Of a DNA stretch of 64,000 nucleotides, positions 1 through 64,000 are shown one piece after another; position 1 is the first letter of the stretch, and each line of letters opens with the position of its first letter. The position numbers were made by a program, and so were the translations under genes. The notes under the pieces were generated by a model that saw nothing but the letters and a program-made list of their open reading frames with translations, searched no databases and was not told the DNA's origin. This DNA is from Nitrososphaerota archaeon (GTDB lineage: Archaea > Thermoproteota > Nitrososphaeria > Nitrososphaerales > Gagatemarchaeaceae). The stretch spans positions 1-64,000 of the forward strand of contig DAHVLJ010000008.1 of assembly GCA_027320425.1 (NCBI GenBank). Direction: 5' to 3'.

Positions 1-2
1 GG

Positions 3-194
3 GTCTACCTTAAGCTGGCAGACAAGTTCGAGAAGGAGTTCGTGTCACAAGGGAAATACGAAGACAGGACCATCGAGGATGACCTCAGGATAGGGTGGAG
101 GCTTCTCAGCGCCCTGCCGCAGGGAGACCTGAAGAGGGTCAAGAAGGACTTCATCGACATGTATTACAAGCCCCAGGCGGCATCGCCGTCCTGA
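3..194 (+). CDS. atpB: A/V-type ATP synthase subunit B, C-terminal fragment (truncated by window start)
   Basis: Frame starting at base 3 reads VYLKLADKFEKEFVSQGKYEDRTIEDDLRIGWRLLSALPQGDLKRVKKDFIDMYYKP..., resembling a subunit B C-terminus; followed by subunit D. Confidence 0.85.
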   Translation, partial: VYLKLADKFEKEFVSQGKYEDRTIEDDLRIGWRLLSALPQGDLKRVKKDFIDMYYKPQAASPS

Positions 195-246
195 CGTGAC
201 CAGGTGAAACCTCACGTCCTCGCGAGACTCGGTCAAGCCTACCAGG

Positions 247-852
247 ATGGAGCTCCTGAGGCTGAAATCGAGGATCCGCCTAGCTAACAAAGGGCTCAGT
301 CTCCTCAAGCGGAAACAAGCGGCGCTCATCGTCGAGTTCTTCAAAATCAACAGGAAGGCGCTAGACCTTCGGAAGAAGCTCAAGCAGACCATGGACAAGA
401 GCTACAATTCGCTCAAGGTGGCGGAAATGTATCACGGGCGGATGAGCATCGAAAGCGTCGCATACAGGGCGACCAGGATCCAGGGACTGTCCATCACGAC
501 GAGGAACGTTATGGGGGTCCGCATCCCCGAGATAGAGGGGAGGGACGAGAAGTACAGGACCATGAACGAGCAGTACGCGCTCGTGGGCCTGTCGGTGAAG
601 ATGGAGAGTGCGATGGACAACTTCTCGGAAGCGCTTCGCATCGCGCTCGATATCGCCGAGATTGAGAACACCCTCAGGAAGATACTAGCCGAGGTCGAAA
701 AGACGAAGAGGCGGGTGAACTCCATCGAGAACGTCCTGATTCCTCGACTGAAGGGGCAGGCGAAGTACATCTCAATGAGGTTCGACGAGATGGAAAGGGA
801 GAACTTCGTCACCCTGAAGACCGTCAAGGCGAAGCTGTCTGCCGAATCTTGA
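247..852 (+). CDS. atpD: A/V-type ATP synthase subunit D
   Basis: MELLRLKSRIRLANKGLSLLKRKQAAL... matches the subunit D N-terminus; operon context. Confidence 0.9.
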   Translation: MELLRLKSRIRLANKGLSLLKRKQAALIVEFFKINRKALDLRKKLKQTMDKSYNSLKVAEMYHGRMSIESVAYRATRIQGLSITTRNVMGVRIPEIEGRDEKYRTMNEQYALVGLSVKMESAMDNFSEALRIALDIAEIENTLRKILAEVEKTKRRVNSIENVLIPRLKGQAKYISMRFDEMERENFVTLKTVKAKLSAES

Positions 853-974
853 AAAGCAGAGGACAGAGCTCACGCAAAGCATGGCTGGTGAGGAACTTCT
901 GGCTGCTCACCATGATGGTCAACCTCGTCCTGCTGCTGGTCCTTCTCATGCTCCTCATCGTCCTGCTAAGGTGA
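849..974 (+). CDS. 41-aa single-TM hydrophobic protein, TTG start overlapping the atpD stop (TTGA)
   Basis: Read directly: (M)KSRGQSSRKAWLVRNFWLLTMMVNLVLLLVLLMLLIVLLR*; positively charged N-terminus then about 24 hydrophobic residues. Below the ORF-track length cutoff. Confidence 0.55.
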   Translation: MKSRGQSSRKAWLVRNFWLLTMMVNLVLLLVLLMLLIVLLR

Positions 975-1017
975 CGCCCCTAAAGCTAATATTCCCATAA
1001 GGGACGGCCACGAAAAG

Positions 1018-1353
1018 ATGCCCGAAGTCGCCCAGCCCGGGGCCGATCAGGCTGCAGTCATCGAGAAGGTGAAGATAGCCGAGACCGACGCGAAGTCAAG
1101 GGTGACCGAGGCTACTTCTCGGGCGGAGAAGATCAAGTCGGACGCCGTCGCCGAGGCACAGAAGATCCTGAAGGACGCCGAATCCGCGGGCACAAGTGCG
1201 AAGTCTAAGATCGTGCAGGCAGGGAGGGCAGAAATCGAGAAGGAAGTGGCGTCGATAGCAAGAGAGGCGTCCGAAGGCGCCGAGAAGATCAGGCGCCAGA
1301 AGGAGAAGAAGGTGGCAGTGAAGGAGATAATCGAGTCCGTCCTGGGTTCCTAG
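1018..1353 (+). CDS. A/V-type ATP synthase peripheral-stalk subunit H/G-like (coiled coil)
   Basis: 111-aa Ala/Glu/Lys-rich coiled coil between subunits D and I. Confidence 0.8.
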   Translation: MPEVAQPGADQAAVIEKVKIAETDAKSRVTEATSRAEKIKSDAVAEAQKILKDAESAGTSAKSKIVQAGRAEIEKEVASIAREASEGAEKIRRQKEKKVAVKEIIESVLGS

Positions 1354-1365
1354 GAGGGCCCAGGG

Positions 1366-3303
1366 ATGCTCACCCCAGTTCAGATGGATAGGGTAAGGAT
1401 AATCGCCCTCAGGGAGGACATTTCGCAGATCCTCCATTCTCTACACGAGGCAGGCGTCATGCAGCTTGAACAGGTGGAGAGGAGCCCGTCAGAAGGTTTC
1501 GGGGAACCCACCCCGCCCGAACTGCAGCGCAGGGTGGCGGACGAGGCGTTCAGGTTCGAAGGTCTCGTGGCCGCGCTCCCGCCCGTCACGGTCGATGGTC
1601 AGCGTCACTTCGAGGGCATAAACGACGTCCTCGCACAGGCAGAAGCGCTAACGATCGACGGCGAAGTCAAGGGTCTGAAGACCGAACTGGAGTCAGTCGA
1701 CGTCAGGCTCGCGAGAAACAAGGTCTTCCTGCAAACCCTGGGGAGGATCGCTTCCTTCAGGAAGGACCTTTCGATCTTGACGGCATCGAGCCTCGTCTCT
1801 GGATTCTACGCTATTCCGGAGGACGGGTTCTCCTCTTTCAAGGAAGAGATGCGCACCATCGCCGGCGACGCGATTGTCGAAAGCTATCACTCTGCGGAAG
1901 GGGACGTCACTGCGCTCGTGGCGATCCCGAAGTCGGCCGAAGAGCAGGCGAAACCCATCTTCGAGAAGTACAAGGCATTGAAGGCCGACCTGCCATACAA
2001 TCTGGGGACCCCTGCAGAGGCCAAGGCGAAGCTTGAGTCTGAGGACGCGGATCTGTCTCGGACGAAAGCCAAGGCGGAAGAGGGGCTCAGGGCGATATCG
2101 CGTGAGCACTACGGCGCAATCCTAGCGATAAGGGAAGCGCTCGCTATCGAGGGGCAGAGGCACGAGGCTATCGGTAAGTTGGCCCAGAGCGACAGGACGG
2201 TCCTCCTCGAGGGCTGGGTACCTCGCCCCAATGTCCCTGCATTGGAAAAGGAACTTTCAAGCGCAGCCGCTGGCAGGGTGGTCATCGTCGGAGTGAAGGG
2301 CGATTCCGAAGAAGCGCCTACCCTGATGCAGAACAGCAGCAGGATCAAGCCCTTCGAGTTCCTTGTCAGATTCTTCTCCCTCCCCAAGAGCGGTGAAATC
2401 GACCCTACCATGACCTTCTCCATAGTCTTCCCTATCTTCTTCGGGCTGATGGTCGGGGACGTAGGCTACGGCCTCGTCATCCTTCTGCTCGGGTTCTATT
2501 TCACGAGGATCGGGAGCGGCAAGACTAGCGCCAGGGCGCTCCCCCGGGCGATACGTTCCTTTGGTAGGGGGATGATGGGGAAAAGGACCCTGGGAACAAT
2601 AGGGACGATAATGATGATCGGAGGGGTCTCGGCGATGGTCTTCGGGGCCCTGTTCAACGAATACTTCGGAGCCGCGCTCCCATGGTACGGGGCTGCGCTG
2701 AACGTGGTCGGCCAGCTTCCTATCTTGCTGGTCATCACGATATTCATCGGACTGGGCCACATCACCCTCGGTTACATCTTCGGAATCTACCTTGGGGTCA
2801 AGACGGGGCACCTCAAGCATGCGATAGGGAAGATAGGCTGGCTTGGCTTCATGTGGAGCGGAACGGTGGGTCTGGTCGACTTCTTCGACAGGGGGCTCTT
2901 CCCGTCTCCCATCATTGCAGCATATGCGAGCATAGCGGCGCTCATAGGCTCGGCCGTCGTCGTCGCGGTCAGCGAGGGTCCAAGGTTCGCCATGGAGATT
3001 CCCACTCTCATGAGCCATGTCATGTCATATGCGAGGATTCTGGGGGTCCTTCTTGCTTCGGTCTTGCTCGCTTCGATCGTTGACACGAGCCTAGGGGCGA
3101 GCGTCGGCCGGGCGCCCATCACCGCGACGATCTTCGTCGCTGTCATAGCCATCATGGTCCACCTCCTGAACATCGTTCTTGGGATCTTCGAGCCGTCGAT
3201 CCAGGGGGTCAGGCTCCATTACGTCGAGTTCTACACCAAGTTCTTCGAGGGGAACGGCAAGCCGTTCTCTCCGTTCGCCGTGCGAAAGAAGTACACGAAG
3301 TAG
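1366..3303 (+). CDS. atpI: A/V-type ATP synthase subunit I
   Basis: 645 aa; soluble N-terminal half and multi-TM C-terminal half (FGLMVGDVGYGL, ARILGVLLASVLL). Confidence 0.93.
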   Translation: MLTPVQMDRVRIIALREDISQILHSLHEAGVMQLEQVERSPSEGFGEPTPPELQRRVADEAFRFEGLVAALPPVTVDGQRHFEGINDVLAQAEALTIDGEVKGLKTELESVDVRLARNKVFLQTLGRIASFRKDLSILTASSLVSGFYAIPEDGFSSFKEEMRTIAGDAIVESYHSAEGDVTALVAIPKSAEEQAKPIFEKYKALKADLPYNLGTPAEAKAKLESEDADLSRTKAKAEEGLRAISREHYGAILAIREALAIEGQRHEAIGKLAQSDRTVLLEGWVPRPNVPALEKELSSAAAGRVVIVGVKGDSEEAPTLMQNSSRIKPFEFLVRFFSLPKSGEIDPTMTFSIVFPIFFGLMVGDVGYGLVILLLGFYFTRIGSGKTSARALPRAIRSFGRGMMGKRTLGTIGTIMMIGGVSAMVFGALFNEYFGAALPWYGAALNVVGQLPILLVITIFIGLGHITLGYIFGIYLGVKTGHLKHAIGKIGWLGFMWSGTVGLVDFFDRGLFPSPIIAAYASIAALIGSAVVVAVSEGPRFAMEIPTLMSHVMSYARILGVLLASVLLASIVDTSLGASVGRAPITATIFVAVIAIMVHLLNIVLGIFEPSIQGVRLHYVEFYTKFFEGNGKPFSPFAVRKKYTK

Positions 3304-3391
3304 CTCCGTGGGCCGCCGGACGACCGACGGCAGAATTCATCCGAGTAACAGTTAAAAGTCCCTCAGAGTCGAGCCGCCTTCGAGTTCGCAA

Positions 3392-3634
3392 ATGGCTTTC
3401 ACAATGGACCTCCCCACGGCCTTGACATTCATCGCCGCTGCGATTGCGATGGCGGGCGGGCTCATCGCCACTGGCATTGCCCAGTCGGGCATCGGCGCGG
3501 CAGGCATGGGCGTAGTCGCCGAGAAGCCGGAGAGGACTGGGACCGTCCTCTTCTTCCTTGTGATCCCGGAGACGCTCTTCATATTCGGCTTCGTCGTAGC
3601 GCTGATTATGATGCTGCAGATACTCCATCCGTAG
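3392..3634 (+). CDS. atpK: A/V-type ATP synthase subunit K (proteolipid ring)
   Basis: 80 aa, two TM helices, Gly/Ala-rich, conserved-type glutamate in TM2 (VIPETLFIFGFVVALIM). Confidence 0.9.
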   Translation: MAFTMDLPTALTFIAAAIAMAGGLIATGIAQSGIGAAGMGVVAEKPERTGTVLFFLVIPETLFIFGFVVALIMMLQILHP

Positions 3635-3730
3635 CGGAACAACCTCTTCATCCGCCGGCTGAGTCCGACATTCAGATACGCTAGAATGGCGCGGCGACAT
3701 CTGTTGCCCGGGAGAGCCGGCGTTCCGGAG

Positions 3731-4612
3731 TCAGTACTGTCGAAGAATCGAGAAGTCCGATAGGTCAGACAGGAGCAGCGTAGCCTCGTTGCGGGGCAGG
3801 TTCATCAGCATGCGTTTCGCTTCTTCAGCATACGACTGCGCCTGAGCGGTCATCTTCCCGACGACTTCGCTCTCGCTATGGGTCTTCAGAAGGCCGACCG
3901 ACACCTTGTCCTTGGACCTCCAGTCGAGCAGATCGTCCTTCAGCTGATACGCGATCCCCATGCACCTGCCATATTCGGCGAGCGCCTTCACCTCCTTTTC
4001 GGTGCCGCCCCCGATCATCGCTCCCAGTTTCGCAGATGTCTCAAAGAGCGAGGCGGTCTTTTCACTCACGATCCTGAGATACTCGTCCCAGGTCAGCTTG
4101 TAGATTTCGGGGTCTATTGTGAGCTCTGAGTATTCCCCCTCGGACATCTGCATCGCAGCGTTGCTGATTTCCTCAGAGATCCTCTTGTCGTCGTACCTTG
4201 CGGCGATCGCCAGGATCATGGCGAAGACGAAATCCGCGCTGAGAAGCGAAGCGCTGTACCCGTACTTCAGGTGGAACGGGACCCTCCCCCTTCTTAGTTT
4301 CTCTCCGTCGATGACGTCGTCATGTATTATAGATTCGGTGTGAAGCAACTCCACTGCGACTGCCGCTCCAAGGACCGAGTCGTCCTTGCTTCCGACGGCT
4401 TCCGCGGAGGCCATCAGCATCACAGGGCGGACCCGCTTTCCCCCTTCCGTCATGTACACCAACGGGTCGTGGAACCTAGAGTGGTTGTACAGCTTGAGTT
4501 CGCGCGAAAGGGCGGCGTCAACTCTCTTGGAGTAGGACTTCATCCTTTCCTCTAGCGCCTCCAGCGTCATCGCCCTGTCTTCCGCCAACCTCTCCCCCTC
4601 CTCCTGAACCAA
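3731..4612 (-). CDS. Polyprenyl (geranylgeranyl) diphosphate synthase
   Basis: Asp-rich motifs HDDVID and YQLKDDLLD; GGKRVRP motif. Confidence 0.92.
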   Translation of the reverse strand: MVQEEGERLAEDRAMTLEALEERMKSYSKRVDAALSRELKLYNHSRFHDPLVYMTEGGKRVRPVMLMASAEAVGSKDDSVLGAAVAVELLHTESIIHDDVIDGEKLRRGRVPFHLKYGYSASLLSADFVFAMILAIAARYDDKRISEEISNAAMQMSEGEYSELTIDPEIYKLTWDEYLRIVSEKTASLFETSAKLGAMIGGGTEKEVKALAEYGRCMGIAYQLKDDLLDWRSKDKVSVGLLKTHSESEVVGKMTAQAQSYAEEAKRMLMNLPRNEATLLLSDLSDFSILRQY

Positions 4613-4658
4613 GTTTCTCTGGTTCTTATTTAATGAGTTCTCCTAAACGCTGAGGCAT

Positions 4659-5360
4659 ATGCTCGCTTTCAGGGTGCATCGGCTAGAACTCGCGGGCAGG
4701 CACCGGATACTGATGCCAAAGCTCAACAAGGGGCAGATGTCGCTCCTTGCAAGGCGCTTCGATTCCGAGGGGTTCAGGGTGGAATCGGGCCCGGTGTTGA
4801 GTGCGAGGAAGGCTTCGCACGCGATCTACGTCGACCCTGCCGGTCTGTGCTGGGGGTCGCCAGACCCTTCCGACTATCTGCTGCCCTCCATCCCTGAAGT
4901 CCTCAGCTGCGAGAAGGAGAAGGCCTCACTGGACGAGCTCCTGTCGAAGTACTTCGTTTTTTCATACTGGAGGGCAGAGCATGCTGTCAGAGTCTGCTCC
5001 CGCCTGGAGTCTCTAGGAACGTGGGACGCTTTGAGAGCATCTGGCGGCTGTGGGCTAGCTCCTGACGAACGTCTAATGGCCACGGCTCTCCTTCAAGGGT
5101 CTGCGGGGCAATGCAGGCTCGTTACCGACTTCGTCGCCGACGAGTCAAGCGCACTGCTGGTGGGAAGGCGGACGTACTATGACTCGAGGTTGCCTGTTAG
5201 AGAGGCGTCTGAGACGCTCCGAGAAATGGACGGGGTCGGATCAAGGAACGCATACATCCCTCGAAACGGAGTGCTCTCCATGACCGACGCATGTCGTAAG
5301 GAGACCCTTGCGAAAGCTTCCGAGGCCCTGGGAGAATGGTGCTCCTTTGAGACTTCGTAG
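4659..5360 (+). CDS. Hypothetical protein, 233 aa
   Basis: Long ORF divergent from the polyprenyl synthase; no recognisable domain. Confidence 0.7.
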   Translation: MLAFRVHRLELAGRHRILMPKLNKGQMSLLARRFDSEGFRVESGPVLSARKASHAIYVDPAGLCWGSPDPSDYLLPSIPEVLSCEKEKASLDELLSKYFVFSYWRAEHAVRVCSRLESLGTWDALRASGGCGLAPDERLMATALLQGSAGQCRLVTDFVADESSALLVGRRTYYDSRLPVREASETLREMDGVGSRNAYIPRNGVLSMTDACRKETLAKASEALGEWCSFETS

Positions 5361-5399
5361 CGGGAAAGCTCTAATGGGCGACCGGACTGGCCCTGCTCA

Positions 5400-5493
5400 G
5401 CCCCGGTAGTATAGGGCCCATGAGGGCGTATAGCCCGGTCAAGTATGCTGGCCTTTCGAGTCGGCGACCCGGGTTCGAATCCCGGCCGGGGCA
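5400..5493 (+). tRNA. tRNA-Glu(UUC), interrupted by a 19-nt D-arm intron (5415..5433)
   Basis: Acceptor GCCCCGG/CCGGGGC + A73; T arm CCGGG-TTCGAAT-CCCGG; anticodon arm CTGGC-CTTTCGA-GTCGG (anticodon TTC). Removing GGCCCATGAGGGCGTATAG restores a 75-nt cloverleaf. Confidence 0.9.
5476..5493 (+). repeat. att-like direct repeat, copy 1 (3' end of tRNA-Glu)
   Basis: Exact 18-mer cgaatcccggccggggca. Confidence 0.75.
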
Positions 5494-5589
5494 ATCTTGC
5501 ACATATGCAGCAGCTCAGGTCGTAGCCAGGGACCTCTTCCGCCTCCGAGTAGCAGGGTTGGGGAGAGTATCTGTGGCTGGCAGCCGATC

Positions 5590-6036
5590 TCAATTGGTCA
5601 CGTCAGCAGTGACAGTGGGTGAGAGGGCTGTCTTCCCATCCAACCCGAACAAAGTCAGCGTGACCTCGAAGCTGTTGCCACTGGCAGGATGTCCAATGAT
5701 GTAACACACAGATGGTCCCCGATAGCCCACGGTGCAACTGGCCGTGGCAAGAGAATTCTGCACCCCGCCCACCATGGTCACATTCTGCCCTGTGGTTGCA
5801 TTGCGGAGCCATGCAACCGCAACGACTGTTATATTGGAGCCGAGGTGATCAACCAACGTTGCGTTGATGCAGAACGACTGGATAGAGCAGCCCTTTGGGG
5901 GTTCGAGGAATGTCACCGGATACTGGGCGTTGGTCGTAGTGACCGTACGTTCATTGGTGGTACCAATCAGATATCCTCCCCCAACGCTGACCAAGACGAT
6001 GAAGGCAAGAATGAAGGCTACCGCTTCTCGCTTCAC
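5590..6036 (-). CDS. Secreted/membrane-anchored hypothetical protein, GTG start
   Basis: N-terminal signal/TM (MKREAVAFILAFIVLVSVGGGYLIG) then an extracytoplasmic domain with three Cys. Confidence 0.7.
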   Translation of the reverse strand: MKREAVAFILAFIVLVSVGGGYLIGTTNERTVTTTNAQYPVTFLEPPKGCSIQSFCINATLVDHLGSNITVVAVAWLRNATTGQNVTMVGGVQNSLATASCTVGYRGPSVCYIIGHPASGNSFEVTLTLFGLDGKTALSPTVTADVTN

Positions 6037-6137
6037 ACTTCTCCTTGGTCCCTGAGGTTGAATTTACGTCTACAGGTTAGAACAATTCAGCGGCTTGGGT
6101 GTGCCCCAGCATCCTTGTGGATGCAAGCCTCCACACC

Positions 6138-6257
6138 TCACTTCGTGCTGGCCTTCGCCAGTCTAGGAAGCTCCGCCGCGGTCGCCAGCGTCGCATCCTC
6201 GGTCATGGCCGCGATAAGGTCGAGCTCGGCCTTCTTTCGCTTCGGGAGTTCCTTCAA
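6138..6257 (-). CDS. 39-aa hypothetical ORF, TTGA overlap with the preceding ORF (or C-terminal half after a frameshift)
   Basis: Read directly: (M)KELPKRKKAELDLIAAMTEDATLATAAELPRLAKASTK*. Confidence 0.35.
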   Translation of the reverse strand: MKELPKRKKAELDLIAAMTEDATLATAAELPRLAKASTK

Positions 6258-6433
6258 CCGGATCCTCTTCTCAATCTCTCTTCAGCCCGTTTATACCTTT
6301 CCGTGAGTTCTCGGTAAAGATAGGACGCCTCCATCGAACTGCTGAACAGGATTTGGATGACGTTCCCTACCCTCACGAGTCTGATCGAGGTCGTGCCGAT
6401 GTCGAACTGGCTTGCCTCGACATCCTCAGTCAA
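6254..6433 (-). CDS. 59-aa hypothetical protein, TTG start (possibly the N-terminal half of a frameshifted gene)
   Basis: Read directly: (M)TEDVEASQFDIGTTSIRLVRVGNVIQILFSSSMEASYLYRELTERYKRAEERLRRGSG*; TATA-like TTAAAT about 24 nt upstream on the minus strand. Confidence 0.45.
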   Translation of the reverse strand: MTEDVEASQFDIGTTSIRLVRVGNVIQILFSSSMEASYLYRELTERYKRAEERLRRGSG

Positions 6434-6505
6434 TACTCAACCAGGCAGTTGGCCAATTTAACCCCCCAATACGCCAGAAAGTACCTGAGCACCCATATGG
6501 GTGCA

Positions 6506-6523
6506 CGAATCCCGGCCGGGGCA
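6506..6523 (+). repeat. att-like direct repeat, copy 2 (isolated tRNA-Glu 3' end fragment)
   Basis: Exact 18-mer cgaatcccggccggggca with no tRNA body upstream; followed by tatctt, compared with atctt after copy 1. Confidence 0.75.
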
Positions 6524-6628
6524 TATCTTTCGAGAAGAGGCAGTGGTATCGATTTGTGGTCTCTGTTCCGGCGGAGCGACCTCCTGGTTGAGTTTAAAGG
6601 TAGGGCAGCTTTGACAAGCTCGGCTCCT

Positions 6629-7003
6629 GTGGACCTCGGTCGCTTCTCAGTCTGCTTGGCGGTCAAGAACCTGGAAGCATCGAAGGCCTTCTATGAAAAA
6701 CTCGGATTCACCGCCTCTTCCCCTGACCCCTCTCACAAGAACTGGCTGGTCATGAAAAGCGGCGACACCGAGATAGGGATCTTCGAAGGGATTTTTGACA
6801 AAAACACCCTCTGTTTCAACCCCGGCGGGGCCTTGGGAAAGCCCACGGCTGTTTTCACCGACGTACGTGAGATACACCGACAGCTGAAGGCGAAGGGAGT
6901 GGTCACAAAGGGAGAAGGCGGCTTGGATTCAAAGAGCGGTCCCGGTGGGTTCGTAGTTACCGACCCCGATGGCAACGACATCCTGTTCGATCAGCACGTA
7001 TAG
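6629..7003 (+). CDS. VOC/glyoxalase family protein
   Basis: FSVCLAVKNLEASKAFYEKLGFTASSPDPSHKNWLVMKSGDTEIGIFEG...GGFVVTDPDGNDILFDQHV; GTG start with TATA-like gtttaaa about 32 nt upstream. Confidence 0.85.
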   Translation: MDLGRFSVCLAVKNLEASKAFYEKLGFTASSPDPSHKNWLVMKSGDTEIGIFEGIFDKNTLCFNPGGALGKPTAVFTDVREIHRQLKAKGVVTKGEGGLDSKSGPGGFVVTDPDGNDILFDQHV

Positions 7004-7183
7004 ACGGCCTACATCACCCAGTCGTCAGCGGGGCTGTGGTCGACCATCTGCGCACCCATCTCTGTTGCGCATGAACAGGCCTACGTTGCGTTTTTCTGTG
7101 GCGGCCGACCATGCTTTTGAAAATCGCAAGGCAGTTTCTTATATCGGCATAAACGGGCAGGCGAACTCCCCGAGGATTCTGAC

Positions 7184-8650
7184 TTGGAATACAAATGGAA
7201 GGCACTGTCGGTAACGTCAGTCGGCGCCCTGATGGCGGCTATCGACAGTACCGTGGTTCTGCTAGCGCTCTTCCCCATGGCCGAAGACCTACACTCCGAC
7301 TTCGTGACGATGATCTGGGTGATCATCGCTTACCTGGTGGTGAACACGGCCCTCGTGCTCAGCCTCGGAAGGCTGGCAGACATGTACGGCAGGAAGCTGC
7401 TCTTCAACATCGGGTTCGTGGTTTTCACCGTCGGGTCGGCCCTGTCCGGGTTCGCACCCACGGGGTTGTCCCTGGTCGCATTCAGGGTCATCCAAGGGAC
7501 CGGGGCGGCCCTCCTCACCTCGAACTCCTTTGCGATACTCTCCGAGGCGTTTCCACGTAACGAGACCGGCAGGGCGTTCGGCATCCAGTCCATCGTCTGG
7601 GGGGTGGGGAACATCCTCGGGGTCGTGCTAGGCGGGGTCATAATCACCTATGTGAGCTGGCGCTGGATCTTCCTGATCAACATCCCCGTCGGCATTTTCG
7701 GTACCATCTGGGCTTACAGGACCCTGAAGTCCGTCAAGCCGCAGGGGCAGAGAGGATCCTTCGACATCCCTGCAGCAGTCACGTTCACAGTCGGACTCCT
7801 GTCACTGCTCTTGGGCATCACTTGGGGCCTCCTCTACTCGTGGGGGAACACGACCACGCTCACCGCGCTCGCACTTTCTCCGGTATTCTTCCTAGCGTTC
7901 GTCACATGGGAGTGGAAGTACAGCAAGGACCCGATCCTCGACTTCGCCTTCTTCAGGGACCGCACATTCTCATTCTCAATAATCGCGGCGCTGTTCCAGT
8001 TCCTCGCTGTCTTCAGCGTCAACTTCCTGCTGATATTCTATCTGGAAGGGGTGGCGGGACTCTCACCTCTGACATCTTCGTATCTGATCATCCCCTTCGC
8101 TCTCGCGACAGCCGCCCTGGGGCCCGTGGGTGGGACGTTGTCTGACAGGTTCGGCGCGAGGAAGGTATCGGCGTTGGGCGTCGGGGTGATGACCGTTTCA
8201 CTGCTGCTCTTCAGCCAGCTGACCACCGGGTCCTCCCTCCTCGAGATAGGCATCATAGAAGCGCTGTCAGGGGTCGGCCTCGGATTCTTCTGGCCATCCA
8301 ACACTTCAGCCATCATGTCTGCGACCCCGCCCGCGAAATATGGAGTCGGCTCCGGCACCATGAACACATTCAGGAACACGGGCATGATACTCAGCTTCGC
8401 ACTTTCCCTGACGGCGGCCACCGCGGTGATTCCTCCCAGGGTCGTCTATCAGCTGTTCATCGGGAACATTTCCGGGAAGCTCCCGCCGGCGCTAGCTAGC
8501 TCCTATCTGTCCGGCCAAAGCTTCGCCTTCGAGATGTCAGCCGCACTGCTGGTGTTGGCCTTCGTCTTCATCGTTTTCAGCGGCAGAAAGGTCGAGGTCA
8601 GCAAGGCGGAGCGGTCCTTAGCTGCGGAACCTCACGTCGGAGACAGTTAA
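7184..8650 (+). CDS. MFS transporter (DHA2/EmrB-like, 14 TM), TTG start
   Basis: MEYKWKALSVTSVGALMAAIDSTVVLLALFPMAEDL...; LGRLADMYGRK motif. Confidence 0.9.
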   Translation: MEYKWKALSVTSVGALMAAIDSTVVLLALFPMAEDLHSDFVTMIWVIIAYLVVNTALVLSLGRLADMYGRKLLFNIGFVVFTVGSALSGFAPTGLSLVAFRVIQGTGAALLTSNSFAILSEAFPRNETGRAFGIQSIVWGVGNILGVVLGGVIITYVSWRWIFLINIPVGIFGTIWAYRTLKSVKPQGQRGSFDIPAAVTFTVGLLSLLLGITWGLLYSWGNTTTLTALALSPVFFLAFVTWEWKYSKDPILDFAFFRDRTFSFSIIAALFQFLAVFSVNFLLIFYLEGVAGLSPLTSSYLIIPFALATAALGPVGGTLSDRFGARKVSALGVGVMTVSLLLFSQLTTGSSLLEIGIIEALSGVGLGFFWPSNTSAIMSATPPAKYGVGSGTMNTFRNTGMILSFALSLTAATAVIPPRVVYQLFIGNISGKLPPALASSYLSGQSFAFEMSAALLVLAFVFIVFSGRKVEVSKAERSLAAEPHVGDS

Positions 8651-8675
8651 ATCGCCAGGCCCCCCCGCCCGGGGC

Positions 8676-9677
8676 GTGGTAGTGGACCTTCACGAAGACG
8701 TTGGTTACCACTTCATGATGGGCGGAGCCACCGACATCCGGCCCTTCAGCGAAGACGTCAAGGGGAGGCAGGCGGACATCCCGAAGTACCGAAAGGCAGG
8801 GATGAAGCTGGTCCTTGGCTCGATATTCCCTCTTATCGGGAGCCTGAACCTGAGGAAGATGGCTGCGATGCAGCGGATGTACGGCCATTGGTCGCCCTCG
8901 TCCGCGCTCGTTTCACCCAGGGACGTAGCAATCGAACTCGTCAAGATCTACTACGCGCTCGAAGAGATGCACCCGAAGGACCTCAAAATCGTCAGGAATC
9001 GCGATGATATCGAGAGCTTGGGGGACCGTGTGGGCATCGTCCTCCATATCGAGGGATGCGAAGCTCTCGGTGAGCCAGAGGACCTCAGAGTGTTCTACAA
9101 TCTCGGCGTCCGCTCCATCGGACTAACTTGGAACTATGACAACAAGTTCGCTGCCTCGTGCCTCTCTGAGAAGGACTACGGGCTCACGGGGGAAGGCGAG
9201 GCTCTGGTCGCGGCCGCAGACAGGCTTGGCGTAATGGTCGACCTCTCACATTCGTCCCCAAAGACGTCCTCCGAGACGCTCGCAGTTTCGGAACTGGCTC
9301 CGTTCTTCAGCCACTCGGACTCGTCCTCCGAGCAGACGAACAGGCGGAACATCTCAGACAAGCTCATCAGAGAGACTGCGCGACGAGGGGGCATCATGGG
9401 GTTGACGTTCATCAGGAGCTGCATCGGGAAACCCTTCACTCTCGAAAGGCTCGCCGAGCACGCTAAACACGTAATCAAGGTTGGCGGGGAATCCTTGCCC
9501 GCGCTCGGCACTGATTTCCTTGGCATGTCCACCGCACCCGAGGGCGTTAGAGACGTCTCTGACGTAGGGAAGTTCAGGCAGGCCCTGATCCGTTCAGGCA
9601 TAAGGCCCGGAGTGGCAGACGCCATCCTGAATGACAATGCATACAGGTTCATACTCGAGCGCTCCCGGCATTGGTAA
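8676..9677 (+). CDS. Membrane dipeptidase (peptidase M19 family)
   Basis: VVDLHEDVGY, GVRSIGLTWNYDN, VDLSHSSPKT, FFSHSDS, ALGTDFLG motifs. Confidence 0.88.
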   Translation: MVVDLHEDVGYHFMMGGATDIRPFSEDVKGRQADIPKYRKAGMKLVLGSIFPLIGSLNLRKMAAMQRMYGHWSPSSALVSPRDVAIELVKIYYALEEMHPKDLKIVRNRDDIESLGDRVGIVLHIEGCEALGEPEDLRVFYNLGVRSIGLTWNYDNKFAASCLSEKDYGLTGEGEALVAAADRLGVMVDLSHSSPKTSSETLAVSELAPFFSHSDSSSEQTNRRNISDKLIRETARRGGIMGLTFIRSCIGKPFTLERLAEHAKHVIKVGGESLPALGTDFLGMSTAPEGVRDVSDVGKFRQALIRSGIRPGVADAILNDNAYRFILERSRHW

Positions 9678-9719
9678 GGAGCGGCCTAACCCGGAACCGC
9701 TTTATCGCCCAATAGGTCA

Positions 9720-11123
9720 GTGGGACGCGCATTGAGTAACTTCGACCCGCGCAAATTCGACGACTTGGTCTTCGCAAAGATGAGCGAGACGAAGATGCCA
9801 AGCGTGGCCGCTTGCATCATCGAGGATGGGAAGGTCATCCACTCGCGCGGCTATGGATACAAGGATGTCAGCGGAGCGCTACCGGCTACCGCCCAAACAC
9901 TCTACGGGGTAGGGTCCATAACAAAGTCGTTCGTGGCACTGTCGATCGCAAAACTCGTGGAAGCGGGAAAGATGGACTTCCACGATCCGGTGACCAAATT
10001 CATTCCTCTGAGGCAGAGAGCCTTCGAACAGGTCGAAGTCCACCACCTGCTCAGCCATACGAGCGGGGTGCCCGGACTGGGGTCTCTCGAAGTCATCCTG
10101 TTCCAAGCATTCGGTGACTACCACCAGTGGCTTCCGATCTCGAGCACGGACGACATGATGTCGTTCCTGAGCGAAGTGGACGACTGGGTCGAGACGAAGC
10201 CAGGGGAGAAGTACATGTATCTGAACGAAGGATTCGTGCTCCTCGGCGAGGTGGTCTCTCGTGTCAGCGGCAAGCCGTGGGAACGCTACCTGAAGGACGA
10301 GATATTCGACCCACTTGAGATGACCAGGACCTTCATCCAGAAGCAGGACATCTCCGCTGACAGGGACGTGGCGACGCCGTACGCGGTGAGGGGAACGAAG
10401 GTCACGCCTGTGCCCATCCCATACGGGAGCAGCGCTGCAGGGGGCGTTGTGAGCAACGTGGTCGACCTTTCGCGCTTTGTGAGAATGCTCATCAACGGGG
10501 GCGAGCTGGATGGAAAGAGGGTCGTATCCTCTGACTCCCTAGCCAAAATGGAGACTCCACACATCAAATGCGGCGTAGAGTACTACGGAGAGGACTCCTA
10601 CGGCTACGGTCTGAGGATACTTCCGAACTTCCTTGGACACAAGGTAGTAGGTCACGGCGGCTCCGTCGACGTGTACACAGCCAACATGGAATACGTCAGG
10701 GACACGAAATCCGGCGTAATCCTTCTTTCGAACGGGACCGGGTATAGCCTGGGGAGGTTGGCAATGAGGGCGGTCACAGCGATGCTGGGTGGAAATCCTT
10801 CGGAGCTCAGGCCGGTCAAGCTCGAGGGCCTACTCGCGAAACTTGAGGGGCAGTACAGGGCGTACAAGGGCACAATCTATGCGGAGGTGAAGAGAAACGG
10901 AAGCTTCCTCGTCCTCTCGGGCGAGGACATCGGGAACAACATCGTCCTCGTTCCCGAGGGAGAGGCTGACGGCATTGCCAGATTCTTCACGCTTGACGCG
11001 GGCGCCAAGATGGAGGTGTCGTTCCGGTTCAACGAACACGGTGTTGAGCTGTTGTTCGAGCGTTACAGGTACAGACGGTCTGGGCCGCTCCCACCGAAGC
11101 CCGAGTCCCAGTGGCCGAGCTGA
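9720..11123 (+). CDS. Serine hydrolase, beta-lactamase/class C family
   Basis: SITKSFVALSIAKLVEAG (SxxK), HHLLSHTSGVPG, YLNEGFVLLGEVV. Confidence 0.9.
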   Translation: MGRALSNFDPRKFDDLVFAKMSETKMPSVAACIIEDGKVIHSRGYGYKDVSGALPATAQTLYGVGSITKSFVALSIAKLVEAGKMDFHDPVTKFIPLRQRAFEQVEVHHLLSHTSGVPGLGSLEVILFQAFGDYHQWLPISSTDDMMSFLSEVDDWVETKPGEKYMYLNEGFVLLGEVVSRVSGKPWERYLKDEIFDPLEMTRTFIQKQDISADRDVATPYAVRGTKVTPVPIPYGSSAAGGVVSNVVDLSRFVRMLINGGELDGKRVVSSDSLAKMETPHIKCGVEYYGEDSYGYGLRILPNFLGHKVVGHGGSVDVYTANMEYVRDTKSGVILLSNGTGYSLGRLAMRAVTAMLGGNPSELRPVKLEGLLAKLEGQYRAYKGTIYAEVKRNGSFLVLSGEDIGNNIVLVPEGEADGIARFFTLDAGAKMEVSFRFNEHGVELLFERYRYRRSGPLPPKPESQWPS

Positions 11124-11126
11124 GCC

Positions 11127-11975
11127 ATGCCGAAAATCGTAGTGACCGGAGGGACAGGAAAGGCGGGTCGGGCCTGCATCAGAGAGTTCATCTCTCGAGG
11201 TTACGAGGTCTTCAACGTCGACAGAGCCAGGCCGGCGGAGGGGCTCTGCCCTTCGATTCAGGCGGACCTTACGGACTTCGGCCAGGCGGTAGACGCAATC
11301 GCGGCGGTTGAACGCGGCGAGCATGGGACGGACGCGGTGGTCCACCTGGCGGCGATCCCTGACTCGCGGCTCTCCCCCAACTCGGTAACCTTCGAAAACA
11401 ACATCATGAGCACTTACAACGTCTTCGAAGCGTCCGCACGACTAGGCATCAAGAACGTCGTCTGGGCTTCTAGTGAGACCGTCCTCGGCCTCCCATTCGA
11501 TTCTCCTCCGCCGTACGCTCCATTGGATGAAGAGTATCGCGGCAGGCCGGAGAGCGCGTACTCGCTCAGCAAGTTGTTAGGGGAAGAGATGGCGGAACAA
11601 TACTGCCGCTGGGACCCTGAGCTGAAGATCGTGGGCCTGCGTTTCTCGAACATAATGGAGCCGCACGACTATCAGAGCTTCAAGGACTTTCAGGACGACC
11701 CGACCCTACGCAAGTGGAACCTATGGGGATACATCGACGCCAGAGACGCGGCCCAGGCGGTCAGAAAAGCGGTGGAAGCCAGGTTCAAGGGCGCCCAGGT
11801 CTTCATCATCGCTAACGCAGACACCGTGATGCTCAGGAAGAGCGAGGACCTCATGAAGGCAGTCTTCCCAAACGTCCAAGTGAAGAAGAAACTTGGAGAC
11901 AATGAAACTCTCCTCTCGATAGACAAAGCGCGAAGGCTCCTGGGCTTCGAGCCTGTCCATAGCTGGCGCAGCTAG
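11127..11975 (+). CDS. NAD-dependent epimerase/dehydratase (SDR)
   Basis: VTGGTGKAGRACIREF; YSLSKLLGEEM (YxxxK). Confidence 0.9.
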   Translation: MPKIVVTGGTGKAGRACIREFISRGYEVFNVDRARPAEGLCPSIQADLTDFGQAVDAIAAVERGEHGTDAVVHLAAIPDSRLSPNSVTFENNIMSTYNVFEASARLGIKNVVWASSETVLGLPFDSPPPYAPLDEEYRGRPESAYSLSKLLGEEMAEQYCRWDPELKIVGLRFSNIMEPHDYQSFKDFQDDPTLRKWNLWGYIDARDAAQAVRKAVEARFKGAQVFIIANADTVMLRKSEDLMKAVFPNVQVKKKLGDNETLLSIDKARRLLGFEPVHSWRS

Positions 11976-12077
11976 CTGCTCCTCCCCGGCTGAGCCCCTT
12001 CACTTCGACAATTGAGGAATCTTCTCGGATTTCCGTCGAGGGTTTTAAGAGACCTAAAAACGGCCGGCGGCTTCTCG

Positions 12078-13262
12078 ATGTCCGACTCGGAGTTCCATAA
12101 CTATCTCACTCAGTCCCGTGCTAGGGTGAAGGGGAACAAGGCCACCCCGGTCCCGGAGTTCCAGCGTCTGCTTGCCCTCGCCAAGCAAAGACTTGCCGTT
12201 GCAGACCCGGTGACACTGAAGGCAGACATCAACGGGGTCGTCATCGAGTTGGTCACCAACAGCGTCCACCAGGCGGAGTTCTGGTCACGGAACTGGTGGG
12301 AAGCTGCGTCTGGGTCGCCAGCCAAGGCGACGATATATTCTGCTACCGGGGTGGAAGGCGTCGAGCCTTCGGCTTACTATTGCCCCCAGCTGCGTTCTGC
12401 GCTGTTCCTGAATACAGAATACTATGGCCAGTGCAAATCCTGGGCGCTGGGTATGGCCGCAGCAATCCTCGAGAAAGAAGCGAGCACCCTTTCCATACAT
12501 GGCGCCACCGCCCTGTACAAGGAGAAGGGCGTGGTGATAGTCGCGCCGACGGGGACCGGTAAGACCACTCAGGCGTTCAGGATTTTCTTGAGCGACGAGG
12601 GGAAGATTTGCGGCGACGACTGGGCATACGTAAGGTTCCCAGAAGATGGCGCCGTCAGGAGAAAGCTGGTGGCGAGGCAACCTGAAAGAGCACTCTATAT
12701 GAGGTCCGAGTCCCAAAAGGAGCAAGACTGGCTGAGGGACGTCTTCGACAGGTCGTTCAGCGAGAATGTCACAACCAGGAAGGCTGACTGCGAGTACCCC
12801 GAGGGAGAGCACGGCTGTGCTCTTACCCGCGGAAAGTGCGTCTTTGACGAGGGCAAAGGCTGGTGCTACTATGCCTTCGGCAATTCGAGGGTGCTCGTCA
12901 ATAGAGAGGCGATACTCGGTCCAGCAAAGGTCGTTGACGAGGTTCCGGTCGACTTGGTGGTCCTCCTTCGCCGAGACGACCATAGTCCCGCCGAAGTGAG
13001 ACTCTCGCCAGATGAAGCGATAGCGGTACTTCAGAAGGGAGAGTACATGGTCCTGCCAGGCGCGGGGCCAAAGGAGAAGTGGGGGACGACCTCGTTCGAG
13101 CCATGGTACAACCCCTATCTCCTCGAACTGGATGACGGCGCGCAGGTCAGGTTCTTCAGAAAGATGTTCGAAGAGTGGAAGGTCCCCTGCATCATTCTGA
13201 ACACCGGGGTGGAAGGCATTCAAGAGAGCAACCGCAGGATAATAACCGCGCTAGACCAATAG
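12078..13262 (+). CDS. P-loop protein resembling the HPr kinase/PEPCK-like superfamily, with a Cys-rich insert
   Basis: GVVIVAPTGTGKTTQAFRIF Walker A and GDDWAYV; C-EYPEGEHG-C-ALTRGK-C-VFDEGKGW-C insert. Confidence 0.65.
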   Translation: MSDSEFHNYLTQSRARVKGNKATPVPEFQRLLALAKQRLAVADPVTLKADINGVVIELVTNSVHQAEFWSRNWWEAASGSPAKATIYSATGVEGVEPSAYYCPQLRSALFLNTEYYGQCKSWALGMAAAILEKEASTLSIHGATALYKEKGVVIVAPTGTGKTTQAFRIFLSDEGKICGDDWAYVRFPEDGAVRRKLVARQPERALYMRSESQKEQDWLRDVFDRSFSENVTTRKADCEYPEGEHGCALTRGKCVFDEGKGWCYYAFGNSRVLVNREAILGPAKVVDEVPVDLVVLLRRDDHSPAEVRLSPDEAIAVLQKGEYMVLPGAGPKEKWGTTSFEPWYNPYLLELDDGAQVRFFRKMFEEWKVPCIILNTGVEGIQESNRRIITALDQ

Positions 13263-13324
13263 AAGGGTGTATAACGTCGCAAACCGAGACACCTAATTAG
13301 CGTCAAAACTGGCGGCAATAATCG

Positions 13325-14167
13325 ATGATCGTTATCGAGTTCCTAGTCATCCTGTTCTTCTCATCAATCTTCGCTGGGGTATTCGGGTCGATCGTCGGAC
13401 TAGGAGGAGGAGTGGTAATCGTACCTGTGCTCACCCTGCTCTTGGGCGTGGACATACACTTCGCAATCGGGGCGAGCATCGTCGCCATCATAGGGACTTC
13501 AAGCGGCGCTGCTTCAACCTATGTGAAAGACAAGTTGACCAACCTGAGGGTCGGCATGTTCCTCGAATTGGCCACGACTTCTGGCGCCATAGCCGGAGCT
13601 GCCATCGCCGCCTATGTGAACTCGGGTGCCTTGGCCTTGGTCTTCGGAATCATCCTTCTGATCGCGCTGGCGCCCACGGCGATGAAGCTGGGTGAGGACA
13701 TACCGAAGTCCCCTGAGCTCAAGGGCCTCTCCAAGCGCCTCAACCTGAAAGGGTCTTACACGGAACCAGACGGCAGGCACATCGAGTACAACGCAACGAG
13801 GCCAGGGGCGGGGCTGTTCGGGATGGTTGTCGCAGGGATGCTCTCAGGTCTCCTTGGGATAGGTTCGGGCGCGTTCAAGGTCCTGTCCATGGATTACGCG
13901 ATGAAGCTTCCCATGAAGGTCTCCACCACGACGTCGAACTTCATGATCGGGGTCACGGCTGCCGCTAGCGCAGGGATCTACTACGCAAGGGGGGATGTGA
14001 ACCCTCTGATAGTGGCGCCCGTCGCCGTAGGCATCCTCATCGGGGCTGCCATAGGTGCGCGGCTCCTCGTGAAGGCGCGCAACCCCACCATCAGGAAGAT
14101 ATTCGCGATAGTCCTCGCGCTGGCTGCCATCGAGATGATCCTTACCTCTCTGGGGGTTGCGGCATGA
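13325..14167 (+). CDS. TauE/SafE-family sulfite exporter-like permease
   Basis: GVFGSIVGLGGGVVIVPVLTLLLG and GMLSGLLGIGSGAFKV repeat motifs. Confidence 0.9.
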   Translation: MIVIEFLVILFFSSIFAGVFGSIVGLGGGVVIVPVLTLLLGVDIHFAIGASIVAIIGTSSGAASTYVKDKLTNLRVGMFLELATTSGAIAGAAIAAYVNSGALALVFGIILLIALAPTAMKLGEDIPKSPELKGLSKRLNLKGSYTEPDGRHIEYNATRPGAGLFGMVVAGMLSGLLGIGSGAFKVLSMDYAMKLPMKVSTTTSNFMIGVTAAASAGIYYARGDVNPLIVAPVAVGILIGAAIGARLLVKARNPTIRKIFAIVLALAAIEMILTSLGVAA

Positions 14168-14574
14168 ATCTCCGCGACCCAGACTCCATGAACACGGTCA
14201 TCGGCAACGTCCTCAGGTTTGGGGTAGTCATTTCCGCTGCAGTGGTGGTCTTGGGACTGGCGAGGCTCGCATCCTTGAGCGGCTCTGCGGACACAACATC
14301 TTTCCTCTACTACAGCGCTTCTTCGGTCCCCCATGGCAACTTCCCCATCAGTCTTACTGCACTGATTTCCGGCCTTCGCTCGTTCAACCCGTTCTCTCTA
14401 ATCGAGCTCGGGGTGATAATCCTCATCGCCACCCCCGTGACTCGTGTCGCCATCTCCGTCTTCCTTTTCGCCGCCGAGAAAGACGACCTCTATGTCCTCG
14501 TGACGGCCATCGTCCTTGCACTGCTGCTTTTCAGCATGCTAGTGACGCCGTTCATCCCTATCTTCCACGCGTAA
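14164..14574 (+). CDS. DUF1634-like membrane protein
   Basis: Overlaps the TauE-like gene (ATGA); about three TM segments; this pairing is common. Confidence 0.75.
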   Translation: MNLRDPDSMNTVIGNVLRFGVVISAAVVVLGLARLASLSGSADTTSFLYYSASSVPHGNFPISLTALISGLRSFNPFSLIELGVIILIATPVTRVAISVFLFAAEKDDLYVLVTAIVLALLLFSMLVTPFIPIFHA

Positions 14575-14614
14575 GTGCCGTACGCAGTCGAATCTAAATC
14601 ACTGGCGCCTAGAC

Positions 14615-15322
14615 GTGAAGTGGTTGGCAACGCGCGCCGTGTTCTTCGACCTCGGAGGGACGCTGCTGGTGATGCGCAGAGACAGGATATTTCAGAAGGT
14701 CGTCAGAGATGAAGGGCGTGACGCGTCAGAAGACGAAATCCACGGAGCGTACATGGGGCTCGAACCGTGGTGGCTGTCAGCCTACTCAGACAGCTCCATG
14801 ACCTCTGAACAGACTGAGGAAGCCTACCGTCACCTTGACCAGAGGGTCTTCAGCTCCCTGTTTCCCGACGCCTCAGAGTCAGAGGCGCTAAGGGTGTCGC
14901 GGCTGGTCCGGGTCCGCTGGCCCGAGGTGGGGAAGACTATCCCTCTCGAGCTCTATCCTGATGTGCAGCCGACCCTCGCCAATCTGAAACGCCGCGGATA
15001 CTCCATGGGGCTGATATCGAACGCTACAGCGGACACGGAGAGATTGGTCAAGCCACTCGGCCTGGACAGATTCATGTCAACTGTAGTCTTCTCAGGCGCC
15101 GTAGGGTACACGAAGCCGAACCCGCGAATCTTCGAGATCGCCATGGAGAAGATAGGGTGCGGACCTGGTGAGAGCGTGCATGTCGGTGATATCTACGAGG
15201 CTGACGTTGTGGGTGCGAAAAACGCCGGGATGAAAGGGGTCCTCATCGACAGGCTCGGCGCGCAGTCGGGCCCCGACTGCCCCCGGATATCCAGCTTGGA
15301 CCAGCTTTACGGCCATCTCTGA
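14615..15322 (+). CDS. HAD-family hydrolase
   Basis: VFFDLGGTLL, GLISNATAD, VGDIYEADVVGAKNAGM. Confidence 0.9.
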   Translation: MKWLATRAVFFDLGGTLLVMRRDRIFQKVVRDEGRDASEDEIHGAYMGLEPWWLSAYSDSSMTSEQTEEAYRHLDQRVFSSLFPDASESEALRVSRLVRVRWPEVGKTIPLELYPDVQPTLANLKRRGYSMGLISNATADTERLVKPLGLDRFMSTVVFSGAVGYTKPNPRIFEIAMEKIGCGPGESVHVGDIYEADVVGAKNAGMKGVLIDRLGAQSGPDCPRISSLDQLYGHL

Positions 15323-15337
15323 CCCAGCAGGGTTGGC

Positions 15338-16177
15338 TCAGTGGGGCGCAGGACGATAGCTGGCGCAGAGCATGCCGTAGTAGGTGGGCGCCTGGTATGA
15401 CAGCAGTCTCCCTTCCATGCGGACTACAGCCAACACTCCTGCGAGCATCGTCATCTGCCAGAGGCTGTCCGGCTTCGCCCTGTCGACGAAGTCGGGCTTC
15501 AGGTGAAGTATGTAGTCGAGCTTTCCTTCGTTCACCGCTTTCACAACTAGCCTGTCATACTTCTTCGCGTCGGGGCTGTACCCGTAGGGCCCGCTCTCCT
15601 TGTGAGCATGGGCCTGGTCTGCGCTCGCTACGAAGACCACTCGCTTCTTCTCTCCTTCTGCCACTTCTGCAACCACCTTGCCGAACTCGTAGTTTTGGGC
15701 GAGCGGAATCCCCCTGGACGGGGTGACTATCACAATCTTGCACTTGAGCCTGTTGCCCTTCAGAAAGAACCAGAGCGGAATGAGCGTCCCCCAGTCCATC
15801 GCCAGGTCGGACAGGGGTCCCTCATACACCCCATACGTGGCGCCCGCTACAGGGATGCCCTCATGTTCCGCCGCTTCCACGAGCTTCTGAGCCAGAGCCA
15901 TGTCGCACTTCGCCCTATACCTGATCTCCTTCCTCCCCTCTCTTGCGCTTCCGCTCGAGTTTTCTGCGGTGACCACCCCGATGTGTCTGTGCAGCCGCAG
16001 ATTGTGTGGACTGGCGATTACTATCGTGTCGGGTCTGGCTCGCTTGACATCTGCCGCCAGGGCCTTCATCCCATTCCTAGTCTCCATGAACGCACGTAGC
16101 TTCTTGCCTGCGAGCGCGGGGACTATCTCGCCCCCATGCGGCGCGATGCACGCGTAGACCAGCGGCACGGAAGTCAC
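15338..16177 (-). CDS. Class III extradiol dioxygenase/LigB-like (MEMO-superfamily) protein
   Basis: CIAPHGGEIVP...TIVIASPHNLRL...FVASADQAHAHKESGPYGYSPDA. Confidence 0.8.
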   Translation of the reverse strand: MTSVPLVYACIAPHGGEIVPALAGKKLRAFMETRNGMKALAADVKRARPDTIVIASPHNLRLHRHIGVVTAENSSGSAREGRKEIRYRAKCDMALAQKLVEAAEHEGIPVAGATYGVYEGPLSDLAMDWGTLIPLWFFLKGNRLKCKIVIVTPSRGIPLAQNYEFGKVVAEVAEGEKKRVVFVASADQAHAHKESGPYGYSPDAKKYDRLVVKAVNEGKLDYILHLKPDFVDRAKPDSLWQMTMLAGVLAVVRMEGRLLSYQAPTYYGMLCASYRPAPH

Positions 16178-16194
16178 TAGCCCTGCCTGTTATT

Positions 16195-17061
16195 TCAATG
16201 GTTCTTGTCGAGATAGTGCATGATTCCTTTGACCGACGTCCTCACCGAAATTCTCGCGTAGATCGGCAGCTCCCCGAGCCCCGAGTCCTTTTTCACGCTC
16301 TTCTCCATCTCCTCAGCGACAGATTCCAGAGTGGCCTTCTTCTTCCACATGGGCTCAACCCGTTCGACCCAATCAATGACCAACTCCGCAGTCCTGTCGA
16401 AGACCCAGTCGACGTCTTTTCTCGTCCCGAAATGCGGGGTCAAGAGCTCCCTTGGTCTCATTTGTCTTAGCTGGCCCACCGTCGAGACGAGCAGATCCGG
16501 GTAGAAGCTCGGCGGCGGGGTGGTGGGTATCAGCGCCTTCATGCCGGGATAGACTATTCCGACCGCGTCGGCGGTCAACATGGCCTTGGTTTCGTCGAGC
16601 ATGACCGAGATCTGATGCGGTGCGTGCCCGGGGGCGTGCATGAGGGTCATGCTCAGGCCCTCTCCTAGATCGATGTGCGCTTCCTTGCCAACTGCGGTGA
16701 CCCGTTCCGAGGGGATGGGCTCGGGGAGCCCGTAGAGCTCCATCACGTCCTTCCCGAACACCATCGTCGAGCTTTCGATGAGCCGCGTGGGGTCCACGAG
16801 GTGGGGGACTCCTCTTTCATGGGCTACCACTTCGGCGTTGGGCATGTGCTTGATGAGCTGCCCTGCTGCTCCCGCGTGATCCAGATGGACGTGCGTAGGG
16901 ATGAGATATCTGACATCGGAGGGCATCACGCCCGCTTCTGCCAGCCCAGCCAATACGCTCTCATAGGATGTCGCGTATCCGCAGTCCACAAGGGTAGGTT
17001 TCGGCCCCTTGATCAGGTACGCACTGACGGTCCCAGGGACCCCCAGCGCATAAGTGTCCAA
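16195..17061 (-). CDS. MBL-fold metallo-hydrolase
   Basis: PTHVHLDHAGAAG, APGHAPHQ motifs. Confidence 0.9.
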   Translation of the reverse strand: MDTYALGVPGTVSAYLIKGPKPTLVDCGYATSYESVLAGLAEAGVMPSDVRYLIPTHVHLDHAGAAGQLIKHMPNAEVVAHERGVPHLVDPTRLIESSTMVFGKDVMELYGLPEPIPSERVTAVGKEAHIDLGEGLSMTLMHAPGHAPHQISVMLDETKAMLTADAVGIVYPGMKALIPTTPPPSFYPDLLVSTVGQLRQMRPRELLTPHFGTRKDVDWVFDRTAELVIDWVERVEPMWKKKATLESVAEEMEKSVKKDSGLGELPIYARISVRTSVKGIMHYLDKNH

Positions 17062-17098
17062 GAGATAGACGCGGTCAGAGACCCTGGTCGCGTACAGT

Positions 17099-18289
17099 CT
17101 ACCTCGCCTCTCTTGGCGTCCCGAAATCTATCGCCAGCATAGCCAAGGAAGCTGACCCGAGCTTGAGGACGTCCTCGTCCACCTTGAACTTGGCGCTGTG
17201 GTTTGGATGGACACATCCCTTGACGCGGTTCATCGTCCCAAGGAAGTAGAACGTGCCAGGAGCCTTTCGAAGAAACCGTGAGAAGTCCTCTCCGCCCAAG
17301 ATGGCGTCCATCTCCTTGACCTTGGCGCCGGGGATGGTCCTGAGAACCCTGGCGACCCTCCCCGTGACCTTTGGGTCGTTGACTGTCACCGGGTAGGCGT
17401 CCTCTTCAAACTCGACCTTGGCGTCAGCATTGAATGACCTGCAGACTCCGATAGCCACTTCCCTCACCTTCCTCTTTGCGAGCTTCCGGGTCGCTTCGTC
17501 AAGGGTCCTCACAGTCCCTTGAAGCAAAGCAATGTCAGGTATGATGTTCTCCTTTGTCCCGGAGTGAACAGAGCCGACGGTAATCACGAACGGGCGGACC
17601 GGGTCTATCATCCTCGAAGAGACTCCCTGCAGCGCCAGTATCACGTGAGCTGCGATGTATACAGGGTCCACCGTCTCGTGGGGCGCGGAGCCGTGACCGC
17701 CCTTCCCGAAGATAGTCACCTTGAAGGTGTCGGGCGCGGCCATGACGGCGCCGCCCTTTATCCCGAACTCCCCCGCCTTCTGTGTGCTGCTGATGTGCAG
17801 TCCGAACACGTAGTCTACTTTCGGTCCCTCCATCGCGCCGGCCTCGATCATGGGGAGTGCCCCGCCCCTTCCTCCGTGTTCCTCGGCTGGCTGGAAGAGG
17901 AACTTTACCGTCCCGCATAACTCGCTCTTGTGGTCAGAAAGAAGCCTGGCCGCCCCGAGGAGCATTGCCATGTGCGTGTCATGGCCGCAGGCGTGCATCA
18001 CGCCGTCCACCTCCGACCTGAATTCTACGTCTGAAAGCTCCTGGACCGGCAGAGCGTCCATGTCCGCCCTGAGTGCTATCACCTTCCCTCCCTTCCCTCC
18101 CTTCAGGATCCCGACAACGCCCGTCCCTCCGACTCCCCTCTTGACCTCGATTCCCAACCTCTTCAGCTCACCAGCGACGAAGTCCGACGTCCACTCCTCG
18201 CCGTAGGAGAGTTCCGGGTGGCGATGCAGCGCCCTGCGGGTCTTCACTATGTCAGGCTCGATGCGTTTCGCTTCAGCGAGAAGATCCAA
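17099..18289 (-). CDS. M20-family amidohydrolase/peptidase
   Basis: RRALHRHPELSYGE, ALRADMDALPVQE, MHACGHDTHMAMLLGAA. Confidence 0.93.
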   Translation of the reverse strand: MDLLAEAKRIEPDIVKTRRALHRHPELSYGEEWTSDFVAGELKRLGIEVKRGVGGTGVVGILKGGKGGKVIALRADMDALPVQELSDVEFRSEVDGVMHACGHDTHMAMLLGAARLLSDHKSELCGTVKFLFQPAEEHGGRGGALPMIEAGAMEGPKVDYVFGLHISSTQKAGEFGIKGGAVMAAPDTFKVTIFGKGGHGSAPHETVDPVYIAAHVILALQGVSSRMIDPVRPFVITVGSVHSGTKENIIPDIALLQGTVRTLDEATRKLAKRKVREVAIGVCRSFNADAKVEFEEDAYPVTVNDPKVTGRVARVLRTIPGAKVKEMDAILGGEDFSRFLRKAPGTFYFLGTMNRVKGCVHPNHSAKFKVDEDVLKLGSASLAMLAIDFGTPREAR

Positions 18290-18388
18290 CGATAGAGTCG
18301 GAACCGAACCCGATTTTAACGGTTCTGAAGCTCGCGACGTATCCCTTTAGGGCTTAGCCTTTTAGACAGACGCGTCCAAGCATCCGCG

Positions 18389-19033
18389 TTGGGACTTTCC
18401 AACGCAGCGAAGTCAGGCATAGTCATATTCGCGGGTGCAGTCCAGTTTAGCTTGGCGCTCATACTCTCTGAAATCGTCTATTCGACCAGCGGACCCTTGA
18501 ACACATCAGGATCTGGCAACACCACTGGATACATCTACAGCGTCGCTAACAACTACGTGAGCGACCTGGGCGCGAACTGTCGGACTACGTGTACGGCCGT
18601 TCCTTCCGGATACCTGTTCGACACGTCCATCGCCATCTTGGGGCTGTGCATCATCGTAGGAGGATATTTCCTCCAGAAAGGCTTCCACGACAGGCCAGCC
18701 ACCGCCATGATCGTCCTTGCGGGCGTCGGGGCCCTGGGGGTAGGGCTCTTTCCTGAGACGACGGGGATCTGGCACAGCATCTTTTCACTGATCGTCTTCC
18801 TCTTCGCCGGGCTTGCCGCCCTGGTAACCGCGAGGCTGCAGCGGAAGCCGCTGTTCTACTTCTCGATAATCCTCGGGGTGTTCACGCTTGCTGCGCTGGT
18901 CCTCTATATCGGAGGGGACTATCTCGGACTGGGTGCCGGGGGAATGGAGCGCATGGTGGTGTACCCCGTGCTTGTCTGGTCTCTCGGTTTCGGGGGACAC
19001 ATGATGGCCCTCGACGACCCCGTAAAATCATGA
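18389..19033 (+). CDS. DUF998-like multi-TM membrane protein
   Basis: Six or so TM segments; YVSDLG and ATAMIVLAGVGALGVGLFPE resemble DUF998 proteins. Confidence 0.7.
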   Translation: MGLSNAAKSGIVIFAGAVQFSLALILSEIVYSTSGPLNTSGSGNTTGYIYSVANNYVSDLGANCRTTCTAVPSGYLFDTSIAILGLCIIVGGYFLQKGFHDRPATAMIVLAGVGALGVGLFPETTGIWHSIFSLIVFLFAGLAALVTARLQRKPLFYFSIILGVFTLAALVLYIGGDYLGLGAGGMERMVVYPVLVWSLGFGGHMMALDDPVKS

Positions 19034-19098
19034 CCTGGCAGAGCCTAGCACAATCCGACTCGGCCTAACTGACCTGGCGGAGCCCTCCGCTGACGGGA

Positions 19099-21135
19099 CT
19101 ACTCGGCCTGGACTTGCCTGCGGATGGTTTCGACGATGTCGGGGTTCGCAAGCGTGGTGACGTCCCCGTAATCCGTCCTGTCGGATATAGAAGCCAGGAG
19201 CCGCCTCATGATCTTCCCTGACCTGGTCTTCGGTAGGTCTGGGACGATATGGACGAGCCTAGGCCTCGCCACGGGGCCGAGCTCTTTGACGACGTTCTCC
19301 TTTATCCTCTCTTCCAGTTCCTTTGAAGATGAGGTGCCAGGCTTTAGGGCCACGTAGATCACCGGGACGTGCCCTCTGAGCTCGTCCGCCATCGCTATGG
19401 CCGCTGCCTCAGCGACCTCCGGCGTCGCGAGCACGGCGTTCTCAAGTTCTTTCGTCCCCAGTCTATGCCCAGCGACCTTGATCACGTCGTCTATCCTTCC
19501 AAGGATTCTGAAGTAGCCGTCTGCCGCAAGGACGGCCCCGTCCCCGGCAAAATACGGCCAGTCGTGCCAGTCTTTGCTCTCCTTGTTCCTGTTGTACTTC
19601 GAGTAGTATGTCCTTACGAACCTGTCGGGGTCGCCCCAGATGGTCTGCATGATCCCTGGCCAGGGGTTCCTGATGCAGATGTTTCCCGCCCTGTTCTGCC
19701 CGGCCGGAACCTCGACCCCGTCTTCATCGTAGATTATCGGATAGATGCCCGGCATTCCAGGGCCGGCGCTCCCCGCTTTCATCGGCGAGAGCGCGGGGAT
19801 GGTGCTGCACATGAACCCCCCTGTCTCGGTCTGCCACCAAGTGTCGGTGATCACCGCCTGCTTCTTCCCGACGGTTTCGTAGAACCACCTCCACGCCTCT
19901 GGTTCTATGGGTTCGCCTACCGTCGTCATCGCCTTGAATCGGAACGTGTATTTTGAAGGTTCATCCGGTCCAGCCTTCCTCAACATCCGGATTGTCGTTG
20001 GTGCCGTGTGGAAGATGTTGACCCCCAACCTTTCGGCGATTCTCCATGGTCTCCCTGCGTCAGGATAGAGCGGGACCCCTTCATACATGACCGAGGTAGC
20101 CGCCAGGGCGAGGGGGCCATAGACTATGTATGAGTGTCCGGTGATCCACCCGATGTCAGCGAAGCACCAGTAGACGTCCTCCGGATGGATGTCCTGGACG
20201 TACTTGGACGTGCCAGCGACATAGGCGAGGTATCCTCCGGTCCTGTGCTGGACTCCCTTGGGCATCCCCGTGGACCCGCTCGTATACATCAGGAAAAGGG
20301 GAGCTTCGGCGTCCATAGATACCGGACCGATCGTCTTCCCAGAGAACGGCTTCATCGCTTCGTCCACGAAGTAATCCCGTCCCTTGACCATGGGCGCTTC
20401 GGAAACATACTGGCCGGGAAAGCGCCTCCAGACTAGGACCTTCTCGACCTTGGTGCCGAGCCTTTCAGCTTCCGTTACCGTGACATCGGCTTCTTTCTTC
20501 TTGTCGATGAGCTTCCCATTCCTGTAGTATCCGTCAATGGTGACGAGGACGGTGCTCTTCGAGTCCTCCATGCGCTCAGCACAAGCTTTCGCGCTGAACC
20601 CGCCAAACACCTGATTGTGTATTATCCCGAGCCTAGCAGCTGCGAGCATCGAGACCGGGAGCTCGGGGATCATGGGCAGATGGAACGTGACCCTGTCCCC
20701 CGCATGCAGCCTGGCGAACTCCGAAAGAAGCAGGGCGAACTCGTTCACACGGTCGTACAGCTGTCTGTAGGTGATGATTCGGGTAGGCTCGTCTTCAGGT
20801 TCAGGGACCCAGATCAGTGCCGCCTTGCTCCCATGGCTAGTCAGATGCCGGTCTACGCAGTTGTATGACGCGTTGAGCTTCCCCCCGACGAACCATTTCC
20901 AAAACGGGGGGTTTCCCGCGTCTAGGATGGTGTGCCACTTACTGTCCCAAGTCAGAAGATCAGCATACTCTTCGAAGCACTTTGGAAAGTTCTTCTCGGA
21001 GAACCGCTCAAAGACTGACGGGTCACTCATGTTTGCCTGTGATACGAAGCTACCGGGGGGCTCAGTGAGGGGCTCTTCTCTCCAATGGACGCCAATCTGA
21101 GACTCTGAGGTTCCGGCTTTCGCTTCTGTGGGCAT
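19099..21135 (-). CDS. acs: Acetyl-CoA synthetase (AMP-forming)
   Basis: 678 aa; LFLMYTSGSTGMPKGVQHRTGGY; DTWWQTETGGFM; KTRSGKIMRRLL. Confidence 0.95.
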   Translation of the reverse strand: MPTEAKAGTSESQIGVHWREEPLTEPPGSFVSQANMSDPSVFERFSEKNFPKCFEEYADLLTWDSKWHTILDAGNPPFWKWFVGGKLNASYNCVDRHLTSHGSKAALIWVPEPEDEPTRIITYRQLYDRVNEFALLLSEFARLHAGDRVTFHLPMIPELPVSMLAAARLGIIHNQVFGGFSAKACAERMEDSKSTVLVTIDGYYRNGKLIDKKKEADVTVTEAERLGTKVEKVLVWRRFPGQYVSEAPMVKGRDYFVDEAMKPFSGKTIGPVSMDAEAPLFLMYTSGSTGMPKGVQHRTGGYLAYVAGTSKYVQDIHPEDVYWCFADIGWITGHSYIVYGPLALAATSVMYEGVPLYPDAGRPWRIAERLGVNIFHTAPTTIRMLRKAGPDEPSKYTFRFKAMTTVGEPIEPEAWRWFYETVGKKQAVITDTWWQTETGGFMCSTIPALSPMKAGSAGPGMPGIYPIIYDEDGVEVPAGQNRAGNICIRNPWPGIMQTIWGDPDRFVRTYYSKYNRNKESKDWHDWPYFAGDGAVLAADGYFRILGRIDDVIKVAGHRLGTKELENAVLATPEVAEAAAIAMADELRGHVPVIYVALKPGTSSSKELEERIKENVVKELGPVARPRLVHIVPDLPKTRSGKIMRRLLASISDRTDYGDVTTLANPDIVETIRRQVQAE

Positions 21136-21597
21136 CCGTCAGGCCAAACAATCTCCTATTCATTTAAGACTGGCTGCCCACGCAAACTACTTAGTCAACA
21201 TGCGAAGTGGCTGGGTAGGTTCCAGACAATCATCGGCATCATAGCGCTCGTCATCGGCATCTTGGGACTAGTCTAGACTGCACTTGAGGAGCTCTAGGAT
21301 GGAGGCCCTCGAACCCTTCTTTGTGAGGGTCGGATCGGCCTTGCCGTAAAGAGAGGTTCATCTGCTCGGTCGCCGGGAGTTCATTCCGCGATTCCTTTTA
21401 CGCCAGGCCAGGAACATGCAGAACAGGAGTTTCCACGAGGGAGGACGCTTTCTCCTCATATGCGTGTGTCCTCTTTGTCTCTCAGGGGCTCTCTCGGTCT
21501 GCCTCGCACGCGCACACATGGGCATGACAGGCAGGAATGCACGTCCTATCACACAGAAACCGAATCGAGAGCAAGGGCGAAGAGGAGAGAGTATTGG

Positions 21598-21713
21598 TGC
21601 GGGGGGTGGGATTCGAACCCACGAACCCCTAAGGGACGGGATGTCTCAGGTTTCTCTTAAGTCCCGCGCTTCCAACGCCGCCTGCGATTTTGACCAGGCT
21701 CAGCAACCCCCGC
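21598..21713 (-). tRNA. tRNA-Leu(UAA) with two introns (21670..21687 and 21643..21655)
   Basis: Acceptor GCGGGGG/CCCCCGC + A73; T arm GTGGG-TTCGAAT-CCCAC; anticodon arm CGGGA-CTTAAGA-TCCCG after splicing; type II variable arm. Both insertions fold as BHB motifs. Confidence 0.88.
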
Positions 21714-21763
21714 GAACCACGAACTCAGAGAGGAGTCTAAAGACCTTGTCTATCGCGAGTTGA

Positions 21764-22537
21764 TCATATGTTTTCCAGTAACTTTACCCAAGTTTCGAAC
21801 CTTGCCTGGTGTGAGTCGCAGATTGAGCCTATCTCCATCATCCATCTCAAGACATTCTCACGTCCACCCAAGTATGCTGTATGGAGTGGAGCACGGTTGT
21901 GACCGCCATGGTGGACATACGAATAACTACGAAACTCGAAACCAAGCTGTCTTGCTAAGATGACAAACCCATCACGAAGTCGGGCGCTTGCTACTTCGAA
22001 TCTGCACTGTCCGACTCTGCCGCTATGATGAAAGCATCCATCTGCACTGAAAAGTCCCTTTAGGTAAGATCGCTTGACTTCAAGATTGGCAGTGAGGATT
22101 GCGAGAGGTATTCCAACGGTCCTAGACTTCGGACCTTTCGGGAGGCCGTACCGGAGGAAGAACTCGATCGCTTGACTTTTTGCCGAACAGACCACAGTCG
22201 TATTCTCCTTCTTGTTCAGAACCGCGGGTTCGAGGCCCAATACCTCTTTGGTGACCTCAACGGTTCGGGCAATCATATCATGGTCGCTCGAGTGGAGAGA
22301 AATGCCCCATGCCTCGCCAAGCCAACCGTCTCCCGTGTGAAGTCCGAGAAGCAGGCCGACACTCTCACACATCTCAGCCAGTGGTTCGCGGTAGATCGGG
22401 TGACTGTGCCTCATCCGAACATTCATCGCATGCAAACCAAGACGGAGTGTTTCCCGAGGAATACCTGTTCTTAGTTGCATCTCTCGCAAGCTTAATCCTG
22501 ATTCGTACAATCCGAGGATATTCAGGTTGGACAACAT
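21764..22537 (-). CDS. LAGLIDADG-like homing endonuclease, free-standing, with HTH-like N-terminus
   Basis: VGLLLGLHTGDGWLG and SYLKGLFSADGCFHH match the two LAGLIDADG-type helices; N-terminal LSLREMQLRTGIPRETLRLGL. Confidence 0.78.
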   Translation of the reverse strand: MLSNLNILGLYESGLSLREMQLRTGIPRETLRLGLHAMNVRMRHSHPIYREPLAEMCESVGLLLGLHTGDGWLGEAWGISLHSSDHDMIARTVEVTKEVLGLEPAVLNKKENTTVVCSAKSQAIEFFLRYGLPKGPKSRTVGIPLAILTANLEVKRSYLKGLFSADGCFHHSGRVGQCRFEVASARLRDGFVILARQLGFEFRSYSYVHHGGHNRAPLHTAYLGGRENVLRWMMEIGSICDSHQARFETWVKLLENI

Positions 22538-22642
22538 TAGCCCAAATCTTGACCACGTTAACCTACAAAAGTTCGACTAATGTTTCCAACTTCTCGCGGA
22601 GGAGGGCTAGTGAAAGTACTTGACTATCAACCAGGCTTGAGT

Positions 22643-22652
22643 ACCCCCGCGA
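22643..22652 (-). repeat. tRNA-Leu 5'-end-like remnant: copy of the acceptor 10-mer (other copy 21706..21715)
   Basis: acccccgcga in both places; a second match, accaggct, lies at the same 5-nt spacing. Confidence 0.4.
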
Positions 22653-22692
22653 TGTCCGAGGCCTATCGTTCCGTTATTAACATTGGAGCGGG

Positions 22693-24381
22693 TCACCCGA
22701 TGAGTCTCAGAAGTTTGGCGAGGCCAAGCGTGTTCGCGACATCCTCTGACCGAAGCCAGGCCCTTCTCGCCACCCCTACGCCGTAGCTCATGTTGTCCAG
22801 CTCTCCCACCGAGTGGGCGTCAGAATTTATCACCAGAGTGACCCCCTCCTCCATGGCCTTCCTCGCCCAGACCTCGTCCAGGTCGAGCCTCTTGGGTTGC
22901 CCGTCGATTTCAAGCATCTTCCCATGCTCCCTAGCTGCCTTCGTCACCTTCGCAAGGTCGATCGGATTCCCCTCCCTCTTCCCGATGAGCCTGTTGGTCG
23001 GGTGGCAGATGAAGTCCACCGAAGGGTGAGCGATGGCTTTGAGGATCCTGTCCGTGAGCTTCTCAGGATCCTGTTTGAAGTTCTGGTGCAGGGATGCTCC
23101 CACTATGTCGAACTCGTCGAGGAACTTCCTCTCAAAATCCAGGGAACCGTCGCTCTTTATCTCGACTTCGACCCCCCTCAATATCCTGAACGGGGACAGC
23201 TCGTCGTTGAGCTTCTCGATATCTTTCCACTGCCTCCTAAACCGTTCCTCGGTCAGCCCGTTTGCGACCCTCACCGACTGAGAATGGTCCGTGATCGCGA
23301 CGTACCCGTACCCCCTCTCCTTCGCGGCTCTCGCCATCTCTTTCAGCTCAACCGAGCCGTCGCTCCAGGTCGAATGCATCTGCAGGTCTCCCTTGATCGC
23401 GTCAAACTCAACAAGATGGGGGAGCTCCCCCCGCTGTGCCGCCTCAACCTCTCCCCTGTTCTCCCGTAGCTCTGGGGGGATGAACTCCATCCCGAGCCTT
23501 GAATAGACCTCCTCTTCGGTCTCCCCCGCGAGCCTCTTCCCTGCCTTGTCGAGCATTCCATACTCGTTAAGCTTCCATCCTTTCTCTATTGCCAGGTTTC
23601 TGAGGGCGATATTGTGGTCCTTGGACCCCGTGAAATAGATGAGGGCGGCCCCGTACTCTTCCCTCTTGAACAGCCTGACGTCCACCTGAGTCCCTTCCTC
23701 CAACTTGACGCTCGCCCTCCTGGGCCCGCTTTCGAGCACCTGTGCGACGCCTGGGCACCCCTTTACGGCGTCGATGACCCTAGTGTCGGTCGAGAGGATG
23801 TCGAGATCCCCTATCGTGCTTCTTCCCCTGCGCAGACTCCCTGCCATTCCCACGCTGATGCCGAGCGCGCCGAAGTAAGACGCCATCTTCTGGTAGGCCC
23901 CCTCTGCCTCCGGGAGCAGCATCCGCCGCTCGTAGCTCTGGAGCTTCTGGACTCCGAGCCGGAACGACTCTCTGACCGCGGGACCGAATTCCATATCGAG
24001 CCTACCGCTGTCGAGTGCGGACTTCAGTTGATCTACGCTCGTTATCCCCATCTCGTGGGACAGGCGGTAGGCGGTCCTCGGCCCGATTCCCTGGACCTTC
24101 ATCAGGAGCGGCACCCCGGCGGGGGTCCTTTCCCTGAGCCTTTCCAGCAGCTCAAGACGCCCCGTCCTGAGGTACTCGTCTATCTTCTTCGCAATTCCCT
24201 CGCCGACGTACTTGATCTCTTCCAGTCTCTTCTCCCGCCAGATCTGCTCTACGTCTTCGGCCAGATTCCTGATGCTGGTGGCCGCCCTATGGTACGCGAT
24301 GACCTTGAACCTGTCTTCTCCGTTCGCCTCGACCAGCTCTCCCAGGTCGTCCAGGAGCTGGGCGACCTCGGAATTCTTCAT
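22693..24381 (-). CDS. polX: Family X DNA polymerase with C-terminal PHP domain
   Basis: MKNSEVAQLLDDLGELVEANGEDRFKVIAYHRAA; GIGPRTAYRL; GSLRRGRSTIGDLDIL; DLQMHSTWSDGS; VINSDAHSV. Start moved to the internal ATG. Confidence 0.92.
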   Translation of the reverse strand: MKNSEVAQLLDDLGELVEANGEDRFKVIAYHRAATSIRNLAEDVEQIWREKRLEEIKYVGEGIAKKIDEYLRTGRLELLERLRERTPAGVPLLMKVQGIGPRTAYRLSHEMGITSVDQLKSALDSGRLDMEFGPAVRESFRLGVQKLQSYERRMLLPEAEGAYQKMASYFGALGISVGMAGSLRRGRSTIGDLDILSTDTRVIDAVKGCPGVAQVLESGPRRASVKLEEGTQVDVRLFKREEYGAALIYFTGSKDHNIALRNLAIEKGWKLNEYGMLDKAGKRLAGETEEEVYSRLGMEFIPPELRENRGEVEAAQRGELPHLVEFDAIKGDLQMHSTWSDGSVELKEMARAAKERGYGYVAITDHSQSVRVANGLTEERFRRQWKDIEKLNDELSPFRILRGVEVEIKSDGSLDFERKFLDEFDIVGASLHQNFKQDPEKLTDRILKAIAHPSVDFICHPTNRLIGKREGNPIDLAKVTKAAREHGKMLEIDGQPKRLDLDEVWARKAMEEGVTLVINSDAHSVGELDNMSYGVGVARRAWLRSEDVANTLGLAKLLRLIG

Positions 24382-24436
24382 CGGATGCGTTACACACCCC
24401 AAGAGTTTTAAAAGCAGTCCGGACTCCCCGTAGTGG

Positions 24437-24706
24437 TTGCCCGTATTCCAGAAAGCTTTCGTCCTCATCAAGGTGGCACCCGGGCACACGGAGGGAGTCG
24501 TCGACTCTCTGATGAAGATTCCAGAAGTGACCGAGGCGCACATCATCCCAGGCGACTGGGACATCATTACCGTGATAAACTCCCAGAAGGAGGTCATCGT
24601 TCCGAGCGACGAGAAGGTCTACAGGCTGGTCCTCGACAAGATCGAGAAGATCAAGCACGTCCAGGACACAAGCACCATGGTGTCCCAGTTCTCAAAGACG
24701 AAGTAG
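24437..24706 (+). CDS. Lrp/AsnC-type ligand-binding (RAM) domain protein without HTH
   Basis: AFVLIKVAPGHTEGVVDSLMKIPEVTEAHIIPGDWDIITVI. Confidence 0.88.
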   Translation: MPVFQKAFVLIKVAPGHTEGVVDSLMKIPEVTEAHIIPGDWDIITVINSQKEVIVPSDEKVYRLVLDKIEKIKHVQDTSTMVSQFSKTK

Positions 24707-25804
24707 TTACTTCCACCAACCGTATTCTTTCGGCGGATCCGTGATCTCGATTCCTTTTCTCCCGACCATGAGCACGTCGTCTTCTATCCTCACGCCCAGC
24801 TTTCCCCTGAAGTAGGCGCCAGGCTCGACGGTAAAGCACATCCCAGTTCCTAGCCTCTCGCTCCCTCGCTCGACTATGTATGGTGCCTCGTGGATCTCCA
24901 ACCCTAGGCCATGCCCCGTTCTGTGGAAGAAGTTGTCCCCCATGCCCGCTTTCTTGAGCACCCCTCTCGCTGCCAGGTCCACTTCTCCAACCCTGACGCC
25001 CGGAGCTGTCGCGCTGATTGCCGCCTCCTGCGCCTCCAGCACCCTGCCATAGACCCTTTCCATCTCAGGAGAGTTTCCCACGCAGAACGTCCGGGTCACA
25101 TCCGCATAGTATCCTTTGAAGGTGGCTCCGACGTCTATGACCACGCTGTCCCCGCGCTCAAGCTTCTTCCCAGTCGGCAGGTGATGGGGGTCCGCTGACA
25201 TGGCTCCCGCTTGGACGAGCATGTCGTCCACTTTCGTCGCCCCCTTCGCGTAAATCAACTCCGAAGCAGATTTCGCGACCTCCGACTCAGTAGACCCTTC
25301 CGCGACGAGCGAGGGGAACTCCTCGAAGGCGCGGCTCAGTATCCGGCCAGCCTTCTTGAGCAACGCTGCTTCTTCCGCGTCCTTTGCTTCACGCAGGCTT
25401 TGGAGGACCGGCTCTGCGTCCTCAGGGCTGAACGGAGTCCTCTTGGCGAGCTTCTGAAGGTAGATGAACGGAACTCTGCCCTCGACCCCCCAGCGCCCTA
25501 CGATGCCGGCACCCCTCGCAGCTTCCTCGATGGCAGATTCCGGCCCCTCGGAGTCCGTCCAGGAGTGGACTTCGATGCTCAGGGGAGACCGCAGGTAGGG
25601 TCCGGACTCTAGCGTCGGGGCCACTAGGTGGATGTCTCCCTCTGTCGGCACGAAGAGCATGAACGGCCTTTCCAGCATCAACGAATCGACTCCAGTAAGA
25701 TACTTCATGTTCGGCCCAGGCACAACGACGGCACCCGACAACCCCTCCGAGCGGAGCCTGTCGCGGAGTTTTCGTGCTCTTCTCTCTTGGATAGGCGCGC
25801 CCAT
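24707..25804 (-). CDS. Xaa-Pro peptidase/aminopeptidase (M24 family)
   Basis: DSVVIDVGATFKGYYADVTRTF; HRTGHGLGLEIHEAPYI; FTVEPGAYF. Confidence 0.92.
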   Translation of the reverse strand: MGAPIQERRARKLRDRLRSEGLSGAVVVPGPNMKYLTGVDSLMLERPFMLFVPTEGDIHLVAPTLESGPYLRSPLSIEVHSWTDSEGPESAIEEAARGAGIVGRWGVEGRVPFIYLQKLAKRTPFSPEDAEPVLQSLREAKDAEEAALLKKAGRILSRAFEEFPSLVAEGSTESEVAKSASELIYAKGATKVDDMLVQAGAMSADPHHLPTGKKLERGDSVVIDVGATFKGYYADVTRTFCVGNSPEMERVYGRVLEAQEAAISATAPGVRVGEVDLAARGVLKKAGMGDNFFHRTGHGLGLEIHEAPYIVERGSERLGTGMCFTVEPGAYFRGKLGVRIEDDVLMVGRKGIEITDPPKEYGWWK

Positions 25805-25836
25805 TCCCGCCCCTGGCTTCTGTATACACCGTTAAT

Positions 25837-26709
25837 ATGTGGTCTCGGGTCCCCGGCACCAGCTTGGTGCTGAAGGAGCGGTTCGTGCTGCCGCTGGCGA
25901 AGAAGTGGATTGCAGGCGCAGACCTGAAGTCCGCACTGGAGGACGCCGAAAAAGCGAACTCAAGGGGGGCGGGGGTCGTTGTCAACTTCCTCGGCGAAGA
26001 GATCACGGATCCGGGGATGGCTGACGATTCCATGGCCGAGTATCTGCGCCTCCAACAGGCGCTCTATGACAAGGGGATCAAAGGCTACGCTTCTGTGAAA
26101 CTGACCCAGCTGGGCCTCGGGGCCGACGGCGAGGGGATGAGGAACAGGCTGGAAAAGATCGCCACAAACGCCGACCGCCTGTCACAGTCGCTATGGATCG
26201 ATATGGAGGGGTCGGCATTCACCGAAAAGACCGTCGCTGCATACCTTGATGTCCATCGGGCTCACCCCGACGTGGGGGTCGCTCTCCAGGCATACGCCAG
26301 GAGGAGCGAGTCCGACCTAGACTCGATTCTGAAGGAAGGGGGGAAGGTCAGACTCGTCAAAGGGGCGTACAAGGAGAGCCCCGGGTTCGTCTATCCCACC
26401 AAGGCTGAGGTCAGCAAGAACTTCGAGCGGCTTATGGTCTCTCTCTTCGAAAGGGGCGGCGGGTTCGCGATAGCGACCCACGACCACGCCCTCGTGGACC
26501 GGGCAAAGTCACTGGCCGCGGACAGCCATGCAGACTTCCACTTCGAACTCCTGAAGGGGATTAGGGACGACCTCAAGGCAGAGCTGGTGGAAGGCGGGTT
26601 CAAGGTCTACGAATATCTCCCCTATGGAGACAGTTGGTGGGCTTACTCGAAGCGCAGGATCAATGAGCACCCAAGCAACATCTGGCTCCTTCTCAGATCT
26701 TTCATCTGA
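25837..26709 (+). CDS. Proline dehydrogenase
   Basis: VKLTQLGLGAD, LWIDMEGS, VALQAYARRSESDL, VRLVKGAYKE, YLPYGDSWWAYSKRR. Confidence 0.88.
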   Translation: MWSRVPGTSLVLKERFVLPLAKKWIAGADLKSALEDAEKANSRGAGVVVNFLGEEITDPGMADDSMAEYLRLQQALYDKGIKGYASVKLTQLGLGADGEGMRNRLEKIATNADRLSQSLWIDMEGSAFTEKTVAAYLDVHRAHPDVGVALQAYARRSESDLDSILKEGGKVRLVKGAYKESPGFVYPTKAEVSKNFERLMVSLFERGGGFAIATHDHALVDRAKSLAADSHADFHFELLKGIRDDLKAELVEGGFKVYEYLPYGDSWWAYSKRRINEHPSNIWLLLRSFI

Positions 26710-26804
26710 TAGCTGCGGTAGCCTCCTTTGATTACTGAATCAACTAACATAGACTCCGCTCGCAAAATACCCGCCAGGCTCTGAAAGGGCTCAGGTCTAA
26801 ACAA

Positions 26805-26981
26805 ATGGCCGAATACCAGAAAGGGCAAGTCTGGGGAGCCCTCCGGAAGGCATGGAAGGGCTACCGCATAGCGAAGGTCCAGGGCGACAACGCCCGAATG
26901 AGGGAGTATGCCACGCGCATAAAGACTCTCCAGGGCCAGCTTGGCGTTCCTCAGGCAAGCTTTCCAAATCTAGGAATGTAG
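26805..26981 (+). CDS. 58-aa basic hypothetical protein
   Basis: Read directly: MAEYQKGQVWGALRKAWKGYRIAKVQGDNARMREYATRIKTLQGQLGVPQASFPNLGM*; lies in a gap without longer ORFs. Confidence 0.5.
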   Translation: MAEYQKGQVWGALRKAWKGYRIAKVQGDNARMREYATRIKTLQGQLGVPQASFPNLGM

Positions 26982-27006
26982 AGGAGCACCGCTCCTCTAT
27001 CCCTTT

Positions 27007-27675
27007 TTAGTCGGAACCTGTCAGTCCGCTTTCTATCTCTTCCAGGATGTCGCCGACCACTTGCTTCTGGACACCCAGGGACGAACAAATCGTATCGAGG
27101 TTGTCTCCATCCTCGCGCATCAGGTACCTGAGCACCCTTCTCCTGTCTCCCAAAGGAAGCGAGGTCGTGATCCTGGCTGCCTCTCTGAGCGCAAGGCTCC
27201 TGATGTATAGAAGCACAGCCCTCTCCTCCTCCATCTCTGTGAGCTTCTTGTCGACCTCAGCCACGACCCTGGTGAGTGGCCTGATCCTGGACGCGTCGTC
27301 CTGATACTTTAGGACCTCGCTGATCTGCGTCATCATCTGGGCGTGCTCGTCTGTCTCCTCGACCCCCGGCACTGCGCCGAACGAAAAGATGCGCGTCCTG
27401 AACAGGTTCGGCGCCAGGTCCACGGTCACCGAGAAGCTGTTCTTCAGCAGGTATTCCCTCCTCTTCGGCCCTCGGGGGCTGTCTTGGGAAACGCTGCTTA
27501 CTAGCCCCGCCTTCTCCATCGTGACCAAGTGCTTTGCGACGAGCTGCTGGCTGATCTTGAGCTCCTTGGACAGTTGGAGCTGATAGTTCGGTTCTTCGCT
27601 TATCTTCGAGATGATGCGCCTTCGTATGGGGTTCTCAACAGTACCCAGGACAGCGTCAAGCTCCGATTGGCTCAA
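27007..27675 (-). CDS. ArsR-like winged-helix transcriptional regulator
   Basis: NPIRRRIISKISEEPNYQLQLSKELKISQQLVAKHLVTMEKAGLV. Confidence 0.85.
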   Translation of the reverse strand: MSQSELDAVLGTVENPIRRRIISKISEEPNYQLQLSKELKISQQLVAKHLVTMEKAGLVSSVSQDSPRGPKRREYLLKNSFSVTVDLAPNLFRTRIFSFGAVPGVEETDEHAQMMTQISEVLKYQDDASRIRPLTRVVAEVDKKLTEMEEERAVLLYIRSLALREAARITTSLPLGDRRRVLRYLMREDGDNLDTICSSLGVQKQVVGDILEEIESGLTGSD

Positions 27676-27792
27676 TCCAGTACGAGTTTTGACCTCTCCG
27701 CTCTATAAATAGATTCCCGAGCTTAATCCGATCTTCTTCGCTTGGTTTCGCTCGATTTTCTTAAAAAAGCCCGAAAAGAGCGTTAACGGAGC

Positions 27793-29295
27793 TTGGGCCT
27801 TAGCAAGACGCTCATCGGGGAACACGCGGCCGTCGCGAGCGAGCAGCCTCTCGCGTCCATGGCAGGCTACGACGCGCTGCGGAAAGGAGGCAACGCGTTC
27901 GACGCAGCTGTAGCGACCAGCTTCGCCCTGGCCGTGACCTTCCACCCTGCGGGTGGCGTCGGGGGGGACTTCTTCGGAATGTTCTACGAGGCGAAGACCG
28001 GGAAAGTACACTGCCTGAACTCGAGCGGCTGGGCTCCCTCCGGGCTGACGGAAGAGCTAATCATGGAGAAAGCAGGCGGGAAAGTCCCGCTCTTCGGCCC
28101 CCTGACCTGCGTCGTCCCTGGGTTCGCCGCCGGCGTGTGGGCCATGCACAAGAAGTTCGGTTCCGCGGAGTTCAGCGACCTGCTCCGGCCCTCGGTCACA
28201 CTCGCCCACGGCTTTCCTGCGGGACCCAACATCTGCAGGTCCACCGCAGGTGCCTTCGCAGAACTGTCCGACGAGGCCAGGAAGGTATTCGCTCCTTCTG
28301 GTAAACCGCCCCGTCCGGGGGAGTGGATAAGGCAGGAAGCTCTGGGAAAGGTCATCGCAGGCATAGCCGAGTCGGGCCCAGGATTCTTCTACTCAGGGTG
28401 GCCTGCTGAAAAGATCGCTTCCCATCTCACCTCCATGGGAGTTCCATGCGACCCGAAAGACTTCTCTGATTTCAAGCCCGAGTGGCCAGCGCCCCTTTCA
28501 ATCGATTACAAAGGCACGTCCGTCTACGAGGTGCCCCCGAACAGCATGGGGGCCACCAGCCTTCTCATTCTCAAGCAGCTCCTGAACACCGACCTGTCCT
28601 CCATGGGCGCGCTGTCCAAGGAACGAATCACGCACACCATGAAGGCGGCGCTGTACGCCTACGCGCGCCGTGACGAACTGCTCGGCGACCCGAGGTTCGG
28701 CCGGTTCGACATCGACACCTTCATGTCGACAGAAGGCAAAGTCGAGGCACCACATTCACGCGTCCGGTCGGGGGACACGACCGCTTTCTCGGTAGCAGAC
28801 TCGGAAGGGAACCTCGTTTCCGGGATCCAGAGCCTCTTCCACCACTACGGGTCCAGGGTGTTCGTCCCTGAGTGCGGCGTCGCACTGAACAACAGGGCAT
28901 CCGCTTTCGTCCTCGCGGGTCCAAACAAAGTCGAACCGCGTAAGAGGCCTTTGCACACGTTGTCTTCTCTCATCCTCGAACGGGGCGGGCGGCCATGGCT
29001 CGCCATCGGAGCGAGCGGCGGCGACTATCGGCCACTGCAGCATGCTCTCTTCGTGACGAACGCGGTGGACTTCTCCATGCCTGCGGAAGACAACGTCACC
29101 CACCAGAGATTCCTCTGGACTGGCGGGCGCAACCTCATTGTCGAGGATGGATACGACGTTCCAGAGGCAGGTTACAGCATAGAGCGCCTCCCGATGCCGG
29201 GTCGTACAGGCGTATGCCAGGCCGTGGAGATGGGCGACCGCTACAGGAAAGCAGTCTGTGACGTGCGCGGCGACGGGGCTCCCGCGGGATTCTGA
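27793..29295 (+). CDS. ggt: Gamma-glutamyltransferase family protein
   Basis: GYDALRKGGNAFDAAVATSFALAVTFHPAGGVGGDFF; SGDTTAFSVADSEGNLVSGIQSLF. Confidence 0.9.
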   Translation: MGLSKTLIGEHAAVASEQPLASMAGYDALRKGGNAFDAAVATSFALAVTFHPAGGVGGDFFGMFYEAKTGKVHCLNSSGWAPSGLTEELIMEKAGGKVPLFGPLTCVVPGFAAGVWAMHKKFGSAEFSDLLRPSVTLAHGFPAGPNICRSTAGAFAELSDEARKVFAPSGKPPRPGEWIRQEALGKVIAGIAESGPGFFYSGWPAEKIASHLTSMGVPCDPKDFSDFKPEWPAPLSIDYKGTSVYEVPPNSMGATSLLILKQLLNTDLSSMGALSKERITHTMKAALYAYARRDELLGDPRFGRFDIDTFMSTEGKVEAPHSRVRSGDTTAFSVADSEGNLVSGIQSLFHHYGSRVFVPECGVALNNRASAFVLAGPNKVEPRKRPLHTLSSLILERGGRPWLAIGASGGDYRPLQHALFVTNAVDFSMPAEDNVTHQRFLWTGGRNLIVEDGYDVPEAGYSIERLPMPGRTGVCQAVEMGDRYRKAVCDVRGDGAPAGF

Positions 29296-29349
29296 GCGAA
29301 AGCGGGTTTAGCCAAAAAGAAGGGGTCTGAGGGTCTGTTGACCCTCTGA

Positions 29350-30120
29350 CTACGCCGAGCTCGTGCTCGAGCTACTAGACGTCGTACTGGACGCGCTTGT
29401 CGTCGAGGTCTCTGTCGCGGAAGAGCCGTTCTTGGACACGGAGACCAAGAGGACCGGCCTGAGCACACCTCCCTGGCTGACGTGCACCGACGCCGGGGTG
29501 ATGCTGATGTTCATATTGGAGCTCCCGCCAGACTGGATCGCGAACTGGACGTGCACCATCAGCTTCCCGTTGGCGACGACCGTCAGCTGCGTGGACGTAC
29601 CGTCCGCCCAGAACGCTCTCGCCCCGGTGATGTTCAGGATTATCCCGGTGACGTTGCCTGTAGGCACGCTAGGTGTCCCTAGCAGCAAGGCAGACCCCTG
29701 GTACTTGGTGATGTTGACGTTCGTCCCAATGCTCGACGAGACGTTGTAGACGAACACGTTCGAGAGGTTACCCTGGGTGGTACTCGCGGACGAAGTCGCC
29801 GAAGTAGACTGGGTAGTGGTGCTCCCGGTGCTTGTTTCCGTTGAGCTTGTGGTTGAGGAGCCCGTTGAAACAGACGAGCTCGTGGTTGTGGTGGATGGCC
29901 CGTTGGATGAGTACTGCAGTGTGACGCTTGTGACGTTCACGAGCAGGTACTTCATGGTGTTGTTCGCAGCTGGAGGGTCAGACAGATAGATGCTGAGCGA
30001 CCCGCTCCCTGGAGCGGCTGTGCCGATGCTTGGAAGATACACGCTGTAAGTATAAGCCGCCAAGCCAGCGACTCCCAACAAGACGAGCAACGACAGCGCT
30101 ACTGCTCTTCGCATTTTCAT
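29350..30120 (-). CDS. Secreted DUF4382-like protein with Ser/Thr-rich linker and tail
   Basis: Signal/TM MKMRRAVALSLLVLLGVAGLAAYTY; GSLSIYLSDPPAANNTMKYLLVNVTSVTLQ; long S/T runs. Confidence 0.7.
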   Translation of the reverse strand: MKMRRAVALSLLVLLGVAGLAAYTYSVYLPSIGTAAPGSGSLSIYLSDPPAANNTMKYLLVNVTSVTLQYSSNGPSTTTTSSSVSTGSSTTSSTETSTGSTTTQSTSATSSASTTQGNLSNVFVYNVSSSIGTNVNITKYQGSALLLGTPSVPTGNVTGIILNITGARAFWADGTSTQLTVVANGKLMVHVQFAIQSGGSSNMNISITPASVHVSQGGVLRPVLLVSVSKNGSSATETSTTSASSTTSSSSSTSSA

Positions 30121-30281
30121 GATACCCTGACGACAGGCATGACTTAATCCAATTGTATTGAAAGGAACTGTGTGCCAGTACAGCGAGCCTCGAACAACGT
30201 CATGCGCGGAAATGTAGGAGCTGGGGCGGCTCAACCGGGGCTTATGTGGCGGAACGGGGGCTTCCTCAGGCTGATTGAAAG

Positions 30282-30371
30282 CGGGCCCGGTGCGATTTGA
30301 ACGCACGACCTACAGCTCGCTCCACATTCGTGTAGGAGGCTGCCGCGCTGTCCGTACTGCGCTACGGGCCC
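30282..30371 (-). tRNA. tRNA-Arg(CCU) with 15-nt canonical intron (30318..30332)
   Basis: Acceptor GGGCCCG/CGGGCCC + G73; T arm TTCAAAT; anticodon arm GCAGC-CTCCTA[intron]A-GCTGT; CUCC/GGAG BHB helix. Confidence 0.9.
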
Positions 30372-30412
30372 AGTCACGGCCCGAAAAGAACCAGGATATT
30401 ACCTGTTCCCGC

Positions 30413-30865
30413 TCATCCCGCGAGGTCGAACTCGATCTCTAGCTCTCTCTTCGAGTTCCTGAACCTTGCCTTGCCCAGCCTGACCGTGCCTATCTGCGAA
30501 GTGCTGTCCACATGGCTCTCGTTGCAGCAGTTGATGTTCCAGTCAGGGATTCTGACGATCCTCAGCAGGGTTACTTCGGCGGGGACCGGGAAAAGGTCAT
30601 AGATCGCGTCGCCGAAATGTCCCTCTGCCTCCTTCCTCTCCATCTCGAACTCTAGCACCTCCGCCCCCTCCGACACCTTGGCGTTGGCGGCCTGCTCCAC
30701 CCTTCGCAGCTCGTCGTCGGTCGGTTTCCTGTCGTATTGCACCGTCAGCCTCCCATGCCGCCCGGAGACGAAAACAGACGCGGTCCACTTCGCCCCCAGA
30801 ACCTTCTGGACCGCCCCCTTGACGACGTGCACCGCGGAATGGGTCCGGTGCTCTTCTTCGCTCAA
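30413..30865 (-). CDS. AlaX-type alanyl-tRNA editing domain protein, TTG start
   Basis: HRTHSAVHVVKGAVQKVLG; CCNESHVDSTSQIGTVRLGKARFRNSKRELEIEF. Confidence 0.8.
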   Translation of the reverse strand: MSEEEHRTHSAVHVVKGAVQKVLGAKWTASVFVSGRHGRLTVQYDRKPTDDELRRVEQAANAKVSEGAEVLEFEMERKEAEGHFGDAIYDLFPVPAEVTLLRIVRIPDWNINCCNESHVDSTSQIGTVRLGKARFRNSKRELEIEFDLAG

Positions 30866-31882
30866 CTAGAGCCTCGTCACGATCTTGTAGAACTCTGGGA
30901 GCCTTGTCTGAAGACCGTAGCGCTCTTCGTTCCCCCTCATGTACAAGTATATCGAGAGCAAAGTCGGGAGCATCCTGGCGAAGCTGAACTTGTCTTCCAC
31001 CTTCGCCTTGATGAACTTGTAGACTTTGGCGTAGACGGCGTAGTGCTCGAGCACCGCGCGCCTGTAGCCTTCTCTGTCCCCCATGTGGTCGACGAAAAGG
31101 TTGACGCACTGCATGCTCGGGATGATCCCCTCCCCGAGCATGGGATACACCGTCCCGATGGACTCGCCCACCCCGGTGACTTTCCCGTCGAAGAATGGCT
31201 CCATGTATTTCGGCGGCGTGACCCTCACTGGCCTCCCTATCCTCCTGACCACCTCGCAGTGGTACTTCTTGACGAACTCGTCGAGCTCGTAGCGATATCT
31301 CCCGCGAACGTCTCCGGCGCCTACATGGGCCAGACCGTCTCCCAGCGGGAAGTACCACCAATACCCCGTCAGTCCGGGGTAAGGTCTGATCACAAAGTCG
31401 TCGTATGGCAGCTCTTTTGACTTGACCTGGTATTCTAACGACGGGATCAACAGGTCGTCATTCACCTTCGGAAGCAACGTCCTATGCATGCCGGTCGCGT
31501 CGACCACCGTGTCGAAACCCGCGAGGTTCCCGTTTGCTTCCTTGATCTGCGCTCCCCAGTGCACTTTCTTCCCCTTCAGCATGTCTTCAGTTAGCCTGTG
31601 CTTGTCGTACGTCACCAGACCTCTGAGCGGGATGTTGACCTCCTCGTCGCCGAGGTCCACTATCATGTTCTTTCCCTTGTGCAGCACGTAGTCTTCGAAG
31701 TTGAAGCCTGCCTTCTTTACCAGGTCCGAGATGAACGGCTGGCTCGTCCCCCAGGCGCAAACCGTGTACCAGTTCTTCTCGCTACGCATCTCGAATGCCT
31801 CGGCCTCCACGTCCGACGGGAGGCGGTTGAGAAGATACGCGCCTGCCACGCCAGTTCCGACCACCGCGAGCCTAGTGACCAT
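30866..31882 (-). CDS. FAD-dependent oxidoreductase (geranylgeranyl reductase-like)
   Basis: LAVVGTGVAGAYLLNRLP; GFDTVVDATG; GYWWYFPLGDGLAHVGAGDV; VGESIGTVYPMLGEGI. Confidence 0.82.
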   Translation of the reverse strand: MVTRLAVVGTGVAGAYLLNRLPSDVEAEAFEMRSEKNWYTVCAWGTSQPFISDLVKKAGFNFEDYVLHKGKNMIVDLGDEEVNIPLRGLVTYDKHRLTEDMLKGKKVHWGAQIKEANGNLAGFDTVVDATGMHRTLLPKVNDDLLIPSLEYQVKSKELPYDDFVIRPYPGLTGYWWYFPLGDGLAHVGAGDVRGRYRYELDEFVKKYHCEVVRRIGRPVRVTPPKYMEPFFDGKVTGVGESIGTVYPMLGEGIIPSMQCVNLFVDHMGDREGYRRAVLEHYAVYAKVYKFIKAKVEDKFSFARMLPTLLSIYLYMRGNEERYGLQTRLPEFYKIVTRL

Positions 31883-31989
31883 CGACCCTCGTTGTTCCCC
31901 AGCAGGTGGCCCTCTTTTTACATGTCGCCCAAGCCACTCCGCTTCACGCAACCCTAATATACGTAGTATACGGGATATACGCCGTAAGC

Positions 31990-33237
31990 ATGTCAAAGTC
32001 CAAAGGTAACGACCCAGATTACACCACCGTCAAGGTGTCAAAAGACACCCAGGCGAAACTCGCTTCCTTAGGCAAGTACGGCGAGACGATGGACCAGATC
32101 GTCCAGCGCCTTACGACGCAGGCAAGGGGGCTCGAAGACGTCGTCGCCGGCAAGAGCTCTGTCTGTTTCATCGACGGCAGGGAGGGTCGCCTTCTCTATC
32201 GTGGGTACGACATAGCGGACCTGGCCGCCCATTCCAGCTACGAGGAGACGACATATCTCCTCTGGAACGGCCATCTTCCGACGACCATCGAGCTGAAGGC
32301 CTTCTCCGAGGAGCTGGCGTCGAAGCGACCCATTCCGAGAGAGGTCGTCTCCATACTCACGACCCTTCCACAGAACTGCGACACAATGGACGCCCTCCGC
32401 GTGGGGGTGTCGGCCTTGGGCGTCTTTGACGACCCCATGTACACCCAGCAGGAGAAAGCAGAGTCCATTGCGTCAAAGATCGGAACCGTCGTCGCAGCCA
32501 TCCACAGGCACAAGCACGATCAGGATATCATCGCCCCAAGGGAAGACCTGTCGTTCGCCTCTAACTTCCTCTACATGATCACGGGCAAGGTTCCCTCCGA
32601 GGCAGACTCCCACCTGATGGACGTCCTCCTCATCCTGCACGCAGACCACGAGTTCAACGCGTCGACTTTCACCGCGAGGGTCATTGCCTCGACCCTCTCC
32701 GACATTTATTCGGCCGTCACTGGGGCCGTAGGCGCACTGAAGGGACCCCTCCATGGCGGGGCGAACGAGAAGGTGGTCGAGATGACCTCCGAAATCGGTT
32801 CCCCTCAGAAGGTGGACGCCTATGTCAAGGCGAAGCTGGCGAGCAAAGCGAAAATCAACGGGTTCGGACACCGAGTGTACAAGACCATGGACCCGAGGGC
32901 GAGGATCCTGAAGGACATGGCCGAGCGGTTTGTCCGCACAGAAAAGGAGAAGCAATCCCTTGAAATCATCGAACGGACTGAGGCGATACTCCTCAAAGAG
33001 AAGAACCTCTATCCCAACGTGGACCTCTTTTCGGGACTTACCTTCACACACATCGGGGTCCCGAGCTATCTCTTCACTCCGGTCTTCGCGGTCGGCCGCT
33101 CTCCGGGGTGGCTCGCGCACGTGCTGGAGCAGTACTCCGACAACCGGATAATCAGGCCCATCGCCGACTACGTGGGCCCTCAGCTCACCCCATACGTGCC
33201 CATCGAGAAGCGCGCCACGTCTGGTGTCGGACGTTGA
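31990..33237 (+). CDS. Citrate synthase with N-terminal ribbon-helix-helix-like extension
   Basis: DYTTVKVSKDTQAKLASLGKYGETMDQIVQRL, then GLEDVVAGKSSVCFIDGREGRLLYRGYDI...HGGANEKV...KINGFGHRVYKTMDPRA. Confidence 0.93.
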   Translation: MSKSKGNDPDYTTVKVSKDTQAKLASLGKYGETMDQIVQRLTTQARGLEDVVAGKSSVCFIDGREGRLLYRGYDIADLAAHSSYEETTYLLWNGHLPTTIELKAFSEELASKRPIPREVVSILTTLPQNCDTMDALRVGVSALGVFDDPMYTQQEKAESIASKIGTVVAAIHRHKHDQDIIAPREDLSFASNFLYMITGKVPSEADSHLMDVLLILHADHEFNASTFTARVIASTLSDIYSAVTGAVGALKGPLHGGANEKVVEMTSEIGSPQKVDAYVKAKLASKAKINGFGHRVYKTMDPRARILKDMAERFVRTEKEKQSLEIIERTEAILLKEKNLYPNVDLFSGLTFTHIGVPSYLFTPVFAVGRSPGWLAHVLEQYSDNRIIRPIADYVGPQLTPYVPIEKRATSGVGR

Positions 33238-33659
33238 GGGTCGAGGCCCTCATCAAGCGCACCCCAGTGACCATCAGTCCGAGCGCGACAATCCGTCAGG
33301 CGGCCGAGGTCTTCACACGTGAGAAGATCGGCCTGCTGGTGGTCGCCTCTTCAGTGAGCCCGGTCAAGGCCCAGGCCGTGATATCGGAAAGGGACGTGGT
33401 CAGGGCCGTCGCGCGAGGGATGCCGTTGACCGGCCAGCTCGACGCCGTCGCCACGAAGAAGCTGGTAAGCATCAAGAGGTCGGACATGCCTTCCAAGGCG
33501 ATCCGATTCATGATGGACAACGGTATAAGGCACCTCGTGGTAGAGAACGACGACGGGACCCTTTTCGGCGTGCTTTCCATCCGCGACTTCTTCAGGGAGG
33601 GGAAGCTGCTGCAGTCGCTCCTCAAAGACGAAGCCGAAGACGTACATGGGGTAGATTAG
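33234..33659 (+). CDS. Tandem CBS-domain protein, TTG start overlapping the citrate synthase stop
   Basis: VTISPSATIRQAAEVFTREKIGLLVV...ISERDVVRAVARG...GIRHLVVENDDGTLFGVLSIRDFF. Confidence 0.9.
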   Translation: MRVEALIKRTPVTISPSATIRQAAEVFTREKIGLLVVASSVSPVKAQAVISERDVVRAVARGMPLTGQLDAVATKKLVSIKRSDMPSKAIRFMMDNGIRHLVVENDDGTLFGVLSIRDFFREGKLLQSLLKDEAEDVHGVD

Positions 33660-33756
33660 GCCGGCACGCTTCCGCGGGCACGTCTGCGCTATCTTCCTTC
33701 ACATTTCGCGCAGGCAGTAGGTTATCTTAAATAGCGTGAGACGGTCGCTTTTCTGA

Positions 33757-34128
33757 ATGCCACTTTTCGGGGACATCGGGACAGTGTTCGTCATGGGGCT
33801 GGTCGGGATGATGTTCACGACCCCCGTGGTCATTCTACCGCGACTTTTCGCCCCCCGGCGCCCCAACCCCATCAAGAACGCGCCCTTCGAGTGCGGGCAG
33901 GTACCGCAAGGGGCAGGGAAGATGCACTTCATGATGCAATACTACGCATATCTCCTGATCTTCATCGTGTTCGACGTGCTGGGGATGTTTCTCTACGCGT
34001 GGGCCGCAGCATATCAGCCCATGGCCCTCGGCCTATCTTCTGACTGGATGGTGACACTTTTCATGGCCCTACTCTTCGTCCCGATGGGCTTCGCGCTCGT
34101 GCTCGCAGGGAAGAGAGAGCTTTGGTAG
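33757..34128 (+). CDS. nuoA: NADH-quinone oxidoreductase subunit A
   Basis: NAPFECGQVPQG; three TM segments; YYAYLLIFIVFDVLGMFLYAWA. Confidence 0.92.
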   Translation: MPLFGDIGTVFVMGLVGMMFTTPVVILPRLFAPRRPNPIKNAPFECGQVPQGAGKMHFMMQYYAYLLIFIVFDVLGMFLYAWAAAYQPMALGLSSDWMVTLFMALLFVPMGFALVLAGKRELW

Positions 34129-34649
34129 TCGCACAGCAGCAGAAGAGCGGGGCTTTCCAGGTCCTGGTCGGGAAGATCGACGACGTCCTACAATACGCCA
34201 TCGGCGACCCCATGAGATACCTTGCCAACTGGGGGAGGCTTTACTCCCTATGGCCGGTCCATCTCGAGACCGCCTGTTGCTCCGTGGAGATCGGGGCCGC
34301 AGCGGGTTCGCGCTTCGACATGGAGAGGTTCGGCGCGCTTGAGGCATTCGGCTCCCTGAGGCAGTGTGACCTCCTTATCGTCATGGGCACCGTGACCCGC
34401 AAGCTTGCTCCCAGGCTAAAGCTAGTCTACGACCAGATGGCGGAGCCCAAATGGGTCATAGCCATGGGTGCGTGCAGCATAACCGGCGGGCTCTATTTCG
34501 ACTCATACAACGTGTTGAGAGGTATAGACGACGTCATCCCCGTTGACGTCTACGTCCCCGGGTGCCCGCCGCGTGCCGAGGCCTTCCTCCAGGGGCTCGT
34601 CCTGCTTCAGGAGAAGATCCGCAGAGCTCCGTCGCTCAGCGGCCGGTGA
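34122..34649 (+). CDS. nuoB: NADH-quinone oxidoreductase subunit B
   Basis: ETACCSVEIGAA; MGACSITGGLYFDSYNVLRGID; VYVPGCPPRAEA. Confidence 0.94.
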   Translation: MVVAQQQKSGAFQVLVGKIDDVLQYAIGDPMRYLANWGRLYSLWPVHLETACCSVEIGAAAGSRFDMERFGALEAFGSLRQCDLLIVMGTVTRKLAPRLKLVYDQMAEPKWVIAMGACSITGGLYFDSYNVLRGIDDVIPVDVYVPGCPPRAEAFLQGLVLLQEKIRRAPSLSGR

Positions 34650-35218
34650 AAGACATGAGCAACGTGCAGGCGCCCACTTCGCCGCCCCCATCTAAACCGA
34701 CGTCTGTCGCTCCACAGGTTGCCACGACCCCGCAGGCTCCCCCCGCCAAGCTCGAGCCTGTGCGAGCGAAGGCTTTCGCCGCCCAGATCACCTCGGCGTT
34801 TCCCGACGTCAAGGTCGACTGGATGAAGGAAAGGAGGCTGAAGGTCTCCACAACCCCTGCGAGGATCGAGGAGGTCGGGATCTTCGTCAGAGGCACTCTC
34901 GGCTTCGACCACATCAGCACAGTGAGCGGTGTCGACTGGATAGCTCGTAACGAGCTCGAAGTGGTCTATTTCCTAGGCTCTTCCACACCGGGCCAGGAGG
35001 ACTTCATTGTAGCCCTCTCCGAGCACGTGGCACGGGACAACCCCGTTGTCCCGACCATGGTGGACGTCTGGAAGGGGGTAGAGTACCACGAAAGAGAGAC
35101 ACACGAGATGTTCGGGATCAACTTCCAGGGGCATCCGAACCAGAGCCATCTTTTCCTCCCCGAGGACTGGAACGACCTCCCGCCGCTCCGCAAGGACTAC
35201 GTTTCACCTGGGAGATGA
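34646..35218 (+). CDS. nuoC: NADH-quinone oxidoreductase subunit C, GTG start
   Basis: WKGVEYHERETHEMFGINFQGHPNQSHLFLPEDWNDLPPLRKDY; GTGA overlap with nuoB. Confidence 0.92.
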   Translation: MKDMSNVQAPTSPPPSKPTSVAPQVATTPQAPPAKLEPVRAKAFAAQITSAFPDVKVDWMKERRLKVSTTPARIEEVGIFVRGTLGFDHISTVSGVDWIARNELEVVYFLGSSTPGQEDFIVALSEHVARDNPVVPTMVDVWKGVEYHERETHEMFGINFQGHPNQSHLFLPEDWNDLPPLRKDYVSPGR

Positions 35219-35222
35219 AGAC

Positions 35223-36341
35223 TTGACCCTAGAGACCGAGTACATGCCCGACGCCGACAGGATAATGTCAGTATCGCTGGGCCCGCAGCACCCAGGGGCG
35301 GGCCATTTCCGCATCAAGCTCTGGCTCGACGGCGACTACGTCGTAAGAGCGGAGCCAGACGCAGGGTACGTCCACCGCGGGGAGGAGAAGATGGGAGAAT
35401 ACAGGAACTACACGCAGAACGTCCCCCACCTCGAGCGACCGGTGATACTAGACAGTTCGAACATACTGCTGCCGTACGCCCTCGGCGTCGACGAGCTCAT
35501 GAGCAACAAGATCCCGGCGAGAGCCCAGTATCTCCGCGTCATCATGTCCGAGACCAACCGGATCATCTCCCACATGTACTTCCTTGCGATTCAGGGGCTC
35601 TTCCTTGGCCACACGACCCTGATCACCTGGTGCATGGGAGACAGAGACTTTTGGATCGACTTCGCAGAACGGATAGCTGGGGCCAGGGTCACTTTCGCCT
35701 ACATAATCCCGGGCGGTGTCAGGAACGACATCCCTTCCTTCGCCATCGACAAAGGTCTCAAGCTTTGCGACTGGTTCGATAAGCGGATGGACGAGTATGA
35801 GAAGATCTTCTTCCAGAACCCCATGGTGCACCAGAGGTCGGACGGCATCGGGGTGCTCTCCCGGGAGGACGCCATCGCGTACGGCGCCACAGGAACGGTG
35901 GCCCGCGCTTCCGGTCTCGCGGTAGACGTCAGGAAAGACGAGCCCTACAGCTCCTACGATGACTTCGAGTTCAAGACTCCTGTAATGACGCAGGGGGACG
36001 TCTACGCCCGGTCCTATGTGGCTCTCCTTGACATGCGAGAAGCGGTCAAGATAATCAGGCAGGCGCTGAAGAGGCTCCCGCCTGGACCGGTCCGCCTCAA
36101 GCTCGGGCCGCAGCCTCGCGTCCCGGCAGGGGAAGTCTACTCTCGCACCGAAGGGGCAAGAGGAGAGATGTCGTACTATATCGTCAGCGACGGCTCTCCT
36201 AGGCCTTACCGGCTGAAAATCGGGGTACCGTCAGCCAAGAACCTCCGGGTCTTGCCTGTCCTGCTGAAGAACGTCCACATCGCCGACATACCGCCCATAT
36301 ACTGGGGGCTGAACTACTGGCCTGTCGAGGCGGACAGGTAG
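35223..36341 (+). CDS. nuoD: NADH-quinone oxidoreductase subunit D, TTG start
   Basis: SLGPQHPGAGHFRIKLWLDGD; GYVHRGEEKMGE; PRPYRLKIGVPS. Confidence 0.93.
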   Translation: MTLETEYMPDADRIMSVSLGPQHPGAGHFRIKLWLDGDYVVRAEPDAGYVHRGEEKMGEYRNYTQNVPHLERPVILDSSNILLPYALGVDELMSNKIPARAQYLRVIMSETNRIISHMYFLAIQGLFLGHTTLITWCMGDRDFWIDFAERIAGARVTFAYIIPGGVRNDIPSFAIDKGLKLCDWFDKRMDEYEKIFFQNPMVHQRSDGIGVLSREDAIAYGATGTVARASGLAVDVRKDEPYSSYDDFEFKTPVMTQGDVYARSYVALLDMREAVKIIRQALKRLPPGPVRLKLGPQPRVPAGEVYSRTEGARGEMSYYIVSDGSPRPYRLKIGVPSAKNLRVLPVLLKNVHIADIPPIYWGLNYWPVEADR

Positions 36342-36428
36342 GCCCCGACAAAGCCTCCAGTCTCTAGCTGGCATGCAAGGAAGCTGAACCGGATGCCTTG
36401 GTCTCCCCCTCGCTGACCTCCCGCGAGG

Positions 36429-37361
36429 CTAGCGCCCCGCCTCCACGACGGGCGGTGCAAACGGCTCTGCGTCGGGCACCTTCTCCCCCTTGTGGAACAC
36501 GTATACCCCGGCGATGATAAGGACGCCGCCGAGAACCTGGGCCGGCGAGATCTGCTCGCCTAGGAAGACGAGCGCGAAGACCGCCCCGAAGACGGTCGAG
36601 CTCGACCATACCAACAGCATCCGAATCGCCCCGAGGCGCTTGACCGCGGCGATGAACAGGTAGGTGCCACCTGCGACCGCCAGCGCGAGCATCCCCATGG
36701 CTGCGCCACCCGCTTCATTGAAGCTCAGCGGGACCAGTGCCGCGAGAAAGGCCGCCGTCAGCACGCCCCCTCCGATCATGTTCCTGAACTTGCTGATCAG
36801 CATGGTGTCGAACTTCCTCGACGCAATGACCATGACGTTGTTCTCCACCCCCCAAAGAAGGGTGCCGCCGAGCACGAGTAGACTCCCTGTGAAGTTCTGG
36901 AAGAACGACATCCTCGAGAGGTCTAGGTTGGTAGAGACGATCACCAGACCAGCGACGATCAGCAGCGCCCTTGCAGCCAACCCGCGGCTCAGCCTCTCCC
37001 GGAACGCTGTGTAGGCGATCACCGTGGTGAACAGGACTTCGCCGTTCGCGAGCAAAGACGCGTTGACCGCCGTGGTCTCGCTCAGCCCCTCGAAATACAT
37101 CAGCGGAGCCAGTCCTGCCCCTATCAGTCCGAAGAAGATCAGGTAGCGGAGGCTCCCATGGTCGGGTCTCTTCTTCGGCTGATAAGCCAGAAGGACGAAG
37201 CTGGAAAGCAACAGGGAGAGACCCGTTACCACGATGGGGCTGTTGTAGTTCAACGAATACTTCGCGAGCGTAGAGACTGAGCCGGCGCATATCGATCCCA
37301 CGACGGCGTAGACGTAACCTTTCGTCGTCTCTGTCTTCGGCGCCCCCGACGGCCGTTTCAC
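36429..37361 (-). CDS. EamA/DMT-family transporter
   Basis: Ten-TM pattern; duplicated EamA domains (FLGEQISPAQVLGGVLIIAGVYVF). Confidence 0.88.
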   Translation of the reverse strand: MKRPSGAPKTETTKGYVYAVVGSICAGSVSTLAKYSLNYNSPIVVTGLSLLLSSFVLLAYQPKKRPDHGSLRYLIFFGLIGAGLAPLMYFEGLSETTAVNASLLANGEVLFTTVIAYTAFRERLSRGLAARALLIVAGLVIVSTNLDLSRMSFFQNFTGSLLVLGGTLLWGVENNVMVIASRKFDTMLISKFRNMIGGGVLTAAFLAALVPLSFNEAGGAAMGMLALAVAGGTYLFIAAVKRLGAIRMLLVWSSSTVFGAVFALVFLGEQISPAQVLGGVLIIAGVYVFHKGEKVPDAEPFAPPVVEAGR

Positions 37362-37431
37362 CGAGCGACTCCCGCCAACCCTTGACCGGTACGCTATGAA
37401 GTCTTAAATCACGTCATCCGCTCTGGGCGCT

Positions 37432-37821
37432 GTGTCCGCAAACGCGGAAGTTCTCGAAGAACTCAGAAAAATAAGAGAGCTCCTGACTCCAAAACCTGCC
37501 CCACCTGCGCCTCCGGAGCCGAAGGGGATGAGCGCGGAATTCACGGCGTTCCTGAAAAACTACAAGGTCCTCGGCCTAGCCGTCGCCTTCATCCTAGGCT
37601 TGTACCTGGGACTGTTGGTGCAGGCGCTAGTCAAAGACCTCATCTTGCCGATCATAGGCATACCCCTGAGCAGCATGGGGAATCTGACGTCGCTCACAGA
37701 AGAGTTCGCAGGCCAGACCTTCGCAGTAGGTGACTTCCTGAACGCTGTAATCACCTTCATCATCGTCGCCTTCGTCATCTTCCTCGTCGTCAAGATCGCC
37801 AAGCGATACAAGATCGAATAG
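37432..37821 (+). CDS. mscL: Large-conductance mechanosensitive channel (MscL)
   Basis: EFTAFLKNYKVLGLAVAFILGLYLGLLVQALVKDLILPIIG. Confidence 0.82.
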   Translation: MSANAEVLEELRKIRELLTPKPAPPAPPEPKGMSAEFTAFLKNYKVLGLAVAFILGLYLGLLVQALVKDLILPIIGIPLSSMGNLTSLTEEFAGQTFAVGDFLNAVITFIIVAFVIFLVVKIAKRYKIE

Positions 37822-37934
37822 GGGCTCTCTCCCTTTTTCTCTTGGGCCAGAGTGTGTTTCGTTAAGCATACTGTCAATGCTAATTGCCTCAGCGAGTATT
37901 CTCCGGCTTCTCTGATATCAACGAGGACATCACG

Positions 37935-38576
37935 ATGAGCAGCAAGTTCGAAAAGGGATGGAAGACCCAGGAGACGGAGCCTTTCGGAAAGATGGTCCGC
38001 GAGACGGTTCGCGGGCCTCAGCCGATGCGCCCCCAGATCCAGAAGGCGACCCAGCAGTTGACTGGGGAGATCAACCGACTGGACCAGGCTATGGGCAGGC
38101 TGAAGCAGCGAGAGAACTCCATCTTCAAGAAGACCGTGACCGCAGTCCAAGCACACGACCAGGAATCAAGCAAGGCGTACTCCAACGAGCTCGCCGAAGT
38201 CCGCAAGATGGAGAAGATCGTCACCCAGTCGAAGATCGCCCTTGAGCAGATCACGACCAGGCTTCAGACGGTCACCGACATCGGAGACTTCGCGTCGACA
38301 ATCGCCCCGGCAATCGGGGTGATCAAGAACGTACGCGCAACCCTTGGCGAAGCTATGCCCGACGCCCAGGGGGCCCTCGGGGAGATTGGCGCCCAGCTGA
38401 ACTCGATCATGGTGGATGTCGGCCAGATAACTGGGACGACATTCTACCAAGCCGAGAACAGTGACGAGGCGAACAAGATCCTGGCAGAGGCGTCAGCCAT
38501 CGCGGAGAAGCGCATGGCCGAAAGCCTCCCCGAAGTGCCGAACTCGGCGGGTCAGTCCATCTTCACGTCCGAATAG
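37935..38576 (+). CDS. cdvB: CdvB / ESCRT-III (Snf7-like) family protein
   Basis: Coiled-coil core LDQAMGRLKQRENSIFKKTVTAVQAHDQESSKAYSNELAEVRKMEKIV; C-terminal AEASAIAEKRMAESLPEVP. Confidence 0.85.
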   Translation: MSSKFEKGWKTQETEPFGKMVRETVRGPQPMRPQIQKATQQLTGEINRLDQAMGRLKQRENSIFKKTVTAVQAHDQESSKAYSNELAEVRKMEKIVTQSKIALEQITTRLQTVTDIGDFASTIAPAIGVIKNVRATLGEAMPDAQGALGEIGAQLNSIMVDVGQITGTTFYQAENSDEANKILAEASAIAEKRMAESLPEVPNSAGQSIFTSE

Positions 38577-38641
38577 AAAACCCAAGGCAGCTCGGCGAAA
38601 GCCGGGCGGCCCCCTCTTTGTGTATATGGTTCGGTGTCTCC

Positions 38642-39343
38642 CTACCCTGAAGGTGATGAGGTGTTCCAGAGGAGCTCGAGGAACTCTTTCAGATGGCCCG
38701 CCACCGCGGGGCTGTCGACCCACCCGCACGCAGAGTGGTCAGGGAGGCCTATCAGCGCCACGTCCGAGTCGACCAAAAGGTCGAAAGCGACATGGTTTCC
38801 AGTTCTTGTCTCGACCCCCGGCGGGAGGAGGCCCACCCCTTCGTCGTCGCAGATGGCGCGCACTCTTACGTTCCTAGCTACTGACTCCGCGAGCAGCTCC
38901 ATGATCTTCGCGTCCTCCAAACCCATGCTCGGCGCCACCAGCACCACGCTTTCCTTCGCCCCCCTGAGCATCTCGTAGATCTTCCCCAGGACCTTCTCGC
39001 GTCCCCTAAGCGTGTAGACAAGCTCGGCGTCCTCCGCTGGCTCGGCCTTGTAGATCTTCTCGAGCTCTGCAAACGTGTCTTCCACATCCGACGTCACCAT
39101 CGCCTTCACGCTCCCTGGCTTCTTCGCCCTGTATGTCACAGGCTTCTTGACGACCTGCTCTACCCACCCCTTCCCTTCCAGGGACTTCAGAGCCGTGTAG
39201 GCGCTGGGATAGGGTATCCTTGCGTCTGACGCGACGTTCTTCGGCTCCGACGGGCCCAGCCCTGCGAGCGCGATGTAGGCTTTCGCCTCGTAGCTTGTCA
39301 GCCCGACGTCTTTCAACTGCTCGACGACGTCGGCTCTGTTCAT
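38642..39343 (-). CDS. TrmB-family transcriptional regulator
   Basis: LKDVGLTSYEAKAYIALAGLGPSEPKNVASDARIPYPSAYTALKSLEGKGWV. Confidence 0.9.
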   Translation of the reverse strand: MNRADVVEQLKDVGLTSYEAKAYIALAGLGPSEPKNVASDARIPYPSAYTALKSLEGKGWVEQVVKKPVTYRAKKPGSVKAMVTSDVEDTFAELEKIYKAEPAEDAELVYTLRGREKVLGKIYEMLRGAKESVVLVAPSMGLEDAKIMELLAESVARNVRVRAICDDEGVGLLPPGVETRTGNHVAFDLLVDSDVALIGLPDHSACGWVDSPAVAGHLKEFLELLWNTSSPSG

Positions 39344-39396
39344 CGTCAGGACGACGGCGAAGCTCTTATATAGTATTTTCGTAGCGTTCGCAATTA

Positions 39397-40869
39397 ATGG
39401 CTAAACCTGACTACGACGTCGTCATTGCAGGAGGGGGGATGTCGGGCCTGATAACTGCCGCTTCAATCGGACACTACTCAAAAGGCAAGGCAACAGTCCT
39501 GGTCGTCGACAGGAACAAGGAAAACGAGCCAGGGAGGAAGACAAACAACGGCTGGACGTGCGGCGACGCGACGAGCAAAAGGTCTCTCGACTATCTCGCT
39601 GAGCACATCGGAGTCAGGTACGGCTCCCCGGAGCTCGAGCACCCTGTAAAGGGGGTCTACGTCTATTCGCCCGACAGGAAGTCAAAGGTCCTCTTCGAAG
39701 GCGAAGGGTATCTCTTCAACAGGAAGCTCGCACCGAGGCGGCAGGTCAACGACGCCAAGAAGCATGGGGCCGAGTTCATGTTCGGCGCTACCGCCGAGAG
39801 GCTCATCTCGGAAGAAGGAAAGATAACCGGGATAACGGGGAGGAAATCTGACGGCACCAGCTTCAGTGTGACTGCCAAGATGGTGATCGACGCGACAGGG
39901 TCGTCCTCAACCCTCAGGCGCTTCATGCCCATTCCTTCGATGATCGAGAAGGAAATCGACCCCGACGACGTGGTCGGGACAGGACGCTACATCCTCGACT
40001 TCGAGCCGGCCAAGGAGGACTCTTCCTTCTTCTCGCCGGACTACTGCATCATCCACCTGGACCAGTACATCGCCCCCGCGGGTTACGCGTGGGTCTTCCC
40101 CAAGGGGAAGAAGAAGGTGAACATCGGCCTTGGGGTGTCACACTCCGGGCTGGCGAGGAGGAACAGGCGGTTCGGGCTCAACGACAACCTGCAGAGCCTG
40201 ATCGACAAGTATCTGGCAGACAACCCCGTAATCAAGAACTACTCGCAGCCGGCCGACGACGCCAACGCGGGGAACACGAAAGGGAACTGGCAGGTCCCCG
40301 TCAGGCGCCACAACGACTGCATGGTCGCGAACGGTTTCGCGGTGGTCGGGGATGCCGCCTGGATGCCCAGGCCCATTGACGCCGGGGGGATCAGCCCTTC
40401 TATCTACGGGGGGACCATCCTCGGAAAGGTGGTCGCCGAGGCGCTCGAGTCTGGGGACACCAGCGAAGCGGGGCTCTGGAAGTACAACGTGGAGTACATG
40501 AACACTCACGGGTATCCGATGGCGAGCTTCGAAGTGCTCAGGCGATACCTGCAGACTGTCACTGATGACCAGATCAACTACGGGATGAAGCACTTCCTTT
40601 CAGAGGAGGATGTCGCAGCGATCACAGAGAGGAAACACCCCGAGTTCAACCAGGCTCGTTTCATGAACCCCACGATGTGGTTCAGAGTCCTCGGCAAGTT
40701 CTCCCTCGCCAGAGGGCTGAGATACACCGTGAAAAAGAGCGCCTCCCTTGTGGACATCAATCTGGGTTACCCTGACTCTCCCAAGGGCTTCGCCGACTGG
40801 CAGAAGAGACTGGCGAAAGAGCTCGCAGAGACCGTTGAGAAGTTCAAACCTCTGGACGTAGCGAACTAG
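39397..40869 (+). CDS. Geranylgeranyl reductase family FAD-dependent oxidoreductase
   Basis: YDVVIAGGGMSGLITAASIG; GYAWVFPKGKKKVNIGLGV; FAVVGDAAWMPRPIDAGGI. Confidence 0.92.
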   Translation: MAKPDYDVVIAGGGMSGLITAASIGHYSKGKATVLVVDRNKENEPGRKTNNGWTCGDATSKRSLDYLAEHIGVRYGSPELEHPVKGVYVYSPDRKSKVLFEGEGYLFNRKLAPRRQVNDAKKHGAEFMFGATAERLISEEGKITGITGRKSDGTSFSVTAKMVIDATGSSSTLRRFMPIPSMIEKEIDPDDVVGTGRYILDFEPAKEDSSFFSPDYCIIHLDQYIAPAGYAWVFPKGKKKVNIGLGVSHSGLARRNRRFGLNDNLQSLIDKYLADNPVIKNYSQPADDANAGNTKGNWQVPVRRHNDCMVANGFAVVGDAAWMPRPIDAGGISPSIYGGTILGKVVAEALESGDTSEAGLWKYNVEYMNTHGYPMASFEVLRRYLQTVTDDQINYGMKHFLSEEDVAAITERKHPEFNQARFMNPTMWFRVLGKFSLARGLRYTVKKSASLVDINLGYPDSPKGFADWQKRLAKELAETVEKFKPLDVAN

Positions 40870-40896
40870 AAATACCACTCCCTCAAAGAAGCGGGC

Positions 40897-41295
40897 ATGG
40901 CAAAACTGACGCCTAAGGTTTCCAAGTTCCTGAAGGGGAAACACTTCGGGAAGCTCGCGACCGTCATGAAGGATGGGTCTCCCCACGTGACTCCCATATG
41001 GTACATGATGGACCGCGGCAAGGTGGTCATCAACACCACCAAGGACCGGGTCAAGTATCACAACATCAAAAGAGACGGACGGGTCTGCTTTCTCATCGAC
41101 GACGGCTATCCCTACGTGATCCTCTTCGGAAGTGCCCGCATAGCCAAGGAACGCGACGAGAAGAAGGACATAGAGACGCTCGCCATAAGGTACACTGGCC
41201 TCGCCCAGGGGAGGAAGTCGGCAAGGGAGAGGTTCTGGAAAGAGCCGCGCGCCTCCATCGAGATAACGCCTGAAAGGGTAGTCGACGGCCTGTAG
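40897..41295 (+). CDS. PPOX-class/F420-dependent oxidoreductase-like protein
   Basis: GKLATVMKDGSPHVTPIWYMMDRGKVVINTTKDRVKYHNIKRDGRVCFLIDD. Confidence 0.85.
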   Translation: MAKLTPKVSKFLKGKHFGKLATVMKDGSPHVTPIWYMMDRGKVVINTTKDRVKYHNIKRDGRVCFLIDDGYPYVILFGSARIAKERDEKKDIETLAIRYTGLAQGRKSARERFWKEPRASIEITPERVVDGL

Positions 41296-41880
41296 TCACT
41301 TCATCGCCCGGAAGAAGAAGTCCGTCACGAATCTGCTGTACGACTCCCTGTCGGAGCTCTTCGCGAAGTGGATGTGCTGGAAGATCACCCGGTTGAGCAT
41401 CCCCAGCAGGCAGTCCACGGCCAGCTTGGGGTCGGTCTTGCGGAACACCCCTTTGGAAATGGCCCTGCTCACCAGCCCCTCAGCGATCGCCGATATCCTC
41501 TCGAGGTCCTCTGAGACCATCTGGGCGCTGTGCTTGTCCAGGGTGGCCGAGTCGCGCATGTACAGCCCTATGTCGAACGTGTGTTCCGGGAACGACGTCA
41601 GGTAGGTCGAGGTGAACGACTCGAGCCCGGACCTGGGGTCGGCGGGCTTGGCGGCGGTCGCCAGCTTCTGGATGAAATCCGCCATTGAAATCTGCCTTCG
41701 AGCCACCGCCTCGAACAGGCCCTTCTTGTTGCCGAAGTAGTAGTAGATGACCGGAGCCGTAGTGGACGTCTCTTTGCAGATGTCCCTTACTGAGACGTTC
41801 GCAAACCCCTTCTCGGCGAACATGCGCGATGCGACCTGGAGAATCTTCTCCGAGGTAGCCCGCTGTTCCTGAGCTTCCAT
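41296..41880 (-). CDS. TetR-family transcriptional regulator
   Basis: ILQVASRMFAEKGFANVSVRDICKETSTTAPVIYYYFGNKKGLFEAV. Confidence 0.93.
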   Translation of the reverse strand: MEAQEQRATSEKILQVASRMFAEKGFANVSVRDICKETSTTAPVIYYYFGNKKGLFEAVARRQISMADFIQKLATAAKPADPRSGLESFTSTYLTSFPEHTFDIGLYMRDSATLDKHSAQMVSEDLERISAIAEGLVSRAISKGVFRKTDPKLAVDCLLGMLNRVIFQHIHFAKSSDRESYSRFVTDFFFRAMK

Positions 41881-42017
41881 CGTGGAACGAACTGCGTTCC
41901 AGCTTATTTAACGGTTGAAGCGTCGGGAAACTTCGTCCCTGGCCCGTTGCCGACGTCGCCTACCTCACGGTAGGGTGTCCTTTGCTCGCTCAGCTCTGGC
42001 CCGTTGTGCTAGCTAGG

Positions 42018-43688
42018 CTAGTCGAAGTCTCCGCCTTCGCCGCCCATCCCGCCTGCCCCTCCAGGGGGTCCGGCGGGCGCCTTGGACTTGCCCGCGGCGA
42101 TGACGTCGTCAATCCTCAGTATCATCGAGGCGGCTTCGGTGGCCGACCTGATGATCTGGATCTTGACCGCGAGCGGCTCGAAGACCTGACGCTGGTACAT
42201 GTCCTTGACCTTGCCGTCGGCGGCCTCGATTCCGAACCACTTCCCGTTCTCGGTGGCGTGCTTGGCCCTGAACTCGACTTGCGCGTCGATCGGGTCCATC
42301 CCCGCGTTGAGAGCGAGGGCGATCGGAATCGCTTCCAGCGCTTCCGCGAACTTCTGCGCAGCTAGCTGCTCTCTGCCCGAGAGCTTGTCGGCCCACTTCA
42401 GCACCCTTGCCGCAGCCTCTGCCTCCGCGGCGCCTCCGCCGGCGACGATCGCAGGCTTCTCGATGACGTCCTTCGTCACCATGAGCGCGTCATGGAGCGA
42501 CCTCTCTCCTTCATCCACTATGCGCTGTGTCCCGCCCCTGACCAGTATCGTCACCGCCTTCGGGTTCTTGCACCCTTCGACGAAGACCCACTTGTCTTCC
42601 TCTACCTTCCTTTCTTCGACGTGGGCGGCGAAACCAAGGTCTGACGGAGAAAGGTCTTCGAAGTTGTTGACCACCCGGCCGCCCGTCGCCTTCGCCAGCT
42701 TGGTCATGTCAGACTCCTTCGCCCTCCTGACTGCGAGGACCCCGGCCTTAGCCAGGTAATGCTGTGCGATGTCGTCGATGCCCTTCTGGCACACGACTAC
42801 GTTCGCACCCACTTCGACCGCCTTGTCGACCATCCCTTTCAGCATCTTCGTCTCCTCATCCAGGAACTTCTTCATCATGGACGGGTCGTTGATGTTGAGT
42901 TTCGCATCGAACTCGGTCTTCTCTATCTCGAAGGGTGCGCTGATGAGCGCGATCTTGGCCTTCTCGACCACCTTCGGCATTCCAGAGTGGACTACCTCCT
43001 TGTCCAGCACTATGCCCTGGATGAGCTTGGTGTCCTTGAGCGCGCCTCCTGGCTTCTTCTCCACCTTGACGTTGTCGATGTCGACCCTGAATTCCTTCCC
43101 GGACTCCTCGGCCACAGCGAGAGTGGCGTCGACCACAAGTTTGGCGAGCTCCTCTGCCTCCTTGAATACGAGCTTCGTCTGCATGCTCGTCCTAGCGACC
43201 TTGACCAGCCAGTCCTTGTCCTCGGGACCGACGCTCTCTGCGACCTCTTCGAGCGCCTCCATGGCCTTCCTCGAAGCCTTCGTGTAGCCATCGACGATCA
43301 CAGTCGGGTGGACGTCCTTGTCGAGTAGCTCCTCTGCCTTCTCCAGAAGGGCGCCTGCGAGCACGACGGCGGAGGTAGTCCCGTCTCCGACCTCGTTGTC
43401 GGTGGTCTTCGAGACCTCTACGAGCATCTTCGCAGCCGGGTGCTGGACGTCAATCTCCTTCAACATGGTCGCTCCGTCGTTGGTTATCGTCACGTCACCT
43501 AGCGAGTCGACGAGCATCTTGTCCATCCCGCGCGGACCGATCGAGCTCTTGACGATCTCTGAAATCAGCTTCGCCGCGGCGATGTTGTTCCTCTGGGCTT
43601 CCTTGCCCCTGCTTTGGCTCGACCCTTCCTTAAGAATCAGGACGGGCTGTCCGGATGACGTTACTGCCGGTATAGCGGTTGTCGACAT
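42018..43688 (-). CDS. Thermosome (group II chaperonin) subunit
   Basis: [52 protein letters not shown]-terminal [14 protein letters not shown]. Confidence 0.97.
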
Positions 43689-43788
43689 GATATCACTTAT
43701 CGGTATACAACCAATTGGGGTTTATTAGTATTACGCGGCCGTGTGCTCCTTTGGGGTCCGGGGGTCGCGAAGATTGGTTGAGACCAGC

Positions 43789-44115
43789 CTATCGGGGCGG
43801 CTTCGCTTTCCCTGGCTTTTCCAGGGCCCTTTCTATCTTCTCGGCGAGCCCGAAATCCCAGTCGGTGACCCCGCCCTCAGAGTGGGTCTGGAGAGACAGC
43901 TTGATGGTGGTGTACCTCAAGTTGATGTCAGGGTGGTGTTCTTCCTTCTCGGCGATCGACGCGACTGCGTTGAGGAAAGAAATCCCGTCCATGAAGTTCT
44001 TGAACTCATAGGTCTTGACTATGAAAGGGCCTTCGCGCTTCCACCCTTTGAGATTCTTCAGCCTGTTTCCGACTTCCAGGTCGCTAAGGAGGGCAGGCAC
44101 GGGGTCGGTTGTCAC
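43789..44115 (-). CDS. Pterin-4a-carbinolamine dehydratase (DCoH/PCD), GTG start
   Basis: EVGNRLKNLKGWKREGPFIVKTYEFKNFMDGISFLNAVASIAEKEEHHPDINLRYTTIKLSLQTHSEGGVTDWDFGLAEKI. Confidence 0.88.
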   Translation of the reverse strand: MTTDPVPALLSDLEVGNRLKNLKGWKREGPFIVKTYEFKNFMDGISFLNAVASIAEKEEHHPDINLRYTTIKLSLQTHSEGGVTDWDFGLAEKIERALEKPGKAKPPR

Positions 44116-44197
44116 ATGGTTTCGTATATAATTTAGCGAACAGGCAACTGCAATTGACAGAGCCCGTTTACCAACTGGATGCTGGTGATGATGACGG

Positions 44198-44521
44198 TTG
44201 CAGGAAAAGAGGATCATCCATTCGGCTGTCTCATCCGCCGCAAGGGTCGCCGATGCGAAATCGGGGGTGGCCACGAGCCTCGACTCTGGAATCACGAAGT
44301 CCAAAGTGAATGACGTGATCAAGCCCAGATCGCCTAGCTCGGCGATGAAGAAAGCAGGCATCGCGTTGATCGTCGGCGTTCCCGATCCGATCACCGCCGT
44401 CCCTGGCGTGGCCCTGGTCGCGGCTTCGTATGCGTCGAAGCGCAAGGAGCCAGCGAGTCTCGCAGACCTCGCCGCGGAAACAAGGAAGTTACTTCGTGAC
44501 TTACAGAGTTTGAGCCTTTAA
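44198..44521 (+). CDS. Hypothetical protein with one hydrophobic segment
   Basis: ORF continuing to a stop at 44521; KKAGIALIVGVPDPITAVPGVALVAASYASKRKEP. Confidence 0.5.
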   Translation: MQEKRIIHSAVSSAARVADAKSGVATSLDSGITKSKVNDVIKPRSPSSAMKKAGIALIVGVPDPITAVPGVALVAASYASKRKEPASLADLAAETRKLLRDLQSLSL

Positions 44522-44548
44522 GTATCTGGGTGGCCTCCGCGGCGTTCA

Positions 44549-44842
44549 ATGGAACTGAAGCCGGCGAAAGGCATCAAGGTCAAGGTCAACGCCATGCGCG
44601 AGGCTATCTTCGGCGAAGAGTCAGTCGGCGTGCAAAAGATAACGATAAGCGACGGTTCGAGGTCAGGCGTGATGACGGGGCGCACACTGGTGGGTTTCTG
44701 CGAGGTGGAGATGCCGAAACTTGATGGGCACAGCCACTGGTATCCTGTCGAAGACCTGGCAGGCGAGCACGGCGAAAAGATAGTGGAAGAAGAGATCCCG
44801 ATAGAGCTGGACGAAGACGAAGGACCAGAAGAGGACTCCTAG
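44549..44842 (+). CDS. Hypothetical acidic-tailed protein
   Basis: 97 aa; coupled to the following ORF. Confidence 0.6.
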   Translation: MELKPAKGIKVKVNAMREAIFGEESVGVQKITISDGSRSGVMTGRTLVGFCEVEMPKLDGHSHWYPVEDLAGEHGEKIVEEEIPIELDEDEGPEEDS

Positions 44843-44843
44843 C

Positions 44844-45176
44844 GTGCCGACGGCCACCGCGGCCGAGCTAGTGTTCGTGGTGGACGTCTCTTCCCTAACG
44901 AAGAAAGGGTTCGTGGGCTCATCCACATATCAAGGCAAGAGGGTGGACTTTTCGTTCGACGACGGGGCAGACGGAGTATACCTGACGCCTCAGATGACTG
45001 CACGGATGCATGTCAGGAAAGGGTCGAAGGTCATGGTCGCGCTGGAGGACGGTGCGGCTCTTTTCGTTGAGCTTTCAGTCGCGGGGACATCGAAGGCGCC
45101 CCGGATTTCCGACCAGAGGGTGTACTACGCGATCGGCCATGAAGGCGGGGCGATACTGCGCATCCGAAAGTCTTAG
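44844..45176 (+). CDS. Hypothetical beta-rich protein, GTG start
   Basis: 110 aa, one base after the previous stop. Confidence 0.6.
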   Translation: MPTATAAELVFVVDVSSLTKKGFVGSSTYQGKRVDFSFDDGADGVYLTPQMTARMHVRKGSKVMVALEDGAALFVELSVAGTSKAPRISDQRVYYAIGHEGGAILRIRKS

Positions 45177-45937
45177 TGGAACACGGCGTCGCTGTCCGAG
45201 TCAGGCAGTTCGTACCATCGGGTCCTCTCGCCCACCCTGGCCCGCATCTTCCAACCGAAGCTCTTAGGAGCAGTCTCCATGGCCGACATCAGCTTCTGCA
45301 CCCGCTCGAGGACTATCTCCCGCTCCGGGACTTCGTTCGCTTCCGTCCAAGCCTTCAGTGCTTCGAGGCTTTTCCAGAACGTCGTGTAGACGCCCCAGTC
45401 CTTTGAGCACAAGTCCGCGATCTCGTCCCCTTTGATGCCTGCTCCTCCGGACGTCACGTCGTAATCGTGAAACGCAACCACCAAGTCCTTGTATTCCTTC
45501 TCGGTCTTCTCGACGACCTGAAGCTTGGTCATGAGCAACTGGGTGATGGGCAGGGTGTACGTTCCAGCCAGGATGTTCTCCTTGAAGTCGAACTTGTGGC
45601 ACATCACGAACTCGTCTAGGAAGAGGTCGACCCGTCGACTGTTCTCCATGTCGTAATAGATGAGCCGTTGGCCCATGTTCAGTTTGTTGAAGAGCTCCCT
45701 CGGCTTGTAACCCAGCGTTTCCATGATTTTCACGATGTTACGGGAGTCCTGCCTCCTCCCCATCAAGTCGATGTCCTTGTTCTCCCTGTAGTATCTCGCG
45801 TCCATGGAGCTTGGGCAGAGCCTCTTGAAGGCCAGCCCGCCAAGAAGGCGCAGCCTCACTCCTCGAGCTTCTGCCGCGTCTATGATCTGTGTGGCAGCGT
45901 CAAGCGCGTTAGCGGGGACCAAGACCAGGCTCTCCAT
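45173..45937 (-). CDS. Nucleotidyltransferase-fold protein
   Basis: RLLGGLAFKRLCPSS...KDIDLMGRRQDSRNIVKIMETLGYKP...RRVDLFLDEF (GG...DxD pattern). Confidence 0.65.
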   Translation of the reverse strand: MESLVLVPANALDAATQIIDAAEARGVRLRLLGGLAFKRLCPSSMDARYYRENKDIDLMGRRQDSRNIVKIMETLGYKPRELFNKLNMGQRLIYYDMENSRRVDLFLDEFVMCHKFDFKENILAGTYTLPITQLLMTKLQVVEKTEKEYKDLVVAFHDYDVTSGGAGIKGDEIADLCSKDWGVYTTFWKSLEALKAWTEANEVPEREIVLERVQKLMSAMETAPKSFGWKMRARVGERTRWYELPDSDSDAVFH

Positions 45938-46019
45938 GGCAGCCCCGAACTACTTGCTTTTGGATTTAAGACGTGCTTAGCACCGGCGTGTTGAACAGCG
46001 GAATTTGTGCGAAGCCGCA

Positions 46020-46319
46020 CTAGTCCTTCAGTTCTACCGACAGGACGCTGAAGTCGGCCCCGAGGTTCTCCACTCCAAGAGACTCTCCTGCGTCAGTCCA
46101 TGATGCCTCTCCCTTCTTCATCTTGACCACGGTCGAGCTACCGTCTGTCTCCGTCGCGCGGATCTTGGCTGGGTCGAGGTTGAATGTTATCCCCTTGAGG
46201 TATGAATGGGGGCCGATCTTCCCGCCCTTCTTCGTCGTTATCATAATGACTCTCACTTCGGGGTTCTCGAACAGGATTTTTGCAAGCTTGGGCGCGGCCC
46301 TAGTGATGTGGGGCTTCAA
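46020..46319 (-). CDS. Hypothetical protein
   Basis: 99-aa ORF, tightly followed on the other side by another minus-strand ORF. Confidence 0.55.
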   Translation of the reverse strand: MKPHITRAAPKLAKILFENPEVRVIMITTKKGGKIGPHSYLKGITFNLDPAKIRATETDGSSTVVKMKKGEASWTDAGESLGVENLGADFSVLSVELKD

Positions 46320-46322
46320 CCG

Positions 46323-46634
46323 CTAGTCGCGCTTCTTTCTGGCTCTCTCAAGGACCCATCTTGGCTTGCGCCAGAGCTCTTCGAAACCCGCCGCGTCCCT
46401 TATCAGCACCATCCCGCCTTCTTCATCCAGCATCTCGACCGCGGGGACCTCGGCCCTGAACCTGGCGTATTCCGCGTCTGTCATGGTCGCCTGCCTCCTC
46501 CTGCCGATGGAAGCGTGCCAGTCAGCGCTCGTACCGTCCAACGAAAAGAGGACGGATGCGGGCCCGGCCTCAAAGTAGACTCTGGCGTACCTGACTCTCT
46601 TCGGGAACTTGTGCTCTAACGAGAACTTCATCAC
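46323..46634 (-). CDS. Hypothetical protein
   Basis: 103-aa ORF upstream of and close to the 46020 ORF. Confidence 0.55.
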   Translation of the reverse strand: MMKFSLEHKFPKRVRYARVYFEAGPASVLFSLDGTSADWHASIGRRRQATMTDAEYARFRAEVPAVEMLDEEGGMVLIRDAAGFEELWRKPRWVLERARKKRD

Positions 46635-46733
46635 TTTCGCAGGAGCCCGCCCTTGTTATTAACCGGTGTGGCTCACTCATTTAAGTCGCCGGAGAAGGGG
46701 AGGGCAGAGTGAAAATCGAAGGACCTTCAGCCG

Positions 46734-48479
46734 ATGTCTTCTGAGATAGCAGAGGACCTCTCCAAGCAGACTTGGGAGCTGCTGGGCCGATTCGAAGGAA
46801 GGGCAGGCGCCTTCTCACAGAGGAAAGACCTCGTCGCCTTCACTCTCCCGTGCGACAAGGATTCCGCAGCGAAAACCGCGATGGAGTTCTTCGGCGAGGG
46901 CGAACACACGGCCACCGGGGTAGACGGTTCCATGGACTTCGACGAGCGACTCCAGATGATACTCTTCTATGCCAACGCGACTGCCTACAGCTGTCCCTTC
47001 TCAGTCGGGGACCGCATAATCTTCGACCTTCATTCCGCATACAGGGAGTCCAAGATGGCAGCGACCGCTGCAATCCCCCTGTGGGCTGAAGACCTCTCCA
47101 ATGTGCTGAGCAACGAACCGGAAGTCGACCTCGAGCTCGAGCACTCCATGGAGCGGATACCCAACTCTTTCATGACGCTCGGAGAGCTCTATCTGGCATA
47201 CCTGGCCTCCGAAAGGTCGAGGGTTCTGTTCATGGACCGTCCTCTTTCCGGCACCTATTCGTCGCTCTCGCACAGCGCGAGGTACCTGCTTAGGCGCGGG
47301 GTGAGCAGACTGACGGAGTGGTCGCAGGAGTCCCCAGTTTCCATGCTCGACCTAAGGCTCGCCGTATACCTCGGATCCCCGAGCATGCAGATACCGACGA
47401 GGCCGCGGTTCCTACCCTTCGCCATTCTCAAATCTCTCCTTTCGGCCCCCTCCAGCGTCTCACAGCTTTCTGCGGCGCTGAAAGTAAGCGATGCGGAAGC
47501 GTCCAGGGCGGTTAGGCGGCTCTCCAAGCTCGACAAGGAACTCGACGGCGCCCTGCTCGCCGACGCTTCCGAGTCACACCTGGAGGCGAGGGGTACGGTC
47601 CATGATTACTGGCGGAGGGCGCTCGCGCTCTCTCTCGACTACGTGGGCAAAGTGTTCTCTCGTTCAAAGCACCCACTGGCGATGAAGGGGGACGAGTATC
47701 TGACGATACTGGACGTAGACACGGTCTCTCTTTTCCTTCTCCAGGGACTCCTCGACAGGGCCTCCCAGAATGGAGTCCTGCTCATCGGCATAGCCAAGGA
47801 CACGTCGGCGACGGACGTCGCCAGATCTGTCCTCCCGTACGCTTCCGCGCACGGCTTCGTCAGGCTAGAGGCGCCGGCGCCCATGATCAAAAACGACAGG
47901 GCCTTCCTGGCCATACTGAGTTCGGAGAACCCCGAGCTGCTCACCCCGTGGAGGACGATGGGATATGATTCGGCTTTCTCTACGATATCAAGCCTCGGCG
48001 GCGAGCTCAGGAGCGCGAGGAAACTCGTCTCCAGGGAGCAGCTCTTCATCCGTTCTTACTTCCAGCTCCGCACCCTGAAGAACGACAAGAGAGTGCGTTC
48101 CCAGGTCTTCCTGTTCGACAGACCATACGCCTCCACAGACTCGGGCTCAAGGAGGGAGTTCGAGGTGAAGGAGAAGTCTGGGACGGCGAAGATAGCCGCT
48201 TACTTCGAAGGCAGTCCTTCCAGCCCGATCTCTAACCTGGTGCTCCACATCCTGTCGATGAACGACAACCCAGAAGTCTTCGAAGCATACGGGCATAATC
48301 AGCTCCTCTACCTGGCGGACAAGGCGGTGAAGTCCGAGGTCAGGATGCTCAGGAGCTCCCTCCGCGGCGTCGCGGACCTTACGATCGGAGGCGTCACCAG
48401 CAGGCGGAAGATATTCGGGCTCGTGACTCCTTATAGACAGCAGCGCGCTGAGGCGGAACACGCGAGGATGAAGCAGTAA
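46734..48479 (+). CDS. nurA: NurA-like nuclease with internal winged-helix-like region
   Basis: TGVDGSMDF (NurA-type motif), directly upstream of HerA; 581 aa; internal SVSQLSAALKVSDAEASRAVRRLSKL. Confidence 0.75.
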   Translation: MSSEIAEDLSKQTWELLGRFEGRAGAFSQRKDLVAFTLPCDKDSAAKTAMEFFGEGEHTATGVDGSMDFDERLQMILFYANATAYSCPFSVGDRIIFDLHSAYRESKMAATAAIPLWAEDLSNVLSNEPEVDLELEHSMERIPNSFMTLGELYLAYLASERSRVLFMDRPLSGTYSSLSHSARYLLRRGVSRLTEWSQESPVSMLDLRLAVYLGSPSMQIPTRPRFLPFAILKSLLSAPSSVSQLSAALKVSDAEASRAVRRLSKLDKELDGALLADASESHLEARGTVHDYWRRALALSLDYVGKVFSRSKHPLAMKGDEYLTILDVDTVSLFLLQGLLDRASQNGVLLIGIAKDTSATDVARSVLPYASAHGFVRLEAPAPMIKNDRAFLAILSSENPELLTPWRTMGYDSAFSTISSLGGELRSARKLVSREQLFIRSYFQLRTLKNDKRVRSQVFLFDRPYASTDSGSRREFEVKEKSGTAKIAAYFEGSPSSPISNLVLHILSMNDNPEVFEAYGHNQLLYLADKAVKSEVRMLRSSLRGVADLTIGGVTSRRKIFGLVTPYRQQRAEAEHARMKQ

Positions 48480-48481
48480 AG

Positions 48482-50242
48482 ATGTTGGAGAGCCAGGAGA
48501 AGGATTTCTTTGACTCGTTGGAAGGGGAGTTCGAAGCGCGCCTCAAAATGGTCACAAGGACCACGAGGACTTCGAAGAGCGACGGGAGAGAGCTCACCGT
48601 CTCCAACCCCCTGGCCATAATAGAAGCTCGGTTCAGCTACAAGGTCCTGGATCGGCTCCTCTCCCCCAATTTCGTCGCCATCGAAAGGAGCGTCGACGGG
48701 GAGAAGCGATATGTGATGTACGAGGTCGTCGCCGTGAACCCCACTCACTACCAGCTCCCCGGAATCGACTCGTCCATGCCTACTCTGCTGAGGAAGGAGT
48801 ATCTCGACACCATCAACGAAAGCTGGGGCAAGTCCCAGGAGACCTGGATCGATCTGGCCGCCGTGCCGACGAGTTACTGTGCCAAGCTTGAGAACGGAAG
48901 TTTCGAGTTCGCCCGTGCGTCATACGCTCCTCTTCCAGGCGCCAAGGCTTGGCTCCTGTCGAAGCCTGCAGTAGAGAAGTTTCTCTGCGTCGGAGGGGGG
49001 GTGGAGATAGGTTCCATGGTCGGGTTTGACATCCCGTTCACCGTCGACATGGACAGCATGATACGATATCACATGGGCGCCTTCGGCTTCACAGGCGCGG
49101 GGAAATCAAACCTTACGAGCGGACTGCTGAGGACCGCCCTCGCCCGCGACCCTCAGCTCGCCGCCGTGGTCTTCGACATAGCTGGCGAGTATGCCGTCAA
49201 CCTGCTCGACCTGATCAAGGGCGGAGCTAAGGTCTACACCACCGAGATCATCGACAGCGCCCAGGAGTTCGTGAGCTCTCAGGCGATCCCCGAGACTCTC
49301 GAAGCCACCCTAGGGCGGGACAGGATCGAGCGGGAGCTGACCACCCTATACAAAGCCGGGGTGGAGCGCCTTTCCCTCCAGGACACCGGAGGGATCGACC
49401 TGGCGTGGATACAGTCGCTGCTCCAAGGGACGGTAGACTCCGGGAGGACTGGAGGAACGTCTGCTAAGATCGGCCTCACGCGCCTGACCATGTCGTTCTA
49501 CGAAAGGAGGGGGTACAGGCCGAGCACCAGGCTAACCGACCTCGACGACGGAGCCAAAGGCGAGCTTTCTGTGCTCCTGAAGGACATCAACCAGAGCGTC
49601 AACGAGCGCGCAGGGCTCAGGGCTGACCTCGACCTGATAGTCAAGATGCTTGAGGCGACGGAGGCCCTTCCCTCAGGTCCGACGAGGGTCACCCCGGAGG
49701 TACTCGCAGAACAACTGGTCAGGGGAACCGCGCCCAGGCTCAACATCCTGTACATGCCGGACCCGCACAATGCGCGGTCTGTGGCCACGAGACTGATCCG
49801 CCGCCTGCTCTTCCTGAAGAAGAAGGTGGGGAACAAGCAGAGGTTGCTCGTCCTGCTCGACGAAGCCCAGGAGTACATCCCAGACGAGCCGACCGACAGG
49901 GACTTCACAAGGGAGTCGAACCTCGCTGTAGAGCAGCTATTGAGGCAGGGGAGGAAGTACAGGCTCCACTGCTGGATGGCGACCCAGAGGGTTGCCAGGC
50001 TGAACGTGAACGCCCTGCAGCAGCTCCACAGCTACTTCGTGAGCACGCTCCCGCGCATGTACGACAGGATGGTCATCGCAGACGCGTTCGCGCTCCCTTA
50101 CGAGGTGCTGGAAAAGTCGGCCGAGCTCGGCACCGGGGAGTGGCTGTTCGTCTCGTTCAAGGCCGCCAAGCAGAGGAACGTCCCTGTGTTCCTGAAGACG
50201 GAGAACAACGAGAAGTCGGTGGCTGACAGTCTGAAGTCCTAG
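48482..50242 (+). CDS. herA: HerA-like helicase/ATPase
   Basis: GAFGFTGAGKSNLTSGLLRTAL; RLLVLLDEAQEYIPDEP; VEQLLRQGRKYRLHCWMATQRVARL. Confidence 0.92.
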   Translation: MLESQEKDFFDSLEGEFEARLKMVTRTTRTSKSDGRELTVSNPLAIIEARFSYKVLDRLLSPNFVAIERSVDGEKRYVMYEVVAVNPTHYQLPGIDSSMPTLLRKEYLDTINESWGKSQETWIDLAAVPTSYCAKLENGSFEFARASYAPLPGAKAWLLSKPAVEKFLCVGGGVEIGSMVGFDIPFTVDMDSMIRYHMGAFGFTGAGKSNLTSGLLRTALARDPQLAAVVFDIAGEYAVNLLDLIKGGAKVYTTEIIDSAQEFVSSQAIPETLEATLGRDRIERELTTLYKAGVERLSLQDTGGIDLAWIQSLLQGTVDSGRTGGTSAKIGLTRLTMSFYERRGYRPSTRLTDLDDGAKGELSVLLKDINQSVNERAGLRADLDLIVKMLEATEALPSGPTRVTPEVLAEQLVRGTAPRLNILYMPDPHNARSVATRLIRRLLFLKKKVGNKQRLLVLLDEAQEYIPDEPTDRDFTRESNLAVEQLLRQGRKYRLHCWMATQRVARLNVNALQQLHSYFVSTLPRMYDRMVIADAFALPYEVLEKSAELGTGEWLFVSFKAAKQRNVPVFLKTENNEKSVADSLKS

Positions 50243-50248
50243 CCCGGC

Positions 50249-51700
50249 CTACTCGAGGGGGCCTGCCATGGCGGCTTGATAGTCTGCCTTCTGCCTCTTC
50301 GTCATGTACGCGGGTACCGCAGCGAAGAGCGCGATGAAGCCCATTATCAGGAACAGCCCATGGATCGACCCGATGAACCTGCTCTCGATGACCGGGCTTA
50401 TCCCCCCGGCCGCGCCGGAGAAGATGGACTGGAGCACCGTCGTGGGGACGCTCGCGGCCATCACGGCGAAAGCCAGGCCCAGGCTGAGAAGGAACCCGGT
50501 GTTGACGAGGGTTGACGACATCCCTGACGCTATCCCCCTCCTGGGGGCCGGGGTGGCGTTCATTATCGATGCGACATTGGGTGCCACGAACAAACCTCCT
50601 CCCGCTCCGGAGAGGACCATCGGCCCCAGGAGGGATGCGTAGCTGACCCCGCTCTGCGGGAGAGGAGTCACCCCGAACCAGAATAGAGCGACGGCGGTGA
50701 CAAGGAGCCCGGCCGTCGAAAGCCCCCTCGACCCCAGTTTGTCCGACAGGTAACCGCTGAGCGGGCCGAAGGTCACGAACGCGACCGAGAACGGTATCAG
50801 CCAGATCCCTGCCGTGAAGGCGTCGAGCAGGAGGACTCCCTGCAGGTAGAACACAAGGACGAGCGAGACCCCTCCTCTGGCCACAGAAGAGAGAAGGTTG
50901 CTCGCCATCCCGGTGGCGAAGGCCCTGATCCTGAACAAAGAAAGGTCCATCATCGGGAACCGCACCTTCGACTCGACGAACGCGAACCCCCCGACCATCC
51001 CCAAGCCGAGGACCATCAGTCCCAGGAACTCGGGCGCCCAGCTGACCAGCGCGCCGAGCATCAGCCCGACCAGGAATACTGTCAGCCCCCCTGAAAAGAG
51101 CAGATTCCCCAAGGGGTCCAGCCTGTCTCCCCTCCTGGGTTGGGATGTCTCTTTGAGCTTGAAGTAAGCCCACGCGGTCGCGAACGTCCCCACCGGGATG
51201 TTGATCCAGAAGATCGACCTCCAACCGAGGAACGAGCCGGCGAGTATCCCTCCAAGGGCTAGACCGAGCACTGACCCCACCGTCCCTGCCACCTGGTTCA
51301 GCCCGAGGGCGCGCCCTCTTTCCGTGGGAGGGAAGACGTCGGTCAAAAGGGCCGCCGCGTTAGAGAATATCAGGGCTCCCCCCGACCCCTGCACCAGCCT
51401 GAACAGCACGAGGGAGCTACCGTTTGGCGCGATGCTGCAGAGCGCCGAACCGACCGTGAACAGAGCGAACCCAAGGTTGTACAGCTTGACCCTCCCCAGT
51501 ATGTCGGAGAGCCTGCCAAAGCTCATCAGCAGCGAAGCGGTCACCAGGATGTACCCCATTATGATCCAGACGGCCTCGAAGGCCGTGGCATGGAGGTCGG
51601 AGGTGATCTTGGGGAGCGCGATGAGCACGATGTTTGAGTCTAGGATCGCCATGAATGCGCCGATGGTCGTGTTGATGAGCACTACGTACTTGTATTCCAA
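50249..51700 (-). CDS. MFS transporter (DHA2/EmrB-like), probable TTG start
   Basis: MEYKYVVLINTTIGAFMAILDSNIVLIALPKI; same N-terminus and TTG-GAA-TAC-AAG start as the MFS gene at 7184. Confidence 0.88.
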   Translation of the reverse strand: MEYKYVVLINTTIGAFMAILDSNIVLIALPKITSDLHATAFEAVWIIMGYILVTASLLMSFGRLSDILGRVKLYNLGFALFTVGSALCSIAPNGSSLVLFRLVQGSGGALIFSNAAALLTDVFPPTERGRALGLNQVAGTVGSVLGLALGGILAGSFLGWRSIFWINIPVGTFATAWAYFKLKETSQPRRGDRLDPLGNLLFSGGLTVFLVGLMLGALVSWAPEFLGLMVLGLGMVGGFAFVESKVRFPMMDLSLFRIRAFATGMASNLLSSVARGGVSLVLVFYLQGVLLLDAFTAGIWLIPFSVAFVTFGPLSGYLSDKLGSRGLSTAGLLVTAVALFWFGVTPLPQSGVSYASLLGPMVLSGAGGGLFVAPNVASIMNATPAPRRGIASGMSSTLVNTGFLLSLGLAFAVMAASVPTTVLQSIFSGAAGGISPVIESRFIGSIHGLFLIMGFIALFAAVPAYMTKRQKADYQAAMAGPLE

Positions 51701-51768
51701 TTTGTATGGTTCCTGATGCCTTTCCTGACTCGTGCCGATAAGATTTCGCTTGGCTTCGACGGGCGGCT

Positions 51769-52206
51769 CTACGGCCTGCCCATGAATCGGTGTTCTATTC
51801 TCATGCACTTGTCCATGACGTAGTCGACCTTCGCGTCCGCCAGGACTTTCTTTGCTTCCTCGTTTTCCAGCCCGAGCTGGCCCCAGAAGACGTACGGACG
51901 TCCGGTCCTCCTCTTCATCTCTGCGACCTGCTTTGCAACCTGAGGGAACTCCTCAGACGGCCTGAAGACGTCGACCACATCCACCTTCCGGGCAAGCTCG
52001 TCGGGGATGTCGGAGAGGGTGGGGAACACCCTCGCCCCGTTGATGACGTCGGCCGTCGGGTTCACCGGTATGATGGTGTATCCCTGTTCCTGCAGGTATG
52101 CGGGTACCGTGTACGCCTCTTTCTCCGGGTTCTTCGACGCGCCGACCACGGCGATCACCCTGTACCTCCTCATCACGTCCTTCGGGTCGACGGTGAACTT
52201 TGGCAA
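51769..52206 (-). CDS. CoA-binding domain protein
   Basis: RVIAVVGASKNPEKEAYTVPAYLQEQGYTIIPVNPTAD. Confidence 0.9.
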   Translation of the reverse strand: MPKFTVDPKDVMRRYRVIAVVGASKNPEKEAYTVPAYLQEQGYTIIPVNPTADVINGARVFPTLSDIPDELARKVDVVDVFRPSEEFPQVAKQVAEMKRRTGRPYVFWGQLGLENEEAKKVLADAKVDYVMDKCMRIEHRFMGRP

Positions 52207-52289
52207 GACCGACGCGACTTTCCTTCCTGTTAATACGGCTGTCGGGGCTCTGGCGAAGGCTCTAAATCCCGACGCCTGGGACGGTTGCT

Positions 52290-52466
52290 ATGGCGTCCTT
52301 GATCAGCGCGTTTCTCTCGGTCGTGCCACTTGCGACTGCGGACCTGCTTGCCTACGTCATGCTGGTACTTGTCGCCTTCTTCCTAGTCTTTGGCGTCTCG
52401 ACCGCCTACTACTTCTGGAGGCAGAACAAGAAGGCTCACGCCGAGACGCCTAGCTCGCAGGGTTAG
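52290..52466 (+). CDS. 58-aa single-TM small protein
   Basis: Read directly: MASLISAFLSVVPLATADLLAYVMLVLVAFFLVFGVSTAYYFWRQNKKAHAETPSSQG*. Confidence 0.5.
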   Translation: MASLISAFLSVVPLATADLLAYVMLVLVAFFLVFGVSTAYYFWRQNKKAHAETPSSQG

Positions 52467-53694
52467 GTTCTTTCTTTCGGCTCGACCGCCTCTGTAGTGG
52501 TATCCCAACTGCCGCGCCAACCGCGGCGATGGGGAGGACCACTACTGCCACCTCGGCTATCCCCTCGACCACGCTGACGAACAGTCCCGAGACCGTCCCG
52601 ATGAACCCACCGAGGCCCGACAGCCCCGATGCTGCGGACACATGAACGAGAACAGACTGCTCGACGGCGGTCCCGTTCTGGTCGGTAGCGGTTACTGTGA
52701 CGTTGTAGTTCCCGGGCTGGGTGAAGGTGTGGATCACAATCTCCCCCTGGCTCGCTGAGCCGTCCCCGAAGTTGTAGTTCACCACGTAGGGCTGCTCACC
52801 GCCTTTGACCACAGCGTTGAGTGTGACGCTGAGAGGCGCCTCCCCATCCTTCGGCGTCGCGGTCAAAGCCACAGAGAGAGGAGCGGCCACAGACGTCTGA
52901 GATATTGTGACGTCGATGGTCGCGAAGTCGATAAGGGTCTTCGTCTGCATGATCTGGCTCACCGCCTCGTTGATCTGCTGGTCCACCCCCTGCAGTTGGG
53001 ACTCGATGGCCAGGGTCGAGTTGACCGACGTCGAGGAGTTTAACAGCCTTAGGAGAGCGCCCTGTTCGGTCTGTAGCGACTCGAGCGTCGCGTTCAGGTC
53101 GGTGTACTGTACGCTCACGTCGTTCGAGTTCGATATCAAACCTTCAACGGTGCCGAACGCCTCGACTTTGGCGAGAGTCTCCTGATACTGGGATGAAGGG
53201 ACTCGGATGACGACGTTCGCCGATGAGCTGTAGGTTGACTGGTATGCCACATACCCTCCCACCGCATAAGCCAGGGCCACGACTCCCGAGGCGGTCTGCT
53301 GTGGCGAGACATCCTGGAGCTGGACTTGGCTGGAGAACTCGATCAAGCCCCCGTTCCCAGACGGGGTGCCTTGTGTCGCGTTTCCGTTAGCGCCTGCCAC
53401 GGTGGGCCCCGGGCTGATGGTCGTCGTGGTCGTCGCAGTGGTAACGGTAAGGCTCGTCCCGCCGTTGCCTATCACCTGAGTGCCTCCGTAGACGTTCGAC
53501 CCGCCCACGCCAAACAGCGCATTAGCCGATGAAAAGCCTCCAGACGGAACGTATTGGGAGGACGCCCCCGCGGACAAGTACGAACCCGAACCAGCGAAAT
53601 CTGAAAACACACCGACTGCTATACCGACAGCCACCACCACGACCGCAATCCCCCACAGGGTTTTCTTCACCGTGACTTTTCCGCTCAAGTCCAT
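52450..53694 (-). CDS. Membrane-anchored DUF4349-like protein with PKD-like domain
   Basis: SSQVQLQDVSPQQTASGVVALAYAVGGYVAYQSTYSSSANVVIRVPSSQYQETLAKVEAFG; PKD-like VNYNFGDGSASQGEIVIHTFTQPGNYNVTVTATD; TM at both ends. Confidence 0.8.
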   Translation of the reverse strand: MDLSGKVTVKKTLWGIAVVVVAVGIAVGVFSDFAGSGSYLSAGASSQYVPSGGFSSANALFGVGGSNVYGGTQVIGNGGTSLTVTTATTTTTISPGPTVAGANGNATQGTPSGNGGLIEFSSQVQLQDVSPQQTASGVVALAYAVGGYVAYQSTYSSSANVVIRVPSSQYQETLAKVEAFGTVEGLISNSNDVSVQYTDLNATLESLQTEQGALLRLLNSSTSVNSTLAIESQLQGVDQQINEAVSQIMQTKTLIDFATIDVTISQTSVAAPLSVALTATPKDGEAPLSVTLNAVVKGGEQPYVVNYNFGDGSASQGEIVIHTFTQPGNYNVTVTATDQNGTAVEQSVLVHVSAASGLSGLGGFIGTVSGLFVSVVEGIAEVAVVVLPIAAVGAAVGIPLQRRSSRKKEPNPAS

Positions 53695-53798
53695 GGCCTA
53701 GGGTAGCATCAGACACGATTTAGTCCCAGCCCGGAGAACAGGCCGTTCGCTCCTGGCGAACAGAGCACTTATGAAATCAGCCCTCTCAAACCCCTGAC

Positions 53799-54239
53799 AT
53801 GCCCGACGACCTTCCGACGCGCGAGAAGATCGACTACGCGCTACGCGGGAAGACCCTGACTGTCTATCTCTACCTCCTCAAGCACGGGAAGGCCATCGGC
53901 GTGCGGGAGACGCAGAAGGAACTGGGTTTCTCGAGCCCTTCTGTAGCGTTCCATCACTTGGACAAGCTCGTAGAGCTGGGTCTGGTCGAGAAGGACCAGT
54001 ACGAAAGGTACGTGCTTGCCAAGAAGGTCGATACGGGTATCCTGCATTCATTTGTGAGCGTCGCGGGACTTACCCTCCCACGGCTAGGTTTCTACGCCGC
54101 GTTCTTCACCACGATGGCGGTCGCCTACCTGCTCCTGGACAGGTCGGCGCTCAACCTCTACGCGGTGATCGGGACCGCTGGAGGCTCGGCTGTCTTCTGG
54201 TATGAGACGTGGCGAGTCTGGAGGCGGAAGCCGTTCTGA
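53799..54239 (+). CDS. Winged-helix regulator with C-terminal TM segments
   Basis: VYLYLLKHGKAIGVRETQKELGFSSPSVAFHHLDKLVELGLVEKDQ, then two TM segments. Confidence 0.75.
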   Translation: MPDDLPTREKIDYALRGKTLTVYLYLLKHGKAIGVRETQKELGFSSPSVAFHHLDKLVELGLVEKDQYERYVLAKKVDTGILHSFVSVAGLTLPRLGFYAAFFTTMAVAYLLLDRSALNLYAVIGTAGGSAVFWYETWRVWRRKPF

Positions 54240-54273
54240 GAAGTAGAACTAACTACAACCCGGGGCCAAAGCC

Positions 54274-54732
54274 TTGAACATGGAAAGTAGGCGCTTCGGG
54301 GCTGGCTTGGTTGCCGGCATCCTGGTGGGAGTGGCGGTGGTTGCGCTCGCAGGGGGGCTCGGGTCGACGTTGTCCACCCTATCCCTTACATTCGCTGCGC
54401 CTAGGATTACCGAGACTACAACCGCAGCTACGGCGACCACCACGTCGGGGACCAGCGTTCTATACGTGGTCACAGCTGGGACTTCTAGCCAAAGCAAAAG
54501 CGCGGCGTCCAACTATACGAACCTGTCTTCCTCATCGAGCTCCTTTTCTTTTACCGGAGTAAGCGGTGGCCTCTCCTCGTTGCTGCCATCCTCGCAGTTC
54601 GCAGCGGTGGCGACGCAGGGCCCCGTTGCCAACGCCATCCTGTCCGTCCCGGTCATTATTGCGCTCGCGCTGGGTGGCCTACTGTACAGGGTTGCTTCAA
54701 AGAGAAGCCCGGTCGCGAAAGACGACGATTAG
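54274..54732 (+). CDS. Secreted/membrane S/T-rich hypothetical protein
   Basis: N-terminal TM (FGAGLVAGILVGVAVVALAGGLG), S/T-rich middle, C-terminal TM. Confidence 0.65.
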   Translation: MNMESRRFGAGLVAGILVGVAVVALAGGLGSTLSTLSLTFAAPRITETTTAATATTTSGTSVLYVVTAGTSSQSKSAASNYTNLSSSSSSFSFTGVSGGLSSLLPSSQFAAVATQGPVANAILSVPVIIALALGGLLYRVASKRSPVAKDDD

Positions 54733-54746
54733 CACGTTCTAAAGAT

Positions 54747-55130
54747 CTACTTCTGCACTAAGAATTCTCTGCTGTTGGGTTCCTTACCCTCCCAACGCTT
54801 AGACCACCCCGCCAGTTCACAGAGGATCTTGTAAACCTCGTGCCCCTTGACCGTCAGGGAATACTCGATCCTGGGCTTCTCCTCGGCGTACACCTTCCTC
54901 TGCACGACCCCGAACTTTTCGAGCTGGGTGAGGCGTTCGGCTAGCGAAGTGGCGCTGATGCCCTTGATGTGCCTCTTCAGTTCGTTGAACCTCGTAGGCT
55001 CGATCTGGCCGAGCATGTGGATCGTGGGGAACGTCCAGGTCCTGGTTATCTCGTTCCAAGTCTGGTGGACCACCGAGCACGAAGCAACCACCTTGGCGTC
55101 AAGTAGCTCTGACTTGGGAACGTTGGCCAT
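54747..55130 (-). CDS. HxlR-family transcriptional regulator
   Basis: TFPTIHMLGQIEPTRFNELKRHIKGISATSLAERLTQLEKFGVVQRKVYAEEKPRIEYSLT. Confidence 0.9.
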   Translation of the reverse strand: MANVPKSELLDAKVVASCSVVHQTWNEITRTWTFPTIHMLGQIEPTRFNELKRHIKGISATSLAERLTQLEKFGVVQRKVYAEEKPRIEYSLTVKGHEVYKILCELAGWSKRWEGKEPNSREFLVQK

Positions 55131-55189
55131 TGCTAGTTAGTCCTGAAAGACTACTGGTTTTAAAATCTAGCTGACCGCCGCCAGTTTGG

Positions 55190-55639
55190 ATGATTGGCAG
55201 GGGTAAGGAAGTCCGCCACAGAAGGGTGTTCTCTGAAAACGAAGCGTCATATCTCGCGGAGAGCTTCCTTGGACGGCTCGCCACCGCTTCTCCTGAAGGA
55301 GAGCCACACGTCGTCCCGGTTAGCTACCGTTTCGATGGGAGGACCATCACTTTCGGGGGGTGGAACCTCACTTCCAGCCTGAAGTACAGGCATCTGACGG
55401 CGAACGACAGAGTGGCCTTCGTCGTCGACGACGTGCTTTCCGTTGACCCCTGGCGCGTCAGGGGAGTGGAGGTAAGGGGAAGGGCGGAGCCAATGACCGT
55501 CGACGGTGTGAGCATGGTTAGGATAATCCCGCTCGAAGTTAGAAGCTTCAGTGGAATAATCACCCCTACAGGCGAGCTGGTGTTCGCTGACAACTGGGAC
55601 GAAGCCGGATCTGGGTCACAGAACGAGGAAATGACGTAG
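55190..55639 (+). CDS. PPOX-class F420-dependent oxidoreductase-like protein
   Basis: FLGRLATASPEGEPHVVPVSYRFDGRTITFGGWNLTSSLKYRHLTANDRVAFVVDD. Confidence 0.88.
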   Translation: MIGRGKEVRHRRVFSENEASYLAESFLGRLATASPEGEPHVVPVSYRFDGRTITFGGWNLTSSLKYRHLTANDRVAFVVDDVLSVDPWRVRGVEVRGRAEPMTVDGVSMVRIIPLEVRSFSGIITPTGELVFADNWDEAGSGSQNEEMT

Positions 55640-55643
55640 CAGT

Positions 55644-55668
55644 CCCTAGAAACAGTACTGTTTTAGGG
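55644..55668. repeat. Near-perfect inverted repeat/hairpin (terminator or operator candidate)
   Basis: ccctagaaacag-ta-ctgttttagggg; 11 of 12 positions pair if G-U is allowed. Confidence 0.5.
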
Positions 55669-55881
55669 GTCCCAACACTTGACACTCTCACTTCTCACGT
55701 TTCGGTGACGGACGCCACAGGAGAATATGTTGAACAACTCTCACCCCGTAGTAAACGAACCCAGCCTTCACTAAGCTTATACGGCGGGGCTCGAAGACCT
55801 GCCCGAGTGGTATGTAAGTAGTCGACCGCACCGACCCAGCATCCTTATGAAGAGTCGGGGCAACCCTCGTGAGACGACAAA

Positions 55882-56148
55882 ATGTCTTATGACGAGGTCC
55901 TGATAGACCCCGATGTCTTAGAGGAGTCCAAAGTCCACTCGACTATCATCAAAAGGGTCGTCGAAAAATGGAAGTCCAATTCCTCAAAAGCGAAGAAACG
56001 GGGTGAGAACGACAAATGGGTGGATACAGAGGAGTGGGAAGGAACGCGGTACGTAATCACCTTCCGGAACGAGTCAGACCTATGCGTCGTGACTGGTTTC
56101 AGGATAGCAATGCATTCCAAAGTTCATTGGGACACGAAGAAGAAATAG
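55882..56148 (+). CDS. 88-aa hypothetical protein (possible partner of the next gene)
   Basis: Complete ORF, one base before the next GTG start. Confidence 0.65.
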   Translation: MSYDEVLIDPDVLEESKVHSTIIKRVVEKWKSNSSKAKKRGENDKWVDTEEWEGTRYVITFRNESDLCVVTGFRIAMHSKVHWDTKKK

Positions 56149-56149
56149 A

Positions 56150-56818
56150 GTGAAAATAGAAATGAGTCAAGGAGCGTGGAAGGAGACGAGGACTGGAGTG
56201 GCTACGGTGAGTTGGGACAACAAAACAATCCATCTAGATGTGCCTGCAATCAAGAATACAAAGACAGGGAAGATACGAGTCAGACTCGAAGACGTCGCTC
56301 GGGTTGAACTAGAAACACTCGCAAGAGAGGCTGGAATTGAGCCTCGGGATTTCCCCATTCTGCTAGTGCTCAAGGCTCAGATGGGAGGGTTCCACAACAA
56401 GGAAGAAGTCCAATTTCAGTATCACCTAAATAAGATGCTCTTCTATCAATGGAAGGAAATGGAGAAGCTTGGCCTAGGGGAGAGCTTCCCCCACGACGAG
56501 TTCAAGAAAGCAGATAGGGGCCCTGTGCCAGCGAACATAGAAAGTGACTTGGCAAGGCTATCTGGGCTCGGCCTGATATCAGTCGAGCGCCATCGCTGGG
56601 GTGAAAGGCCTCGCGATGAGTCGAAACAAATCAAGTTGACAACAAAAGGATCGGAGTTGGCGAATAAGTTTCTCAGAAGAACCCCTGAAGACCTCATGGC
56701 AACGACGGCCGAGGTAAAGGCGATGATTGGCACATTACCTCCCCCTTCGGTAAAAGAGAAGGTGCACAGGGAATACCCCGAATTCCGGACTACCTACAAG
56801 GTCGAAGATTCCGATTAG
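56150..56818 (+). CDS. Hypothetical protein with possible Panacea/SocA-like C-terminal region
   Basis: YHLNKMLFYQWKEMEKLGLGESFPHDEFKKADRGPVPANIESDLARLSGLGLI resembles the Panacea KxLxY...GPVP pattern. By-eye only. Confidence 0.6.
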   Translation: MKIEMSQGAWKETRTGVATVSWDNKTIHLDVPAIKNTKTGKIRVRLEDVARVELETLAREAGIEPRDFPILLVLKAQMGGFHNKEEVQFQYHLNKMLFYQWKEMEKLGLGESFPHDEFKKADRGPVPANIESDLARLSGLGLISVERHRWGERPRDESKQIKLTTKGSELANKFLRRTPEDLMATTAEVKAMIGTLPPPSVKEKVHREYPEFRTTYKVEDSD

Positions 56819-57106
56819 CCACTCAGCTCCCCTTTTTCAGCAAGTCTGCCGTGTAAAGACCTTGCAGAATCGCGTCTAGGAACAGTCTTCTGGCTAGGAA
56901 GGCAACCAGACCTTCTTAACAAGGCCGACCTAGATGCAACAGGAATTCATTCGCTACCCCAATTTCTCTTAGAAGTACTTGCTAGCGCCAGAGGAAGGAC
57001 AAAGGACGTTTGACGGGCTGACCGAAGGCCAAAAGTCCCTTGTGGCAGTGATAAAATGAATTGCCTGGAAACACTTAATGCCTTTGGAGAATGAAACCTT
57101 GGTCAG

Positions 57107-60100
57107 TTGTCAGACGAGTACGGTGACCAACCGCCTAGCGCTACCGAGTCTCTCGCTGATGAGAAAGTCGCTATCAAAGATAAACTCGAAGCGAGTCAAT
57201 CCGAAGCTAACAAGCATGCCGCTGATACAAAAATGGAGATTGACAATGTTTCAGCGCAATTAGCGGCAGATGGTCAGACTATCAAGGAATATCACGCCCA
57301 AATCTCGCGTGAGACGGCAGCTGGTCTCGCTAACCTCCGGATTCGGATTAGGAGTACCCTGTACAAGTCAACTTATTCACTTAGAGTATACATGTTAATC
57401 CAGATATCCCTACTGGTACTTGTCGGGCTGCTTGGTAGCTATTTCACCTATCCTATTAACTTCGGTCTATTCTGTGGTTTTGTTGCTGCCTGGGGCATAA
57501 TCAGTACGGTTACAGTTGCCGAGGTCCGAGGTCAGCTTAGGAGCATATCACGCAATTCATCGAGTGCAGAATCCGATATAGACGGATTCAACGAGAGGCT
57601 CGTAACCACCTCATCGAAGTTTCCAACCCCAAGGAATGACACAACGGTCGTAGGAAGATTGTTCGCCACGCTCCAGGCAGACCTGGGCCAGATCGCTACT
57701 AACGCCAGTTCATTCTTCCCCTTCATGTCGAAGTTCGAAAGGGCGCTTGAAGTGGACCAATTCATGGATAGGTTTTCTTTTGCATTGAAGAGATACGACT
57801 TCGATTCCTATTCACTCGACGCCAAGCGAGCCTTCCTGGGCCGAGTCAAACTCACCACCAATAAAACGGCATGGCTTGGTGGACTCTCAGAAGCTGCTTC
57901 ATCAATCTACGGAGAAATCCCCAGCGTCTTGTTCCGACTGATGTATTACGAGACTTGGGATAGAGAGAACATCAAGGCGACGTGGGCGGAAGTCAAGGGA
58001 GATTCAAAGGAGGACTCTGGCGTTAGAGATGCCTTTGCGATGCTGCTTATATCCAAAAACTTGGTGGATAGCCAGGGACTGGACGAGGGGGCACGCGCCA
58101 CTCTCTCCGATATTCTATTCGGCATGGAAGACTACACCCTGCTAGATTTCAAAACTAGGGCAACGGAATTCTACCACAACCTCCGCTTGTTAAAGGAGGA
58201 ATGTCTCAAGGTATTGGACTCATATGACCTAAGCATTGCAATCAATAGGGAATCGATTACTGGACTTTCACCACCTTCTTCCGATCCGACGGAGTGGCAA
58301 GAAGGTGTCATAAAATACATTGCAGATCAGGTTCACCAGAAGATTCGCGGAGAGAACCTGGTGGACTTATCGACCAAGACAGGTGGTGGTGAGTTGCCGT
58401 CTACGGCTGCCGTAGAGACACTAATTCTGGTAGAGGGCGTGGGCGATGTGACGCGCGAACAGATCTGGAAGTCGATATTCAATTCAGAGACCTCGAATGT
58501 CCAAATCAGGTATCTGGCGAGCCTCATTGCCAAGAAGCGAGTATTTCGCCTCCACAAGGAGTTTTCGAGAGAGGCATTCATTGAGCATTTGACACTTGTA
58601 CTAAGGTCATCCCCTGACGATTTCCGTTTAGGAAGAGTCGAAGAAGGCGTCGAGAGCCTTGAACAGGAAATCTTGCGTGTGAAGCGTGGCGTTGCGAGGA
58701 CAAATGAGCGTATGCGCTTCGGGTTGAGTGATGTTTCCTTTGTGGATTCCTTCGTTCCAAAGAAGATATCAGAAGTTGAGGAAGAAGTAGTTCGAGAATT
58801 CGCCAAAGTGGCCAGAGACGTAAACCCTGATGTCACTAGATTGCTCTACTTCTACGTGATAGGTTCCGACAAAGGTCTGGAGTCTTTTTCCGCGATGGTA
58901 AATTCCAAGAACTTGGGGCCCCTGGCGGATTTTCTCGTGGTCAAAGGGTTCGTACCCAAACGGCGATTCAACGAGTATCTTGTGCTCCTACTTGCCCAGT
59001 TGCCAAGCTTCGATCTGGCCTCATTCAGCGATTCGTACAATATCTACGAAAAGCTGTTCAGTAAGATTTCTACATTTCACGCTTTTCTTGAACGTCATCA
59101 GATAGCAGTAGATGCGAATCTCCCATCGTTCAGCAATATCTTAAGCGACTCCGGACCAAAGAGGGGGCTAGACTTTCCACTGTTGTTCTTTGAGGTAGGT
59201 CTCACTATGGTCAGTAAGAAACTTGACCAGATTACTTTGTCCGACGAACAGCATTCTGAGTTGGCCAAGGCTGCATCAGCACTCTCTTTGAGTCTTGAAA
59301 ATGACCGAGCCTCGGAGAAGCTGGCTGAGGACCTCTTTTGGGAGCTATTTGGTGCCAAGGTTCTGTTCAATTACAGCAAACTCTATGTAGCAAATATCTC
59401 AAGGGACAAAGCGACCCTGAAAGAAGCGGCCCTCGAAACAGTCGCAAACCCAAACCCTGACCCGAGCTTTCCATTTTACCGGGAAAAGCTCCATTCCGGA
59501 ATCGTTGTGTTGGGTGAGGACACACTCCTGGCGATGAGACGAACGGAATTCGAGTCGATTTTGAAGAGAGACGAGAAGCTAGGTCTGCAAAATGAGGTAC
59601 TCCAGAACTACGCGGAATCCATCAAGGAATTCATGAGCAAAATTGATGTAAATGTAGCGAGAGAGTTCCTTTCCGCTGGCGTACTCACCGCATACATTCT
59701 GACGATCCCCCACAGTACTGCCCTCATCGAGTTCATGCGGACGCAGGAGAACGCCATTGAAGCTGCTGAGGAAGATCTAGCCGGAATAGACTCTGGGTAC
59801 CTTAGGCTAAGGCAGTTCGAAAGTGGCAGTGGAGCTGGGACGAGGATTGGTCTTGTTCCTTATGGGATGACATTCGAGGACTTTGCGGCCATGTTCGAAG
59901 ACTTGTTCGTGCGGGCGAAGCAGATAACTAAAACGACGAAGCCATTGAATTTCTACATAACTCGTGTCTTTCCATCTAATGATGCGCTTCGGGAAGTAAT
60001 GCAGGGTGGTTCCAAAGCGAACCCGCTCGAGGTGATAAGGGACTTGGTACGGAGGTATATTGTTGGCTCCGATGCCCTCTCGGTTCTCTCACTGCTAGAG

Positions 60101-60481
60101 CCGTCCGAAAACAGTCCTACGGCCTTCAATACTGTAATCTCTGGTCTTATCAACAACAAATCCAATAACCTCTTTACATTGACTAGTGATTTGATTTCGG
60201 ACATCCTAGAGAAGGACAGCGCCATGAGGACCAAGTTTGAGAGCGGTATGGTAGACGAGTCGCTTCGGGCTGCTTATGGTTCCCAAAGCCTCACTGAGCT
60301 TTGCAAGAAGGTCGAAACTCTTACCAGAGTTTCGACGGTCGATTTGGTCAAGCAAGAATTCATAGACCGATTGTATAGCATAATTCCCGACATAGGGGAC
60401 CTACCACAGGAGTCTGGAACCCGGTTGACTGATGCCCTTTTCAAGAGAATCTACGTGGTCGGAACGGTTCTCAATTCCTGA
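57107..60481 (+). CDS. 1124-aa hypothetical coiled-coil/two-TM protein, TTG start
   Basis: Single uninterrupted ORF; N-terminal charged coiled coil, TM hairpin (LIQISLLVLVGLLGSYFTYPINFGLFCGFVAAWGIISTV), about 950-aa helical C-terminal region; TATA-like acttaatg about 30 nt upstream of the TTG. Confidence 0.85.
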   Translation: MSDEYGDQPPSATESLADEKVAIKDKLEASQSEANKHAADTKMEIDNVSAQLAADGQTIKEYHAQISRETAAGLANLRIRIRSTLYKSTYSLRVYMLIQISLLVLVGLLGSYFTYPINFGLFCGFVAAWGIISTVTVAEVRGQLRSISRNSSSAESDIDGFNERLVTTSSKFPTPRNDTTVVGRLFATLQADLGQIATNASSFFPFMSKFERALEVDQFMDRFSFALKRYDFDSYSLDAKRAFLGRVKLTTNKTAWLGGLSEAASSIYGEIPSVLFRLMYYETWDRENIKATWAEVKGDSKEDSGVRDAFAMLLISKNLVDSQGLDEGARATLSDILFGMEDYTLLDFKTRATEFYHNLRLLKEECLKVLDSYDLSIAINRESITGLSPPSSDPTEWQEGVIKYIADQVHQKIRGENLVDLSTKTGGGELPSTAAVETLILVEGVGDVTREQIWKSIFNSETSNVQIRYLASLIAKKRVFRLHKEFSREAFIEHLTLVLRSSPDDFRLGRVEEGVESLEQEILRVKRGVARTNERMRFGLSDVSFVDSFVPKKISEVEEEVVREFAKVARDVNPDVTRLLYFYVIGSDKGLESFSAMVNSKNLGPLADFLVVKGFVPKRRFNEYLVLLLAQLPSFDLASFSDSYNIYEKLFSKISTFHAFLERHQIAVDANLPSFSNILSDSGPKRGLDFPLLFFEVGLTMVSKKLDQITLSDEQHSELAKAASALSLSLENDRASEKLAEDLFWELFGAKVLFNYSKLYVANISRDKATLKEAALETVANPNPDPSFPFYREKLHSGIVVLGEDTLLAMRRTEFESILKRDEKLGLQNEVLQNYAESIKEFMSKIDVNVAREFLSAGVLTAYILTIPHSTALIEFMRTQENAIEAAEEDLAGIDSGYLRLRQFESGSGAGTRIGLVPYGMTFEDFAAMFEDLFVRAKQITKTTKPLNFYITRVFPSNDALREVMQGGSKANPLEVIRDLVRRYIVGSDALSVLSLLEPSENSPTAFNTVISGLINNKSNNLFTLTSDLISDILEKDSAMRTKFESGMVDESLRAAYGSQSLTELCKKVETLTRVSTVDLVKQEFIDRLYSIIPDIGDLPQESGTRLTDALFKRIYVVGTVLNS

Positions 60482-60693
60482 TCCTCTAGCGAGAGGGGTA
60501 GTTGGGTTGTGGCCGAAGGAGAAGATTTCGCAGTCAAGCATCCAGGACTAGTGAGATCCCCCAACAACTGGGTGTAAGAGAAGCGGGGAAAGTTGTAAAA
60601 GTCAGAGCCTGCTAAAGTCAGGGTGTGCAATAAACTGACTAGGTTTGCGGTATTCCCGCTCAACATAAGGAGCTGGGGGCTGGGGAGCTGACC

Positions 60694-61653
60694 ATGGCGC
60701 TTTCAGGATTCGAGGGTCAAGTAACAGCAGCAGTCGAGAAGCTCGGCGAGAGCATCGTCAGCGTGAGCAGCATGAGGCTCGAGAGACGATTCTTCGGCAT
60801 CGTCCCGCTGGAGGGCCAGGGTTCGGGAATCATCCTCGACAGGGACGGGCTAGTAGTCACCAACAACCATGTCATCGACGGCGCGAACCAGGTCCACGTG
60901 AGCCTCAAGGATGGCAGGACGTTCACCGGCGAAGTGGTGGGTTCGGATGAAGCAACCGACGTGGCAGTGATTCGAGTCAACGCTTCTGACCTCCCTGCAG
61001 CAGAGCTCGGCGACTCCGAGGCCGTCAGGGTGGGCCAGTTCGTGCTCGCCATAGGCAACGCGCTCGCGCTTCCAGGGGGTCCCACCGTGTCTATGGGGGT
61101 GTTGAGCGCCAAAGGAAGGCCCCTTCCGGGTTCGGACTTCATTTTCGAAGGACTGCTGCAGACCGACGCCGCAGTGAACCCAGGCAACAGCGGAGGGCCG
61201 TTGGCAGACCTTGACGGCAAAATCATAGGGATCACCACCCTGATGATACCCTACGCGCAGGGGATGGGGTTCGCGATACCGATCAACACTGTGAAGAGGA
61301 TCGCCCAGGAGATACTCCAGAACGGGAGGGTGAGCCGAAGATGGATCGGGATCTCGGGAATCGACGTCACCCCACAGCTCGCCCGAAGGTACAGCCTGCA
61401 GACCGACACAGGTTTCCTTGTGGCAGAAGTGGTCCCCCGAAGCCCGGCCGAGTTCGCAGGGCTGCGCAACGGGGACGTCGTCGTGGGGGCTGACGGGGCT
61501 GGGGTGAAGCACACCAAAGACCTGCTCATGGCCATTTCGAAGGCGGAGTCGGGAGGGAAGGTGAGATTGGAGATCAACCGGGCAGGAAGGAAGGGCGAGC
61601 TTGACGTCAGCCCGGCCGAGGCGCCCCCCATCCAGACCTACGACGGGAGATAA
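60694..61653 (+). CDS. HtrA/DegP-like S1C serine protease with PDZ domain
   Basis: GQGSGIILDRDGLVVTNNHVID; ATDVAVIRV; QTDAAVNPGNSGGPLADLDGKIIGI; C-terminal PDZ. Confidence 0.94.
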   Translation: MALSGFEGQVTAAVEKLGESIVSVSSMRLERRFFGIVPLEGQGSGIILDRDGLVVTNNHVIDGANQVHVSLKDGRTFTGEVVGSDEATDVAVIRVNASDLPAAELGDSEAVRVGQFVLAIGNALALPGGPTVSMGVLSAKGRPLPGSDFIFEGLLQTDAAVNPGNSGGPLADLDGKIIGITTLMIPYAQGMGFAIPINTVKRIAQEILQNGRVSRRWIGISGIDVTPQLARRYSLQTDTGFLVAEVVPRSPAEFAGLRNGDVVVGADGAGVKHTKDLLMAISKAESGGKVRLEINRAGRKGELDVSPAEAPPIQTYDGR

Positions 61654-61694
61654 GGGCCGCCTCCTTTATCTCGCGCCTTTGACATGGCGGCCCG

Positions 61695-62828
61695 TTGGCC
61701 TTCACGACCACCGTGGTCGGCAGCTTTCCCCGTTCCAGGGAGCTCATCGACGCCACCAAACGGCACGCCAAAGGCGAGGTGAAACAGGCAGAGCTCGACA
61801 GACTCCTCGAGGGGGCGACGAAGTCGATTATCGCGCAGGAGGAAGAAGCCGGGGTAGAAGTCATCACCGACGGTGAGCAGAGGCGCAGCAGCTTCGTGAG
61901 CTTCGTCGGGGACAAGATTCCGGGTTTCAAGGTGATGCACATAACCCAGCTCAACGCGGATGCGATGGAGATACTGAAGAGGAACAAGGTACAGCTAACA
62001 TACATGAGAGCAGTGATCGCCGAAGAGCTCGAGGACTCCGTCATCGCCGCTGACGAGTTCAAGGCGGCGCGGAAGTACTCCAAGAGGCCGTTCAAGGTCA
62101 CGCTCCCGGCACCGTACCTCGTCATGTGGGAGAGTTGGCACAGCAAGCTTTCGAAGGCGGCCTATCCCACCCCCGAGGACTTCGCCTACGCTTACGCAAA
62201 GCTGCTGAGGAAGGAAGTGCTCAGGCTCAAGGAAGCGGGGGTCTCCTTCATCCAGATAGACGAGCCCATGCTCGGCGACCTGACCGAAGCGGGGGACAAG
62301 CCCGACAGGTACAGACGAGTCTTCAACGAGCTATACGGCCAGGAATACAGGGGGTTCAAACAGGAGCTGAAGCTCGCGGTCGACCTCCTCAACGAGGTGA
62401 CCAAGGGAGTGGACGGGGTCAGGCTGGGGGTCCACATGGACAGGTGGCCGAACAAAGACTCCCCATACTTCGACCTCGGCTACGAAAGGTTCCTTCCGGA
62501 GCTCCTAGAGACCAAGGCCGACCAGTTCGTCCTCGAATATACCTCGCCTGGTACAGGAGACCCAGCCAAGCTGGTGAAAGAGTTCCCCGAAAAGATGGAG
62601 ATAGGGCTCGGGGTCGTAAGCGTCCAGGACTATGAGGTCGAGTCCCCCGGCACCATCGTCTCCAGGGTGAAACGGGTCATCGGGTCCATCGAGCCGGAGC
62701 GGATCTGGCTGAACCCGGACTGCGGCTTCGCGCCTGGGATGTTCAGGACTTTCCCCACCGACGTGGCGTTCGCCAAGCTGAAGTCGATGACGAAGGCGGC
62801 GGAAATGCTTAGGAAAGAGTACGCCTGA
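61695..62828 (+). CDS. MetE-like (vitamin B12-independent type) methionine synthase, TTG start
   Basis: TTTVVGSFPRSREL; ITDGEQRRSSF; FIQIDEPML; LGVHMDRWPNKD; IWLNPDCGFAPG. Confidence 0.88.
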   Translation: MAFTTTVVGSFPRSRELIDATKRHAKGEVKQAELDRLLEGATKSIIAQEEEAGVEVITDGEQRRSSFVSFVGDKIPGFKVMHITQLNADAMEILKRNKVQLTYMRAVIAEELEDSVIAADEFKAARKYSKRPFKVTLPAPYLVMWESWHSKLSKAAYPTPEDFAYAYAKLLRKEVLRLKEAGVSFIQIDEPMLGDLTEAGDKPDRYRRVFNELYGQEYRGFKQELKLAVDLLNEVTKGVDGVRLGVHMDRWPNKDSPYFDLGYERFLPELLETKADQFVLEYTSPGTGDPAKLVKEFPEKMEIGLGVVSVQDYEVESPGTIVSRVKRVIGSIEPERIWLNPDCGFAPGMFRTFPTDVAFAKLKSMTKAAEMLRKEYA

Positions 62829-62839
62829 AACGACCTCAG

Positions 62840-63799
62840 TTGGCACTGAAGGCGTCCCTGGGAAGCCGTCCTGTCATCTACGAAATCGTGCCTCCGCGGA
62901 AGGACACTTCCAGATTCGGCACAGACTTGCGGGTGCTCGATGACGTTCTCAACGACGGCAGAATAGCAGCCATCAATATCCCAGAGCTGATCAGAAGGCG
63001 GTCTGAGCGGGGCGAAGTGGTGTATTCCCCGGCCACGATACCCCCAGAGGAGTATGCGTTGATGATCAGGGACCACAAGGAGCCCATCGTCAACCTGATC
63101 GCACCGAGGCTGGAGAAGGAAGCGCTCCTCCGACGCGTCCGGAAGGTGCTCGCGGATTACATGATCCCCAACCTCATCCTCGTGGGGAGGGAGAGGCGAG
63201 AGGACAGGCTCCCGGGGCCTGACGTCGTCCAGGCGCTCAGCCTGGTCAGGGGGATGAAGACCCAGTCTACCACGCTAGGCGGGATATGCATCTTCTCCCG
63301 GAGTTCATCCGGGACAGACGAAAAGGGGGCCAGTCTGGGGAAGATCTCCGAAGCGGAGCGCCTGTGGAACAAGGCATCCGCAGGATGCGACTTCGTCACG
63401 GGCCAAATTACCTTCGAGTCTGGTCCGGTCATTGGTCTCCTCAGGGACTACCAGGAACTCTGCGATAGGAGAGGGACCAGGCCTGTAACTGTGTTTGTCA
63501 GCCTCACCACGGTGCCCACCGAGGGCATCCTCCGCCTGCTCGAGTCGCTTGACGTCGTGGTGCCTCCCGACATCAGGAAGAAACTCCTTCGCAGCGAGGC
63601 CATGGGCGAGGAGTCGGTAAGGATAGCATCCGAGGTCTTTGGCGAAGTCGTCGACGGTGTCGAGAGAGAAGGAACGAGCGTGCCGCTCGGACTTCAAATC
63701 GAACAGGTCGGTGTCAACAACGGAGCGCTTTCTCTGGAGCTGCTCGATTCTGTGTACCCGATCCTGAAGGGAGCCCGACCTCGGTCTCCCAACAATTAA
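62840..63799 (+). CDS. Methylenetetrahydrofolate reductase-like protein
   Basis: VIYEIVPPRKDTSRF; AINIPELIRRR; ASAGCDFVTGQITFESGPVIGLLRDY; downstream of the MetE-like gene. Confidence 0.75.
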   Translation: MALKASLGSRPVIYEIVPPRKDTSRFGTDLRVLDDVLNDGRIAAINIPELIRRRSERGEVVYSPATIPPEEYALMIRDHKEPIVNLIAPRLEKEALLRRVRKVLADYMIPNLILVGRERREDRLPGPDVVQALSLVRGMKTQSTTLGGICIFSRSSSGTDEKGASLGKISEAERLWNKASAGCDFVTGQITFESGPVIGLLRDYQELCDRRGTRPVTVFVSLTTVPTEGILRLLESLDVVVPPDIRKKLLRSEAMGEESVRIASEVFGEVVDGVEREGTSVPLGLQIEQVGVNNGALSLELLDSVYPILKGARPRSPNN

Positions 63800-63824
63800 T
63801 AGCGATGTGCCGCCTGGTCGGCCC

Positions 63825-64000
63825 ATGAAGCGGAGCACCCAGGCGGCCGTCCTCTGCGGCGGGAGGGGAGAGCGCCTGAAGCCGCTCACAGACTACTTCC
63901 AGAAGGTGATGATACCGATCGGCCCTAAGAAGCTCCCTCTCCTGGCCTACATCATCGCGTTGATGCGCCACCATGGCATCACCAGGGTGACCCTCCTCAC
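63825..64000 (+). CDS. Sugar nucleotidyltransferase, N-terminal fragment (truncated by window end)
   Basis: MKRSTQAAVLCGGRGERLKPLTDYFQKVMIPIGPKKLPLLAYIIALMRHHGITRVTLL. Confidence 0.85.
   Translation, partial: MKRSTQAAVLCGGRGERLKPLTDYFQKVMIPIGPKKLPLLAYIIALMRHHGITRVTLL

Follow-up and report, generated by a model that had tools for sequence, protein, structure and literature searches.

A short noncanonical D-loop intron in the tRNA-Glu(UUC) gene of an uncultured thaumarchaeal family

Introduction

Noncanonical tRNA introns have been catalogued in Thaumarchaeota, where the tRNAscan-SE 2.0 survey with its clade-specific model counted 107 of them (PMC8450103). In Methanopyrus kandleri both tRNA-Glu isoacceptors have an intron in the D loop, with RNA-seq reads (PMC3695527). 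Splicing endonucleases of the alpha2-beta2 type are listed for Thaumarchaeota (PMC4090602), and a lysine in the Crenarchaea-specific loop (CSL) has been tied to broad specificity of the enzyme (PMC6379350). The family UBA183/Gagatemarchaeaceae has been recorded in acidic soils and in acid mine drainage (PMC10640624, PMC10833072).

Here we describe a tRNA-Glu(UUC) gene, probably of this family, in a contig stretch of 64,000 nucleotides (the window). By computation we established the gene, its intron, the conservation of the intron helices, the orthologs among relatives, and the presence of genes for endonuclease subunits and RtcB.

Results

The tRNA-Glu(UUC) gene and its intron

The sequence at 5400-5493 was read directly from the window and was identical to that quoted in the initial annotation of this DNA. 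The gene has the following parts:

5400-5493, + strand: intron-containing tRNA-Glu(UUC) gene, without encoded CCA (inspection of the cloverleaf; about 37 genomes of the same family have orthologs)
5400-5414, + strand: exon 1, tRNA positions 1-15, GCCCCGGTAGTATAG
5415-5433, + strand: 19-nt noncanonical intron at 15/16 in the D loop, GGCCCATGAGGGCGTATAG (boundary from the L030 ortholog and relatives without the intron)
5434-5493, + strand: exon 2, tRNA positions 16-73, CCCGGTCAAGTATGCTGGCCTTTCGAGTCGGCGACCCGGGTTCGAATCCCGGCCGGGGCA
5455-5457, + strand: anticodon UUC (by inspection)
5364-5375, + strand, about -36 to -25: conserved promoter-like element GAAAGCTCTAAT, at the same spacing upstream of many same-genus orthologs

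As the initial annotation had claimed, inspection showed that excision of 5415-5433 restores a standard 75-nt tRNA-Glu(UUC), and the cloverleaf formed after excision, together with the orthologs, confirmed the 19-nt intron. The spliced form has the acceptor stem GCCCCGG/CCGGGGC, the D stem GUAU/GUAU, the anticodon stem CUGGC/GUCGG with loop CUUUCGA, the T stem CCGGG/CCCGG and discriminator A. Around the upstream element the sequence varies among same-genus orthologs, whereas the element itself is kept in many of them.

The warning that standard tRNA callers could go wrong here was well founded. ARAGORN miscalled the gene as Pro(CGG) and, with introns allowed, as Ser(GCT), and the match to the Rfam tRNA model was limited to 5428-5485 with a marginal score at the cut-off. 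Simple tRNA finders assign the wrong isotype to this gene.

The fold of the precursor

The predicted bulge-helix-bulge (BHB) fold consists of the following elements:

5409-5412, + strand: 5' strand of the central helix H, exon GUAU, also the 5' strand of the mature D stem (covariation)
5413-5415, + strand: 5' bulge AG|G; by the BHB rule, cleavage is predicted between 5414 and 5415
5416-5419, + strand: 5' strand of the inner helix h', GCCC (comparative pairing)
5424-5427, + strand: 3' strand of the inner helix h', GGGC (comparative pairing)
5428-5431, + strand: 3' strand of the central helix H, intron GUAU, replacing the 3' strand of the D stem (covariation)
5432-5434, + strand: 3' bulge AG|C; by the BHB rule, cleavage is predicted between 5433 and 5434

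As in BHB introns, a 3-nt bulge lies at the 5' splice site and is followed by the inner intron helix, the ends of exon and intron form a covarying 4-bp central helix, and excision leaves a standard tRNA. Two of the four pairs of the central helix are G.U. When the intron was shuffled, only 48 of 200,000 shuffles equalled the window intron in having four base pairs in each of the central and inner helices.

The initial annotation had described a full hBHBh' motif. The central helix, the bulges and the inner helix of that description hold, but the contiguous outer exon helix beside the 3' bulge that a strict hBHBh' motif has is lacking. The candidate outer helix, CCGG(4-7) with CCGG of the D loop, is interrupted by the unpaired U8-A9, and CCGG(4-7) are acceptor-stem bases, so that it is incompatible with a closed acceptor stem. 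The motif is for both reasons relaxed. Its best-supported parts are the central helix, the 5' bulge and the inner helix, and we read it as the HBh' form of PMC6379350.

Comparative support

So that no intron was presupposed, the 3' exon alone served as query against 101 genomes, and each recovered locus was divided into its intron or introns and exons using its exon sequences. Among 29 distinct 15/16 introns the mean number of central pairs was 3.76 out of 4, against 1.81 (sd 0.17) after shuffling, and the mean number of inner pairs was 3.28 against 0.52 (sd 0.15). Some relatives have three central pairs only (GUAA or GUAG) or two inner pairs.

A second test used 27 distinct segments from relatives, cut by position and with the hairpin loop left out. 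In these, 93.1% of the helix cells paired, compared to 79% in shuffled segments; double changes were found in 28 cells against 7.5 in the shuffles, and covariation was 0.549 against 0.262, a value reached by none of 500 shuffles. The pairing signal was much lower when the strands were slid; the sequences are related and thus not independent, to which the shuffle and slide controls are a partial answer. The central helix also switches as a pair from A-U to G-C between lineages (GTAT/GTAC and GTGT/GCAC). On these sequence comparisons the predicted BHB fold is beyond chance and its helices are conserved through complementarity; the BHB-type splicing signal proposed earlier is in this way supported by both the shuffles and the covariation.

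Splicing machinery

The initial annotation had also suggested looking for a heterotetrameric or broad-specificity splicing endonuclease, and at the level of sequence this search was positive. Two PF01974 proteins were found in G019, an assembly of the same species as the window (99.9% identity over 10 kb; contig JAKAOG010000001.1, MAG archaeon isolate YF1.bin121), and likewise in most relatives. The alpha subunit (186 aa) can be aligned along its entire sequence with that of Aeropyrum pernix (3p1z_B, E 4.8e-42) and keeps the active-site Y, H and K, and its K40 aligns opposite A. pernix K44 of the CSL. The beta subunit (241-aa frame) has no catalytic histidine. Beta was found in both G019 and the incomplete genome of the window (G000), where it was the only subunit found; alpha was seen in G019 and was not found in G000. 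RtcB is encoded as well. As expected of a host of BHB introns, which should have a broad-specificity (alpha-beta)2 or epsilon2 endonuclease, the species is by sequence predicted to encode a heteromeric enzyme of broad specificity, the subunits of which would assemble into a tetramer.

Distribution among relatives

In about 37 genomes of the window's family, including 25 of its genus, a tRNA-Glu(UUC) gene was recovered, and every such gene has an intron in the D loop; the sites are 15/16, 20b/21 or the two together. The 15/16 intron occurs alone in the window, in same-species G019, on the C9 contig of the window's bin, and in G034 and G035, and the 20b/21 intron alone in G009:C9, G012, G014, G015, G016, G018, G036 and G042. 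The majority of congeners have both introns, flanking an 8-nt exon CCCGGUCA. The 20b/21 intron keeps four central pairs in all 26 distinct sequences and its pairing covaries, while its inner helix is less regular. An intron in L100 that was first taken as this second intron proved to belong to a tRNA-Glu(CUC) gene and to lie at another position, and was left out.

Outside the family, the 15/16 intron is shared by two other families of the order, f8 (G052, G066, G075, G083, G090, G096) and f3 (G047, G063). Among the genomes searched, several other families lack it, as do the tRNA-Glu(CUC) genes that were encountered. Its length is 15-23 nt, except in G066 (L071, 231-357, - strand), where it is 51 nt long with a long extra hairpin. 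An endonuclease alpha-subunit tree made for counting gains and losses was too poorly resolved for such a count (2 of 15 branches starred). On balance we favour the view that the D loop of tRNA-Glu(UUC) in this family is a two-site intron hot spot, in which the 15/16 intron is older than the family, the 20b/21 intron is restricted to it, and each has been lost or gained separately in some species, that of the window among them. Where both are present, they may have to be removed in a set order.

Other tRNA genes and neighbouring genes

Two further tRNA genes in the window were examined. A tRNA-Leu(UAA) at 21598-21713 (- strand), missed by ARAGORN, apparently has two introns, one in the D loop, at its 3' side (about 18 nt), and one in the anticodon loop (about 13 nt). 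A tRNA-Arg(CCU) at 30281-30371 (- strand) has a 15-nt intron beside the anticodon according to ARAGORN with introns allowed, and Rfam did not report it. In G015, five tRNA-like genes are clustered within 0.7 kb (G015:C2:150895-151549).

An A/V-ATPase operon (1366-3303, + strand) adjoins the tRNA-Glu gene, and its type differs among congeners (L135-L164) at what seems an unchanged location. In G009, G012 and G015 subunit I shows 74% identity, against 53% in G053 of another family and only about 22-34% in other congeners. This pattern suggests that the operon was replaced in place. With several types among the relatives, the ATPase subunit was unsuitable as a tree marker.

tRNA genes serve as viral attachment sites. 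In a sequence search the 3' part of the tRNA-Glu gene matched integrase genes of Sulfolobus spindle-shaped viruses, which fits such a use and is uninformative about the intron.

Discussion

In our judgement it is very probable that 5400-5493 is a functional tRNA-Glu(UUC) gene, and that its precursor is interrupted at 15/16 by a short archaeal tRNA intron of the noncanonical type which is spliced by the endonuclease. Once the gene is transcribed, as we infer it is, the intron GUAU would take the place of the 3' strand of the D stem and pair with exon GUAU(10-13), and GCCC/GGGC would close the intron hairpin. The (alpha-beta)2 endonuclease would then cut at the two resulting 3-nt bulges, presumably at AG|G on the 5' side and AG|C on the 3' side, and the exons would be joined, most likely by RtcB, with ...GTATAG connected to CCCGGTCAAG. 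The freed GUAU(10-13) would finally pair with GUAU(22-25) to give the mature D arm.

It is highly unlikely that the gene is decayed or silent and that another intact tRNA-Glu(UUC) does the work, even though the window's genome is about 53% complete and its bin holds a second tRNA-Glu(UUC) on contig C9 (L062, G000:C9, 13.6 kb). That copy also bears the intron, and we rejected it as a paralog because its surroundings proved orthologous in BLAST, with about 75% DNA identity; the contig was most likely co-binned from another species of the genus. The exons of the window gene are perfectly preserved and its upstream element is conserved, and neither a further nor an intronless tRNA-Glu(UUC) was seen in G019 or in the closed genome of a congener (G005).

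Still less likely is a real intron with another splice register, or with a recognised fold other than the one drawn here. Since GTATAG is repeated, seven different 19-nt excisions from the window sequence alone yield an identical mature tRNA, and the energy minimum of the full precursor in ViennaRNA was a different fold (-45.7 kcal/mol; the BHB together with the remaining arms gave -35.1). However, ViennaRNA likewise did not predict the mature tRNA as a cloverleaf, and we therefore judged its folding of the precursor to be uninformative. The helices covary, and the splice site is fixed at 15/16 by the L030 ortholog, GTATAG|GGCCCTTGAAGGCGTACAA|TCCGG, which has no exact repeat, and by the D loops of relatives without the 15/16 intron (for example GTATAGTCCGG). 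We consider it the least likely explanation of all that the 19 nt, with GTATAG on both sides in the window, are an insertion from a GTATAG duplication, mobile or by microhomology, and no spliced intron. Almost all orthologs have an inexact repeat, the intron ending in GTACAG, GTAAAG, GTGCAG, GTACAA or GCACAA, and in other families the exon GTGTAG goes with the intron end GCACAA/G, so that complementarity is kept and identity is not; moreover, the 19 nt would break the D arm if retained. As two GUAU strands can pair by means of two G.U pairs, the intron strand that mimics the D stem happens to resemble the exon end. The repeat noted in the initial annotation is thus present at both ends, but by the orthologs it is incidental and no signature of duplication.

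We favour the spliced intron, with which this uncultured family of Thaumarchaeota has a noncanonical tRNA intron backed by covariation. In the openly readable literature we found no description of the 15/16 position in this lineage, nor, with most subscription papers and the tRNA databases outside that scope, of the double D-loop arrangement. About 25 congeners form a mosaic of presence and absence in which the gain and loss of introns could be studied.

The suggestion that the intron is notable in this background was not borne out. All recovered tRNA-Glu(UUC) genes of the family have D-loop introns, many other tRNAs of the window's genome bear introns, tRNAscan-SE 2.0 has a Thaumarchaeota model (PMC8450103), and D-loop tRNA-Glu introns are known from Methanopyrus (PMC3695527). 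Like the window intron, the BHB introns of Thaumarchaeota and Crenarchaeota (PMC8450103) are short, lie outside 37/38, and have a bulged central helix and a broad-specificity endonuclease; with up to three introns per tRNA, that set shows no essential difference from it. Methanopyrus kandleri shares the same tRNA, the same loop and a relaxed BHB (relaxed form: PMC6379350). However, it is only distantly related, its tRNA-Glu genes have the D-loop intron as their second intron, and we do not claim homology. Introns at noncanonical sites, the D arm among them, and more than one intron per gene are also found in tRNAs of Caldiarchaeum and Thermoproteales (PMC3293823, PMC4033280); the window copy has one intron, and congeners have two in one D loop. 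The intron described here is real and of an ordinary archaeal kind, a further example of a known phenomenon.

Follow-up and report, generated by a model that had tools for sequence, protein, structure and literature searches.

The window, the whole 64,000-nucleotide stretch analyzed here, derives from an incomplete MAG (53%) of a Nitrososphaerota archaeon. Between a PPOX-family gene (positions 55190–55639, plus strand; Pfam PNPOx_N, 5.8e-13) and an htrA-type protease gene (60694–61653, plus strand; Trypsin_2, 1.3e-33, and PDZ) it holds three contiguous, low-GC ORFs, all on the plus strand. The first, of 88 aa (55882–56148), encodes a putative toxin, and the second, of 222 aa (56150–56818), begins 1 base past its stop codon and encodes a putative antitoxin. 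A plus-strand spacer (56819–57106) separates the two from an ORF of 1124 aa (57107–60481) with a TTG start. The initial annotation had described this block as a lower-GC accessory island of differing codon use, containing these three ORFs and no housekeeping families. Composition agrees with that description, as the GC content of the island is 0.491 (55,548–60,650) as compared to 0.589 elsewhere in the window, with other 5.1-kb stretches ahead of it ranging over 0.563–0.610 (sd 0.010), and by codon usage all three rank near the atypical extreme of the ∼50 ORFs in the window. A second lower-GC stretch (0.53–0.54) lies at 21000–22540 and includes an atypical 257-aa ORF on the minus strand (21764–22537).

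The ORF coordinates agree as well, and none of the three proteins reaches a cut-off in Pfam or NCBIfam, and PADLOC and PHROGs likewise gave nothing significant; the sole PADLOC match among them is Specificity_I to the 222-aa protein (E 0.019). Weak matches of the island proteins to cytolethal distending toxin, Cohesin_HEAT, and other families were dropped as chance level. The decayed coding DNA that had been reported in the block was not borne out, as searches of the spacers at 55640–55881 and 56819–57106 for gene remnants returned no match. No integrase was recognizable among the island ORFs or spacer peptides. Promoter and terminator scans gave results at or below chance, the models being of sigma-70 type, which do not cover archaeal promoters.

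Insertion at the 3′ end of the PPOX gene

The block is a foreign insert of ∼5.1 kb in the 3′ end of the PPOX gene, placed at a short att-like repeat. The island is bordered by an imperfect direct repeat of ∼24 bp with the core CCCGCTC, of which the left copy occupies 55522–55547 (core, 55528–55534) and the right copy 60649–60674 (core, 60655–60661). Foreign sequence and then a new PPOX stop codon follow the left copy, such that the residues of the PPOX ORF past approximately codon 115 (the last ∼35 codons) are inserted DNA. The right copy leads into the displaced native PPOX 3′ end (60655–60691, plus strand; ending PLNIRSWGLGS and stop), identified by alignment with empty sites, and then into htrA. 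The borders, previously placed at 55640 and 60690, are thus corrected to ∼55,534, within the PPOX ORF, on the left and to ∼60,655 on the right.

An exact empty site is present in eight genus genomes, where the PPOX 3′ end continues directly to htrA and the homology of the left flank overlaps that of the right by 22 to 24 bp. In 15 further genus genomes the block is absent and the flanking genes lie 48 to 223 bp apart, making 23 other genomes of the genus in which these genes stand together without the island. The htrA-type gene is kept in 30 of 31 genus genomes, and the two larger island genes were not found in any other genus genome searched outside this species. One match, L003 (26%, E 6.7e-4), falls within what seems to be a citrate-synthase-like gene of no relation and was attributed to chance. 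The island is carried only by this species, represented by two MAGs. A core-genome block is ruled out by the empty sites, and these together with the restriction to one species bear out the accessory character proposed in the initial annotation, which had overlooked that the insertion is of the site-specific type. A tRNA-targeted insertion was rejected, the sole tRNA of the window being at 5.4 kb. That tRNA-Pro (CGG) is followed by two ORFs of atypical codon usage (5689–6306 and 6353–7003), and the region (5400–7003) is possibly a tRNA-associated insertion.

An assembly or binning artefact, to which the origin of the sequence in a MAG and the abrupt break in composition might point, is extremely improbable. 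In a sister MAG (G019), a 256-kb contig carries an 11.5-kb segment 99.99% identical to that of the window, both junctions included; the att-like junctions fall within a host gene; and the relatives of the large protein belong to the same order. This order is that of ammonia-oxidising archaea, because three genomes within it (G226, G466, and G391) encode archaeal AmoA; AmoA was not found in the incomplete genome of the window. The island is genuine, precisely bounded, and acquired in an ordinary way, and comprises a toxin-antitoxin (TA)-like module and an unstudied cargo protein.

The coupled 88-aa and 222-aa genes

Members of the 222-aa family were found in two IMG/VR contigs (L048, 46%; L050, 35%), in the Asgard archaeon Candidatus Borrarchaeum (L052, 44%), and in L053 (36%). 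A homologue of the first gene, 87 to 107 aa in length, precedes the 222-aa homologue in the window, L048, L050, and L052, the two genes being separated by 1, 4, or 37 nt or overlapping by 11 nt, in keeping with the initial reading of a coupling between a small protein and a Panacea-like partner; no 88-aa partner was detected in L053. The latter locus also encodes a 1114-aa protein (2605–5949) resembling, by eye, the archaeal PolD large subunit, and its “bacterium” label may be wrong. In L050, integrase, ParB, and RusA genes are followed by the pair and then by genes for the large terminase, portal, head protease, and major head protein, while in L048 the pair precedes genes with head, connector, and tail matches. 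The Borrarchaeum pair lies downstream of a serine recombinase and a VRR-NUC nuclease, and no structural gene was recognized among the flanking genes tested. Occurrence in two head-tailed virus contigs and beside a recombinase in Borrarchaeum therefore identifies the pair as a conserved, coupled, mobile virus-borne module, a link to viruses that had gone unseen in the initial annotation.

The predicted structure of the 222-aa protein (pLDDT 82) combines a beta-rich N terminus with a winged helix and resembles PadR/MarR folds; its best matches in a viral structure library are uncharacterized proteins of SSV4 and SEV1. The initial annotation had suggested a possible Panacea-like region in this ORF. 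In Pfam the window protein is without a match to SocA_Panacea (PF13274), and the L052 homologue is below the cut-off (0.048, 15.0 bits; cut-off 25.7). The suggestion is upheld in part by indirect profile links, as the profile of the 222-aa family finds L056 (3e-4; hhalign, 95%), which itself matches SocA_Panacea at 0.0024, and by a motif at residues 124 to 126 that reads GPV in the window, L052, and L053, GPI in L048, and GPR in L050. GPV is a Panacea signature, and a double substitution within it abolishes neutralization (PMC8832971). By its model and these sequence comparisons, the 222-aa protein appears to be a winged-helix protein distantly, and indirectly, linked to Panacea. Panacea proper was found in none of 46 genomes of the host family. 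Elsewhere in the order, G391 encodes a distant Panacea/DarG-like protein beside a 90-aa ORF and a TIR-type protein that matches PADLOC PDC-S35 at 2e-76 (L055, 1462–3417), a possible defense cluster.

The 88-aa model (pLDDT 75) has a beta-alpha-alpha-beta-beta-beta order, and its top PDB match in a fold search is Escherichia coli RelE (probability 0.85; E 0.065, not significant), with an archaeal RelE at rank 14. This RelE-like topology is not matched at the profile level: Pfam gave no RelE/ParE match, and hhalign of the 88-aa profile against 24 archaeal ParE/RelE sequences was null (probability 1%). Because no Pfam match reached its cut-off and the RelE profile comparison was null, the 88-aa and 222-aa proteins are assigned to neither the RelE nor the Panacea family.

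We predict, at slightly better than even confidence, that the pair works most likely like a type II TA module. The 88-aa protein would be a RelE-like toxin, which the Panacea-like winged-helix protein would bind and neutralize, perhaps sensing a trigger, and such a module would give the element stability or keep out competing viruses. The main rival, which we consider possible and rather unlikely, is a viral regulatory switch in which the 222-aa protein binds DNA ahead of late genes and the 88-aa protein is a small basic co-regulator. A conserved viral position fits this alternative, the pair being directly upstream of packaging and head genes in L050 and L048, as does the resemblance of the winged helix to PadR/MarR regulators. 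However, the Borrarchaeum pair stands by a recombinase and a nuclease rather than by recognized structural genes, the pair persists in the window in the absence of viral genes, and the Panacea links and GPV motif suggest antitoxins. On the TA reading, the small virus-borne pair is directly testable for toxin-antitoxin activity, which, if present, would carry Panacea-type modules into tailed-virus and Asgard settings.

The 1124-aa membrane protein and its relatives

The 1124-aa protein was initially called a membrane coiled-coil protein. Two TM segments are present, hydrophobic stretches at approximately residues 90 to 115 and 117 to 140, but the N-terminal coiled coil was not confirmed by a crude heptad scan, and the N-terminal segment is polar and probably helical. 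The protein has no Walker A motif and no solved relative. Outside this species, 400 genomes of the order yielded relatives only in G226 and G466, both ammonia-oxidising archaea, and no relatives were found in IMG/VR, phages, or plasmids. The G226 relative is full-length (1137 aa) with the same two TM segments and the G466 form has 652 aa; they are 80% identical to one another and 22% identical to the window protein.

Both relatives are encoded near a CedD/VirB4/HerA-like ATPase, for which the best models are of CedD/VirB4/TrwB type. The G226 gene sits in a clear integrase/Cdc6 element, with a tyrosine integrase, Cdc6, the ATPase, a HicAB-like pair, a type IIG-like enzyme, and a UvrD-like helicase, and the G466 locus has the ATPase, AbiE, type IIG, and UvrD. 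The defense- or TA-type associations suspected in the initial annotation thus hold for the relatives of the large gene. Matches to the ATPase occur in 12 of 400 genomes of the order, and the eight other loci inspected have sm67/sm103 small proteins, mostly an integrase and Cdc6, variable neighbors, and no large gene. Because of these eight loci, the large gene is regarded as optional cargo. Across Nitrososphaerales (L059 and L078–L085), the ATPase and sm67/sm103 form a recurrent core, in most cases joined by a tyrosine integrase and by Cdc6; its changing neighbors include a TIR protein (L079) and, by eye, AbiE-like or methyltransferase-like genes.

The large protein is best read as defense or transfer cargo, and would be an independent membrane-anchored cargo gene product. 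Gene context makes a defense role more likely than DNA transfer. It is unlikely that the protein is instead part of a Ced/conjugation-like archaeal DNA-transfer apparatus with the HerA/VirB4-like ATPase, a role with which the CedD/VirB4/TrwB-type fit of that neighbor, the two TM segments, and, in G226, a small hydrophobic protein of 143 aa encoded between the ATPase and the large gene are consistent. The ATPase occurs without the large gene in the eight other loci, no such ATPase was detected in the window species (the MAGs being incomplete), and the neighbors are chiefly restriction and TA genes, each of which argues against transfer.

The three genes had been proposed as one undescribed system. 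That they form a single antiviral system, in which the pair controls the large membrane effector, is very unlikely: the genes share a strand, low GC content, and a contiguous position inside one insertion, but a 288-bp gap separates the pair from the large gene and the modules are separate everywhere else they were found. The pair occurs without the large gene in the two virus contigs and Borrarchaeum, the large gene without the pair in the two ammonia oxidizers, and both together only in this island. This separate occurrence leaves the idea of one three-gene system without support. As a whole, the locus is best explained, somewhat more probably than not, as an insert with a virus-borne TA-like pair and an independent membrane cargo gene. 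A fuller reading, which we regard as doubtful, holds jointly that the 1124-aa proteins are an undescribed family, membrane-anchored and antiviral or abortive in action, which Nitrososphaerales mobile elements spread as cargo, and that the 88-aa and 222-aa proteins are a new TA branch of the Panacea superfamily that viruses have carried through both Thaumarchaeota and Asgard archaea.

Comparison with known systems

The locus is an insertion with clean borders, from a little-known archaeal lineage, and its target site can be looked for as further genomes become available. It also directs attention to thaumarchaeal elements that have an integrase-Cdc6-ATPase core in common and exchange their defense cargo, one such cargo being an unstudied large membrane protein. 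Thaumarchaeal integrated elements have att sites mostly under 26 bp and insert in the 3′ part of protein genes, replacing the stop codon (PMC6563490). The island resembles the cryptic members of this group in its small size, short att-like repeat, 3′ insertion in a protein gene, and replaced gene end; an empty site and an att-like direct repeat are present, but no integrase gene, their defining feature, is recognizable, and the island therefore stands apart from them. Because it holds no recognizable integrase, we infer a degenerate or trans-mobilized element, the integrase of which may have been lost or may act in trans. Among the integrase/Cdc6/HerA-like-ATPase elements that ammonia-oxidising archaea carry (L059 and related loci), L059 has the only full-length relative found for the large protein, but the island has none of the core genes of these elements.

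Likeness of the 88-aa protein to RelE/ParE (e.g., E. coli RelE, 4fxe) extends to size, strand and helix order in the model, and the top PDB fold match, in contrast to a lack of sequence-profile similarity and a fold match short of significance. The pair resembles the PanA-PanT modules of Panacea (DUF4065, PF13274) in its coupled two-gene layout, GPV motif, viral and archaeal occurrence, and succession of a helix, small strands, and C-terminal helices. It differs from them in a 222-aa sequence under the Pfam cut-off, a full winged helix, a beta-rich N-terminal part, a partner that is a putative toxin, and a gene order in which the putative toxin gene comes first, the rarer order (PMC8832971).
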